This document shows, piece after piece, positions 1 through 64,000 of a stretch of 64,000 nt of DNA. The first letter of the stretch is position 1. The number at the start of each line of letters is the position of its first letter. The notes under the pieces are model-generated. The model was not told the origin of the DNA, searched no databases, and saw only the letters and a program-made list of their open reading frames with translations. This DNA comes from Bolinopsis microptera. Its lineage: Eukaryota > Ctenophora > Tentaculata > Lobata > Bolinopsidae. Where the stretch lies: contig NC_087079.1 in the NCBI RefSeq assembly GCF_026151205.1, forward strand, positions 13,540,945 to 13,604,944, read 5' to 3'. The position numbers and the translations under genes are program-made.

Positions 1-3000
1 TTAGAATCACTCAGTCGTGCACGAGATGATCATATAATATTTGTGGGAGACTGGAACACGGTTCTGAACAACATGTTGGACAAACAGGGGGGGTCTACCA
101 CCCATGCAAATAGTCGCTGCCAGAATTTTCTCAATGATTGCATTAGCGACTATGGGTTTAGTGATATTTTCCGTCTTAACAGAGGTGCTGAGGCACGGGT
201 TTTTACTCATTTTAACAAAAAGTACAAAACTCAGTCTAGATTAGATTTTTTCTTGATCCAAGATAGCCTAGTCAATCTACCTGTATGTGACACAGAAATA
301 AGCCATGGCTATAAATCTGATCACAGCTACATCTCGCTATCCCTCCAGGGCTCTACTATTGCACACGGAAAAGGATATTGGAAAATCAACAACTCTCACC
401 TCCTAGATCAAAATTTTATTAACGAAATAAAGAAAATCATTCATAATACAAAAGAAGATAGCTTTGATTCTTACAGGGGTCTTTGGGACGTTATAAAAAT
501 CAAAATAAAACAGTTTGGAATGACCTTTGGTAAAAAGAAAAAAAAAAGAAATCACAGTGAAAAAAGAAAAGTTAAAAAAAGATATTGAAGACTGTAAAAA
601 AGATTCGAACCTAGTAAACTGTACGATACTACAGAAGAAATTATTTGAAGCAGAGTTGGATTTAAATCATATTATAGATCAGGAGGTGAGAGGCGCAATT
701 ACCAGATCACGTGTGAAATGGACAGAGGAGGGGGAGCGCTCGACTAAATACTTTTTTGGACTTGAAAAATCAAACGGCAAGAAAAAATGTATTAGTAAAT
801 TGATAGACAACGACGGAAATGAACTAACGGACCAGGACAACATCTCTAGTCACGTGGTTAACTTTTATCAGAATCTGTATAACTCAACTAACCCATCTCC
901 CACTGAGATAGATAATTATGTAACCAGCAGCGAGCTTGAGCAAATCCCACAGGAAATTACTGAAACTCTGGAGGGACCTATTTCGTTACACGAAATGGAT
1001 GCTATTGTGAACAAGTTAACAAACAATAAATCCCCAGGTTGGGACGGGTTATCTGCTGAATTTTATAAAACCTTTTGGTTGGATATCAGGCAGATCATTT
1101 ACGACTGCTATTTAGAATCTATTGACAGTGGATGCCTGTCGCCTTCACAGAGAATAGGTATTCTTACTCTTATTCCCAAGCCTAAAAGCCCAGTGGAACT
1201 TAACTACATAAAAAATTGGAGACCTATTACTCTGCTAAACATTGACTATAAAATCTTCACACATATAGCTAAGAATAGGATTATGAAGGCTATCCCTAGC
1301 GTAATCAGCAAAACCCAGTCAGGCTTTCAAGCAGGCAGGAGTACAGCAGATAATCTTATTCTTATGTCAATGGTTCTGGAATCATTTAACAACGACTCGG
1401 AACAAGAGGGTCTCCTTTTACAGATTGATTTTGAAAAGTGTTTTGACTCGGTAGAACATAACTTTGTCTTCAGTACGCTTGAAAAATTAGGTTTCAGTGA
1501 TTATATTATTAAGTTGATTAAAGTGGCTTTTCAGGCGTGCTTTAGCTATGCAAATATTAATGGGTTTTTAAGCGCACCTATTTATCTCCTCAGAGGTCTT
1601 CATCAGGGTAGCCCACTCTCTCCTATTCTATTTCTACTTGTGGCTCAAACTTTCTCGAATAAACTTCAGATCAACCCTAATATCAGGGGTATTAACATAT
1701 CGGGTGTGGAAATTCTACATAGTCTCTTTGCAGACGACACTGATCTGTTTCTGAAAGCTTCATTAGAGAGTATAGAGGCGGTTATGGTAGAACTCAGAAC
1801 GTTTGCTAAGTGCTCGGGGTGTAAAGCTAACATCGACAAAACTAGATGTATTCCTTTAGGTCGTGCTCGCCTTAATAGAACTCTTCTAGAGTCCCTTCAA
1901 AGGGACTACGGCGAGGATTTTATTACAAATAACTTTACGGCTTTGGGTATAGTTTATAGGAATGATGGCTCACTTATGGATATAGTCAACAGTAATTATA
2001 ATGATAAATTGATTAAGGTTCGGTCTTGGATTAACAGGTGGAACAAGAGGGATCTGACGGTAATGGGTAAATGTACAGTTATCAAAACTCTCCTCTTTTC
2101 CCAATTAACATACCTGGTTCCTCCTCTCCCCAGACCAGATGCTTCCTTTATCAGAACTTTTGACACGATTATATTCCATTTTCTTTGGGGTTGCAAACGG
2201 GATAAAATAAAACGTGAAATCATAACCCGAAACAAGGAACATGGAGGCCTGGGACTATTTTATTTATCCGATTTTATCATAGGTCTTAAAACTAGTCTTA
2301 TTTCAAAGCTACTAAATGATTCCTTTCACCACACTTGGAAAGATATTATGATAATGCAACTGAAATTTCCCGAGCACATCACCATCTCTGTAGAAAACGG
2401 TCTCGCTAATATCAACTGTAATTTTACACAGGACGTACTTAATTGCTACACTGAGTGGAAGATTAGTTCGGCTAATGCAGCCTTGGGTTCTATTGATCAC
2501 TGTGTGTGGTCCAACCCAGCAATAACCGACATCGGGGCCAAACTTTGGAACAACCATCTTATTGATAAGGGAATATTTTACATCTCAGATTTCCTTTCTA
2601 TAGATCAAAGTACACTCCTTAACTACGATATGTTCATGAACAAGTGGGAGCTGTCTCCGAATACGATTTCCAAAATTGACTACTGTAACATTATCATGGG
2701 GATACGGAGATATAACTGTCCCACGATTAACTCAAGGAATATCGAATTTGTTGACCCGAATATAAAACTTCAATTTTTACATTCTGCAACTGGGCAGGTG
2801 AAGGGAAGCAAAATTCGGGATAAAATGTACGATTCTATTTGCCCAAACGAGCTGACTCCTTTACGTCAATGGGTTATCGACTTGAACAGTCATTCCATCG
2901 ATTGGGCAGTCGTTCTAAGCAACCTGTTTCTCTTAGTATCTAAAAACTTTAAGTTGATTCAATTTCAGTACAAACTTTTAATGAGGATCACAACGTGTAG

Positions 3001-3849
3001 ATACATGAGACATAAGATGAAAATCGTTACAGATACTCCCATGTGTAGCCTGTGTAAAACATATTTAGAAACTATTCCTCATATTTACCTCCATTGTATT
3101 CACACAAATAGCTTCATCACAATACTTGAAGACTTTATTAAAAGGAAAATCGATAGAAATTACGAAGATCCCACTAAAATTAATTTTATAGTCTGTAATC
3201 ACACTTCACAAATTATAAATTATTTTAATATCGTTGCGAAATGGTACATTAGCAAAAAATTCCAGGCAGGAGACTTGCCGATCTGGCAGGGGTATATCAA
3301 ACTTCTTAAGCTTTCGCTTACAGGAGATAAAATAGGTCACAAAAGTTCTATTGTATCGATCTTGGCCGATTAGGGTCTAGGGTAATTTGTCCACTCCATT
3401 TTTATTGCTGTCTATGTTATTTAATTTTTACCGGTTATTGTTATAATCTTACAGTACTACTAGTAGCTGTCTTTTGTAGTACATGCCCTGCTTCCTTCCT
3501 TTCCTAAATTTCTTACAAGCTCCTACAGCCTCCTCTCTTACACCCTTTTCACTCAATTCATTTCACTCATTCACTTCATATTTTTTACCACAGTATCTGC
3601 CAAAACCAACATGGCCTAAGTAGAAAGGGGCCTTGACGTTGTTTCCCGCTTGGCCCTGCATCCCATGCTGACGGTTGGCCTCCACTCTAAAAAACTTACC
3701 TTCAGTGAAGGCCGATGGTCAACAATTAGCGATGTAAGAGCTTGGCGGTAACAAATCCTGACCTCCTTTTACACCTTTGGGACGACTTTCGCAAATGCGA
3801 GAGGAATGACCCCGAGGAGGGCTCCATTGGTTTTAGTAGGTTGCATTTT

Positions 3850-3892
<43 letters not shown>
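1..3892 (+). mobile_element. L1/Tx1-type LINE, 5' end outside window
   Basis: A non-LTR retrotransposon encoding an apurinic-like endonuclease and reverse transcriptase. The endonuclease end is at 1-590 (GDWNTVL and KSDHSYI motifs). The reverse transcriptase follows with block A QIDFEKCFDSV, GLHQGSPLSP and the catalytic FADD box near 1727. A C-terminal CxxC...HxxxxC zinc motif (MCSLCKTYLETIPHIYLHC) near 3040-3096 is typical of L1/Tx1 ORF2. The main frame stops at 3371-3373; about 480 bases of 3' UTR follow, then 39 A residues at 3854-3892. The endonuclease part is in a different frame from the RT; the switch falls at a run of ten A (538-547), so a single homopolymer length change, real or from sequencing, would explain it. 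Otherwise the frame is open for 3.3 kb, which suggests a young copy. Confidence 0.95.
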
Positions 3893-3896
<4 letters not shown>

Positions 3897-4458
3897 CAAA
3901 AAGGCTGGACTACGGTGGAATGACATGGGACTCAGATTAATATTTGAGTAGATTGAATCGAATTTGATTCATTCTGATTGCTCATTCTTATGGCACCTTC
4001 AATGGATATCCTTTTTATTATTGATATGTAATTCCGCCGTACTATCCAACCTTTTGGGATTTGGCAAAGTTCCACCCTATCAACCTTTGCCGAACCGTCC
4101 ACCGCCGAAGTGTCATACCCAACATATCAGAAAATAATGGGGCAGGAAAATAAGGGAATTATTGAAGTGGACCACATTGCAAGAAAACGGAAAATAAGGA
4201 AATCTTGCCCCTACCAGCAGAACAGATGTGACAGGAAGAGTGAGGAGCCCAGGCGATTCCGTTAACACAAGCTGTGTGGTTCTTGAGAGTAGCTACCGGA
4301 GTGCAGGGTACTCGGACATCCAGGATTATAACCTAAGAGAGACGTTTTTAGAAATACAAGCAATCACTTTCACTACATGGATTTGTAGACAGTGATTTGT
4401 AGTCATTTCGCGGATAGTTTAAGGAAGGAACTACAAATTCCGTTTCGATATTTGTTAC
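3893..4458. other. non-coding, probable DCAF7 intron sequence
   Basis: Between the LINE poly(A) tail and the last visible DCAF7 exon. I find no convincing exon on either strand. Because the WD40 protein is not finished at 4459, this stretch and the LINE probably lie in its intron, in antisense orientation to the gene. No target-site duplication could be tested because the other end of the LINE is outside the window. Confidence 0.5.
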
Positions 4459-7400
4459 CGAACCTCTAGTCCGTCGGTGGCCATGGTGGCTAGGTAATTA
4501 GGATCTTGTTTGTTCCAACAGAGTCTGAGAAGTGGTTGTTGCTGTGCATCCTCGTATATAATAGTGCTGTGTTCAAGGTGCCTAATGGGATATATTGTTA
4601 TTGAACCGTTCAGGATGCCCACCATTTCTAACATTGTTAAGAATAAACTGGTTAATTTTTATGTTTACTTGCAAAATGTTACACCTCACGAAGTCATGTA
4701 CCTGAGGTCAAACATCCGAACACTGCCGTCAGCCCCGACACTCGCGAAAATATCTCTACCCCCGCCAGCCCTGCTGAACGCGATGTCAAACACCTCTTTA
4801 TCATGAGCTATCAGTTGCGTCCTGACCATTCCTGTTACGCTGTTGTTGTCTATCCTTCCTATCGCTTGTCCTGTCTGAAGCGGGAAATCAAGGAATGTCA
4901 ATAACTCCTTATATGGTAGTGCGGATATAAGTTCGCGGGATTCATGACGTAAAAGGTCTACTGATGACGGATGTGAAGATATTGTTTGTAACCGATAAGT
5001 TTAAAGTAAGTGCGCGCGCATTGATCGCGCGCCAAACTGAACAGCCATGACCTATCTTGTACATAAATCCTCAGCTAAAACTAGCGATAGCTCTGTAAAA
5101 CTGTAGCAGCTCGTTGGAGTAGATGCTAATTGAAATAACAAAAACAAATTCATTACCTCTAAGCCCCAAATAGTGCATGTTGTATCAATGCTGGAGGTGC
5201 CAACTAGATTAGGATCTAACTCGTTCCAGTCGAATGACGTCAATGGTGCACAGAAATCTGAGTTCTTGTTCTGGAAGAAGGGCAGGTTGTTACTTTGTTA
5301 AGCTAATCTACCGGAACGTATGTGCTCATATCATCCAAATCAATTCAACACGGAAGTAACCTTTTTTATGCACATGAAGGAAAATTAAACTGCGATGAAA
5401 TTACAAAGCGCTTACATTGTTGAGTAAAGATTCCAGTTTGACTTCCCCTGAATTTTCGCTGACTTTCCATATTCTGAGATAATCGCCGCTGGTCGCTAAC
5501 AGATCTGGACACACTCCTTTCTGCAGATATTCCCAGGTTATAAAACAATTCGAATAGAAGAACATATTGTGGTCAAATCAAATCATGAACTCATGGTACC
5601 CGAGACTTTTTAGAGACAAACAGTTGGTTCTTACATAACATGCTAACATATGGTAGTTTGAGTGTTTCGTTTACTTTCGAATAAAATAGTAAACTAAAAA
5701 GACATACAGTATGCAGTGCTTACTATGCATGATGTTTTCATATTGTATTCATAATAATATTATGACAAAAATCGAAACCCATGCTATTGATGACCTAGAT
5801 AACATCCGTTTATAAATATTACGGAATAAGTAATTACCGTATCTGGGATCCACAGTATTTTAGTAGTAGGGTAGGGGTGGTCAAAACTACCCTTCACTTT
5901 AAACTCGCCGTTTTCTTCGTCAGTTAGCTGAATTATCTGAACCTGTAAAAATATTCCTCGATTATCAAACTGGCGAATAAATTTGTGTATTTAACTATTT
6001 TAGCAGTATGGTCGTGGTAATTAGTTCCGATTGATTTATAAAATTAATATAAAAAGAACAGTTTTAAATTAAGAGACAGAATATTGAGAGCCCTTAATCT
6101 CATGTTGCCCTGAAAGTACCTTATTGCTGTACTCCTCTATGAAACTGCCCAGCGCAAGTCTATACTTCTTATCAGGACGGTTGCTCCAGCTCATAGCGTA
6201 GAGTGTGAAGGGCGCATCGTATTTGTAAATCTCCTTCCTTTTACCCCCAGATGAGGGCATCATTTGTCCACCCTGGCCCGGAGCCATCATTCCCGGTGGA
6301 TCTGGGAAATTAAATTATAAAATCGGAACAAGGGATTGTTGTAATATGGTATTTAGAGATATCTTTTAGGATATCTTAGTTTTAGAATAACGTTTAAGGG
6401 ACGTATAATTTAGTATGTATTTCCGGGTATATAATAACCAATGTTTTATATATTCGTATTTGGGAGTTACACATTTTGAGTGTAAGTCGGTTGGCTGGCA
6501 GACCTACTGTCAGACTAACTGTCTGAAACGAGCCGTCCGCTCACTTTGCACCTGACTAACAGCCAGACCTGTGGTTGGTCCTCGCGGACGCAGGGTGACT
6601 GCTAGTGGAGTGCTCATTGGCGAGACGGCGTGTCACGTGGTACAAGCAAATGCGTTGTGCCGTCACGCAGTGTGGCGTGACGAGTTTTGAGAGTATACCC
6701 GGAGGAAAGGAAGTGGAGAGCTCACTTCTTAGTTGCCCCTTAATCGTTTTAAGGGATTCAAATTGACGGTAGCCAGTCTTACTGAGCACTACCATTTGTG
6801 ATTAGTCACATCAATTGATTGGAGCGAACACTTGGAAGTTTTTATCTGTTGACGTTCACTTTGTATTACTTTTCCTTTATATTTAATTAGATCCTTTTTA
6901 GTTACTCGTTTCATTTCTACCTTACGGTACGCCCTGCCGTTCGTGCTTCGTGACTAGAGCTTGACTAGCATACACTAAATACCAAGAAACGCGGTTTTCT
7001 ATAGGATCATTTGCATATTACGTAATCAGTGGGACTCGAAGATGTGACTTTTTACTCATTCGCAGTTTTGATAAGAAAATTAATATACACAGTGTATGGT
7101 AGGAGCTTGATTTTCGTATTAACTGCAATTTCTTTAAAAAGTTAAAATCAATATTCAATAGGAGAGAACTCTTAAAACACACACAATGTTAAATGCATGT
7201 TAAAAACACATGTTAAATACATACTAAAAATACATGTTAAATGCATGTTAAAAACATGTTAACTGTTAAAACACTATTCAAATAGCCGTAATCACTTTGT
7301 CTTAGAGAAGCTGTTGGCAAAGAAGGTGTCTGAAAAGGAGTCTGCTTATTTTGACCTCCGCTCACTGAGAAAGATGTTAGTGTCGGTCTCCATTTTACCA

Positions 7401-7640
7401 AAGAAATTTGTAATTTGAACAATCGATATAAATCATTTGCATAATTCTTCGAAGAACGGATAATAATATTTTGGGAATCATTAAGCTCAGAATTAAGAGC
7501 GTTTAAATATTATGATCGTGCAAATAAAAGCATTTTATGTTCTATCCACAAAACTAAGTCTAAATATTTCATACTTTAAAAAAGTATTTTAGGTTATGTT
7601 AATACTTACTGTGCGGGCCGTGGCCCATCAAAGAGTTCAT
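4459..7640 (-). CDS. DCAF7: DCAF7/WDR68 WD40 adaptor, 3' end outside window
   Basis: A WD40-repeat protein of the AN11/DCAF7 family, known to act as a CUL4-DDB1 adaptor and DYRK1A/HIPK partner. Seven exons on the minus strand fit GT-AG rules and phase: 7610-7640 (ATG), 6120-6301, 5838-5942, 5416-5520, 5157-5270, 4702-4874 and about 4459-4581. They give about 277 codons that read collinearly with the human protein as I recall it: [74 protein letters not shown] and [17 protein letters not shown]. The N-terminus carries a 30-residue Met/Gly/Pro-rich extension ([10 protein letters not shown]...) before KRKE, longer than in human. The last donor is uncertain (GTAACA at 4453-4458 preferred). The C-terminal WD repeat region, about 85 residues, is not in the window, so the gene runs leftward past or through the LINE. 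Confidence 0.93.
6302..7609 (-). other. DCAF7 intron 1
   Basis: A 1.3-kb intron bounded by a GTAAGT donor on the minus strand (7604-7609) and a CCCAG acceptor. It holds degenerate short repeats of the form ACATGTTAAATGCATGTT at about 7170-7265. The 6480-6800 part is richer in GC and CpG than its surroundings, but I recognise nothing in it. Confidence 0.6.
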
Positions 7641-7676
7641 ATCAGATTAGGAGTCAACCTTGATCAGGGAACAATA

Positions 7677-7843
7677 ACATCCTACACAACAGGTTTTATA
7701 GTTATTAGTTATCCTACACAACAGGTTTTATAGTTATCCTACACAACAGGTTTTATAGTTATCCTACACAACAGGTTTTATAGTTATCCTACACAACAGG
7801 TTTTATAGTTATCCTACATAACAGGTTTTATAGTTATCTTGTT
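7677..7843. repeat. 25-bp tandem repeat upstream of DCAF7
   Basis: About six to seven copies of a 25-bp unit containing CCTACACAACAGG followed by TTTTATAGTTAT. Copies are almost identical except for a short insertion after the first and a single change in a late copy. It begins about 37 bp upstream of the DCAF7 ATG on the gene's strand, so it lies in the 5' UTR or core promoter region. Confidence 0.9.
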
Positions 7844-9008
7844 GTCATTTAAAGTAAGATGATATAAGATACTAGCAGGTCAAACAGGAATTTATCATTG
7901 CAACATTACAATTTGCCTCTTAAGATTTGAGAGAATTGTAAAATACGGTTGGCGAGTATCTTGTCGAATTGTATGGTAAAACAAGAAGCCTGGCAAAACT
8001 ACATAACGTTTTACCCGTGAAACCTGTTATTGCCGGAAAATCGAATACCAAACATACCTAGAGCTGGTTAATCAATTACAAGGAAGATTGAGGATATACA
8101 GCATTTCACAGCTGTTAAATCTAAGGTTGAGGATATACAGCATTTCACAGCTGTTAATCTAAGGTTGACTTTAAAAAACATTCAAATATGTCCCCGTCAC
8201 AAAATCGTGTTAGGAAATGTTAACATATTACGTAAAATCTGGAAGCCTTTTTTTACCATCCACCCGTTAGCACATATTACACTTCATTATATTATCTATA
8301 CTATAAATTAATCTTTTAACGAAATCTTCCCCGGGTATTATGTAATAATATTATGTTTACATATTGTTATGTAAACGATCCCACATTACAAAGTTATAAC
8401 AATATTAATAGTCAATATTATTCTAAAACCCCGCAATTCAAGGGCTTACGATCGGACAATTGTTTATTAGCCATGGCCCATGCCACATGGAATTATAAAA
8501 TGTGTATAACATATTTCATTAAATATTCTCGATCAACAAAGGCTAACATGACTTTATAAAAAATAAAAAACGTCACGCACGCATAGTAATAAGAGCATTA
8601 GTAACTTAAACAGATTAATACTAGTAAAAACTACAAGCACTAACATAATTAGTTATTTCACCTGGTGCATGAGGGGAAATTAGTCAAATTAAGATGAAAC
8701 ACCTTATTAACATTACATTATATGACGTGGCTAGCATGAGTGTACACTGTACAGAGCAGTGGTGGGTGTGAATTGTTAGTCAGCACTTTTCCCATGGGGG
8801 ACAGACAAAGCAAAACACGTGGTACACACATTTCAGCTCTGCAATAATTATGTTTTGTTAGCGTTTATCTTTTGGTGTTTGTGTTAGTCTAAATATTCGG
8901 ACCCTTCGACAGAACCGTTTTTATTACATCAGCTGATAACTTAATATAACTTAAATATAACTTATAACACATTATAAGAGTTTTCACGCAAGTTAATTTC
9001 TTACAAGG
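7844..9008. other. intergenic, DCAF7 to sulfotransferase
   Basis: AT-rich spacer between two divergent genes. It contains a two-copy direct repeat of about 40 bp at 8083-8166 (GAGGATATACAGCATTTCAC core). A short open frame at 8353-8559 has no recognisable similarity and I do not call it. The promoters of both neighbours presumably lie here. Confidence 0.6.
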
Positions 9009-10253
9009 ATGAAACTAGCTGACAAGAAAATGAGCACCGTTTCATTCCAAGTACAAAACCTTTCCCTATCACTCGTCATACTCTGCTGCCTGAAACTCTT
9101 ATACATAATGTACTGCACCAACTGCGAGCTACTCTACACTCCGGACACCTTGCTGCACTTTATACCACAAGATGTGTACATCAGCGTCCCTCTACCACTT
9201 ACACCCCACGAAGATTGCCTCACCAAGATCTCTACACCTGAGTACAGGTTCAGGATATCAGCTCATATCAAGGACCAGTGCAGGCGGAAATACGGGGGTC
9301 GCTCAGTTTCAGGGCACTTAGAATTACTGCCAGCAGTTTCATTGAACAGCATTGCTTTGGACAAGCAGAGGAATTTTATGTACACTGCTGTTGAAGGTGC
9401 TTTTGGTAATAAGTGGTCTAAACTGATGGTTGAAGTTAATGAAAGGGATGGTGGAGTGGACAACTTGATCAAAGTGGCTCCCTTCTTTAGGACTGAAGAC
9501 GGAAAGAAATACCTGGAAAGTTCAAAGGATCTTTTCAAGTTTTACTTTGTGAGGAATCCACTTGATCGGGTGATAAGCGGTTACTATTACTACTTCATAG
9601 ATTTGAAGTTTGCTAGAAACTATCTTAATGGTAAAGCACTGAAAGAGTTAGTTGCTATAAACGGTCTCAACTTAAAGAATCTGAAAAACATAACTTTCCA
9701 GCAGTACATAATGTGGATTGTACATGGATCGTCGGCAGAACTTCATTTTGGAGTTCAATACAACATTATTCAGCCTTGTATTATAGATTACACACTAGAT
9801 GGTATATTTGAGATACTGACTATGCAACGGATGGCGGTGGCAAATAAAATACTTGACCTCAAAACTCCAAAATCAAGCTTTACCACTGTAAGAGACCTTA
9901 CTTACTTAACAGAAGAAGCCAACAAACTTATAAAAAACGTTAGCCCAAATGTCATGGACAAGTTCTACAATAAGTACAGCACGGACTACAACACATGGAA
10001 TTACAGTAAACCTGAGGATTGGTGGTATCCGTATCCAGGTCTTATCCAGAACATGAGGATACCTAACCCCATCATGTTAAACAATGATTTTCCTAGAGCA
10101 AGGGATGTGACTGAGGAGGACATGTTGAGTGACCTTAGTGGGGAGCAATCTCCAAAATCTATAAGACAATCAAATATGTCGAGCACCATTGATACAAGTT
10201 TTATAGTGAAAGTTACACTTATTATCAGAATTTTATTACACTATCTGTTGTAA
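9009..10253 (+). CDS. carbohydrate sulfotransferase-like, type II membrane protein
   Basis: An intronless 414-residue protein of the Golgi sulfotransferase-2 type (CHST8-14 relatives), which transfer sulfate from PAPS to glycans. It has a short cytoplasmic N-terminus, a signal-anchor at about residues 18-36, and the 3'-phosphate binding motif FVRNPLDRVISGYY at about 179-192. The region that should be the 5'-phosphosulfate loop (PKxxxTNWKR in CHST11-like proteins) aligns at about residues 124-139 as VEGAFGNKWSKLM, in which the invariant P-K pair is replaced. The last 20 residues are hydrophobic, which is unusual for the family. The ATG at 9009 is the first in frame and places the signal-anchor correctly. 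AATAAA follows at 10301. Family membership is fairly secure; catalytic activity is not. Confidence 0.8.
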   Translation: MKLADKKMSTVSFQVQNLSLSLVILCCLKLLYIMYCTNCELLYTPDTLLHFIPQDVYISVPLPLTPHEDCLTKISTPEYRFRISAHIKDQCRRKYGGRSVSGHLELLPAVSLNSIALDKQRNFMYTAVEGAFGNKWSKLMVEVNERDGGVDNLIKVAPFFRTEDGKKYLESSKDLFKFYFVRNPLDRVISGYYYYFIDLKFARNYLNGKALKELVAINGLNLKNLKNITFQQYIMWIVHGSSAELHFGVQYNIIQPCIIDYTLDGIFEILTMQRMAVANKILDLKTPKSSFTTVRDLTYLTEEANKLIKNVSPNVMDKFYNKYSTDYNTWNYSKPEDWWYPYPGLIQNMRIPNPIMLNNDFPRARDVTEEDMLSDLSGEQSPKSIRQSNMSSTIDTSFIVKVTLIIRILLHYLL

Positions 10254-10300
10254 ATATGTTTGACAACCAGTTCCAAGTTAAACATTATAACGCAATTTGA

Positions 10301-10306
10301 AATAAA
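10301..10306 (+). terminator. polyadenylation signal of the sulfotransferase gene
   Basis: AATAAA located 48 bases after the stop codon of the sulfotransferase-like gene. Confidence 0.6.
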
Positions 10307-12705
10307 CAAGATCATTCAGAAAAGTTGAACAGTTTCTTTGTTACACATCATATAGCGTGAGCACAATAATTTCGAATCTGTAGCCTCATTTTCGATAGGG
10401 AGCTGTTAGCCACATGTACATTGTAAATAATTATTATTATAATATAGGAATTATATTGTGCAGGTTATACTGGTTAGGATGTCTAAACGATTCAATATTT
10501 GTTAGCGATTTAATAATCACTTTGTATACAGATGTGTAATAATTGATTGTTTATCTATTATATCAAGAAATGGTTTTTGTTTTGTATATTTTGATTAGCA
10601 GGCTAATCAAAATAACACAGAAATTCTATCTATAAATAATGGAAGCCCTATTTGAGACCAGAAAAAGCTTTTTTTTAGAGTTTCCATTAATTCGTAGAAA
10701 TACTATGGAAGAATATATTATGAAAAACGTCAAATAGTAGATTATGTAAATGAAAATAACTGTCATAATTAAAAAAAACCAAACACATGTTAAGCTAAGC
10801 TGGTGGTTTCGTTTGTCTTGGCGAACACCGGAATAAGGTTGCAATAGCTGTAGCGTTACAATTCCAAGAAACTGAACAGCACTTGCTGGAAAGACTTCAA
10901 ATTGCAATAGTTTTCCCCCTTTGAGCTCAACAAATACACTGTGTTATGTGAGGCACTATACCCTTTGGAATGTGAGGCACTAACCCCTGTTCATAATATA
11001 TTAACAAAGTGTAGATTTATTGGCAATGGCATCATTGTTATAGCTCACCCTTGCAGAACAGTGGGGACTTGCAGAATGAGGGATAGCAGTCCAAAATTTA
11101 GAGCAAGGTCAAATTGTTTGAAAAGTAACTGTTCCAGCTAGGACCGGATGTCCTTGAAAATGTTTCATGGCTGTGATTTTGATGTTATCTCGGTTCTGGT
11201 TTTGGATGAGATAATATCTCCGAGCTGTGATTAAGTCATATTCGACATTAGGTGTAACAAGTGATAGTTCTACATTTTGGTGTCTCACTGTTTTAGTGAA
11301 TCTGTTGTTCGTATAGAAATCATGAAATGATGATAACCAACCCGCATACTACTGTTCCTCAAAATTCATATATATGCTCTACTAAAATCTTGGTCTACTT
11401 CAAAATTAGTTGCCGAAAAATTTAGTCACATGAAATTTGGTTTACAACAATTTTAGTCAAAAGTTTGACTAAATTTATGGAAGACTAAATTTGTCGTTCT
11501 AAAGGTATTTCAACAGTATGATTACAAGCATCTCAAACAATTGTCATCCAACATTTAAATGTGGTTCTTATAAATAATATGCCAGTCTAATGGTAGGGTA
11601 TATTGGAATACCCTACCAGTGGATGTTAACAACTCTTCTAGAGTAATAATTTTAAGATAAATCTAGAATATTTTTAAAAAGACTGTATTAAAAAAGGAAT
11701 TTATTGTGATCATCATCACTGGAAAGTGTCTGATGATTTGATAAGTAGAATTAAAGGAGATAATTAAATGAAGAAAAAGAGTAAACATAATGATTATCTG
11801 TGGGCCGGGCTGTGGCTTCATTCCTATTTAGCAAAGGAGAAGTTTATTTTCCTGAACTAGGTCGTTTGAGTATAATTTGTTAAAGTTATTTATTTTAATA
11901 AATATTTTAAAAAGTTTAAATTATTGAGATATTTTTATGAATATTTGTGATGATCTTATGTATCATCATGTTTTGATCTAATAAAGGCATTGTCATTGGT
12001 ATTTGTCACACCATCTGCATCATTGTTTTTTGAATCAGCATCCCATCCCTTGCAAACAACTAATTACAAAAGCGCTAATTATACCTGTTTCAAAAGCATC
12101 CTGTCTGGAAGTTCCCTGACTGCCGTGTGAATCTTTGGATCTATTTTTGGATCTATTTTTATATTGATATGATTTTTATATACCTATATATTCCTCGCAT
12201 AATTTCCATGTCCGCCTGAACAAACCTGGCACCATCAAATCTTACCTCTGGAAACCCCAGAACTCATCAAGCCTAGTCTGAATTCAAAACTAGTTGACCA
12301 GCTACGTACAGTTTCCTGGACAACTGGAACCTTTTGGGCCATGCACAAGCCAATAGCATGTATGGTCCTGCAGTGGGGTCTCCTTGTCCTTGGATCTGTG
12401 TTTTGATCCGTCTTTTCTTAAAATTTTCCATTTGTGTCACTTAAAATCACCTTTTAAATGTTAATCGACACCACTGGTCCTAGTTAAATTTAGCTATGGC
12501 ACGACTACTTGAACGTAACAGTTAAATAGGTGTGACATACTATTATATTCTTATAATTATATCATATGAATTGATTGCACTGCTAATAAATAAAATACTT
12601 TGTTTTACTAAAATACTTTGTTTTACTTGTTTTACTAATTAACAATTGATTTTATCAGCAGAAAACTGCACTGGTTGTCTTGGGAAATCATAGCTCATTG
12701 CATTA
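10307..12705. other. non-coding stretch with hairpins
   Basis: No supported gene. Two short perfect inverted repeats occur: 11-bp arms with a 2-base loop at 10589-10612 (TTTTGATTAGC arm), and 11-bp arms with a 6-base loop at 11591-11618 (TGGTAGGGTAT arm). Short direct duplications are present near 12140 (TTTGGATCTATTTT) and 12590 (AAAATACTTTGTTTTACT). Open frames here are short and unlike known proteins. Confidence 0.5.
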
Positions 12706-13114
12706 GGGGTTGTTCATACATAACGTAATCAACATTTGAACAATTTTTACCCCCCCTCCGTAATCAAACGTAATCAAGACCCCCCTCCTGACAGCAAATT
12801 TATGTAATCATGGCCTGACCCCCCCCCCCCCCCCCCTTTTTGACTTTTTCCTGGAAAACACTTTTCTCTACGTTTCATGCTACCCTCAACCCTGATCATT
12901 ATAAGCCGAAATCATTGCTATGATATCCGGCCAAGCACCTTCTCAACTACTAATTTTAGCAGCCGGATACCCGATCCATTCCTAAAGTTTATCGCTATCT
13001 GAATTAGGTAATCAACAGCCAACCATCCCCCCCCCCCCCCCCCCCCGAAATCAACTGTAATCACTTGGGAACCCCCTCCTCCCTCAGCTGATTACGTAAT
13101 ATGTGAGCGATCCC
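12706..13114. mobile_element. non-autonomous DNA element, 409 bp, TTA target duplication
   Basis: Imperfect terminal inverted repeats: GGGGTTGTTCATACATAACG at the left matches GGGATCGCTCACATATTACG read inward from the right, both continuing into TAATCA. TTA flanks both ends (12703-12705 and 13115-13117). The interior is dominated by C-rich tracts, including runs of 18 C (12819-12836) and 20 C (13027-13046), and repeated GTAATCA words. It has no coding capacity. A related right end, with TTATGTGAACGACCC, ends near 50331. Confidence 0.65.
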
Positions 13115-13202
13115 TTACACCAATGCCTGGAAGATCAGAACAATGAATGTACAAATGATCACCAATCACATGTGCTTTCAGCAGTCGCGTATCGTTGCAT
13201 GT

Positions 13203-13355
13203 TTGTAGCTCAGTCACTGAGTGTCCGATTGAGATGATTTTTTCTGGTATGACTTACTATCACCACTCGGCACTCATTCGAGGAATATATCAAATCAAAG
13301 AATATTTGTTAATTTTTTTCTAATGAAGGTTCATTTTAGCATTTCGATAAATTTG
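13203..13355 (-). mobile_element. relic copy of the mariner-like element
   Basis: Reads AGCTCAGTCACTGAGTG, then TTTCTGGTATGACTT and AATGAAGGTTCATTTT, matching the reverse complement of the right half of the elements at 36266-36711 and 51417-52184 with many differences. Terminal repeats were not found, so this is an old fragment. Confidence 0.7.
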
Positions 13356-13715
13356 GAAAAAATAGGCGAATTTCGAGAATATGCTGTGAATATCTCTAAA
13401 AACGAGTATTTCTAGAGCAAAAACGTGCAAATTTATTAGTGCTTGAGTTCAGTTTTTAAAAATTTAAGACATTCAAACGACAATTTGACACACAGTGGGG
13501 TCAGCAGGCCTTCGTTATACCACTGGCTTTCAGTCATGTAAAAAAACTTAAATTTGTTCTGTAGGTTGCATAAATGATAAGTTGAGACCCTAACCTTTTA
13601 CAACAACAAATAAACACAAAACTAACAAAAATTCTTGCCAAAACAAACCTCTTGCCAAAACAAACCTCTTCTGAAATCACCCTAATGTTGTAGGCAGTCT
13701 GTCTATCCTTCTGTG

Positions 13716-13933
13716 CGGTGGCATAACAAAGGGCTCTGCTGCTCCCGCCGTGCGGATGGCACTATCTTAGGGGGGGGGGGGGGGGGGGCACGTTTTGCTC
13801 AAGAAACACACTTTTTTTGAGATTTTACCGGCGTATTCTCTAAAATCACCTATTATGTTCAATTTTAGGGAGGCAGCGCCAACAGGGGGGAATTTTTTCG
13901 GTGGGGCGCCATTTAGGCAACTTTACGCCACTG
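13716..13933. mobile_element. hAT-like non-autonomous element with 8-bp target duplication
   Basis: A 218-bp element flanked by a perfect 8-bp direct repeat, CTTCTGTG (13708-13715 and 13934-13941). Ends are CGGTGGCATAAC at the left and, read inward from the right, CAGTGGCGTAAA. An 8-bp duplication with CAGTGGCGTA-type ends is typical of hAT elements. The interior contains a run of 19 G (13770-13788) and the words TTTTACCGGCGTATTCT and GTTCAATTTTAGGGAGG, both shared with a second copy near 61296. Confidence 0.75.
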
Positions 13934-14040
13934 CTTCTGTGTTCCTAGAATAATGATGAAAGAGCTCTCCTTTGCTACAAGGATGTGGGTTAGGGTTAAA
14001 AATTCTGACGGCTGTCTTTTTCAATTAACTCAAAACTAGG

Positions 14041-17000
14041 TTTTTTTTTTTTATTAAATACTTTTCAAATTTTACAGAGTACAGCAATAGATGAATATAA
14101 AATAGAATCGTTCAAAATATCGCCCCCATCTGTAAAATATGATGGGCACCCAAACACGGTAAACACATAGTGAACTATGTCCGCAGTAACTTGGACCCAT
14201 TACATCGAATTAATCTAAATCCAAAAATTTATGAAAAACTATTTAATAACAAACAAATCCATGGTGAATAACTGTGGATATATAGTCAAAATTGGTATTT
14301 CAATACGTCAAATTCCAGATACATTAGATACAGGTCTGATATGGTCATTAATGTGTGAGGTGTGCGGGTGAAGTGTGATATGATGTTGAAAGTATAGGAA
14401 TGTAGATAAAAAAAATTAATAAAACAAAAATAATAATAATATGGGGAGCAAAGAGACTAGGCTAGGCTGTTGTTTCACTATCCAATAAACATTTCCATAG
14501 ATGCTTAGTGACCTCAGCTTTGAAAACACTTGTAGACACAATCTGTCTTACCTGTAAAGGGAGTCCATTCCACAGTATATGAGTTCTGTAGAAAAATGAT
14601 TTTGCCAGTGGGCTATTTGAGGTACATAAGGTGTGTGAATTCTGACTTAACTTAGGTAAAATTGATGACACTATAGACAGACTGTCGAGGTGGCAACGTC
14701 TTAGTCGAGAAGTGCCCTGATATAAAGTGAGATAGTGAGGCAGCGATACAGGAATTAAATTGTTCAGAACTTTGTGGAAAAAAATAAGATCATTCAAGTC
14801 AAACTTTTGAGACAAAGGGAGAATGTCGACAAGCTTGCACTTTTTGACATATTGCTCAGGTGGATAACTGCGGCCCTCTTCAGACAGAATCCATTTAATA
14901 GCTCTCTTTTGGAGACTTTCTAATTTATCACTAAGTGATTTATTACAAGGGCGCCAGATTATGGAACAATTTTCGAATTGGCTACGAACCAGGGAGAGGT
15001 AAAGCGCCCGGCGACGTTTCTGATCAATGACAATATGGCCATCTCTTCTGACCATACCAAGTTGTTGGCAGGCCTTAGTATAAATTCTGTCGCACTGACT
15101 ATTCCAACTGAGCTTAGGAGTAACATCGACTCCAAGATCTTTTTCTAACTCTACATACACAAGAGGAGAGCCATCAAGATTATATGCGAATGGAGGAGAT
15201 AAAGATGGTTTTCCTGAAACAATAAGCACTTTACATTTTGCTGGATGGAATCGCATTTTGTTTCTAAGTGCCCAGTCAGAGAGATAGTCTATATCCATTT
15301 GTAAATTGGTATTATCAGAAGATGAATGTATTTTACGCCAGATTTTTGTATCATCGGCATACAAAACAATATCAGTATTATCCGAAAGGCCAAGAGGAAT
15401 ATCATTGATAAACAATACAAAAAGTAAGGGACCAAGGATAGAGCCCTGGGGGACACCAGAATTAACTGAGAGGGTAGATGACATCTCATTACCAATAACC
15501 ACTCTTTGGTAACGGCCTTGAAGGTAATTGGTAAGAAATTTGAGAAGTGTACCATCAATGTTATATAAGGTCTTTAGCTTATGAAGAAGGATATCATGAT
15601 TTACAGAATCAAATGCCTTAGCAAAATCAAAATACACAACATGATTGATAATGTTTTCGTTAAGAGACAATGCCAGGCTATCACAAAAATCAACCATATT
15701 GGTTGTGCATGACTTGTGCTCTAGAAAACCATGCTGCCTGGGATCAAGAAGGGTACTTGTCAAAGAAAGCAGTTTACGTTTAACAATGCGCTCAAAAACT
15801 TTCATGACTAAACAAGTAAGGGATATTGGTCTATAGTTTTCAACCTCACTTTTCTTACCTTTCTTAAATATTGGGACAACATTTGCAAGTTTCCATTCTT
15901 GTGGAATGTAGCCGCTGTTGTAGGATCCACGAAAAATGCATGTTAGAGGGTAAGCTAAACCTACGGAACAATTTTTAAGAATTTTACCGTGTATGCCATC
16001 TGGTCCCTGGGCTTTATTTGAATTAATATTTGAAAGAAGCTTACGAACATCCCGATGATCGAAGTCAATATCAAAATCAACATCATTGACATAGGAGATG
16101 TCAGTGTCATAAAGTGAAGGATCCGAAAACTGGTTATAAAAGAAAGAATTGAAAAGTTCAGCTTGATCTTTGGGATTGAACCGAAGCTGTCCAGAATAAC
16201 TAACACAATTAGGAATACGGCAGGAGTTAGATTTATACTTAACATGTGACCAAAACTTCTTAGTTATAAGCGCTGGATCATCACTATTAAAAAGATTATC
16301 TCTTATTTTGGCTGATGAGAGCCTCTTAAAATCTTTACGGCTAGTAACAAACTTTAACTCATCAGAAATAGAACCAGAAGTTTTAAATTTAGCTCTGAGT
16401 CTATCTTTTTTACGGCATGAAGAAAAAAGTTCACTATCGAACCACGGGGGTTGGAACTCTGATTTAATAATTACTTTAGGAATATGTATATCAACTAAAT
16501 TCATAATGCAGTCTTTAACTAACTTCCAAGACGAATCAGGATCTAGGCATTCTAGGACTTGCCAATTAATCGAGCATAATTCACGATTAATCATGTCCCA
16601 GTTTGCTTTCTTAAAATTATAGATTTTACGTTTAGGAGTTTTCTTACGGGAAAAGGAGCTTTTAATTGAAAAAGTGACAGGAAAATGATCAGATTTGCAC
16701 ACGGAATGAGGATCACAGACATTCAAGTTATCGATTGTGTTATCATAATTACTGAGAAGAATGTCTAATGTATTACCACTTTTATGGGTGGGTGATGTGA
16801 TCAACTGGGAGAGAGAAAGATCACTGAAAGAATCTATGAAGGATTGCTCAATAGGTACGGTACTGGATGAAGATAGCCAGTCTGTATGGGGGAGATTAAA
16901 ATCACCAATAACATAGATTTTAGGGGGATTCTTTTTGGAAACTAGCTTGCGAATATAACTAACTATGACATCATGATTAGGTAACCCAAGAGTTCCTACT

Positions 17001-17130
17001 CTACAACAAGTACAGATTACAATGCTCTCTTTGTTAGGAAAAGAAATTTTAACGGCAAGCATTTCTGCACCTAGGCTAACTGGTAGTCGGGTTGTAGTGG
17101 CGTCGAGATCAGAGATTAGAGACAAACGAT
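14041..17130 (-). mobile_element. CR1-group LINE, 5'-truncated copy
   Basis: Minus-strand element ending in a poly(A) tail seen as T at 14041-14052. One open frame of 887 codons (17125-14462) contains most of the endonuclease (GDFNLPHTDW, KSDHFPV) and a full reverse transcriptase (YFDFAKAFDSVNHD, SGVPQGSILGP, LYADDTKIW). The first roughly 120 residues of the endonuclease, present in the relative at 20736-24290, are missing, as in usual incomplete reverse transcription. The remaining frame is uninterrupted, so the copy is fairly recent. It is clearly related to, but distinct from, the larger element to its right. About 420 bases of 3' UTR precede the tail. Confidence 0.95.
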
Positions 17131-18636
17131 TTTGAATCTACATTTAAATGGTGCTATAGTTACTACATGACATGTACTATGTGTAAGACCAAGATGACCT
17201 GAGTCGGCAGATACTCTAATATTTTGTAGACACTTTTGATGATGTTACTTTCTACTTTGTTATGCCATAATCTTTACTTACTTACTTACTTACTTACTCT
17301 TTTCATACTTATTAGGGGTCGTACCCTCCTGGCTTGTCATCCAATAGATGTAGTAAGAGTGTGACAAACTCCCTTCGGAGGTGAAGAACTGCTTGACAGT
17401 TTTGAGTTTTAAAATTGGATTAGAAAGTTTAAAAAAGAATATGATTTCTAAATGTATTGTAAATGACTTTCATTTTTGGAATGTTTCGAAAGAAGTTTTA
17501 ACAAGAGTTGAAGGTACCAGTTATATCAGTAATAAGGAAAAAAACAATGATCATATGTGGTTTCATCCTTATGTAGCAAAGAAATGTTTTATAAATCTTT
17601 ACTCCACTGGGAAGTATGAATAAATTAAATTTTGTAATGTTGTTTTTATTCATGATTAATATTTGATAAATTATTACCTTAAAATTTGATGGAGAAATAG
17701 TTATTTTTTCCATGTAGTGTGATGATACTTTGTAGACATTAGTGATGATGTTGTAGCGCGATGCGTTACTGTGCCGCGCCGCGCACTCAATAAGGCTTCT
17801 CTGGCTAGATCGGCGAGATGCGCTACTGTGCCGCGCCGAGCTGCCATGAATTGACATCGTCAATTAAGTGATGATGTTATGTCATAATTTTTACTTTACT
17901 TTATTTTACTTTAATAAGCCCATCCAGAATATTCTACCAGGACCCCTTTGAATATAAAAACTAGCTAGACTGACTAATTTAAATCTGCTCGTCTCAATAT
18001 TATCTCACAGATCTGTTTGCTGTTGAATGCTCAACATTTCTAATAATCAAATAGATACGAGCATTCGATAAGCGTAAATACATAGGGAATCCATAATTTC
18101 AGTTTCAATTAACAAAGATGGAGAATATTGAAATCGATAAAGCAACTGCAAAATAAAATGTAATAAAAACAATAAAGATTAGTACAAATAAGTTAGTCAA
18201 ATGCTTGCTTTTCTCTTACCTGGGGACCCCAGGCTATTATGTTCATAAACAATAATAAAAATTCGTAAACAATAATAAAGATTCGGCGGAATGACAGGCT
18301 GAGCGCCGCCCAGTAAGCTTCTCTCATGAACAACCTATAGTGTGACGTGACAAGGGTGCCACAAGAATATGTTCTTAAATCTAAGACAGTATAACGCTAT
18401 AACAGTATTCGCTTTAGCGCTCGATCTTTATGATAATTTACACAAATATGCGCGGCGCACCTAAAATTTTAGGTTTTCGATTTTTCTGTACATATTTTTA
18501 TTTTAATATTTAATACATTTTTCTAATTTTATGAGATCTAAAAAATTATTCTTAAAAAATCGTTCACAAAATTGTACTGAAGTACCAAAATCATAAAATG
18601 CGCGCGAAATTATTTTGCCACTTTCACTCGAAAATT
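17131..18636. other. non-coding stretch with short repeats
   Basis: Contains a (CTTA)n run at 17277-17299 and two copies of a GC-rich word, GCGATGCG-type followed by TACTGTGCCGCGCCG, near 17757 and 17815. A frame at 17381-17623 ends with WFHPYVAKKCFINLYSTG, and a weaker echo occurs near 11795-11860, so it may be a repeat-borne fragment; I could not identify it. There is a short duplication AAACAATAATAAA at 18249-18280. Confidence 0.5.
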
Positions 18637-18883
18637 GTTATACGTTGTATACCAACCGCGCGGCGCACGAGTATCCACGATACATTTAGCTTTGGTGAAA
18701 CAACAATGGGGTCACAACATGCAATACAACTCAAAAATACATTTTTAGTTTAATAATGTTTTGATTTTAATTTTGTCTCGTATGGCTTTTTGTAAAGCTT
18801 GCAAAAAATTTGTCATACGTTGTATGTATATGACCCACCGCGCACGAAGTAAAACGACCGTGGGGGTCGCAACGTGATACAAC
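18637..18883 (+). repeat. two copies of a CpG-rich hairpin repeat family
   Basis: Copies at about 18637-18730 and 18812-18883. Each begins with a TTATACGTTGTAT or GTCATACGTTGTAT word, continues into a CCGCGCAC-type core and ends in a GGGGTC...CAACRTG word. Two better-preserved copies are at 60067-60174 and 60467-60560. Confidence 0.7.
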
Positions 18884-18908
18884 AAAAAATAGTGTATTTA
18901 CTAAAAAA

Positions 18909-18982
18909 GACATTCCTCGAAGATGGCGTTTCAATCAGCTTTGTACAAAAGCTTTGTAACATGCCCCTGCTAGCGCTGTTTT
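18909..18982 (-). pseudogene. relic of a ShKT-domain exon
   Basis: The minus strand matches part of protease exon 9 (35957-36178): GCTAGCAGGGG, then GCCATCTTCGAGGAATGTC, the codons for the ALAGECYT...DAIFEEC segment of an A-type ShKT domain. The match is strong at both ends and diverged in the middle, and the frame is broken. No other exon of the gene is nearby. It shows that ShKT exons have been copied elsewhere in this genome. Confidence 0.7.
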
Positions 18983-19169
18983 ATGTAAAAATACACCGAT
19001 TTAGATTAGTTTCATACCCACAGGGCCTTTTCACAAGATTTTTTATAAAATGAGGCGAAAACAAGTATTATGGCAGATACATCCCTCAACTAAAATTAAA
19101 TCAAGGGATTGCGATTAAAATATTAGTTGTATGCTGGGACAAAGTACTGAACAGTAAACATAAAATACC

Positions 19170-19581
19170 AATTATCTGAGGAGGCTACGTTTCACTTAAA
19201 CACAATTCACTCAGATATACAGTAGCTGAACTCCTAACCACTGTTTGCAAATACGTTGAAAAATTACCTCAGCTTATATCTGTTCCTCACACACTTAAAC
19301 TATCCAATGGAACAAATAGACAAGATGGTGCAAGACTAGACATCAGTGCGAGATCGTTCTGGTCGCCGCCGGACAGGGCATTCAGAGATGTAAGGGTGCT
19401 TCACCCTCAAACCCAGTCCAACAGTGACAAGAACATCTCGCAGATGTACCAATCTCACGAGAAAAACAAAAAACATGAGTATAACGACAAAGTCTTCCAT
19501 GTAGAAAAGGCTACATTCACGCCACTGGTGTTCAGTACTACAGGAGGAATTAAATGGCGTTTGAGGCTTCACAGTTCCTAA
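19170..19581 (+). mobile_element. fragment of a retroelement-associated protein, broken
   Basis: Reads as the C-terminal portion of a protein that I recall next to reverse transcriptases in many cnidarian genomes: GGYVSLKHNSLRYTVAELL, GARLDISARSFW, AFRDVRVLHP and FTPLVFSTTGG. The R-x-D and FRDVRV pattern suggests a nuclease-like fold, but I cannot name the superfamily with certainty. Only the end of the protein is present and no ends or terminal repeats of an element were found. It is treated as a fossil. Confidence 0.55.
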
Positions 19582-20257
19582 AACATCTCGCTGAAAAGAC
19601 CAGCATTAAGTAAGGCCAACGGTATTGTGATGTGATGTCATGTGATGAATTTGTGTGATTTTATTTTGAGTTGAACATATAGGTCTTTTGTATTGGTTTA
19701 TTCATTTTTCGAGGGTGTCTATCCTTTTAGCTAGACAATTACCATTGCTGAAATTATCTGTAGACTGTTCGAAAAAAAATATAAATTAATACTTTCAACA
19801 CTACTATATAACAAATAATTTGAGGTATGTGTCATGTACGCAAAACAAGTAGTGGAATTGTAGTGGAATCGTAGATAAGACAGACCAGATAACGCCTCCA
19901 TACCTGAAACTGAAGATCTCCTTCTTCTCGTCTTCCCAAATATACAAAGGGAGTCCGACCCATAAGTCGGAACCTCTCCGGTTGGTTTAAACTTTTTCGA
20001 TTTTGATCCAGTCTTTGGCCCAACCTCCTTACTACTATCTACATACCTACACAACTTCATGATGGTTGAAACATGCCCAGACCAAAACGACATCAATAAT
20101 GCTAACAATGTTTTTACCCCCCAGAAAAAAGCGAAGACCCCAACGATTGTTGCTGCTGGAATGCTACGACAACTAGACACTCACCTGCTCAAAGCTGTCC
20201 GAAGTTATTTTACAATGGACGCATCTAGTACTGAAAGCGCTGTATCTAGTACTGAAA
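19582..20257. other. non-coding flank of the AlkB-ORF1 LINE
   Basis: Open frames exist on both strands at 19731-20274 but none resembles a known protein and they overlap each other. Just before the LINE tail the word TCTAGTACTGAAA occurs twice (near 20224 and 20245), possibly at the target site. I could not find a matching duplication at the other end. Confidence 0.4.
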
Positions 20258-20735
20258 TTTTTTTTTTTTATTGAAATCTTTCAATTATTATCATCAGAAT
20301 TTATTACAATATCAATGTTGTATAGAATTTCTAAAAATGGACTAGAGAAACCAAAAAATGCCTTGACAAGTGTACAGCGATGATAACAATCAGGGGACAC
20401 CAATACACCCAAATAACTAAACAAAAGGCCTCGAGAGACCTGATGAAAAGTCGAGCAATTACATTGGGCCCCAAGTGCAGAAGGAGAAAAATGGGCAAAT
20501 AATATGAGCTGTGAACTTAGGAGGCATTTCTAGGTTTTTAAGAATAATTGCCACAACCCAAAAATTCTCAATTACAATTGGCTGATTTGTAATATTTCCA
20601 ATGGAATGAAGTTTTAACGATAAAATTTAAATAATTGAATATAAAAGACTAAATCAAAATTGTATCCGAATAAAGCAAAAATGCGTGATGAGTACCTCAA
20701 AAAAAAAATAAAAACAAAAATAATAGAGAAATACA

Positions 20736-23700
20736 CTACCCGTAGTCTGGGGAAAAAGAATTGTCAGGATCTGAACTAGGGTCAATATCTACAGATGCAG
20801 TACAAACATGTTCCTTCCAGATGTGTTTAATAAGTTCTGTTTTAAACACACCTGGTCTGATAATCTCTCGAAGGGAAAGAGGAAGTCGGTTCCAAGTGAG
20901 ATGAGCTCGATAAAAGTAAGATTTAGATATAGCTGAGCCAGGTGAAATTGAAGATATTACTGATAAGTGATCAAGATGTGAGCTTCTCAGTCGGCTTGAC
21001 CCGGAGAAGAAAGTAAGGTACTGAGGCAGAGTGGTGCATGGGTGGTATTGATGCACTAGGGAATGAAAGAACTTGAGATCATGGTAATCAAACCTGTACT
21101 TTAGGGGCAGAATATTTAACTGTTTACAATGGGCATTATAGATTTCCTCTACACTATAGCTTACACCGTAATCATTACGAATCCATTTGAGGGCCCTTTT
21201 CTGCAATCCTTCAAGCCTATTGATAGTGCTACTGGACGCTGGTCGCCAGATGATGGGACAGTGTTCGAATATTGAGCGTACAAGAGTAAGATACAAGACT
21301 CTTCTCTTGTTCAGATCATTAATAAAATGACAATTTCTCTTAAGCATGCCAAATTTTTGGTTAGCTTTACCATATAGAGCATCGGCCTGGCTATTAAAAT
21401 TTAGATTAGACGTCATGATTATGCCTAAATCTTTTTCAGAATCTGTATAATCAAGAAGAGTTTGGCCCATAGAGTAAGTGTAACGTGTAAATGGTAAAAT
21501 GCCATCTAAGGGAGACCACCTCTTAAGTATAGCTAAGACCTTACATTTATCAGGATGAAACTTCATCTTATTAGTTCTTGCCCATGTCATGAGATAATTA
21601 ATATCGCTTTGAAGTATATGGTGGTCTTCCTCTTGGGATATCTCTCTCCACATTTTAGTATCATCAGCGTATAAAAGGATATTAGTGCCCTGAGAAAGTC
21701 CAGAATATATATCATTTATGAAAAGAACAAAAAGTGTTGGTCCGATTATTGACCCTTGAGGAACACCTGACAACACCGGTAGGGTTGCAGAGATAGCCCC
21801 ATTAACAACTACACATTGCTGACGTCCGGAGAGGTAACTTTTCATAAATTGGAGAAGCATTCCATCGATGTTATAATAAAATTTTAGCTTGTATAGTATT
21901 AAGTCGTGGTTAACGGAATCGAATGCTTTGGCAAAATCGAAGTAAACAATATCAGATCTAATGTTCTTGTTAAGAGAGAGGGATAGGCTATCGCAGAATT
22001 CAACCATCTGAGTTGCACAAGATTTGTGAGGCAGGAAACCATGTTGACGAGGATCAATTTTATCATAACATCTACTCAAAAGTTCATCTCGAATAATTCT
22101 TTCCATGACTTTCATAACTAAGCTAGTCAAAGATATTGGCCTATAATTCTTAATGTCATTCTTGGAGCCTTTCTTGTGTACTGGAACAACAATTGCATAT
22201 TTCCAATTTGAAGGTAGGAAGCCGGATACATAGCACTTTGTGAAAAGAATCTCCAGTGCTGGGGCTAACGTAAAGGCACATTTTTTAAGAACTTCACCAT
22301 GGATTTTATCCGGTCCCATAGCTTTTCTAGTATTCAAATTCTTGAGAATATCTACTATCCTAGACGAACTGAAAAGGGTAGATACATAATCAATATCATC
22401 CTGTGTGAGTGTGTTATCAACATGTACATCATAATCACTAGGCGATGAGAACTGTTGATGAAAAAAGGTATTAAATAGGTTTGCTTGGTCAGAATGATCA
22501 CTTTTGTGTACATCTTCTAGGTGAATCTGTTCAGGTATGCGAGTATTCTTAGATGTTGCTTTTACATAGGACCAGAATTTCTTTGTAATTAGATTCGAAT
22601 CATCCTCGTCCTCAAAGCTAGATGCCATCTTGTTGGAGGCAATTTTCTTAAAATCGCTTCTGCTTTTAGAGAACTTAAAGTACTTCTCAGCCTTGCAGGA
22701 AGGGTCCGTGGTTTCTTTATAACTTTTGTGTAGCCTTTCTTTTTCTAGGCAGGCCTGATGAGACTCAGCGTCAAACCAAGGAGGTTGAGCCCTGCCTCCA
22801 ATTTTAATCTTTGGAATATGTTCATTGGTTCTTTGCTCTAAAACCTCCTTAAACTTGTTCCATGATGTTTCCATATTACCAGTGAACTCTGCCTGCCAGT
22901 CAATATCTGCAAGGTCTGCATTAAGTGCATCCCAATTTGCTCTTTTAAAATTTAAAGATTCCCTCTTTTGCGATTTGATGCGCTTCACCTTTGATTTCAA
23001 AGTAAAGGAGACTGCAAAATGGTCGGACTTACATGGAATATTATGTTCTGAAATTTTTATATCGGAGATAAGATGGGGTTTATCGGTTAAGACTAGATCA
23101 AGAATGTTTCCTCCAGTATGTGTTGGACTGGTAATAAGTTGTTCTAAACCAAAGTTACTAAAAGTATCTAGAAAGAGCTGTTCAACCGGATTGCTGCTAC
23201 AGTAATTCTGCCAATCAATACCAGGTAGATTAAGATCCCCTGCAATTACAATACCTCTAACACCTCTACGTTGCCTTGCCTTCCTAACATAATCTTGGAA
23301 GGCGTTATGATTGTTGGCCCCTAAAGTACCTACCCTATAGAAGCTGCAAAGAATAAGTTTACTACCGTCCCTAAATTTGAGTGTTATACCAAGAAGCTCT
23401 GCCGGGCACTTGTACTCTAACTTAGTAGATACAATATCAATGTCCCTACGTATAGCAACTAAAACGCCACCCCCATGCTTCCTAAATCTTCTTGGATTCT
23501 GTGGATCTGGTGGATGGGTTTGTAAGGAACGATCAAGTCTAAAAACTTTGTACGATTCAGGTATGACTTCAGAGTCAATGATAGACTTTTTAAGCCAAGA
23601 TTCATTGATCAGGAGGATGTCCGGTTCATGGCAGTGAATATAGTGATGGAGTTCAAATATTTTAGTGTTGTCAAAAGAAGGATTGTCGGACTGTAGCTGT

Positions 23701-24290
23701 GAGAAGGGAATCAGGCCATGCGTATTAAAAGAAACAACCTTGAGGTATGTAGTAGGCCCAGGGTTAAGTAAGCTTGGGTTGACAATAATTAAAAGGACAG
23801 CGTTCAAGGTATGTATCCAAAGCATGCAGCCAACAGTAATAATATTGAGGTAGTGCATAATTAGCTGAATGTATCCGTAACTGTCTGGCTTGTTTTCAAG
23901 ACCAGTGAAGTTCAGCTTGCCAAGTAAGCCAGGAGAAGCCCCTAATATTTTATAAAGCCACCAGTCTTTTTTGAAGAGAAAAAACATTAATACCGCAGCA
24001 TAGCTTTTGCTATGACTGTGGAAGAGATGAATAAATTCATTGTCTGAGATGCTGTGGAAGGCTGTGACAGTAAAAGGTCTAAAATGACACTCCAAAGCCA
24101 TCCCAATCGTCACACTCATCACACATAATGCAAAATAGAGATACAAATAAATCAAAACAAAAAGTCTTAAAGCATCAAGAACCCCGATGTCGGGCACAAA
24201 GTTACCTGTTATACTAACCTGCTTAGATCTGCGGTTCTTACTGTTGTTATAAATACCAACTCTTAATCTATATTGACTTAGATCTATCAT
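20736..24290 (-). CDS. LINE ORF2: endonuclease and reverse transcriptase
   Basis: A 1184-codon frame. From about residue 183 it is a normal APE-type endonuclease (SFNTHGL, LINESWL, AGDLNLPGIDW, KSDHFAV), followed by a CR1-group reverse transcriptase (YFDFAKAFDSVNHD, SGVPQGSIIGP, LLYADDTKMW) and a C-terminal region shared with the copy at 14462-17125. The N-terminal 180 residues are unusual: hydrophobic stretches at about 40-66, 97-108 and 143-170, ending in LLNPGP (residues 174-179) directly before the endonuclease. Many CR1-like ORF2 proteins are remembered to start with a hydrophobic leader and an NPGP motif like that of 2A peptides; here only NPGP itself fits. The true initiation codon is not certain. 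Confidence 0.93.
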   Translation of the reverse strand: MIDLSQYRLRVGIYNNSKNRRSKQVSITGNFVPDIGVLDALRLFVLIYLYLYFALCVMSVTIGMALECHFRPFTVTAFHSISDNEFIHLFHSHSKSYAAVLMFFLFKKDWWLYKILGASPGLLGKLNFTGLENKPDSYGYIQLIMHYLNIITVGCMLWIHTLNAVLLIIVNPSLLNPGPTTYLKVVSFNTHGLIPFSQLQSDNPSFDNTKIFELHHYIHCHEPDILLINESWLKKSIIDSEVIPESYKVFRLDRSLQTHPPDPQNPRRFRKHGGGVLVAIRRDIDIVSTKLEYKCPAELLGITLKFRDGSKLILCSFYRVGTLGANNHNAFQDYVRKARQRRGVRGIVIAGDLNLPGIDWQNYCSSNPVEQLFLDTFSNFGLEQLITSPTHTGGNILDLVLTDKPHLISDIKISEHNIPCKSDHFAVSFTLKSKVKRIKSQKRESLNFKRANWDALNADLADIDWQAEFTGNMETSWNKFKEVLEQRTNEHIPKIKIGGRAQPPWFDAESHQACLEKERLHKSYKETTDPSCKAEKYFKFSKSRSDFKKIASNKMASSFEDEDDSNLITKKFWSYVKATSKNTRIPEQIHLEDVHKSDHSDQANLFNTFFHQQFSSPSDYDVHVDNTLTQDDIDYVSTLFSSSRIVDILKNLNTRKAMGPDKIHGEVLKKCAFTLAPALEILFTKCYVSGFLPSNWKYAIVVPVHKKGSKNDIKNYRPISLTSLVMKVMERIIRDELLSRCYDKIDPRQHGFLPHKSCATQMVEFCDSLSLSLNKNIRSDIVYFDFAKAFDSVNHDLILYKLKFYYNIDGMLLQFMKSYLSGRQQCVVVNGAISATLPVLSGVPQGSIIGPTLFVLFINDIYSGLSQGTNILLYADDTKMWREISQEEDHHILQSDINYLMTWARTNKMKFHPDKCKVLAILKRWSPLDGILPFTRYTYSMGQTLLDYTDSEKDLGIIMTSNLNFNSQADALYGKANQKFGMLKRNCHFINDLNKRRVLYLTLVRSIFEHCPIIWRPASSSTINRLEGLQKRALKWIRNDYGVSYSVEEIYNAHCKQLNILPLKYRFDYHDLKFFHSLVHQYHPCTTLPQYLTFFSGSSRLRSSHLDHLSVISSISPGSAISKSYFYRAHLTWNRLPLSLREIIRPGVFKTELIKHIWKEHVCTASVDIDPSSDPDNSFSPDYG

Positions 24291-24413
24291 CTAGTAGCAT
24301 TAAGGGAACCCTGTTAACCGACATCCAGCTCCAAAAACTTTTAAAACACAGTCTAATATATCTTAAAATTCGAATTATGAAAACTAGCTTGACCCCTAAA
24401 GCCCTAATAGTAA

Positions 24414-25808
24414 TTACTGAAAAGTGAATGGGTCAAAAAAGTTACTATGAACCGCTCTCAGATAAAGTTTAGCTAGGACACCCATGCCCCTAGCCTCACT
24501 GGGATGGATGTCTCCAGCCTTGAAAAATCTATCATCTCTGATATGAGGTACTCGTGGATCAAAGTATCGTAGAGAAAATGGACGAAAAGCGTCTAACATA
24601 TGGAATCTTCGATATATACATTCATTCTTGATGACACTATTCATTTTCATAACAAAAGAGTTAGTTCTCCAGTCATGCCTGCTTTTGCAAGGCAGAGGTA
24701 AAAGGGACTGAAAATAAACTTTTGAAGAAGTGTAAAGTTCTTTGATTAAAGCACATAGACTCTTAAATTTAAGCTTAATCTTATCTAAAGAGTCTGCATA
24801 TCTAATGTCGTTCGTTCCGACACTAATACATATCTTATCTACAATGACAGACTCATTCTTAGACTTAAAATCTCTAATCTGCTCCATCACTTGATGTATT
24901 CTTGCTCCTCCACTGGCAACAGACACAACATCAACACATTTTCTACCAAGTTTTACAGTGTCCAGCCTGGCAGCATAGCTATCACCAGCGATTAGGCACA
25001 CATGTCTGAATGCTGGAGCTGTGAGGCTACCGTTATCAATATCACTCTTGACGTGACCTGACGGTTGTTCAGCTCCCTTCGTTTGTGCTACATCCGGTAG
25101 AGGTGGCTGAGGACGCTTTGCCATAGCCCGGAAGGATAATGAATATCTCAGCGAAGGTGTCCCAGGTGCGCCTGATTCACCAGGAACGCGATGCTTCATA
25201 ACCTCCTGGGTACCAGGTTTCATAAGCACCAGGCTTCTGTTCTCCATTCTGAAGGATCGGACAACCTTTTTGTCAGCATTGGAGAGAAAGTCAATCGTCC
25301 GGGGTTCACCAATTGATAGATTACAAATGGGCTGATTTGTGTCCATGGTTGTTTCGTCGTCTGCATGCAGACTCGTACCTGCACTTGTTGAAGTGTACTT
25401 GAGTACTAAACAAGAGTCCATTTTGCAATTAAACCTCTCATTAAATGTCTCCATAACTTTACTGAAAGTAGGAAGTGTGGTAATGTCCTTAGCATGATGT
25501 ACTGGCTTACTATCGACATATATGTAAGGCCTGTCGGTTACACTGAGCCATTGTGACTCAGGTCTTCTGGATGAAGCCGACAAGTTGAGGGAATCACACT
25601 CAGCCAACAGGTCGGAACAAACTGCACTGTCAATTATATCTGGAATAAATTCCAAGTGTCCAACCAGGTGCCTAAAATCCATAATCTTCTGAGCAGTTTT
25701 AATGAGGGCTGCTAGGTCCTGTGTTGAAGCGGATGAAAGCGATTCAATAGTATCTTTGAGGTTAAACATTGTATTGTACCAAGATGAGGGAGCTGGATTC
25801 AGGTTCAC
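24414..25808 (-). CDS. LINE ORF1: AlkB-like dioxygenase fused to SGNH esterase
   Basis: A 464-residue protein with two enzyme domains. Residues about 50-229 are an AlkB-type 2-oxoglutarate/Fe(II) dioxygenase: the metal-binding H148-x-D150 in SLHADDE, distal H206 in VMKHRVP, and the closing R221-x5-R227 in RYSLSFR, with typical CNLSIGEPRTIDF and LVLMKPGTQEV strands between. Residues about 268-450 are an SGNH/GDSL hydrolase: GDS (Ser277), a Gly at 300, GTND (Asn333) and DIH (Asp433, His435). All expected catalytic residues of both domains are present. A Pro-rich linker joins them. CR1 elements are known to carry an esterase in ORF1; AlkB domains are known in some plant RNA virus replicases, where they repair alkylated RNA. 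I know of no described LINE with this AlkB-SGNH fusion. A role in repairing or demethylating element RNA is inference. Confidence 0.9.
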   Translation of the reverse strand: MNLNPAPSSWYNTMFNLKDTIESLSSASTQDLAALIKTAQKIMDFRHLVGHLEFIPDIIDSAVCSDLLAECDSLNLSASSRRPESQWLSVTDRPYIYVDSKPVHHAKDITTLPTFSKVMETFNERFNCKMDSCLVLKYTSTSAGTSLHADDETTMDTNQPICNLSIGEPRTIDFLSNADKKVVRSFRMENRSLVLMKPGTQEVMKHRVPGESGAPGTPSLRYSLSFRAMAKRPQPPLPDVAQTKGAEQPSGHVKSDIDNGSLTAPAFRHVCLIAGDSYAARLDTVKLGRKCVDVVSVASGGARIHQVMEQIRDFKSKNESVIVDKICISVGTNDIRYADSLDKIKLKFKSLCALIKELYTSSKVYFQSLLPLPCKSRHDWRTNSFVMKMNSVIKNECIYRRFHMLDAFRPFSLRYFDPRVPHIRDDRFFKAGDIHPSEARGMGVLAKLYLRAVHSNFFDPFTFQ

Positions 25809-26152
25809 TGGATTGCCGTCAAGGTATCAAGAGCAGTCACCACCAGTTGTCAGCGATTAAGTGTAGCTGAGGAAAGAAAGTGAGTTGAATGGTGAAATAA
25901 CAAAATTGAAGACAAGAATTAATGAGAACAGTGTTAGCAGCGACCAGTGGTCATTATGCTAGCAAGATCATCAAAAAACCATCCTCTCAACAAGAAACTT
26001 GCTGAGGATGCAGCAACTGTTATCCTGGACTCATAAAAGAAGAGAGTATTATGGAGGTTGAATAATCGAAACTGATTGAGAAGAAAGTGGTAAAAATAGG
26101 TATAACTAAATTTTTATTTAGTCAATATACAACCTGGTAGTGAAGTTAGGAG

Positions 26153-26175
26153 CCACCCAGCTTTATGCTGGGTGG
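26153..26175 (-). repeat. perfect hairpin in the LINE 5' region
   Basis: Arms CCACCCAGC (26153-26161) and GCTGGGTGG (26167-26175) with a 5-base loop. It lies upstream of ORF1 of the minus-strand LINE, probably in its 5' UTR, and would fold in the RNA. Confidence 0.7.
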
Positions 26176-26425
26176 AAGAGAAGGAGAAACTGGCAGTGAA
26201 CAACTCAAGACACCCATCTGGCTCCCCAGATCCCCATCATACCCGCCGATTCAGCTGCACTTTGCCGCCATGCTAGCGTACATGCCTAAATTATTTGTTA
26301 TATAGTAGTGTTGAAAGTATTATGTCACAGGTATTTTAGAAGCTGCTAAAAAACTCTGTGGAAGGTCTGATTATTTGGATTCTGAAATAACCCCTGACAC
26401 TATTTGCTGCTTTAATGCCAGCGGG

Positions 26426-26513
26426 CAAATGTTATGTACCCTTTTATCTTTTGATGAGAAAACCTACAAATTGTTGCTACCAGCAGATTTTAAGCCTGCT
26501 GCAACGTACCTTT
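26426..26513 (+). repeat. 88-bp direct repeat, left copy
   Basis: Identical by eye to 28970-29057. It is LINE ORF1 sequence present on both sides of the copia-derived insert. Integrase-mediated copia insertion gives about 5 bp of duplication, so another mechanism is needed. Confidence 0.9.
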
Positions 26514-28969
26514 TGTTAACTTTAAATGGATCACTATGCAATGAAACACACCAGTTGTTACAAGTAATTATCAAACCCCACAGACAACATGTTTGTGGTA
26601 CATTCTGAAATAGAACACAATTAGTATATATTATATCGACTATCATAAATATATAAACCAAATATATAGCAATTCACAATCTCCCGTTCTTTCTTAAAAA
26701 GGCTTTGAAAGATTAAATATAAAATAAAGTTGTCACAAGAAAGACTATAATCTTTCTAAATATAACTTCTCTCTTTGTGGATACATGCACAACATGTAAT
26801 AGAAAATCGTTTTAAACGAACACATTATATAAATCACAAATACCAATATATTCACTCTTTTAACTTCTTTAAGTTTCAAATTATTAAGATTATTAAAATC
26901 CTTCACACACAATATTAAAAGTTTTGAATACAATGTTTATTATTGGAATACAATTCTAAACAGTTCATTGTCAAATTCTCCTGACGACAATACCTCCCGT
27001 AGCAGTGAAGTTGGAGCTCCAGCTTTAGTCAAACAATCTGCAAGCTGTTTCTTTGTTGAAATCCAACGAACTGTCATTTCACTATTGTTCACTCGCTGTC
27101 TCAGGCAAGCTATTGGTATCCTCAATCCCTTGTCATCAACATTTTTCGAGGTTTGTATAGCATCATGTAGAGACTTGCAATCAGTCATTACAATGACATC
27201 AAGTTTTCCAGATAACATGATCTCACTCAGCTGAGCTTGGATCAACTCACATGTTTCCACTGCTTCGATCATTGCCCAACTCTCCGCTGCTAAAGTACTT
27301 TTACATACTCTCCGGATTTTTCTACTCTGCCATGTAATGGGGCAAGATTTTCCTGTAAGCGAAACAAGGAAAATTATGAAGCCTCCCTGAGAGCTACCGT
27401 CCTTCAAGTTTCCATACGATGCATCACAGAAAACCACTAAGACTGACTCAGGCAACAGTAGTTTCTTAAACCTGAGTGTTAGAGGATTCTTTTCTAAGAA
27501 CTTTACTGTTTTGTTTACCATTTTCAAATCTGCGATGGTCCCTTCAGTCACAGAATTACTAGCAAAACATGTAGCATAAGCTACATCTGGCCGTGTCTGT
27601 GTTGATACCCACAACAACTGTCCGCACACAGTTCTCAGTTGTTGCTTTTCTTTCTCGTTGATTGGGAGCGTATTTCGATTCACTCGGGTGGGGTTGATCT
27701 CTATTCTTGAAATCTGGTCTGCATACCCCAGTTGTGATACCAGAATTCCAGATTGTGTTTGCTTTACATCAAGACCAGTATAAGCAAATTCAACTTCGAC
27801 CTCCGTACTTAGTCGAAACTTCTTCTTCAGTTCCCCAATAACTTCCCTTTCAAACTTCTTGCTTCCACTGAACATCAGATCGTCAACATGCACAGCAATG
27901 ATACCCTCAAGTTTTCCTTCATCATACCAGAACATGAATGACTCATCATATGACGATACCACAACATTTAACTTCACTAGAGTATCACGAAGCTCAACAT
28001 ACCACATTCTAGGTCCGTCTACTAACCCGTAAATACATTTGTTCAGTTTCCAGATTTTCCTCGTTTCAGCTTCCTTCGGAGGAATAATGAAGACATCTCT
28101 TGAAATCTTCTTACCTTGCAAGAAGGCAGCCTGAACATCGATGTGTTGTAACTTCCAACTTTCTGTTGCAACTATCGTAAGGAGCAGTCTTATAGAGTCC
28201 CTGTTACAGGTTGGGGAGTCCTTTCGTATGTTGCTACTATTTTCTTGATAACCAAGTGCCACTAAACGAGCTTTAACGGAACCTTCTGCTTTCTTTGTAA
28301 TTACCCAACGAACACCAACATTGGACTGTTTGTTTGCATCAACTTCCACGTAAACCTTGTTTACTTTGAACTTCTCAAGCTCTGCTAGCTTGGCATCTAC
28401 AACTGCTTGGTCATACATACTCACACTGGACAGCAACACCTCTTCTTCTGTTTCTGGTGACAGGTTATCTCTCCAATTCACAGCAAGCTCATACCAATCC
28501 ACACATTGGATGCTCTCCTCACCATCAAGTTGAATATTTACACAGTTTTTGTAACTTCCAGTTGATTTTCCAGCACGGCTATGGATATAAGCTTTATGCC
28601 AGATCTCACCATCCTCCTCTGGATACTTTGGAAGAAACTCCACGTGACTTCGTGCTTTAGGAAGTCCTGATTTGTGCTGAGGTCTGATTGTTGCTGTTGT
28701 CTCACTTTGAGGCAGTGTTTCTGTTTCCGGTACAGAAACTGCTGTTTCCATAGAGCAAGATGGTTGATCCTCTAGGAAATTTCTCTGCGTCTCTAATGGG
28801 GATTTTGGTGAACTTGATACAATACTCGGGTTAGGTTGCCCAACAACTAACTCTGAGGTAATGGGATATCCTGTTGTTGTATCCCTGGTTAGATGACACG
28901 CACTGCACTTATAATACTGATTTCCATGCTTTAATATATATAAATGAGTAATGTCTCTCCCCAGTATAA
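26514..28969 (-). mobile_element. Ty1/copia-type retrotransposon fossil, incomplete
   Basis: A fossil of the Ty1/copia group on the minus strand, inserted in the LINE. It retains the reverse transcriptase (HIDVQAAFLQGKK, YGLVDGPRMW, VHVDDLMFSGS) and the RNase H region (FCDASYG, TDCKSLHDAI). Gag, protease and the integrase catalytic region are not found. The insert begins TGTTAAC and ends TATAAC next to A, resembling TG...CA retroelement termini, but matching LTRs were not seen at the two ends. It is broken as an element, though the surviving pol part looks fairly well preserved. It lies between the two copies of the 88-bp repeat. Confidence 0.85.
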
Positions 28970-29057
28970 CAAATGTTATGTACCCTTTTATCTTTTGATG
29001 AGAAAACCTACAAATTGTTGCTACCAGCAGATTTTAAGCCTGCTGCAACGTACCTTT
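28970..29057 (+). repeat. 88-bp direct repeat, right copy
   Basis: Second copy of the LINE ORF1 segment at 26426-26513; the LINE reading frame continues uninterrupted to its right. Confidence 0.9.
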
Positions 29058-31165
29058 CTCCTCTTGAAAGGGTCAAACTACTCTCTCAGATAACAGACTT
29101 CAGAAACCCTCAAAACAATGGCATCGCTGAACTGGAGTGGATAGAACTGGTCAGACCACAGATGTTAAGTGTCCTTTCTGACCATGACATCACCCATAAC
29201 AATCAGGATTGTGATCGTGATCTAAGACGTAGGTTGTATGGAAAGCAATCCTTTCTTAAGGGACACGGTGCCAGTGAAAAGGTGGCACTATTTAGTTTTT
29301 CCTTCGAAGAACCCCTGGTAAGTTTATCCACCAGCTCCATCCCAAAGGAGAACTACGACTACAAAACTAAACTAACGCCTAGCTTTGTCACTGAAAAACT
29401 AGAACCTGCAAAGGCTCACAGCTCAACACCTAAGCATGAAATGTCAGAGTCCACCCAACACAACCCTACTCAAGTGGTAACAGAAGCATCTCCACAGACT
29501 TCATTGGAAACAAGCAACCTAACAAACTTGACACCAAGCACTACCCCAGAACGACCAAGATACAGAGTGGAATCAGGTGAAAGAGGCACTCTATCAACAT
29601 CATCTAGCTCATTTTCTCCTGAAAGCAGTCTATCTGACATAAATGAGCCTTTGGATTTAGCTGGGGATGCATCTGCATCTCCCATAATAACATTTGACAA
29701 CTATTTTGACTTCAGAATTGCACCTAGAGATAAACAGGGTATCATTGGTACTGGTGGCCCATGTACCATCTGTAACAAACATGTTAGTGCTAAACACATT
29801 CTCTCCTGTTATCTATGCAAATTTTCAGTTCACTACGCCTGTTACAAGGTGAACCAAGTAACACGCCACAGATCAGAAAAGCGGGCACTCAGCGGTACAA
29901 ATTTTGCAGCACTTGGAAGGTCCCAGAACAACAAATGGTTTTGCAATGGCTGCAACTCCATCTCCTTTGATGATATTCTGGAAAAAATCTCTCTACACAC
30001 ACAGAAAAAATTCAGTGATGCTGTTGAGGGAAAAATTAAGCTGGTAAATGATACCTCTTCAAGCTCCCTTCAAGAAGATTTCAATCTCACCCAATATTCA
30101 CTCCCGGACTACCAAGGTATGAAGTCACAGGAATCTGAACAGGATACTCAGAATATGCAACAACTCAAAGACTCCATCACAAGAGAACTAAGAGCTGTGC
30201 TAAAAGAGGAAATAAAAACATTAGTCTCGGCCATCACACTATCCCATAATCCAGTGCAGAGCGAGCCCTATCCAATGTTTGCAAATGCATGTACACTACC
30301 TGCATTATATGCTGAAAAGGCAGCACCACCTCACCCTCATCTCAGCACTAACACCTTCAAAGAAACCCAAGCTGTCAAAGAGTCTACAAAACAACCACCT
30401 GGTGCAGTGGGAACGGACTACTTAGTCGATCCTAAAATGTCTGTTATCATAAAGCAAGTTACAAACAAAAAGGTGGTGTCAAATGATACCTCACTTAAAT
30501 CAGAGTTTAACAAATTGTTTAAGCAGATGAAGATAAAGTACATTAAAAAGACAAGATATGGCAACATCATTCTTCAACTAAACTCTGAGGATGATATCAA
30601 ACAAGTACTGGATGGATGGCAATCCCAATATTTTAAAGATCCCAGCGCAAAAATGGGCACAGAGATATTCAGAATGACAGACCAACATCTCACAAAGCAT
30701 GTAGGCATCATAAGGCATGTCCCCATAAATATTGACATGGTTTCAATCTCTGATGGACTTAAAAAAGCCAATTTGAATAGCACTCGTGTAACTCGGCTGG
30801 GCAAATCATCAAACTCAGTAAAAGTCATCTTTAATTCTCATGAGGATCTTACACAGGCAATAAGCAAGGGATTTGGTCTTGACCATTTATGGCTAGAAGT
30901 TGCTCAATTCAAATTCACTAAAAAACCAATGCAATGTCATGGCTGCAAGAGATTTGGTCACCCTGTTAAATGGTGCCGCAGTAAAGCAGCATGCGGATTT
31001 TGCTCCTCAGAAAGCCACACTGATAAAGAATGCTTGGAGAGAACTAATCCATCAAGATATTGCTGCCGCAACTGCAGAGGAAATCATACGGCTTTCTCAA
31101 ACCTTTGCCCACATTTTATAGAAAAAATGAATCTGATTAAACAAAGTAACCACCATGATAACTAA
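28973..31165 (+). CDS. LINE ORF1: PHD-like finger and zinc knuckles
   Basis: Nucleic-acid-binding ORF1 protein of the I/Jockey-like LINE; 730 codons are open here, but the true N-terminus lies in the left fragment (26331-26513). About residues 260-331 form a PHD-like zinc finger (GPCTICNKHV, CYLCKFSVHYAC, WFCNGC). About residues 540-650 resemble an RRM-like region. Residues 653-712 carry a series of CCHC-type knuckles (CHGCKRFGHPVKWC, CGFCSSESHTDKEC, CRNCRGNHTAFSNLC). It ends four codons into ORF2: the sequence ATGATAACTAA contains the ORF2 start and the ORF1 stop. Confidence 0.88.
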   Translation: MLCTLLSFDEKTYKLLLPADFKPAATYLSPLERVKLLSQITDFRNPQNNGIAELEWIELVRPQMLSVLSDHDITHNNQDCDRDLRRRLYGKQSFLKGHGASEKVALFSFSFEEPLVSLSTSSIPKENYDYKTKLTPSFVTEKLEPAKAHSSTPKHEMSESTQHNPTQVVTEASPQTSLETSNLTNLTPSTTPERPRYRVESGERGTLSTSSSSFSPESSLSDINEPLDLAGDASASPIITFDNYFDFRIAPRDKQGIIGTGGPCTICNKHVSAKHILSCYLCKFSVHYACYKVNQVTRHRSEKRALSGTNFAALGRSQNNKWFCNGCNSISFDDILEKISLHTQKKFSDAVEGKIKLVNDTSSSSLQEDFNLTQYSLPDYQGMKSQESEQDTQNMQQLKDSITRELRAVLKEEIKTLVSAITLSHNPVQSEPYPMFANACTLPALYAEKAAPPHPHLSTNTFKETQAVKESTKQPPGAVGTDYLVDPKMSVIIKQVTNKKVVSNDTSLKSEFNKLFKQMKIKYIKKTRYGNIILQLNSEDDIKQVLDGWQSQYFKDPSAKMGTEIFRMTDQHLTKHVGIIRHVPINIDMVSISDGLKKANLNSTRVTRLGKSSNSVKVIFNSHEDLTQAISKGFGLDHLWLEVAQFKFTKKPMQCHGCKRFGHPVKWCRSKAACGFCSSESHTDKECLERTNPSRYCCRNCRGNHTAFSNLCPHFIEKMNLIKQSNHHDN

Positions 31166-34100
31166 AATCAACGGAAGTCTTCATATCTGTCAAATAAATG
31201 TCAGTGGGCTATCAAACAGGTCTATTACAGCAATTGATAGATTCAACTTTAAGTTCAAAAATGACATTTTGGCTCTACAGGAAACTTTGTTGGATAACTC
31301 CAAACCCCACTTAAATACCTTTCATAATCTCGACACATTTTCGGTGAACAACAGCAGAGGAGTGTCCACCAGTGTTGCCCCAAGACTTGTTCCACAACAA
31401 ATCAGTGAGCTTCAAGACACAACCACTGATGCGCTTTGGGTCACAGTTAGGTACAATTCAACGGTAGTTATGATAGGTAACATATACGTAAACCACTCCC
31501 TAACCTCTCCAAACAATTTGAGCTCAGCACTAACCAACATCACTAAAGCTCTACAATACTGCTCCAAGCTCAATATCAAAGATATAATAATTATCGGTGA
31601 CTTCAACAGCAGACACATCTCCTGGGGAGATATCATCTCAACCGATCGTGGAAGACAGCTGAACTCATTTATTGGTCAGCATAATCTGACATGCATTACT
31701 CCGAATACCAATACATTTGTCTCCCATAATGGTGGGAGTATCATTGACCTTGCTTTGTTGAAGGGCAAAGTATGTAGGCTATACCAATCGTCCAGTATTG
31801 ACAGTGAAAGTGAACTTTTCACAGGTGCTCCTAATAGAGGTCACTTACCAATCATCCACCAATTCTGTCATGCACAAACTGCTCAAATTGCATCTCCTCT
31901 TCTTTACTGGGACCTTGAAAAAACAGACTGGAATGCTTGGCGTGAATCACTAAACAGGTCCCTTCTCCTTGGAATAACTGGTAGGATCAACTCTTACATA
32001 GACCCTCTAAAGCTGTGGCAAGACTTCAAAAACACTTTATCTGCAATTGGTAATCAGTGGATCCCTCTCAAGAAAGCCAGCATCCACTCAAAACCTTTTT
32101 GGAACTCTCTCCTTACAGACCTCTCACGAACTCTTCAAGCTGCGCAGGAAACGATGAAAACCAGCTACACACCGCTTAACGTCTCCCTCCACAAACAAGC
32201 AAAGGAGGAGTTCTCTAATACCTTGATATCCGAAAAAAACAAATGGATTCATCAAAAACTGGAAAATCTCAATGTTGCACAATCTCAAACATTCTGGAAA
32301 AATTATAAGAAGACATTGACCAATAAGTCTAACGAGTACATGGGAAACCTCATGGATGGTGGCATTCTCCACTCTGACAGAACTCAGAAAGAAAACATCC
32401 TGTACAAATCATTCTTCTCTGGTGAACACATGAATGGAGGCAGTTTTGATCGTATTTTCGAACAGGATATCGATAGCTGCTATGACAACATTATATCCAC
32501 CCAGTTCTCTTCTGACCAACTAGACCCAGTAATTAATGATCACTTGAATGGAAAAATAGGCCTAGAGGAAGTTACCTCGGCACTGAAGGCTCAAAATAGC
32601 AGTGCTAAAAGTTTTGACACTGACGATCTTCATCCAAGAATCCTTAAACATCTGCCTGTGTCAGCTCTTCATATCCTAACAAAACTTTTTGATCTTGTCC
32701 TTGACACTGGTATATGGGTCTGGGACGTATCCAATGTCACTTTCATCAAAAAGGATGGGAAGGATAATTACATGAACCCCTCTGCTTACAGACCAATATC
32801 GATATCATCGTATGTTGGAAAGCTTCTAGAAAAGATCTTGGAACGAAGAATAAAGCTCCATTGTGAACTAGAGGGCTTACTCGACGAAGAACAAGAAGGC
32901 TTTAGACCTCAAAGAAATACTGCAAGGTATCTTTATAAATTAATTGCTACTCTAGATGCATGCAAGAGGAAAAAACTCACTACTTTCCTACTATGTATCG
33001 ACTTTAGTAAAGCATTTGATAGTGTATGGGTGAAAGGCCTGGTTTTCAAGCTCAACAAATACCAAATACAAGGAAAAATCTTGCGGATAATCAATAACTT
33101 CCTGTTATGTCGCAAAGTACGGCTAAGGGTTGACAACAGTCTCGGATTCCAACGCTCATGTGGATGGTTTGGGCTTCCCCAAGGCTCTGTCCTTGCACCT
33201 CTGCTATTTATCCTCTACATCTCGGATATGTTATGTAAGGACCAGCTTCCACTGGAATGCAGCTCTAACTCAAGTCTATTCAAATATGCGGACGATGGAA
33301 GCATAGCAGTATCCCACATGGATCCTATATGTGCTCACCGGATAATGCAGCTGATGTGCAAATACCTTCATGTCTGGTGCAGTAAATGGAAACTAATCCC
33401 GAACTGTGATAAAAACAAAACCGAGTGCATAATGATCGCACCAGCATCCTCAACTGCACCTGATGTCACAACCTTAAGTCCGTTAATTATTGGCAGCAGA
33501 CCCATAACCTATACGTATCAATCAACTGTTCTCGGATTAACAATCGACAACAAGCTCACATTCAAGGGTCACGCAAAATTCAAACTCAAGCAATGCTGGT
33601 TTGCCTGGCACAGGATCACCCAAAACTCCACCCGCCACAGAGGTCTGAATACAAGCTCACTCAGAATGCTCTTCAGAACAGTGGTACTCACAAAACTTCT
33701 ATATGCTGCTCCTATATGGCTAAAAGATAACCTCGACACTTTCAAAGACTTTTATGCCAGGGTCCTCTTGAAGATAAGCGGGGCCACTCACCATCCTCCC
33801 AAAGATTTGACCTCTGTTGCGCTTGGGATTCCACCCCTTGAGATATCCTACAAGATGGTCACTATAAAATTTATAATAAAAGCACTTACAAGTGACCCAT
33901 TTATGCAAGGGCTCATCTTGCAGCTAGAGGAGGCAAAGGCCCACCGATACCAGCACCATATTGACGAGATACGTAAGTTTCTAACGTGGAAAACTGGGTC
34001 CAAAGAACTAAACAGAAGCAAAATAGACCTTCTGACTAGTGTCCAGAACGATGTTGTCAGCTACTCAAAAGAAGAAATAATCCGCTTCATGGAGTTTACT

Positions 34101-34499
34101 TGGAATAAACATCTCCTGCTGAACCCAAGAATAAATCAGAGTGAGGGTCAGATACTGGATAACATTGATGAAAGGAGCAAACGATTATTTCCTCGCTACT
34201 CAAGCAGAAACACGGATACTAAGGTTATGTCTCTCCTACATGGCCATGACATCACCTTTGCAGCCTTCCAGGCAAGGGTAGCCAACAACTGCGACCCTCA
34301 GTGTCCAAATTGTAAGGTATTGGACACCAATTATCACAGACTCTTCTACTGTCCACTGTGCAGCTGCTCTTACAGGGAAACCCTGCAGGACCATTCCTTT
34401 GATGACCAACCATCATGGTCTATCTTAAGAGATGATAGTGATAACAGCATCACTGCCTTCCGCTCTCTAGCACAAATTGCCATTGGTGAACTATCATAA
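31155..34499 (+). CDS. LINE ORF2: endonuclease and reverse transcriptase
   Basis: A 1114-codon protein with an N-terminal APE-type endonuclease (ICQINVSGL, LALQETLL, IIGDFNSRHISWGD, GGSIIDLAL) and a reverse transcriptase (CIDFSKAFDSVWVKG, GLPQGSVLAP, FKYADDGSIAV). The C-terminus has a cysteine-histidine cluster (CPNCKVLDTNYHRLFYCPLC). The YADDG box and the zinc tail fit the I/Jockey/Ingi side of the LINE tree better than CR1. The frame is intact over its full length. It overlaps ORF1 by 11 bases, which suggests translation by termination-reinitiation as proposed for other LINEs. Confidence 0.93.
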   Translation: MITKINGSLHICQINVSGLSNRSITAIDRFNFKFKNDILALQETLLDNSKPHLNTFHNLDTFSVNNSRGVSTSVAPRLVPQQISELQDTTTDALWVTVRYNSTVVMIGNIYVNHSLTSPNNLSSALTNITKALQYCSKLNIKDIIIIGDFNSRHISWGDIISTDRGRQLNSFIGQHNLTCITPNTNTFVSHNGGSIIDLALLKGKVCRLYQSSSIDSESELFTGAPNRGHLPIIHQFCHAQTAQIASPLLYWDLEKTDWNAWRESLNRSLLLGITGRINSYIDPLKLWQDFKNTLSAIGNQWIPLKKASIHSKPFWNSLLTDLSRTLQAAQETMKTSYTPLNVSLHKQAKEEFSNTLISEKNKWIHQKLENLNVAQSQTFWKNYKKTLTNKSNEYMGNLMDGGILHSDRTQKENILYKSFFSGEHMNGGSFDRIFEQDIDSCYDNIISTQFSSDQLDPVINDHLNGKIGLEEVTSALKAQNSSAKSFDTDDLHPRILKHLPVSALHILTKLFDLVLDTGIWVWDVSNVTFIKKDGKDNYMNPSAYRPISISSYVGKLLEKILERRIKLHCELEGLLDEEQEGFRPQRNTARYLYKLIATLDACKRKKLTTFLLCIDFSKAFDSVWVKGLVFKLNKYQIQGKILRIINNFLLCRKVRLRVDNSLGFQRSCGWFGLPQGSVLAPLLFILYISDMLCKDQLPLECSSNSSLFKYADDGSIAVSHMDPICAHRIMQLMCKYLHVWCSKWKLIPNCDKNKTECIMIAPASSTAPDVTTLSPLIIGSRPITYTYQSTVLGLTIDNKLTFKGHAKFKLKQCWFAWHRITQNSTRHRGLNTSSLRMLFRTVVLTKLLYAAPIWLKDNLDTFKDFYARVLLKISGATHHPPKDLTSVALGIPPLEISYKMVTIKFIIKALTSDPFMQGLILQLEEAKAHRYQHHIDEIRKFLTWKTGSKELNRSKIDLLTSVQNDVVSYSKEEIIRFMEFTWNKHLLLNPRINQSEGQILDNIDERSKRLFPRYSSRNTDTKVMSLLHGHDITFAAFQARVANNCDPQCPNCKVLDTNYHRLFYCPLCSCSYRETLQDHSFDDQPSWSILRDDSDNSITAFRSLAQIAIGELS

Positions 34500-34983
34500 A
34501 GATGATTATTATAGTGCTCATCTCTTGTGACATTTATTCTTCTTCAGCCTCTACTACTCACTCTACTGCCTCATCTTCTGAACATCATTATCTTTAGTAT
34601 AGTTGAGGATTCTCAACACCCACTTTCAAGTTGAGTACTCTCGACCCACTTAGTCCACATGCCTTGCAAACTTACAGCACGGTATTTGTAATGGTCTAAG
34701 TTCCTAATATTCGCCAAAGATGGTTCCTCTAGTCAACCGTAGGAGAAGAGAAAGCTCAACAATAAATTAGATGGCTGCATTTTGTTTTCATTTTATTATA
34801 TTAGGTCCTAGTATTTATTCCTATTGTCTTAAAGTTTTAAGAGAACTCACCTTAAATTATTTTGATGCAGTCACTCAGATAAGTTTATATCAGGACAATT
34901 CAATAAAGACACATACTCTGCCCACAATAAGGGGCCATAATTGTTTCAATTATGTAACTGTATAGAATTATTATTATTATTAT

Positions 34984-35350
34984 TTCGAAAAAAAAACCTG
35001 ACGGTTTTTACGCAGCCAAACAAAAAACGGTTTTACACAAACCCTAACCCTAATAATAACCCCAACCACTTAACCCTAACCATAACCCTAAACGATCGAA
35101 TTTGCGTTTCACTAGCCTGTAGACTGTCTCGTAATCCAAGCAGTTTTTGCCCATAACTCTCCACTCTTCAGGGAAGCATTTTAAGGGAGCCATATAAAAA
35201 AATTTGCTTTGTTTGTCAATTATCATATTTTGTTTGATGAATTCTTATTGCATTCTGAGTATTTAGCAGTCAAACACTTTTTTTTCCAATTCATAAGATC
35301 AATACAGAAATTCTACCAATACTCTGAATGAGTTTTGATACAATTATAAA
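34984..35350. other. spacer with degenerate telomere-like repeats
   Basis: Short spacer between the LINE end and the protease stop codon. At 35039-35090 it contains several CCCTAA units separated by AATAA and CCCCAACCACTT interruptions, resembling animal telomeric repeat in a degenerate internal form. The rest is AT-rich and featureless. Confidence 0.6.
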
Positions 35351-39320
<3,970 letters not shown>

Positions 39321-39360
39321 CTCGCCAAATCTAAGTATGAAACATTGACTCGCTATTAGA

Positions 39361-39368
39361 TATTTATA
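39361..39368 (-). promoter_or_regulatory. TATA box of the ShKT protease gene
   Basis: TATAAATA on the minus strand, about 41 bp upstream of the ATG, leaving a very short 5' UTR. Confidence 0.65.
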
Positions 39369-39766
39369 CGGTTCTAAAGAAGGGCTGTAACTCACGCCGA
39401 CCTACAGATGTTCGTCATGCTAATCGATTTTACAAATCTCGATCCAAAGCGGGGGTGTCACAACTGTCACATAATCTAGGGTAACTTTTATTAGTGAGTT
39501 CATTAGAAGAAGTTCTTTTATTCTCATTCGTGCTTATCGAGTTGGTTAGACACAATCACCGTCAATTAAATGAGTTACTCCGTTCCGTTGAACAATGGGA
39601 ACCTCCTCTTGGATTGATGCTAATTAGATATTGTCCGAATAAACTCGCGATTCTCTTGTTTTCCCGCTAATTTAGTGCAGCAGCTTGAGATTATTGCTAA
39701 CTTGCTAAATTCGTTTGCTTCGCCTCCTTGCTCCAATTGTCGGAGAGTAATTCTCATTCTCCGCTC

Positions 39767-39774
39767 TATAAATA
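39767..39774 (+). promoter_or_regulatory. TATA box of the plus-strand protease gene
   Basis: TATAAATA 54 bp upstream of the ATG at 39828. It is the same octamer as the TATA of the divergent neighbour, and about 400 bp of shared sequence lies between the two. Confidence 0.7.
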
Positions 39775-39827
39775 TGGCAGCGCTTGTCCAGTTTTTACAT
39801 CGACTTTGAAAGTTTTTTCTCTTCGTG

Positions 39828-42800
39828 ATGATGATTTTCCTTTTGTTAGCATCCGTGTGTGCAATCTCAGCTGGTAAGTGGACTTAATCATACCTTGTTT
39901 TTTTGTTTTACGTGCCTAAGATATAATATTATCACTTATGATTGCAAGCAAAAATCCCTTAATTTACAGTTGCAGTCTTACTACAAACACAACACAGTTC
40001 TTTTAGAAACTTAAAAATAGATTTCAGAAAATAACTCTATCTAAAACAGTGCTCCTATCCGGTCCCTAACTTCACCCTCTTAGTTCCCAACCGAGGAGTG
40101 CTGGAGTCACCAGGTCTACTCAACGCCGAGTTCAAGAGGTTCTCAGCAGCACAAGGCAGGGACTATGGTCCTGGAGAGATAAGGTACAGACTCAGGGTTT
40201 TTAGGGACAACCTCAAGAAAATAGTGGAGTGTAACGAGAGAGATAGCAGTTATAATTGCGCTGAAAACATGGTTAGTTATAGCACATTTCTTCGTCTTAT
40301 TATCGATGTTATCCCTTCAAAGCTCCAGTTCGTTTTTAAGTATTTTTTGTGAAAATTCACTCACGTGTTGTTTTGAACATAATTCTAAATCTTCCTGTGC
40401 ATTGAGTTGACGGATTACCAAATATTAACCCCCCCCCCCCCCCCAGTTCACAGATCTCTCAGACTCGGAGAGGTCTGCCTACACCGGTCTCCAGAATGTA
40501 ACAGACAACAACTTCTCCTCCGCTCCCCTTCTCTCCAGCAGTGTTGGAGCTCCTGCTGCTAAGGACTGGAGGGATCATAACGCTGTTACTGGAGTTAAAA
40601 ACCAAGGTTGGGTTATTAGCTGCACTTACTCAGGAATGTGATGAATCGTACTTTCAAATTAGCGTTTTTCAAAATATGTTTATTAGAATTATTTGATGAA
40701 ATCACTGTCTAAGGTATTACAATTAATGACGGTATGTTTACCTTCACGATCAAATTCATTCCGCACATAGTTTACAGATTCCTATTTCAGGACAGTGCGG
40801 ATCCTGCTGGACATTCTCTGCTATTGGAGCTATTGAGGGAGCGTACTCTGTTGCCACAAGTCAGTACATTTAAAACTATATCATTTAAAACACTATGATA
40901 TGAAGTGTTACAGAACTGTCCAAGTGATAATTTAGTTTTGATCCTTTGTTAATTTAAATAATAACCTGGAAAACACCCTCCCAAGACTCCAGTAGGACAC
41001 TCCCCAACTGGAGGGTCGCCACCTCTATATAAACCCTTCCAAGACTCACTACCCACCCTCTCTCCTGACTCACTACCCACCCTCCCAAGACTCACTACCC
41101 ACCCTCTCTCCAGGTGTACTGAAGGTGTTCAGTGAACAGGAGCTGCTGGACTGTACCTACGAGACCATGTACCCAGGATACGATGGTTGTGGTGGAGGCT
41201 GGTACTACGACTCCTTCAACTATGTGAAGGAGAGTGCCCGTCTGGCACGTGAAGCTAACTACCCGTACCGTGCTGATGATGGGGACTGTAAGATGGGAGG
41301 TGTCACTAATGATCTGGGAACTGCCAGACTTACCAGCTACGTTCAGGTTTGTTTTTGGGGGGGGGGGGGGGGGGGCCTTGTTTTATTGGTGTGTTAGTTG
41401 AGAGATATCTGTTAACCAAGCTTCGTATCATCATTTAAAAAGCTTGATAAGACTTTTCCGAGCGTTTGAATAATGACCCTCATTAATACCAAAATTTATT
41501 GTTAACTAATTGTCGGACAGGTTGATAAAGGTGATGATGCCCTAGCTGGTGCTCTAGCTATCTCCCCTGTATCAGTTGCTATGCTCTCTAACGGAGATTT
41601 CTACAGCTACAGCTCTGGTACGTCAAATTATTGATTACTAATTTCTATCCCAGTTTGTAAATGATAATATTATTAAATGACTTGTGCCAACTGGTCTACA
41701 ATGTCGGAGACTCCCCTCCCTAAATGCTGCACTGTAACACTGTAACACTGTGACACTGTAACACTGTAACACTGTAACACTGTAACACTATAACACTGTT
41801 ACAACACTGTAACACTGTAACACTGTGACACTGTAACACTGTTACAACACTGTAACACTATAACACTGTTACAACACTTTAACACTGTAACACGGTGACA
41901 CTGTGACACTGTGACACTGTAACACTGTTACAACACTGTAACACTGTAACACTGTAACACGGTTACAACACTGTAACACTTGCACTGTGACACTGTAACA
42001 CTTTAACACTGTAACACTTGCACTGTGACACTGTAACACTGTAACATTGTAACACTTGCACTGTGACACTGTAACATTGTAACACTGTTACAACACTGTA
42101 ACACTGTAACACTGTAACACGGTTACAACACTGTAACACTGTAACACGGTTACAACACTGTAACACTGTAACACTTGCACTGTGACACTGTAACACTGTA
42201 ACACTTGCACTGTGACACTGTAACACTATAACACTATAACACTGTAACACTGTAACACTGTTACGACACTGTAACACTGTTACAACACTGTAGCACTGCA
42301 ACACTGTAACACTGCAACACTGCAACACTGTAACACTGTAACACTATGACACTGTAACACTGTATAACTGTACCACTGTACCAATGTAACACTGTAACAC
42401 TGTGACACTGTAACACTGATGTATTGTCAGGTATCTACACTGGAGTAGGTGATTGTCAGTGTAACTGGTCTCCCAACCACGCTCTCACTGCTGTAGCGTA
42501 CGGAACTAACTTCTTCGTTATCAAGAACAGCTGGGGAAAAACATGGGGTACGTACATAACAACATAACACTAGATAAAACTACATTATAACACTAGATAA
42601 CACTGTACTAGTTTCTATTTTATCTAGTACTTTATGCTATTGCCCATCTAATTGATGATATGGTCAATCTTTTAATAAATGAAGTTGGATTCTGGCTCAC
42701 AATATATTATTATCAGCGCTAACTCCACACATCTACTAATTATATCTATTCCACATCTACTAATATCTACTCCACATCTACTAATATCTATTCCACATCT

Positions 42801-43542
42801 ACTAATATCTACTCCACATCTACTAATATCTATTCCACATCTACTAATATCTACTCCACATCTACTAATATCTACTCCACATCTACTAATATCTACTCCA
42901 CATCTACTAATATCTACTCCACATCTACTAATATCTACTCCACATCTACTAATATCTACTCCACATCTACTAATATCTATTCCACATCTACTAATATCTA
43001 CTCCACATCTACTAATATCTACTCCACATCTACTAATATCTACTCCACATCTACTAATATCTACTCCACATCTACTAATATCTACTCCACATCTACTAAT
43101 ATCTACTCCACATCTACTAATATCCTAGTTTCCTAAAACAAGCTGTTCAGGTGACGGAGGTTTCATTAAGATCTCCCGAGGTCTGAGAAACAGTGTGTGT
43201 AGAGCAGGAGACTTTGCTTACTATCCCATCTTCTCTGCTGACGGTTCTGAACCTACCCTTCCTCCCACTGATGCACCCGTCACTACTGAGGTAATTAGTT
43301 AATTACATTGCGAAATAATTGATTTACTAATTAGCTCAGAGCTCATTCAAATGTATTATTAGTAATAAAGTATGTGTTATTATCAGCTCTACCACATTAC
43401 AATATTATTATGTAATAATAAATATAAACCTCTCTTGATTCCTTCTATCCCCCAGGTTGGGCCTACTGATGATAACGATGGATGTCCCAGTGGAACAACA
43501 AGATGTCCTGACGGCTCCTGCAAACATGTCCACATGTGCTAG
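39828..43542 (+). CDS. papain-family cysteine protease with short Cys-rich tail
   Basis: Secreted cathepsin L-like protease of about 378 residues in nine exons: 39828-39873, 40084-40271, 40447-40606, 40791-40859, 41114-41346, 41521-41617, 42431-42547, 43151-43290, 43456-43542. A signal peptide (MMIFLLLASVCAISA) precedes an I29-type propeptide (RYRLRVFRDNLKKIVECN, FTDLSDSE) and a peptidase domain with GQCGSCWTFSA (Cys), NHALTAVAYG (His) and VIKNSWGKTWG (Asn), so the catalytic set is complete. The tail has a Pro/Thr linker and a small cysteine module, CPSGTTRCPDGSCKHVHMC, which resembles half of an LDL-receptor A repeat. Sequence and exon pattern show it is a paralogue of the divergent ShKT protease. 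AATAAA is at 43769-43774. Confidence 0.93.
41043..41113 (+). repeat. tandem repeat forming the polypyrimidine tract of exon 5
   Basis: Repeats of GACTCACTACCCACCCT with CTCTCC or CCCAA spacers run directly into the CTCTCTCCAG acceptor of the plus-strand protease exon at 41114. Confidence 0.75.
41737..42416 (+). repeat. CACTGTAA minisatellite in protease intron 6
   Basis: About 680 bp of 8- to 10-bp units of the type ACACTGTA with variants (ACACTTGCACTGTGAC, ACACTGTTACA). It fills most of the intron between exons 41521-41617 and 42431-42547. A degenerate array of the same word occurs at 52392-52540 in RMND5. Confidence 0.95.
42739..43126 (+). repeat. 21-bp minisatellite in protease intron 7
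   Basis: About 19 nearly identical copies of a 21-bp unit, CCACATCTACTAATATCTAC plus one base, with C/T variation at one position. Because 21 is a multiple of three it stays open as a repeated seven-residue frame, but it lies between two clear exons and is intronic. Confidence 0.95.
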
Positions 43543-43768
43543 ACAAGTAATGAACAAGAGTCTGACCAAGATAACAAGATCCTTGATGTGATGTGAGCTT
43601 GATAGTATCTACTTTGTGATTATTTGTTCATATTATTATTCTTGTTGCTGTAAAACTGTTTCATTGTGCAGGGCCAATCAAAATGTGCAGTCGTTTCCTT
43701 AACTTCATCGCGATAATATGTCTATGCTATTATGGTAATTGTACTGTGAAGTATAAAAATAATTGCAA

Positions 43769-43774
43769 AATAAA
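43769..43774 (+). terminator. polyadenylation signal of the plus-strand protease
   Basis: AATAAA 227 bases after the stop codon. Confidence 0.6.
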
Positions 43775-43920
43775 CCAAATGCCCAGTAATCATATAGAGA
43801 ATGTAAATAGTATCAGTTACACACACGAGTAAGCATTTCTCCACGTAAAACACACCACTATAACACTACAGTACATATTTTAGTGGTAACTAATACCACT
43901 GAAGAATACAGTCCATTCAG

Positions 43921-43985
43921 CCAATCAGAGTCCAGAACGGTAGATGAGAACCAATCAGAGTCTAGAACGGTAGATGAGAACCAAT
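43921..43985 (+). promoter_or_regulatory. triple CCAAT array in 30-bp repeats
   Basis: CCAAT occurs at 43921, 43951 and 43981, exactly 30 bp apart, within a tandem repeat (CCAATCAGAG...ACGGTAGATGAGAA). It lies 170-235 bp upstream of the SDR-like gene start. NF-Y is the usual CCAAT-binding factor; its binding here is inference. Confidence 0.6.
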
Positions 43986-44155
43986 GAGGACGCTCCAACT
44001 ACTTTGACAGTAGTATTGTGATTTAGGGAGATTGCCCCCTTCTTTTGATATAGAGTACTCTCTCACTCTGTTTCTATTGCATTTTTCTAGTTTAACGCTA
44101 GAATTTTCTAGTTCTTTTACTTTCTCACTTTCTTTCATCTGCTCTGTGTCTCACC

Positions 44156-46088
<1,933 letters not shown>

Positions 46089-47510
46089 TATTTAACTAGT
46101 TAAAATAGAGCTCTATATTTATTATTTATTAATAATATAATAATGATTATAATCATGATCAACGTTAATTTCAACGTCTGTGGCTGTATTAGTGCGTGAT
46201 ATTATTTCAGTTTATAAAACACAGTCCACTATTCATGACATGATAAGCATACGGTATTATTTAATCTGGTATTCCTGCTAGGGTTTTAGTGGAAGTTGTG
46301 AAATGTGAAATGTGAAATGTTAAATGTGAAATGTGAAATGTTTTCTTCATTCGTTGGTAATTTTGAATCCAGGTTATATCTTATAGCTATAATACAACTG
46401 TATTTATGATTTATGTATACAACATCTTGTTTTAATTTGAAGAAAATTGATCACAAATAAAGAGTTAATGACGTTTCAATTGTATATTTAAGAGCTGAAC
46501 AGAGCACAGTAACTTGCAGTTAATTTGGGCTGCAGTAGGAGGTAATCTCACACATGGAGTTTAGCCTAAACTTTGGGTACCTAAACTGTTTAGGGTACCT
46601 AAACTGTTTAGATACTGCTCCGTGATCACACGTGACTCTGCTCCGTGATCACGCGTGACTCTGAGCCAGTAGGATCAGTTTTCAAGCAATGAAGTTATAA
46701 CTGCCCACCAGTTGTCAACTGTTTCAGCTTCTAGAGTGCCCCGCCCCTTCTCTGGCCCCTTGAAGAAACAGTTTAATGCTTGAAAATGCTTGATTTACCA
46801 TAAATATATGGTTCGGTAACATTTCAGTAATGTTGTCATCAACAAAATTTTTCGTCTAACACTTATTTTAATTCGGACATTCCAACAGCCATAATTGTTA
46901 CACGGGTGTAACCAGCCAATTACAGGAAGCCGAAGGATTTGAATATACATATAATGTTCACACAATTTTTAGATTGGAATAACTAAATTAAAAGAAATGA
47001 AAGCATTTAATTGGACAAATTAAACAAAGGATAATTTTTAATCTCTACTCTATAATAATCGATAATACATTTATGTTTTCATTTCATTTCAATGTTCTAA
47101 AACGGGTTAATGTTATGACAACCGGTTAAGTTCGCAAAGCAAATCCCTGAAAACAGACTAATCCCATGATACGTATCAGAGAAAGTAGATCCTCGTCTCC
47201 AAATTAGTAACCAGGCAGCCATAGGAAGAACATAGTAAATTTTAGTAGGACCTGAAGGTTTGATATCGATTAAGGTGGTTTAACTTCAATTCACTGCACT
47301 CGTGTAGTTTATCTGTTTATTAATACGAGAAATGTTACAAGCCAGAGAGTAGAGACGATTCACTGGTGTGATGACCAGTAATATTTACACTAATAAACAA
47401 TCTGATAATTGTAAATCAGCAAACTGAATTAACGATAACTATACTATTCATAATTATCGAATATTACCAAAATTAACTTACCGGTTAATGCTCCTCCTAA
47501 CTTCGGTTCT
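46089..47510. other. intergenic spacer, no gene seen
   Basis: AT-rich. It contains a GAAATGT tandem at 46297-46340, two copies of a GTACCTAAACTGTTTAG unit at about 46575-46608, and a two-copy CTGCTCCGTGATCAC repeat at 46615-46660. AATAAA at 46457 probably ends the SDR-like transcript. I see no exons. Confidence 0.55.
46457..46462 (+). terminator. polyadenylation signal of the SDR-like gene
   Basis: AATAAA about 370 bases after the stop codon; no closer canonical signal is seen. Confidence 0.45.
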
Positions 47511-47937
47511 CTAGCTGCTGTCATCTTCCTCTACTTGCATAGGATGATTTATCTTGAAATGATCTATAACATCCTCTGTGATCCTGGAACCGACAAAACG
47601 ATCTGAAAATCAATAACTTAGTTAATTGCATAAAATGAATTATTCCACGTGCAATAACGTAGTTATAATAAATACAAATATGGTTTTTTTACTTTTTACT
47701 CAACATGCACTTACCCATCATGTTCGAAGCATTTTTTACTATCATGTTCCAAGCATCCTTTACTTCAGCAAGTTTCTCGGCGGTCAGTGTTTGGTTAAAA
47801 TAGGTCTGATCATAGAGTATGTCCCAAATACTGTGAGTAAACTCACAATCATCCTTTTCTTCCTCCTCTTCTTCTTCAGCAGGACACCCAGAATCCACTT
47901 CTGAGACATTACCAGTTCTGTCCTGACTCAGGATGCT
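47511..47937 (-). CDS. unrecognised acidic protein, two C-terminal exons
   Basis: Two exons join cleanly: about 47715-47937 (acceptor near GGGAG, donor GTAAGT at 47709-47714) and 47511-47602 (acceptor TTTTCAG, stop TAG). The reading continues in phase across the junction as NASNMM|DRFVGSRITEDVIDHF. Features are an acidic run (PAEEEEEEEKDD) and LTAEKLAEVKDAWNMIVKN, which faintly recalls the first helix of globins but is too short to claim. The 5' part was not found. It could be a separate gene or later exons of the pentraxin gene upstream on the same strand, but the phases I tried did not connect. Confidence 0.45.
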
Positions 47938-47975
47938 CTCCCAGGTAATAAAACAAAAGTTTTTTTTAAATAAAA

Positions 47976-48252
47976 CAAAAGTTAAATTTATTTTTAATTG
48001 TAGTTGACGAAATGAGAGTCTCCACTCAGTGTGTTAAAACATAATTCTTTGTCGACGTTTCGGCTACATGCCTTTGTCATAAACAGGACATCAGTACGTC
48101 CTGTTTATGACAAAGGCATGTAGCCGAAACGTCGACAAAGAATTATGTTTTAACACACTGAGTGGAGACTCTCATTTCGTCAACTACAATTAAAAATAAA
48201 TGATTGACCCACTCATAAGAGCAAAACAAGATTACCAAAAGTTAAATTTATT
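47976..48252. mobile_element. palindromic insertion with 17-bp target duplication
   Basis: A 17-bp direct repeat, CAAAAGTTAAATTTATT, at 47976-47992 and 48236-48252 encloses a 243-bp insert. Nearly all of it is a perfect palindrome: arms of 103 bp (47987-48089 and 48098-48200) around an 8-base spacer. Each arm carries GGCATGTAGCCGAAACGTCG, the GGC-loop-GCC-GAAAC-GTC pattern that I recall at the ends of Penelope-like elements, where it belongs to a hammerhead ribozyme. The CTGATGA half of the core is not intact here. I interpret it as two head-to-head copies of a short retroelement end. Identical arms imply a recent event. Confidence 0.7.
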
Positions 48253-48415
48253 ACCAATTATTCAATCAATACATATCATAAATTCTAATATTGGAAACAC
48301 AATGCGAAATGGATGTCTTAAACTATAATTTTGTTGTGACTAATAATCTATTGACTTTCAAAGTTGAATTTTAGTTAAGTATGAAATGCCACCACATCAT
48401 AGTTAGGGTAAAATG

Positions 48416-49042
48416 TCAGGTGATGAACCTGACTTCCTGGTGCTTCTTTTCTACATCTGAACATCTACCAGCGTTGTATAACTCTGCAATTTCTTTTGAA
48501 CTGAGCACTTTTCCAAATATATCTAGTTTCATCAGCTGCCCACCGAATATTTCATGGTTATGTGGGCTGGCAGCATCGTGTCCCAGAGTGATGACACCCC
48601 CCTCTTCTATTGGAACTGAGGTCCAAACACTTTTAGACCCTATCAGAGTACCATTATAGTAGGTTTTCATTGTCCCAGTGCTTGCTGACCAACTATGACA
48701 TTGATGAGTCCACGTGTTGAGGGGTACTGTAACAGCTCTTCTCAGGATGTTGAAGATGTTGTGAATCCAGTTGTAGATACCAGCATCCGATATTAGGATC
48801 TCGTAACTGTGTGTGGACGTTTTGTAGCTAAACCAGGTTCTGTAGGTGCCAGTCAGCTGCTTCTTTACCCATGAACACACCGTTAGGGAGTCTTTGACCT
48901 GGCTCATATCAGGTGAAAACTGTATGTAGTCATCAAGAGTGCTACCGAACTGCAGTGCCTTTGTTAAGGATCTCTCTGATGCCGATATAGTGGGGATGGT
49001 GCAATGGAGGGCTAGCAGGGCTGTTAGGAGTTGCAAAAACAT
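48416..49042 (-). CDS. secreted pentraxin-family lectin
   Basis: A 208-residue single-exon protein. A signal peptide (MFLQLLTALLALHC...) is followed by one pentraxin/LamG-like jelly roll: SLTVCSWVK, the pentraxin signature HxCxS/TWxS as HQCHSWSAS at residues 113-119, VITLGHD and FGGQLMKLDIFGKVLSSKEI. Cys56 and Cys115 sit where the family disulfide is expected. Pentraxins bind calcium-dependent ligands and work in innate recognition; metazoan relatives are usually secreted. A TATA-like TATAAAT lies 39 bp upstream of the ATG. The domain is complete and the last 12 residues are a charged tail. A longer spliced form is possible but not shown. Confidence 0.85.
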   Translation of the reverse strand: MFLQLLTALLALHCTIPTISASERSLTKALQFGSTLDDYIQFSPDMSQVKDSLTVCSWVKKQLTGTYRTWFSYKTSTHSYEILISDAGIYNWIHNIFNILRRAVTVPLNTWTHQCHSWSASTGTMKTYYNGTLIGSKSVWTSVPIEEGGVITLGHDAASPHNHEIFGGQLMKLDIFGKVLSSKEIAELYNAGRCSDVEKKHQEVRFIT

Positions 49043-49080
49043 GATCCTGGTTTAAGATTACTGAATAGTGAATACTGATC

Positions 49081-49087
49081 ATTTATA
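49081..49087 (-). promoter_or_regulatory. TATA-like box of the pentraxin gene
   Basis: TATAAAT on the minus strand 39 bp upstream of the ATG, a spacing similar to the ShKT protease gene. Confidence 0.5.
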
Positions 49088-50513
49088 AATACGTTTGTTA
49101 TTTTAACTTATTTTAGCTTAAACCCTAATTGTTTAATTATTGCTTGTCTGTTTAAATTAAAAAGAAGAGGACCAATCATTGTTAGTTAAATGGTAGCTAT
49201 TAGCTAATTTTCTTAACCGAATACAGTTAAACCCTGATTAAAATTAAACAAAATGCCGAACGTTACAGAAAAATCTAACAGCCATGCCACCAGACCTATT
49301 AATTTATAATATAACGCTAAATCGGGGTTTCAACAACTGTAAGAGAAGGTAACAAACCACTAGCAATTATAAAATGACCCTGCCTTCAATCACGATGCTG
49401 ATTATTGTTGCATGGGAACTTGCCGGTTGACAGTTGACACGTCATAACGATACAGTCCAATAAAACTAAGGCTACTATACCTTCTGATATCTGGACCTCA
49501 GACCACTGCTTATATAATATTCGTAACTCTCCTCAATCCCGCCTCCACAGGGCTCTCTGCCTACAGCAGTCTTACCGTAGTCTCTCCCCACACCATGTCA
49601 ACTTATCAGGCTCTTTCAAACCACCAGTACGTTTATTGATAAAGGCTCTTTGTTTCTAGAATAATGCTCCAACACGTGCAAATTCTTAGAGCGCATGTTC
49701 ACTAATAAAAAGGCTCTCAATTTTTGTTCGACTTCTAGGGAAGGGCAGGATTCGGTTCCGAGAAAGTTAGTTTAACAAAAGGTACAGTGGAGCTGCACGT
49801 GCCTGCTTCACTTATTTACTCACCAGTTGGAGTTATAAAGGCCAGGAACAAACACAGGCTCATGAACTAATAAATCCTTAAATCTTTTCACCATTTATTT
49901 AATTTAGTCTGACTACCTCTTCAAGGGAAATTTAAGATTTATTCCAAACAATAACCGACAGTGCAGGTGGTTAAAGTTCACGTGTTTCTTTGTCAGCCAT
50001 CTGACCGTGGTTTACCCTCCAGTTCAATGGAGTTAATTTCATCCTGCTGGGTGAAATTTCAATTCAAGTAATGCTTTAGCTTTACAACTTCAGGACCGTT
50101 AATGTTTTGTTCCACTAAATTAACACGACCATCTTGAGGATGACCTTATGGATCTTCACTGGCTGGGTATAAAGAAAATTATTGCATTCAAAATCTTACT
50201 ACTATGTCCAGGGTGTCCTGAGACATTAGATTTTCAAGAATATTTACGGAGGGGAGGGCCGTGGGGGGAGGGGTAAAAATGGGCCAAAAATTGGTTACGT
50301 ATAAATATTATGTGAACGACCCTAATCACATTAATGTTGAATAAATATAGGGTCAGTATATTATTGTAATAATTGTTAGTCCGAATGTTCTAAAACGGGT
50401 TACTTTTATGAAAACTGTGTTATGATATGATATAATAACTAGTTATATTATGATATAACTGAATGATTTTTCGCCAGCTGCTATAGCTGGTCTAAGGTCA
50501 TGATTTACAGACT
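49088..50513. other. intergenic spacer with a partial TIR element
   Basis: No gene is supported. At about 50240-50331 is the end of an element related to 12706-13114: a G-rich stretch (GGAGGGGAGGG) and then TTACGTATAAATATTATGTG and AACGACCC, followed by TAA. Its other end was not found with confidence. Confidence 0.5.
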
Positions 50514-50698
50514 AGTTTTATATTTAACTATGAAATAACAAATGTTGTCTGTTAATATTGATATAATACCAATGTTAGGATAATAGTATGAGTATTGCTG
50601 AAAGCACAGTGTAAGGCCTACAGTTCAATAGTTTTATATTAAATAACAACCGTAGTCTGTTAATAATGATATACCAATGATAGGATAACAGTATGGAT
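50514..50698 (+). repeat. duplicated RMND5 leader with a short upstream ORF
   Basis: Two diverged copies of a 64- to 75-bp unit (AGTTTTATATT... through GTCTGTTAAT to AGGATAAYAGTATG) at 50514-50590 and 50630-50695. Each ends in ATG; the second is the RMND5 start. The first begins a nine-codon frame (50588-50614) ending in TAA, which would be an upstream ORF if transcribed. Confidence 0.65.
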
Positions 50699-53600
50699 GC
50701 AGTTTCGGTGTTACAAAAAGAGTTTTTCAAAGTGGAATCAAAACACAAAGAACTACAGGAAGGACTCTCCAATATGGACGATCTCATTGCTGCCATTGAA
50801 AATAATCAGGTTTTTACATACAGTTAGAAGACATGTACTTAATTTATGAAGAGCTGCACAAATGTTATACTACTGGTTTCATCACATTAGGTGTAAATAT
50901 TGCGGAACTTTTCCAGAAAGAACAAGCAAATCCACCATCAACTACCCTTATAAAGTTTTATTACTGATCTTTAAAACAATTTAAATTAATGAGGACTACA
51001 TTCGGTATTTGGGTTCAAACACTTAGCTATTATACAGTATCTAGTAGATTGACATGACGTAGAAATTTTAAAAATCGTATAATTTAAATCTATATTAGTC
51101 ACAAATTAACATGTCACGTGACTATGACTTCCTCCTCTTAGGACCTGGACAGTAATTGGTATCTGAACCAAGTTAAGACAGAACTGACCAATATCTCCGT
51201 ATCACACAAAGACTGGCATGGTTCCATCAGTAGATTTGGGAAAGTTATTGATAAACAACTCACTGAGAATGTATCTTTCTTCACCAACAGGTTTGCTTGC
51301 TTTTATTAATTGTTAGTTACTCGGACACTCGGTGGTTAATTTTCAATAATTTAAGTTTGATCAGTGCTGATGGTAGTCTCAAAGACTAGAACTGTTATTA
51401 TCATCGTGTTATGATACAGGGTGGGCCAAAAGTCAGTACCCATACGTTGGCCTTAATAGCTCCGCCGTGTTTTATATTTGAGAGCTGTTGCTTTGCAGAT
51501 GGCATACTGTACTTACTGGTTCGAGGATTCCGTCGTCAAAATTTGAAAATTCGAATATTTTAGACCACGCCCATTCAATATTAAAACACCTATATTGTTT
51601 TCTCTGAACATGCTGAACGCCTAATTTTTTCAGAGACGGTAGATTATCAAATGTTGCATATGATCTGAAAACATAAGGCAAAACGGATTAGAAATGACGA
51701 AGTTATCAAGCATTTTCTGTATCTCGTTAACAAAATTGACTGGGTGATTATGTGACACCGTGACACGACACCTTAATTGGGCACCCTTAACAATTCCCAT
51801 AATGTTTAACGGGGTAGTTACCGGGGGCACCTTATCACGTGATTAGGTAAACCAATCACCTGATCACACGTAATGAATAAACTCGTTATGCTTCATATCT
51901 CGGTCATCTGAGAAGCTACAGTTCTAATTCTTTCAGGACAAACGTAATTCGAATGGCCAAACACAATTCAATAACATTTAGCTTGATCCGACTATCCAAA
52001 CTATCAAATAAATGTGAAAATGAACCTCCATTTGAAAAAAAATGAACGCGAATATTTTTCGAGTTGACAAAGTCCTCGAACCAGTGGTGGTACTAAGTCA
52101 TACCAGAAAGAAGTATTTAAATTGGGCACTCAGTGACTGAGCTATAAAGGCCAACGTATGGGTACTGACTTTTGGCCCACCCTGTATTATTTGAAGGGTT
52201 TCGTTTCGTTCTAAGTTCAAAGTACTGAATTGTAATTGTGAACCACATCTTCCTCAGAGACCTCATAACAGGTAGAAACTCACATCTTCTCCATCAACTC
52301 ATTTGTGAACATTTCTTGAGACAGGTCAGTTTTAACTTTAGGTTTCTACTTATCGTTTCTACTTGCAAGTTGCATGGCGCTTATAATTATGTGTGTAACA
52401 CTGTAACATTGCAACGCTGTAACGCGGTAACACTCGTGACGCTGTAACACAGTAACACCCGTGACGCTGTAACACTGTAAGTTGTAACAGTGTAATTTTG
52501 ACACTGTAACACCCTTACCGCTGTAACACCCGTAACACCCAGGGTAATCTGGATCTAGTAGAGAAGTTTATCACAGAGAGTGGTCACCAGTTAGAGGAGT
52601 GCAGAAAGCGCCCTTTTGTAGATCTCAACCAAATAGTGGGGTGTCTGAAGAGAAGAGATCTGGAACCAGCTCTACGGTGGTGCGAGAATAACAGACCTGC
52701 TCTTAAGAAGAGGTAAATAGTTAGTTTCGAGTTACTACCCCCTCCCCCCTCTACTACCCCCCCTCCCCCTACTACCCCCTCCCCCTACTACCCCCTCCCC
52801 TACTACCCCCTCCCCCTACTACCCCCCCCCTACTACCCCCTCCCCCTACTAGTTCATAGACTTTGTGGCCTTTTTGATCATCTTGATGAAAATTTAAAAT
52901 TTTCATTGTCAAGTAATAGGAGTGAGTAAGGTGTTTAAAATATTGTGTGTAATGTTTGCTAACCAGCACAACTATACATCACAATTTCAGAGGTAGTTCC
53001 CTCGAGTTCATGTTGCACAGACTAAACTTCATAACACTTATAAAAGAAAGGAATACCGCTGCAGCTCTTACATACGCTCAGATATTAGGTAATGCTACCA
53101 AACACTTAAACAACTTTTGTTCTCTTCGTTTGATTATAATATCATGAAAAATCGATCTTTCAAACGGTTTGATTTCAATAAATTATTATATATTCATGTA
53201 ATATTCAAAATTTTCATTACCATATGCCATCAATATATTACTATATATTACTATTATCAAATGTTTCTCCAGATATACTGGTTCCAGTACCTACTACCTT
53301 GATGGCGACTTGTGTCACTCTCACCGATATCACTGATTGGTCACTAGTCAAAATTTCAGTAAAAACCACGAAATTTCGGTCAAGGGGACAGCAGAAAAGC
53401 TCCTCTTCAAAAATCTTCCAAAATCTCTTTTTATATTCTGATGATTTTCCGTTTATCAAAACTTTCTTCGGGAATAGAACTTTGAGTACCTCAATCGTGT
53501 CTTGAGCCATCCTCAGTGACCTTGTAAGATGGTCATTCAAGAAAAATTCAGTCAAAACTGTGAAATTTGGGTCGCGGAAAGCTGAAATTCGAATAATATG

Positions 53601-56600
53601 TCCTACCGGTAGGACACGTGTTAGCGCTGTCACGTGACCATGACACGTGACCTAACACGTGACCCTGGCAGTTAACTAACCAGGGTATAATCCTATCAGG
53701 CCAGTTTGTGGATACACACAAGAAACAACTACAGAGACTTATGGGTTCCTTACTGTACATTTCCACTGGTATTGAGAACTCAACCTACAACGTGAGAAAT
53801 TAAAAGCTATTTAAATATTTAAGTTCTATGACTATAATAATCATTATGAAGTCTTAGATGATGTTATTCATTGCGAGAATGGGATAATAATTTGTGTAAA
53901 AAGCAGCTAGTTGGTATCGATGAGGTTGTTTGTCTCATCAAATGGTCATGATTCTAAAAACGGATGATTTTAGCCCGCAAACGCTGCTCAATTTTAGATT
54001 TCAGCAACATAATTTTATGAGGCTAAGGTATCGTGTAGTGGTTTTAACTTAATTTGTAAGGTTTAACAAAATGTACATTTAATAAATACTTGGTGTGTTT
54101 AGTTCACATCTATTAGTCAGTAATAACGTGGGGGGTTGTGTTCCCACTGTAATTTACACCGCCTGACAAGTGCAGGCTATAGTGATTGACACTTTGTTAA
54201 TTAATTAATTTATACACACATAATAATGATGATAATGTGATGAAGCGCTATGATGTTACAGCTCCTCCTCACGATATTGTGTACTTGTAGTACTCATGTT
54301 GTTGTGTGTACTAGATAGTGCGATAGGTTATGTGTACTTTGCCTTGTGGTTTCAGTTACGTCTTTTAGTGTTATTAAATGCTTAGTTTTTATAGTACGAA
54401 TCTCTACTATCTTACTATATAATTCCTTTCAGATTTGTTGATCATTTTGGTTTTCATAATATAGTATAACTGTATAATATAGTATTACATTAATGAGGAT
54501 TACTAGAATGTCCTGCAGTTCAATACTCCATAACAGCTTACAGCATGCATTATAAAATTTCCATATCGGCCAGCAGTCTGTGTGTTTATTTTGTAAGACT
54601 TTCACTAAATAGGAAACCTAAACCGCGTACTGTATCAATTTGTTTAGGAATATTAAAGATGATTGAAGATCCGAAGAGAGTGTACACCCCTATGAACTTT
54701 GGACTGCGCCTGTTAAAATCTCCCACCCACAGTAATCTAATCCTAGTTGCCAGCCAAGGGGAGGCAGTGAAAGCAAGCTCTGTCATCCTCTCCTTCAACA
54801 GCCCTGTCATAGATCACATGACCACTGAATTGCATCTCACTAGTCTGGACATGAAGGAGTTCAGTAAACAGGCGGTCCAGGGTTTTGTTGAAGCTGTCTA
54901 CACGGGAGATGCAACAGGTTTGAGCAGAGATACTTTTAGAGATATCAACAAGATGGCTCACGTGTTCAAAGTCACGTGGCTGGTGACCAAGTGTGAGGAG
55001 CAGTTCTCTCAGATTACTGATCTGATCTTAGAACCATCTTATTCTGATCTACTATTCCTTTTCGAGGAAGCTGTATATGTCTGCAAAGCTAAACTGGATT
55101 CGACCAAAGTTAAAGATGTTGCACTTGAGAAGATAAGGTCTTTAAAATGGGAGCAGCAGTTTATCAGCAAATATTTGGAAATTAACGGAACATTTTCCAC
55201 CAACCAGCTTGACATCCTGATAGAATTGGCAGGAACCCAAATAACTTGCATAGTTCAGCCCATTGCGGACAATCTTACCGCCCAGCTAGAAACTGACACG
55301 AAACTGTTTCCTGACGAAACCAAGTATTTGTTAGACAACTGTAACCTGTCCAGATACAGACTGCATAGTGTGGACATGTTTGAACGGTTATTTGATCTGC
55401 TGAGAGAAGTTTTGAGTGAGTCCCCGGAGCTTTACAAATGGATATTTGATTTGTACAGAGCATCAACTTAAAAAGCGCTTGAGCTGAATCTTGAAGCTCC
55501 ATTACCTGCAACTGCTGGCGAGGGTGAGAGCATCGCCATTGTTTCAGAAGATACGCCGCTTGTAAAAGAGATCTCGTTAAAGAAGCTCCATAATTTAGAT
55601 TGCAGTATGGGATTTGAAGATTTCATCAACTGGATGGGCCAATCTCCGGATATAAAAAATCTCATGATGTTTGTGGAAGGTCTTATGGCTTGGATGGATG
55701 CGCACACAATTCTAATTCCTGAGCAATGCTCACCAGAGGTGATTAAAAAAATCGTGGATATCAAACAAAAGCGAAATTGGAAAACAATCCCTCTTGGCTT
55801 TTTCGAATTCATGAGCATATTTATCCGAAGTCGAAGCACAGCATTTGTCTCTCTTATGAACAGTCTCATAGACTGCAAAGACATAGTCACTAAAAAAAAT
55901 CACCAGTGGCACGAAGAGTTTGCTTCGTTTGATGATGTCGAACCCTTTGCCTTAACCAAAATGTCCCGACCAAATATTAGGAAATACCTTGTGGAATATA
56001 GTTCTCATGGCACCAAGTGTCCAATACCAGGAGAATGTGGCATCATCCTAAAAAGTTCGTGGCACAAAGAAACTGGATTGGACATCAGTCTTTGTACTGA
56101 TCCTGAGGAAAGCACCAAAGACTTTCACTTTCACCGTGAGGTTCAAGCTGAGAACATACATGTCCAACCTGCAGCAGTGTTCTTGAGTCCCTTGGCATGG
56201 CATGATGTGCCGGGTCCTGGTATAATGGACTTTGGTGCTGCAAGTGTTATCTCTATGAACGTGTTCATTGCTAAGTAACTTGGTGCGATAACATTATCTT
56301 AAACTAGATAAAAGTGATCCTGTGTATAAACACTAATTAGCAATCTAATATGGTGTTTTTGTGTATAATATAGCAGCTATTACTTGATAGCTATTACAGC
56401 AACTGTTTACATTAGACGAAGCCTATTCTAAACCCTACAAAAACTTTGATTTTAATTAATTACTGAATTCGCACTTTGATATTGTACTCAAATCATTTTG
56501 ATAAACATAAAGTTGTTAAATATATACCGGTAGTTTCTTCTAAAAGTGCTGTGACCAAAATCCAAACCTGGATTACTGCGGACACAACGCAGGGTCCTAA

Positions 56601-57750
56601 CCACTAAACGAATCTTTCAACTAAAATATTATATGAAAGTTTAACACAATACACATATACAATGTAAAGACAATCATTCGTAAGATAAACAACTTTTAGA
56701 CCACTAGTTCCAACAAAAAAGACAGGTTATATTTTTCTGCAACATGCCTGCAATTTACTGAGATTGCTATTTTCCGGTACGGTGAAAAGCATTTCATATT
56801 GATAACTTGATAATGTCCTGTGAAACAAACAGATCAACAGACTCGTAAAATAAGATTTGTCCACCCCAGGATTTGATGGATCCTCAACACTGGGTAGATA
56901 TCTGTGAGATGTTCACTAAAGAGGCGTGCTCTCTAATGGGTCTATCTAAAGAGTCACCTCTCTCAATCACTGTTGATGCTGGGTGTAAAGCTTTACCTGC
57001 ACTCAACTCTATCAGACAGGTTCAGTCTTACTTATTATTATTCTTTATTTATTTCTTTACTTATTTTTATTCTTTAATGGATGTTTAGAATTTCGAGGAA
57101 TTTTGTGAAGGTTCTGTAGTTTCTTTGTCTAGTATGAGTCTACAGTTATCAACCAAATTGGCTAGGAATTATACGACTGGGTACTGGTTAAATGAAACAA
57201 TGTCGCAAAAACTTTAAAATAACAATTGAACTTAACCTTGCTATTCATGTGAAGATTAATGTTGATAAACTGTGAATAATTTTAGGTAATGGAAGCAAAA
57301 CAGTTGTGGGGATTGAAAGATGAACTGCCGTGTGAAGTAGATCTAGGACCTTCCTGTCAGTTCCACTCTTTATTCGCATGTCCCATACTCAGGTAATATT
57401 TTACTCAGCTTTATTTAATTTACTGTCATCAGTTTTGTTGTCAATTAAAGGTTGTAGAATTTTAATAGTTTACTTGTAAGAGACAAGTAAATATTATTTC
57501 CATGTTTTTTGGCACAAGATTTTTAAAAAAACTGTTTTTATCAACACAACAACTAGTTTAGCAGATAACAAAATTAATTTGTTTGTTTTCCAGAGCTCAG
57601 TGCACAAAATCAAACCCTCCGATGAGGTTGGAATGCGGTCACGTGATCTCAAACGACGCTTTAAAGAGACTTGCTATATCAAACAAAGTAAAGTGCCCTT
57701 ACTGTCCCCAAGAAACGAGTCCGAGTGAGGCTAAACAGATTTATTTCTGA
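50693..57750 (+). CDS. RMND5A: RMND5/GID2 subunit of the CTLH E3 ubiquitin ligase
   Basis: Nine exons with consistent phase: 50693-50809, 51142-51290, 52258-52324, 52543-52712, 52991-53088, 53700-53791, 56870-57019, 57286-57392, 57594-57750, giving 368 residues (human RMND5A about 391). Recognisable blocks in order are [20 protein letters not shown], the LisH/CTLH region ([26 protein letters not shown]), [31 protein letters not shown], and the C-terminal degenerate RING ([39 protein letters not shown]). In yeast and animals this protein pairs with MAEA/GID9 to form the catalytic RING dimer. Introns carry a mariner-like element (intron 2), minisatellites (introns 3 and 4) and a nested BTB gene (intron 6). 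There is one metazoan-type copy here; A versus B is not distinguishable. Confidence 0.95.
51417..52184. mobile_element. mariner-like non-autonomous element in RMND5 intron 2
   Basis: A 768-bp element flanked by TA (51415-51416 and 52185-52186) with strong terminal inverted repeats: CAGGGTGGGCCAAAAGTCAG, then TACCCATACGTTGGCC, with the near-perfect inverse at 52142-52184. No transposase frame is present. Its interior is shared with copies at 36266-36711 and 13203-13355. TA duplication and CAGGGTGG ends fit the Tc1/mariner group. Confidence 0.85.
52392..52542 (+). repeat. GTAACAC-type minisatellite supplying an RMND5 acceptor
   Basis: Degenerate repeats of CGCTGTAACACCCGTAACAC type run to position 52542, where the last unit, GTAACACCCAG, forms the 3' splice site of exon 4. 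It belongs to the same sequence family as the array at 41737-42416. Confidence 0.85.
52735..52852 (+). repeat. CCCCCTCCCCCTACTA tandem repeat
   Basis: C-rich tandem array of CTACTACCCCCTCCCC units starting 23 bp after the exon 4 donor of RMND5. Confidence 0.9.
53601..53661. promoter_or_regulatory. E-box cluster and palindrome in RMND5 intron 5
   Basis: Four CACGTG palindromes at 53615, 53631, 53644 and 53656, the second inside GTCACGTGAC, plus a perfect 14-bp palindrome TCCTACCGGTAGGA at 53601-53614. CACGTG is the bHLH (MYC, USF, TFE/MITF) core. Partial tandem duplication of ACACGTGACC may explain the number. Function is unknown. Confidence 0.4.
54659..56278 (+). pseudogene. intronless BTB-domain gene nested in RMND5, one in-frame stop
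   Basis: An intron-free frame in RMND5 intron 6, same strand. The first part (54659-55471, 270 codons) has a BTB/POZ domain followed by a BACK-like helical region ([37 protein letters not shown]). A TAA at 55469-55471 interrupts it, and the same frame then continues open for 268 codons to 56278 ([28 protein letters not shown]). I recall similar long BTB proteins as expanded families in cnidarians, but cannot name this one. The ATG at 54659 is chosen because BTB follows directly; a frame from 54545 would add an unconvincing leader, and a TTTAG acceptor-like site lies just before it. It is either a young pseudogene, a polymorphism or sequencing error, or two separate proteins. Confidence 0.65.
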
Positions 57751-58272
57751 GTATTTTTTGTTAAAGTTGTAAAATATTGAGAGAACATATTTGGGCGCCA
57801 GTCACCTGGACTTTTCTAAACCTTGTTCGTGCTTTTGAAGACCTTTGAATCCAACAGGATAGGTTGCTTTGAGGAAAACTGAAAACTGTGTATAAGTATT
57901 AAATGCATAAAAATATCGGGGCTTTGCTTATTAAATAGTGCTTACTTTTATTAGTTTATTTGTATCCATCGAAATGATCGCTGGGGCGATTTTCGAATGT
58001 TGATAGACTGACATTGTAAAATTTATTGATGCAGTTTGTAATTGTTTCAAAATATAACAGTTTTTAATTCTACGGGAGAACTACTCGAAAAATATATATT
58101 ACTGAAGACTCTAATGTGCTGGTACCTGATAATATACTGCTTTTTGTAAGCCGCGAGGATATTTTACTGGATTTATTTTGTTGTAAGGCGCGGCTTCGCT
58201 GCGCGTTCCTAATGCGCGTGTGGATAGACTGGCTGGCCGGCCGGATTGATCTGTGATCGTTTCTATTTAGTA
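57751..58272. other. RMND5 3' flank
   Basis: No coding sequence is seen. No canonical AATAAA was found close to the RMND5 stop. Sequence becomes CpG-richer at 58150-58240 with several GCGCG words just before the TIR element. Confidence 0.5.
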
Positions 58273-59899
58273 CGGGTAAATGCCTCACAGAATGGCTAGC
58301 CTCACAGAATGGCCAAATTTGTAAATGTTTTTGTAACTAATTTTTTTTAAAGACTGGTAGGTTTTGTGGATACCATATGAAACAAAAGTCTTCTGGCAAC
58401 ACTTCCTGTGGTGAAATCATTAACTAGGACCACATTTTCTGGCATAAATATGATTAACGGGTGATACTCGTAAAATATCTGTTCCATATATTGGACCGTC
58501 GACGAGTCCAACTCGGCGCGCGTCCTGGTAGGTTGTAAACCTACAAAAATATGACTGTTTATGTAAAAATTTTGAGCACTGAAAAATTTGTTTTCAAATT
58601 TTTGAACTAAGTTTACATTTTGGTGAGAACTTCTGGCACCAGTATGACAGAAGATGTTCAAAGAATAGTATTCATCAAACAAAACGAACATTGTTCAATA
58701 TAGGAAGAAAAAAATGCTAAAATGGCTACACGCCTCACAAAATGGCCAAAATATGCCTCACAAAATTTGTTTTCAAATTTTTGAACTAAGTTTGCATTTT
58801 GGTGAGAACTTATGGCACCAGTATGACAGAAGATGTTTAAAGAATAGTATTCATCAAACAAAACGAACATTCTTCAATTTAGGAAGAAACAAAATGTTAA
58901 AATAGCTAAACGCCTCACAAAATGGCCAAAATATGCCTCACAAAATGGCCAAAATTTTAAACTCCTTTTATTCAATGAAACCATAAGTCTAAAGTATTCA
59001 CAAGCTATTTATTATACAATAACACCCCAGATGGCCACTAGATGGAGTGTTTTTACAGCCGAATGATCAAGGTTATAAATCATGAAATCAGGGAATATGA
59101 ACAACGCCACACAAAATGGCCATTTTTGGTGTAGGAAATTATGCCCTTTTTATTCAGTTCTAAGAAATTTCACCTATATGGGGGTGTTAACAAGGCATAT
59201 TAATACCAGCAGCATGCCTGAAACAAGAGCCAAAGGTTTTAGAAAAATAAATTTTCTCGTTTTCTTTTTTTTTGCCATTTTGTCAGTTGACCATTGTTAA
59301 TGATCTGGCCCGGCGCGCGCTACTTCGTAGCTCTTGCCATCGTTTCGAGAAGAAAGCGGCGCGCGCTACTTCGAAGAAACTTAGACGAGTAACATCCGTC
59401 AATTTTGTCAGGCATTTTTTCTTTTTTGTGAAATAATTTTTCACAGCTCTGTTTTTTCGTGAGTTTTAGGTTATTACCCCATTCCTTAATAGGTTTTCTA
59501 AGAACGTGTGGTGATAGAAATTTAAAAAGTATCTCCATCAACAAAATTATAGAAATTCAGATTTGGCCATTCTGTGAGGCATGTTTTTTTGTTGATTGAC
59601 GATGTCAATCCGTCGAGATCGTTGCTTTGCGAAGCAGAGCAACGATCGTCGATGCGAAGCAAGAATGCTAGTTCGCGCGGCGCGTCGAAGCGGCGAAGTC
59701 CTCCAAGTTTTTTTGGAGGAAGATTTTCCGGCCAATTTTTCTCAAAGAAAAAATGATTATGAGAATAAATGAACCCGCGGGAAGAAAAATATGAGTGTCA
59801 ACTTAGCTTCTTATGAGATAAAAACTGGAATAAAGTGTGTTTTGTGACTTTGAGAGATCAGACCTTCCTTTTTTGGCCATTCTGTGAGGCAAATACCCG
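58273..59899. mobile_element. 1.6-kb TIR element with iterated end motif
   Basis: Flanked by TA on both sides (58271-58272, 59900-59901). Terminal inverted repeats are CGGGTAAATGCCTCACAG at the left against CGGGTATTTGCCTCACAG read inward from the right, both continuing AATGGC. The word GCCTCACARAATGGCC recurs at least nine times inside, in both orientations (near 58292, 58308, 58731, 58752, 58911, 58932, 59101, 59564 and 59873). A 180-bp tandem duplication occupies 58577-58935. No transposase frame is present. TA duplication would fit mariner or ISL2EU-type elements; the family is not determined. Confidence 0.75.
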
Positions 59900-60066
59900 T
59901 AGTTACACCTAATATAATATAATATAACAATTAGTGGTCAATGGTTATGCCGCGGAGTCATTTAATACGTTCATTTGTTCGTCCTGCTAAGTGAATTTGA
60001 TGTTGTTTCTTTGATCCAACCAAATTTTGGAAATCTATGAACAGGGGCCTAATCTAGAGATCAGTT

Positions 60067-60174
60067 GTCATAGGTTGTATGACCCGCCGCGCACGAGTGC
60101 GCGGCTCCCCTGTATCGTCGAAACTCTACTATAGTGAAGCGACAGTGGGGCTCACCACGTGATACAAGAGATCA
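60067..60174 (+). repeat. CpG-rich hairpin repeat, copy 3
   Basis: Starts GTCATAGGTTGTATGACCCG, has the hairpin CCGCGCAC-GA-GTGCGCGG, continues through ACTATAGTGAAGCGAC and ends CACCACGTGATACAA. About 105 bp. Confidence 0.8.
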
Positions 60175-60466
60175 GCGAGTTGTAATGTGTAGAAATTTAA
60201 TTTACAGAAGATGGGAATCAACAAATTGAAAGGATTGAATTGAAAGTTAAAACGTAACTCAGTTTCAAACAAATAATAAAGTCGTACGAAGAAGACTAAT
60301 CTCAAAATTTTAAGTAAAGAACGAAAACATATATATATATATATACGAAAACTATATATTTATACGAAAACAGTAAATTATAATTGTATTGCGTGTATTA
60401 TTATTTTTATTATGTTAAATGTCAGACGAAATGCACTTACTGTAGTATAGCATTTGAACGTATTTT

Positions 60467-60560
60467 GTCATACGTTGTATGACCCGCCGCGCACGAAGTG
60501 CGCGGCTCCCCCTGTATCGACAGGACTATAGTGAAACGACCGTGGGGGTCGCAACGTGAT
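60467..60560 (+). repeat. CpG-rich hairpin repeat, copy 4
   Basis: Starts GTCATACGTTGTATGACCCG with the hairpin CCGCGCAC-GAA-GTGCGCGG, continues ACTATAGTGAAACGACCG and ends GGGGGTCGCAACGTGAT. The two ends form an imperfect inverted repeat (GTTGTATGACCC against TATCACGTTGCGACCC), which suggests a very small MITE. Confidence 0.8.
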
Positions 60561-61295
60561 AAAAAACGTATTTGAGCATTTTCAAGGTGACACTCACAGT
60601 AGCATATACTAAGTTACGATCTTTCCACATAGTACATAATATACTTGCGGGTATAATAGTAATTTCCATGTGGAAAGACTCGTAATACATAATACAATGC
60701 AATGAAGCACGTTTGAATTGATACATGTTACGTACCACAAATATCGGCGCGAAACTAGTGGCATGCAATGTATGTCAACGTTTGAACGGGGAATCGTTTA
60801 AAATCACTTTCGAGGCACCTCGACAAAAGCTTTTCACGCTATTGTGCTTAATTGTTATGGAGAAATACGTCAGTAGCATGTTTGAGCTTGTTAGTCTCTT
60901 TCAAAAGTTTTCCAAGTGATTTGTATAGGTGCATATATTAACTCTGAATACATTGCAAAATAAATTATCTCGATTCATGAAGTTTGAAAGAAGTTATAGC
61001 AATGCGCGCAATTTGGGGAGTGTACTTTTGGCGGAGATATAAACTGCGCCCTTCGTTTTTGATTTTACAAAGCAACTTTTTATGTGTAATGATTATTAAT
61101 GAAATTATCGGATATTTATAATTCAATATTGATTATGCATTAATTCTTCTGTGGAAAATAAAAATTGTATTTTACTTTTAAAAAAATTATAAGCAATAAA
61201 ACTGTAAATCTTACCTTGGGACTTAATTTTCAATTCTAAACTCAAAGATACAAAATTCAACTTGAAAGTTATATATGTGATTCGATGGAGGGTTG

Positions 61296-61508
61296 CAGTG
61301 GCGTAACGAAAGGCCCTGCTGACCCCGCTGTGCAGGGGGGCGCCGTCTTAGGGGGGCGCCAAATCGTTGTTTGAATGTGGGACAATTTCGAAAACTTAAC
61401 TAAAGTACTAGCAAAACTGCGCGTTTTGCTCTAGATACACACTTTTTTAGAGATTTTACCGGCGTATTCTTTAAAATCACCTAATTTGTTCAATTTTAGG
61501 GAGGTGGC
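61296..61508. mobile_element. second copy of the hAT-like element, right end missing
   Basis: Starts CAGTGGCGTAACG and shares TTTTACCGGCGTATTCT and GTTCAATTTTAGGGAGG with the 13716-13933 copy. It has two GGGGGGCGCC words where the other copy has a long G run. The expected right terminus is not found, so it is truncated. Confidence 0.7.
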
Positions 61509-62330
61509 GATTACGTTTTCACCTCTGATCTTGAGGGAATCCTACGCATGTTGTTAACTGTCAGACTTTGGACGAGGAAATGTTCTCGCGCCGTACGTTT
61601 ATTATGGTAAAGCATTTCGGTACCAGAACGATAAATCTGTTTAAAATAAAAAGTTCGAAAATAGAGTGTTTTAGTGAATAACTTAGAATATATTTTTGAT
61701 TTTCTCAAGGTCTGACTGATAGATTTTCTTTAAACTTTCTAGATAGTTACAAGGCTATATGACGGATAATGTGTGAGAGTTTGGGAGAATTTATATGTGC
61801 CAAACTTGAGATATAATGACTTCAAACACAAGAAAATATATATATACAAGATATTGCGAGCGTCCTGTTACTCTCTTAGATGCAATATCTGTAAAGTATT
61901 GGATGAGAACTGATTTTAAGTAAGGATTTTAAATTAAGTTCAGGATTATAAAAAAATTCTCCGATTTGCAGTTCGAATAATATGTGCTTGTGATGCATCC
62001 GGCATCAGCATAATCTCAGAGGAAACATCTCTCGCGTGCATATCTTTTTTATCTTTTTTAGCAGAACTCTTTCCTCAGAAACTCACCGAGTAAAAATGAA
62101 AAAGTCAGATGACTGTAACAAAGCAGCAGAAATCCCACACATTAATAGCCCTCTCTCATCACTATGCTTATTATCAAACATGTCAATCTTACAAATGTCA
62201 ACAATCCTAAAATAATTTAGAACCGAAACGTGATCCTTTGTAAAATTATATGTCCCAATAATCAAATTGACTTGTACTCAAGTATAAAGTTAAACAATTT
62301 ACTCCAATAACCACGGTCACTAGCAAGTTC
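61509..62330. other. non-coding, possible LINE endonuclease scrap
   Basis: Mostly unrecognised. A minus-strand frame at 62083-62280 reads GTYNFTKDHVSVLNYF and later DMFDNKHSD, which could be the end of a LINE endonuclease (SDH-like). It lies on the wrong side of the RT relic at 62333-62960 to belong to it. Weak. Confidence 0.3.
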
Positions 62331-62332
62331 TC

Positions 62333-62960
62333 TCAAATGGAGAATATCATCATACGACGCGACTCCAGCAAGATGAAGCGCTTCCAGAGGTCAACCTTCA
62401 GGTGGTGCAGGAGGTTACGTCTGTGAGCCCCGAGTCTACCAACTTCACTACACATCTCGACAGCAAAACACAGCGCAGCTTGAGCTGGTGATCTTTCATC
62501 GCTCCTCAGTATGTGTCCTAGCATCTTCCACCTAGATAACTCAGCACGCTCAGACATAGGGGTAGAGTTACTCTGTTTGTAGAGGGTATCTTTGGACATC
62601 ATAATGCGTGGCCAGCTGACATTCATGATCTTTCCGAGGTGGTTACGGTGACATGCATCTAGTTTGTCCCAGTACGATTTAGGCATTCCCCAGCAACTAG
62701 AGTTATACATATGAGGATAGATACTACTTGGGCCTCATAGACCTTCAGCTTCTTCTGTAGGGGGATCTTACTCTGGCACCAGACCTTCTTGAAGTTCTGG
62801 AATGCTACATTGGCTAACATGATTCTTCTGGTGACATCTTTCCTACTTTCTAGCAGAGAACCCAACAACTTGCTACTGCACCATTCTTCATTCATTCTAA
62901 GGGGTTTACCATCATCTATGACCTCATCTTTCCCAGCTATGTAGACGTGTAAATCACTAT
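62333..62960 (-). mobile_element. LINE relic: C-terminal end of a reverse transcriptase
   Basis: Minus-strand remnant of an RTE/CR1-like LINE ORF2, matching the familiar region after the RT catalytic domain: RRIMLANVAFQNFKKVW, KLKVYEAQVVSIL, YNSSCWGMPKSYWDKLDACH and LSRWKMLGHILRSDERSP. Two frames are needed, changing near 62700 at the VSIL/YNSS junction, consistent with a small indel. The RT core and endonuclease are absent. Non-functional. Confidence 0.85.
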
Positions 62961-63146
62961 GCTGAAAATTAAAAATATAATTTTTGACTGTACAATGTAA
63001 GTAACTTTTCAAATCTCAATCGGTTTTAATTATCTCAGATATACTCGCCAGATTTTGAACGATTAGGCGCTAGAAAGTATGATTCTAAAGATTTACAATC
63101 TTAAATTTTGTACTACCTTTGTTCATCCTTAGAGAAACAACATTAC

Positions 63147-63197
63147 GAAGTACTCCAGCGGAGGAAGTACTCCAGCGGAGGAAGTACTCCAGCGGAC
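63147..63197 (+). repeat. 17-bp tandem repeat, three copies
   Basis: Three adjacent copies of GAAGTACTCCAGCGGAG, the last ending in C rather than G. Confidence 0.9.
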
Positions 63198-63339
63198 ATC
63201 TGAGCAGAAACGATTTCACTCGACCAAGGTACTGAGCTGAAAATTTTGAGTCATATTTCTTTTGTAAACAAGTGAAAAAGAAGTACTAAATTACAAACAA
63301 TGTCATTAAGCTTATTAGCGATCATGGATGAAGATAACA

Positions 63340-64000
63340 ATGTTAATTAGGAACAATTTTAAAATGGAACGAGCATCATTGATTGATTTGGCCCAAAATT
63401 TAAAATTTAAAAGATAACCACTTTAAAAAAATTTTTAAACCCTGGGTCGGATTAAAAATTTAAAAAAAAAATACAGTATTTCCCGGTAAAAAAAGTTTTT
63501 AAAATTAACTAAGGGGAAACATGTGTAAAAAAAAAACAAAAAAATTTAATTTACGGGCTAAACATTTCGGGTTTTACAAAAAATGTTTAAAAGGGGCCTG
63601 TGTACTACTGCTTTATTTAACAAAAATATTTGTGAATTTACTTTTTTATAAATTTTTTATATTAATATATGTGTATTGCGGGGAAAGGGCGTTAATTTGG
63701 GATAGAGGTATTGGGGCCCACTTAAATCATTTTGTTCTTTTTTTGTTTTTCTAAAAACTGCTGAGAAAATTTTTTTACAACTTAAAACAGTGTTAAAAAT
63801 TTTTTTTTAATTATTTTTTATTATTTCAAAAAATAAAAAAAAGGTTTTGGGCGTCAAATCATATTTTTCGCAACGTCTACCCCAAATTTAAAAATTTTTA
63901 AAACCACCCCCCTTTTAAAACATCAACCCGGGAAAATTTTTTAAAAGCAAAGCAGCGTTTTACAAAACCATAGTATCAAAACTTCCTTTTCTCTTAACCC
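63340..64000. other. probable low-quality contig-end sequence
   Basis: The texture changes: nearly every base is drawn out into short homopolymers (AAAAAAA, TTTTT, GGGG, CCCC) with little normal sequence. This is typical of the unclipped end of an electrophoretic read or of a poorly supported assembly edge. No feature should be called here. Confidence 0.5.

Follow-up and report, generated by a model that had tools for sequence, protein, structure and literature searches.

In the genome of the ctenophore Bolinopsis microptera we identified a LINE whose first open reading frame (ORF1) consists of an ALKBH2/3-like AlkB dioxygenase, a variable linker and an SGNH domain. ORF1s of this build accompany the element in at least seven families. 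The AlkB is very likely LINE-encoded, selected and probably active. One copy lies in the window, the whole stretch of 64,000 nucleotides that was analysed, with these features:

20258..26321, minus strand: whole LINE copy of about 6.06 kb, bounded by the 5' leader, whose end is known to a few bases, and by a poly(A) of 12, both read directly
24414..25808, minus strand: ORF1, a single open frame of 464 codons from GTG
25116..25676, minus strand: AlkB (2OG-Fe(II) dioxygenase) domain, residues 45-231 of ORF1
24438..25010, minus strand: SGNH hydrolase-like domain, residues 267-457 of ORF1 (Pfam E 1.2e-10; profile match to 4c1b, E 1.1e-9)
20736..24290, minus strand: ORF2, 1184 aa, endonuclease and reverse transcriptase (RVT_1 E 1.2e-29, Exo_endo_phos_2 E 3.2e-11)
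26289..26317, minus strand: 29-base core of the 5'-terminal leader, common to all seven AlkB-SGNH families

A preliminary description of this DNA had reported an uninterrupted 464-residue frame with H148, D150, H206, R221 and R227 of AlkB, followed by the GDS, GTND and DIH motifs of an SGNH hydrolase, and an intact endonuclease-reverse transcriptase ORF2 on the same strand, 123 bp away. All of this was borne out: the frame reads on the minus strand, the residues occupy exactly these positions (GDS at 275-277, GTND at 331-334, DIH at 433-435), and the frame coordinates together with the Pfam domains of ORF2 confirmed the 123-bp gap between two minus-strand frames. The first ATG of ORF1 is codon 14 (25769), leaving 451 residues, and many ORF1 relatives begin at or near this codon. 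Profile searches recognized both halves above their Pfam cut-offs, namely an AlkB-type dioxygenase at residues 83-227 (2OG-FeII_Oxy_2, E 4.8e-15, score 56.7 bits, cut-off 31.2) and a GDSL/SGNH domain at residues 276-439 (Lipase_GDSL_2, E 1.2e-10, 42.6 bits against 32.9).

As the preliminary description had supposed, the frame is the ORF1 of a LINE and not a host gene. The window copy joins an endonuclease-reverse transcriptase ORF2 to a 3'-terminal poly(A) of 12 (20258-20269), dispersed and 5'-truncated copies are present in the genome, and the window copy appears to break the frame of a plus-strand LINE. Direct repeats of at least 8 bp flanking the window copy were not found; among 14 loci they were convincing at two, L035 (25 bp) and L046 (17 bp), in both cases some bases before the leader. 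An Rfam scan of the window returned nothing at gathering score. In loci L001 to L050, of which L001 is the window's own copy, an ORF2 match lay downstream on the same strand in 49 of 50 (all 20 loci with long flanks and 29 of the 30 with short flanks, the exception being L004). Seen from the other side, a listed ORF1 preceded 26 of 47 scored ORF2 matches on the same strand, no more than 3 kb away. The distance between the two was nearly constant per family, at 641-667 and 797 bases, with one match, the second half of a copy on C7, at 2785. A host gene that adjoins a LINE by chance, or an assembly artefact, is extremely improbable in view of the many copies on many contigs, the order ORF1 then ORF2 in nearly all loci and the spacing within families, and this candidate was rejected.

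In the genome of 264.65 Mb (232 contigs), ORF1 gave at least 92 matches (91 of 779 candidates scored), two copies on C10 and C5 accounting for two matches each; 85 of the 92 contained no in-frame stop in the matched stretch. Three full-length copies, that of the window included, were 99-100% identical. The wider protein set comprised 193 homologues at E <= 1e-3, of which 120 were listed; both Pfam domains were matched (E <= 0.001) in 40 of 40 sequences of alignment A1, made of the window's ORF1 and 39 chosen from these 120. The copies fall into at least seven families with an AlkB-SGNH ORF1, called A (the window's), B1, B2, C, D, E and F, with ORF1 identities between families from 79-80% (B1/B2) down to about 25%. 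In family F, decayed relatives of 68-74% identity with 13-15 stops (C1:11352262, C1:12409283, C6:6221169 and C9:12020522) exist beside intact copies at 99-100%, and this family has probably been resident in the genome for long. Relatives in viral contigs or GTDB genomes were not confirmed by tblastn.

The preliminary description had tied its reading to the AlkB part being common to copies of the same ORF2 family. Among the 21 ORF2 matches without a listed ORF1, eight belonged to the window's own family, seven to a family at 51-52% identity and six to families at 49-50%. Five of the eight own-family matches began late in ORF2, like 5'-truncated copies; the other three (92-100% identity) matched the whole ORF2 query and had no listed ORF1. 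For the families at 49-50%, other copies do carry ORF1. In the closest other ORF2 family, at 51-52%, no match had a listed ORF1, one of the seven being matched to 929/1004. The 901 bases before one ORF2 of this family (L051, C13:4378350-4379250) encode the end of an SGNH domain in which D-G-L-H has the canonical form; its similarity to the ORF1 profile is weak (E 1.5e-6 in a tiny search). No AlkB was detected in these 901 bases, which stop short of the N-terminal part of ORF1. Since the closest ORF2 family thus has an SGNH ORF1 end without detected AlkB, AlkB may be dispensable in this clade.

A further ORF2 in the window belongs to another AlkB-SGNH family:

14462..17125, minus strand: ORF2 of a 5'-truncated family E copy; identity to the ORF2s of L044, L046 and L047 is 99.3% across 887 aa

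These three loci carry an AlkB-SGNH ORF1; a remnant ORF1 ahead of the truncated ORF2 was not found within the window. Trees of 15 sequences each grouped the families differently for the two ORF1 halves and ORF2, and a common history of ORF1 and ORF2 is no more than a possibility. The AlkB-half tree joined C, D and F (93/100, not starred) and the SGNH-half tree supported only A with B (90/91, not starred). The ORF2 tree joined D and F (100/100), while C took another place, by way of short branches; A and B were filled to just 30-39% there. Long branches were flagged in this analysis.

The AlkB half retains the hallmarks of its family, the iron triad HxD...H (H148, D150, H206) and the RxxxxxR motif for 2-oxoglutarate and substrate (R221, R227). 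Together with E152 these residues were all present in 43 of the 50 copies at L001-L050, the others being six cut frames and one copy with a gap at R221 (L042). Among the 120 listed homologues, H148, D150 and E152 were each found in 113 of the 113 with a residue there (7 gaps), H206 in 119 of 120, and R221 and R227 in 118 of 120. All five classic residues fell within the 49 of 408 columns that were conserved to at least 97% in 95 homologues of at least 430 residues (hypergeometric p 2e-5, columns treated as independent). The structure model of ORF1 had a pLDDT of 86.3, with the AlkB half mainly above 90. A structure prediction had been proposed as a check, and the AlkB half came out as a jelly-roll fold with ALKBH2 and ALKBH3, tied, as best matches, while its best profile match was ALKBH3 (E 1.3e-11). 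Identity to these repair enzymes was 17-19% in alignments, and unlike them the AlkB described here is part of a mobile element protein. E152 aligned with the Glu following HxDD in ALKBH2/3, which presumably takes part in recognizing m1A/m3C. The earlier argument was that conserved metal and 2-oxoglutarate residues betray a selected activity. These positions are kept across families; the activity as such is a prediction.

In five sampled proteins of other families, Pfam recognized AlkB above cut-off only in B2; the family E protein gave a weak 2OG match below cut-off, and those of families C, D and F gave none. In C, D, E and F, substrate or activity of AlkB may have shifted even with the residues in place, and the weak or absent Pfam calls in these families may explain how such ORF1s escaped notice. 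An RNA-binding domain was not recognized in ORF1. A search with the AlkB part alone, aimed at its source, gave just seven proteins with no clearly cellular AlkB among them: P0029 and P0104 were already among the ORF1 homologues, and the other five, short and 51-86% identical, are most likely fragments of the same family.

Both ORF1 halves are under purifying selection between families B1 and B2. The dN/dS ratio, proposed earlier as a check on the AlkB part, was 0.15-0.16 over residues 14-229 for the pairs L006/L010 and L007/L011, far under that of the linker (0.50-0.68), with 0.18-0.22 for the AlkB core and 0.10-0.18 for SGNH. The pair L021/L012 gave 0.16 for residues 14-229, 0.23-0.24 for the AlkB core, 0.42-0.54 for the linker and 0.11-0.21 for SGNH; since all three pairs set B1 against B2, they are not independent of one another, and dS ranged from 0.44 to 0.95 by part and method. 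Young pairs were noisy over residues 14-229, with 0.9-1.0 for L006/L021 (13 differences), 0.37-0.52 for L045/L048 and 0.27-0.45 for three family D pairs, and several pairs held too few changes for dN/dS.

The SGNH half matched the ORF1 esterase of zebrafish ZfL2-1 (4c1b), and the residues S, G, N and H expected of a type IV ORF1 are present: where the position is filled among the 120 listed homologues, S277 was found in 118/119, G301 in 119/119, N333 in 118/118 and H435 in 114/115, and at locus L027 an E replaces G301. The hydrolase motifs named in the preliminary description are therefore in place, but the catalytic acid of the esterase is not kept. D279 of ZfL2-1, the acid of the canonical D-x-x-H, aligned with residue 432, which is mostly N, S, G or K; residue 433 is D in 53, G in 52 and N in 10 of the listed homologues, and family E retains D-W-L-H. 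In our reading of the alignment the transposon-specific pair H191/S228 of ZfL2-1 is replaced as well, H191 by S329 (conserved to at least 90% in alignment A1) and S228 by Q367 (at least 97% in the 95 long homologues). The structure model has helices at residues 17-26 and 29-49, ahead of the esterase part. By its sequence this half is a relative of the esterase known from LINE ORF1s, without the usual catalytic acid. The type IV (esterase) ORF1s of CR1/L2-group LINEs such as ZfL2-1 likewise combine an SGNH domain in ORF1 with a separate endonuclease-reverse transcriptase ORF2, as far as described in the accessible parts of PMC3905857 and PMC4120745; here the N-terminal half is an AlkB dioxygenase, and the acid and the H191/S228 pair have changed.

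What would such a protein do for the element? N1-methyladenine and N3-methylcytosine lie on the base-pairing face and halt reverse transcriptases, and AlkB enzymes of the ALKBH2/3 kind remove them. Because such lesions stop reverse transcription and the element depends on its running to full length, carrying an eraser in cis would pay. In the mechanism we propose, ORF1p would package the element RNA, the AlkB half would strip lesions of the m1A/m3C type from this RNA (or its cDNA) inside the particle, and the SGNH half, which may retain weak hydrolase activity, would probably tether or localize the particle through lipid or membrane contact, as proposed for ZfL2-1. That the AlkB half demethylates the element's own nucleic acid we consider probable. 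The explanation as a whole, with the AlkB of ORF1p clearing element RNA or cDNA of methyl lesions that block reverse transcriptase, stands in our estimation at an even chance, and the narrower claim that AlkB specifically repairs m1A/m3C for readthrough falls somewhat short of one. Template clean-up is nevertheless our first choice, because m1A/m3C block reverse transcription, the AlkB half is ALKBH2/3-like and E152 is invariant where present.

The main rival holds that AlkB erases not damage but a silencing mark placed by the host, m6A on RNA or adenine or cytosine methylation on DNA. We rate it as unlikely. The invariant E152 suits recognition of the m1A/m3C type, and the best matches were ALKBH3, ALKBH2 and AlkB, with ALKBH5 and FTO absent from the 31 sequence matches; the fold lists, being the best 50 rows, leave room for both. 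There is a precedent among retrotransposons: RNA binding and in vitro demethylation of m6A have been shown for the AlkB of an orchid Ty3/Gypsy element (PMC9289625, in its accessible part). Bacterial AlkB has, by the titles of structure entries, been crystallized with m6A DNA, so that m6A is compatible with the fold. An arms race would also yield what this genome shows, at least 150 other AlkB places, many in sets of equal frame length.

It is also conceivable, if rather improbable, that the AlkB fold is kept as a module for nucleic-acid binding or assembly, with catalysis not selected. Non-hydrolysing SGNH domains do exist, such as Oskar (accessible text of PMC3905857), and the canonical SGNH acid is not kept here. 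However, a binding module would not need all metal and 2-oxoglutarate positions, and these are kept across families that share about 25-30% of ORF1. Equally improbable is that the AlkB half acts on alkylation of the target site or the cDNA during integration: ALKBH2, a near fold match, repairs DNA, but no sequence feature links AlkB to target DNA over RNA.

A second common trait of these elements is the leader. Its core, CTTTCAACACTACTATATAACAAATAATT, stands at the 5' end of the element, ahead of ORF1 in the same orientation. It was present at 30 of the 50 loci, exactly matched at 23, with every one of the seven families represented by one copy or more; at L013 the leader is doubled. Allowing one mismatch, the genome holds 1498 occurrences of the core and none of the reversed control. 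It also opens a LINE with a different ORF1 in the window:

leader starting at 19786 with its core at 19792-19820, plus strand: leader of a plus-strand LINE with a different ORF1

The leader would be a spliced leader that reverse transcription captured, or else a shared promoter. In Hydra about 30% of the long reads of transposable elements carry a spliced leader, according to the accessible part of PMC12220107, and Pr77 is a shared promoter of trypanosomatid elements (PMC8190864, likewise in part). The leader as a target site was rejected, the preceding bases differing between copies except at L021 and L024, whose flanks are alike. On C1, for which 100 exact leader places were listed, a leader lay upstream, on the same strand and no more than 4 kb away, of 2 of 6 AlkB-SGNH matches (0.04 expected) and of 2 of 10 other AlkB matches (0.09 expected under random placement; 12 of 2000 runs reached 2). 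Six divergent leader pairs, 39-56 bases apart, were seen among these 100 places (C1:3731164-3731231, 7307509-7307586, 15606572-15606656, 16284615-16284691, 18035181-18035260 and 23931777-23931850).

The plus-strand LINE (19786-20257, 26322-26513 and 28970-34499) seems to be split twice, first by the AlkB LINE and then by a Copia-like element, which an exact direct repeat of 88 bases flanks (26426-26513 and 28970-29057). Its ORF1 has a PHD-like finger at 21.2 bits, below the cut-off of 24. As for the ORF2 of the AlkB LINE, residues 1-180 form a hydrophobic N-terminal region ahead of the endonuclease and end in NPSLLNPGP. This resembles the end of 2A peptides without their DxE part, and the motif was found with at most one change in all six ORF2 homologues read that include the region.

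AlkB is not confined to these LINEs. A PF13532 search of the genome gave at least 151 matches (150 of 587 candidates scored), every listed one above cut-off, and none of 150 of them overlapped the 92 ORF1 matches (examples: C10:16875843-16876241, plus strand; C3:14441692-14442090, minus strand). Many of the open frames around them share a length with others (551 aa in 15 cases, 593 aa in 10, 611 aa in 9, 646 and 676 aa in five each), and for six of the places the frame measures 2225-3388 aa. The equal-length sets look like other multi-copy elements; some single places may be host AlkB genes. Given at least seven AlkB-SGNH LINE families, and supposing that the 150 or more further AlkB places, some of them behind the same 5' leader, belong mostly to other element families, we tentatively propose that AlkB demethylases could be a recurrent weapon of mobile elements that counters base methylation of their RNA or DNA. 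In the literature searched, we found no description of base methylation of element RNA or DNA as a layer of damage or defence against LINEs.

AlkB in a retrotransposon as such is already known. Phalaenopsis orchid Ty3/Gypsy elements encode one, but, going by the accessible part of PMC9289625, those are LTR elements of a plant host with an m6A-type AlkB in a separate extra ORF, whereas here a LINE has an ALKBH2/3-like AlkB fused to SGNH in ORF1. AlkB domains of plant RNA viruses, cited in the same part of that paper, likewise sit on an element with an RNA genome, which they are proposed to repair; there they lie within viral proteins and no reverse transcription is involved. A survey of 448 Jockey-superfamily elements (PMC4120745) lists ORF1s with RRM, CCHC, PHD, esterase, coiled coil, CTD and zinc finger; its accessible text reports no AlkB type and does not contain the word. 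The same holds for the word AlkB in the accessible text of PMC5408684, where GDSL esterases are common to several retroelement types. The preliminary description knew of no AlkB-SGNH LINE, and among the matches listed from open-licence PMC we found no earlier description of such an ORF1, though Repbase or subscription papers may hold one; the novelty does not extend to retrotransposon AlkB, in view of the orchid elements.

A natural AlkB that is maybe tuned to aid a reverse transcriptase could be of use in sequencing modified RNA. To our knowledge, little is understood of what LINE ORF1s do, and few of them contain an enzyme. That a protein which presumably travels with the template RNA has a conserved AlkB raises the question of whether methyl lesions or marks limit retrotransposition and whether the element can remove them. 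All in all, the complete-looking AlkB of this ORF1 suggests elements that free their own RNA of damage or marks prior to its reverse transcription into the genome.
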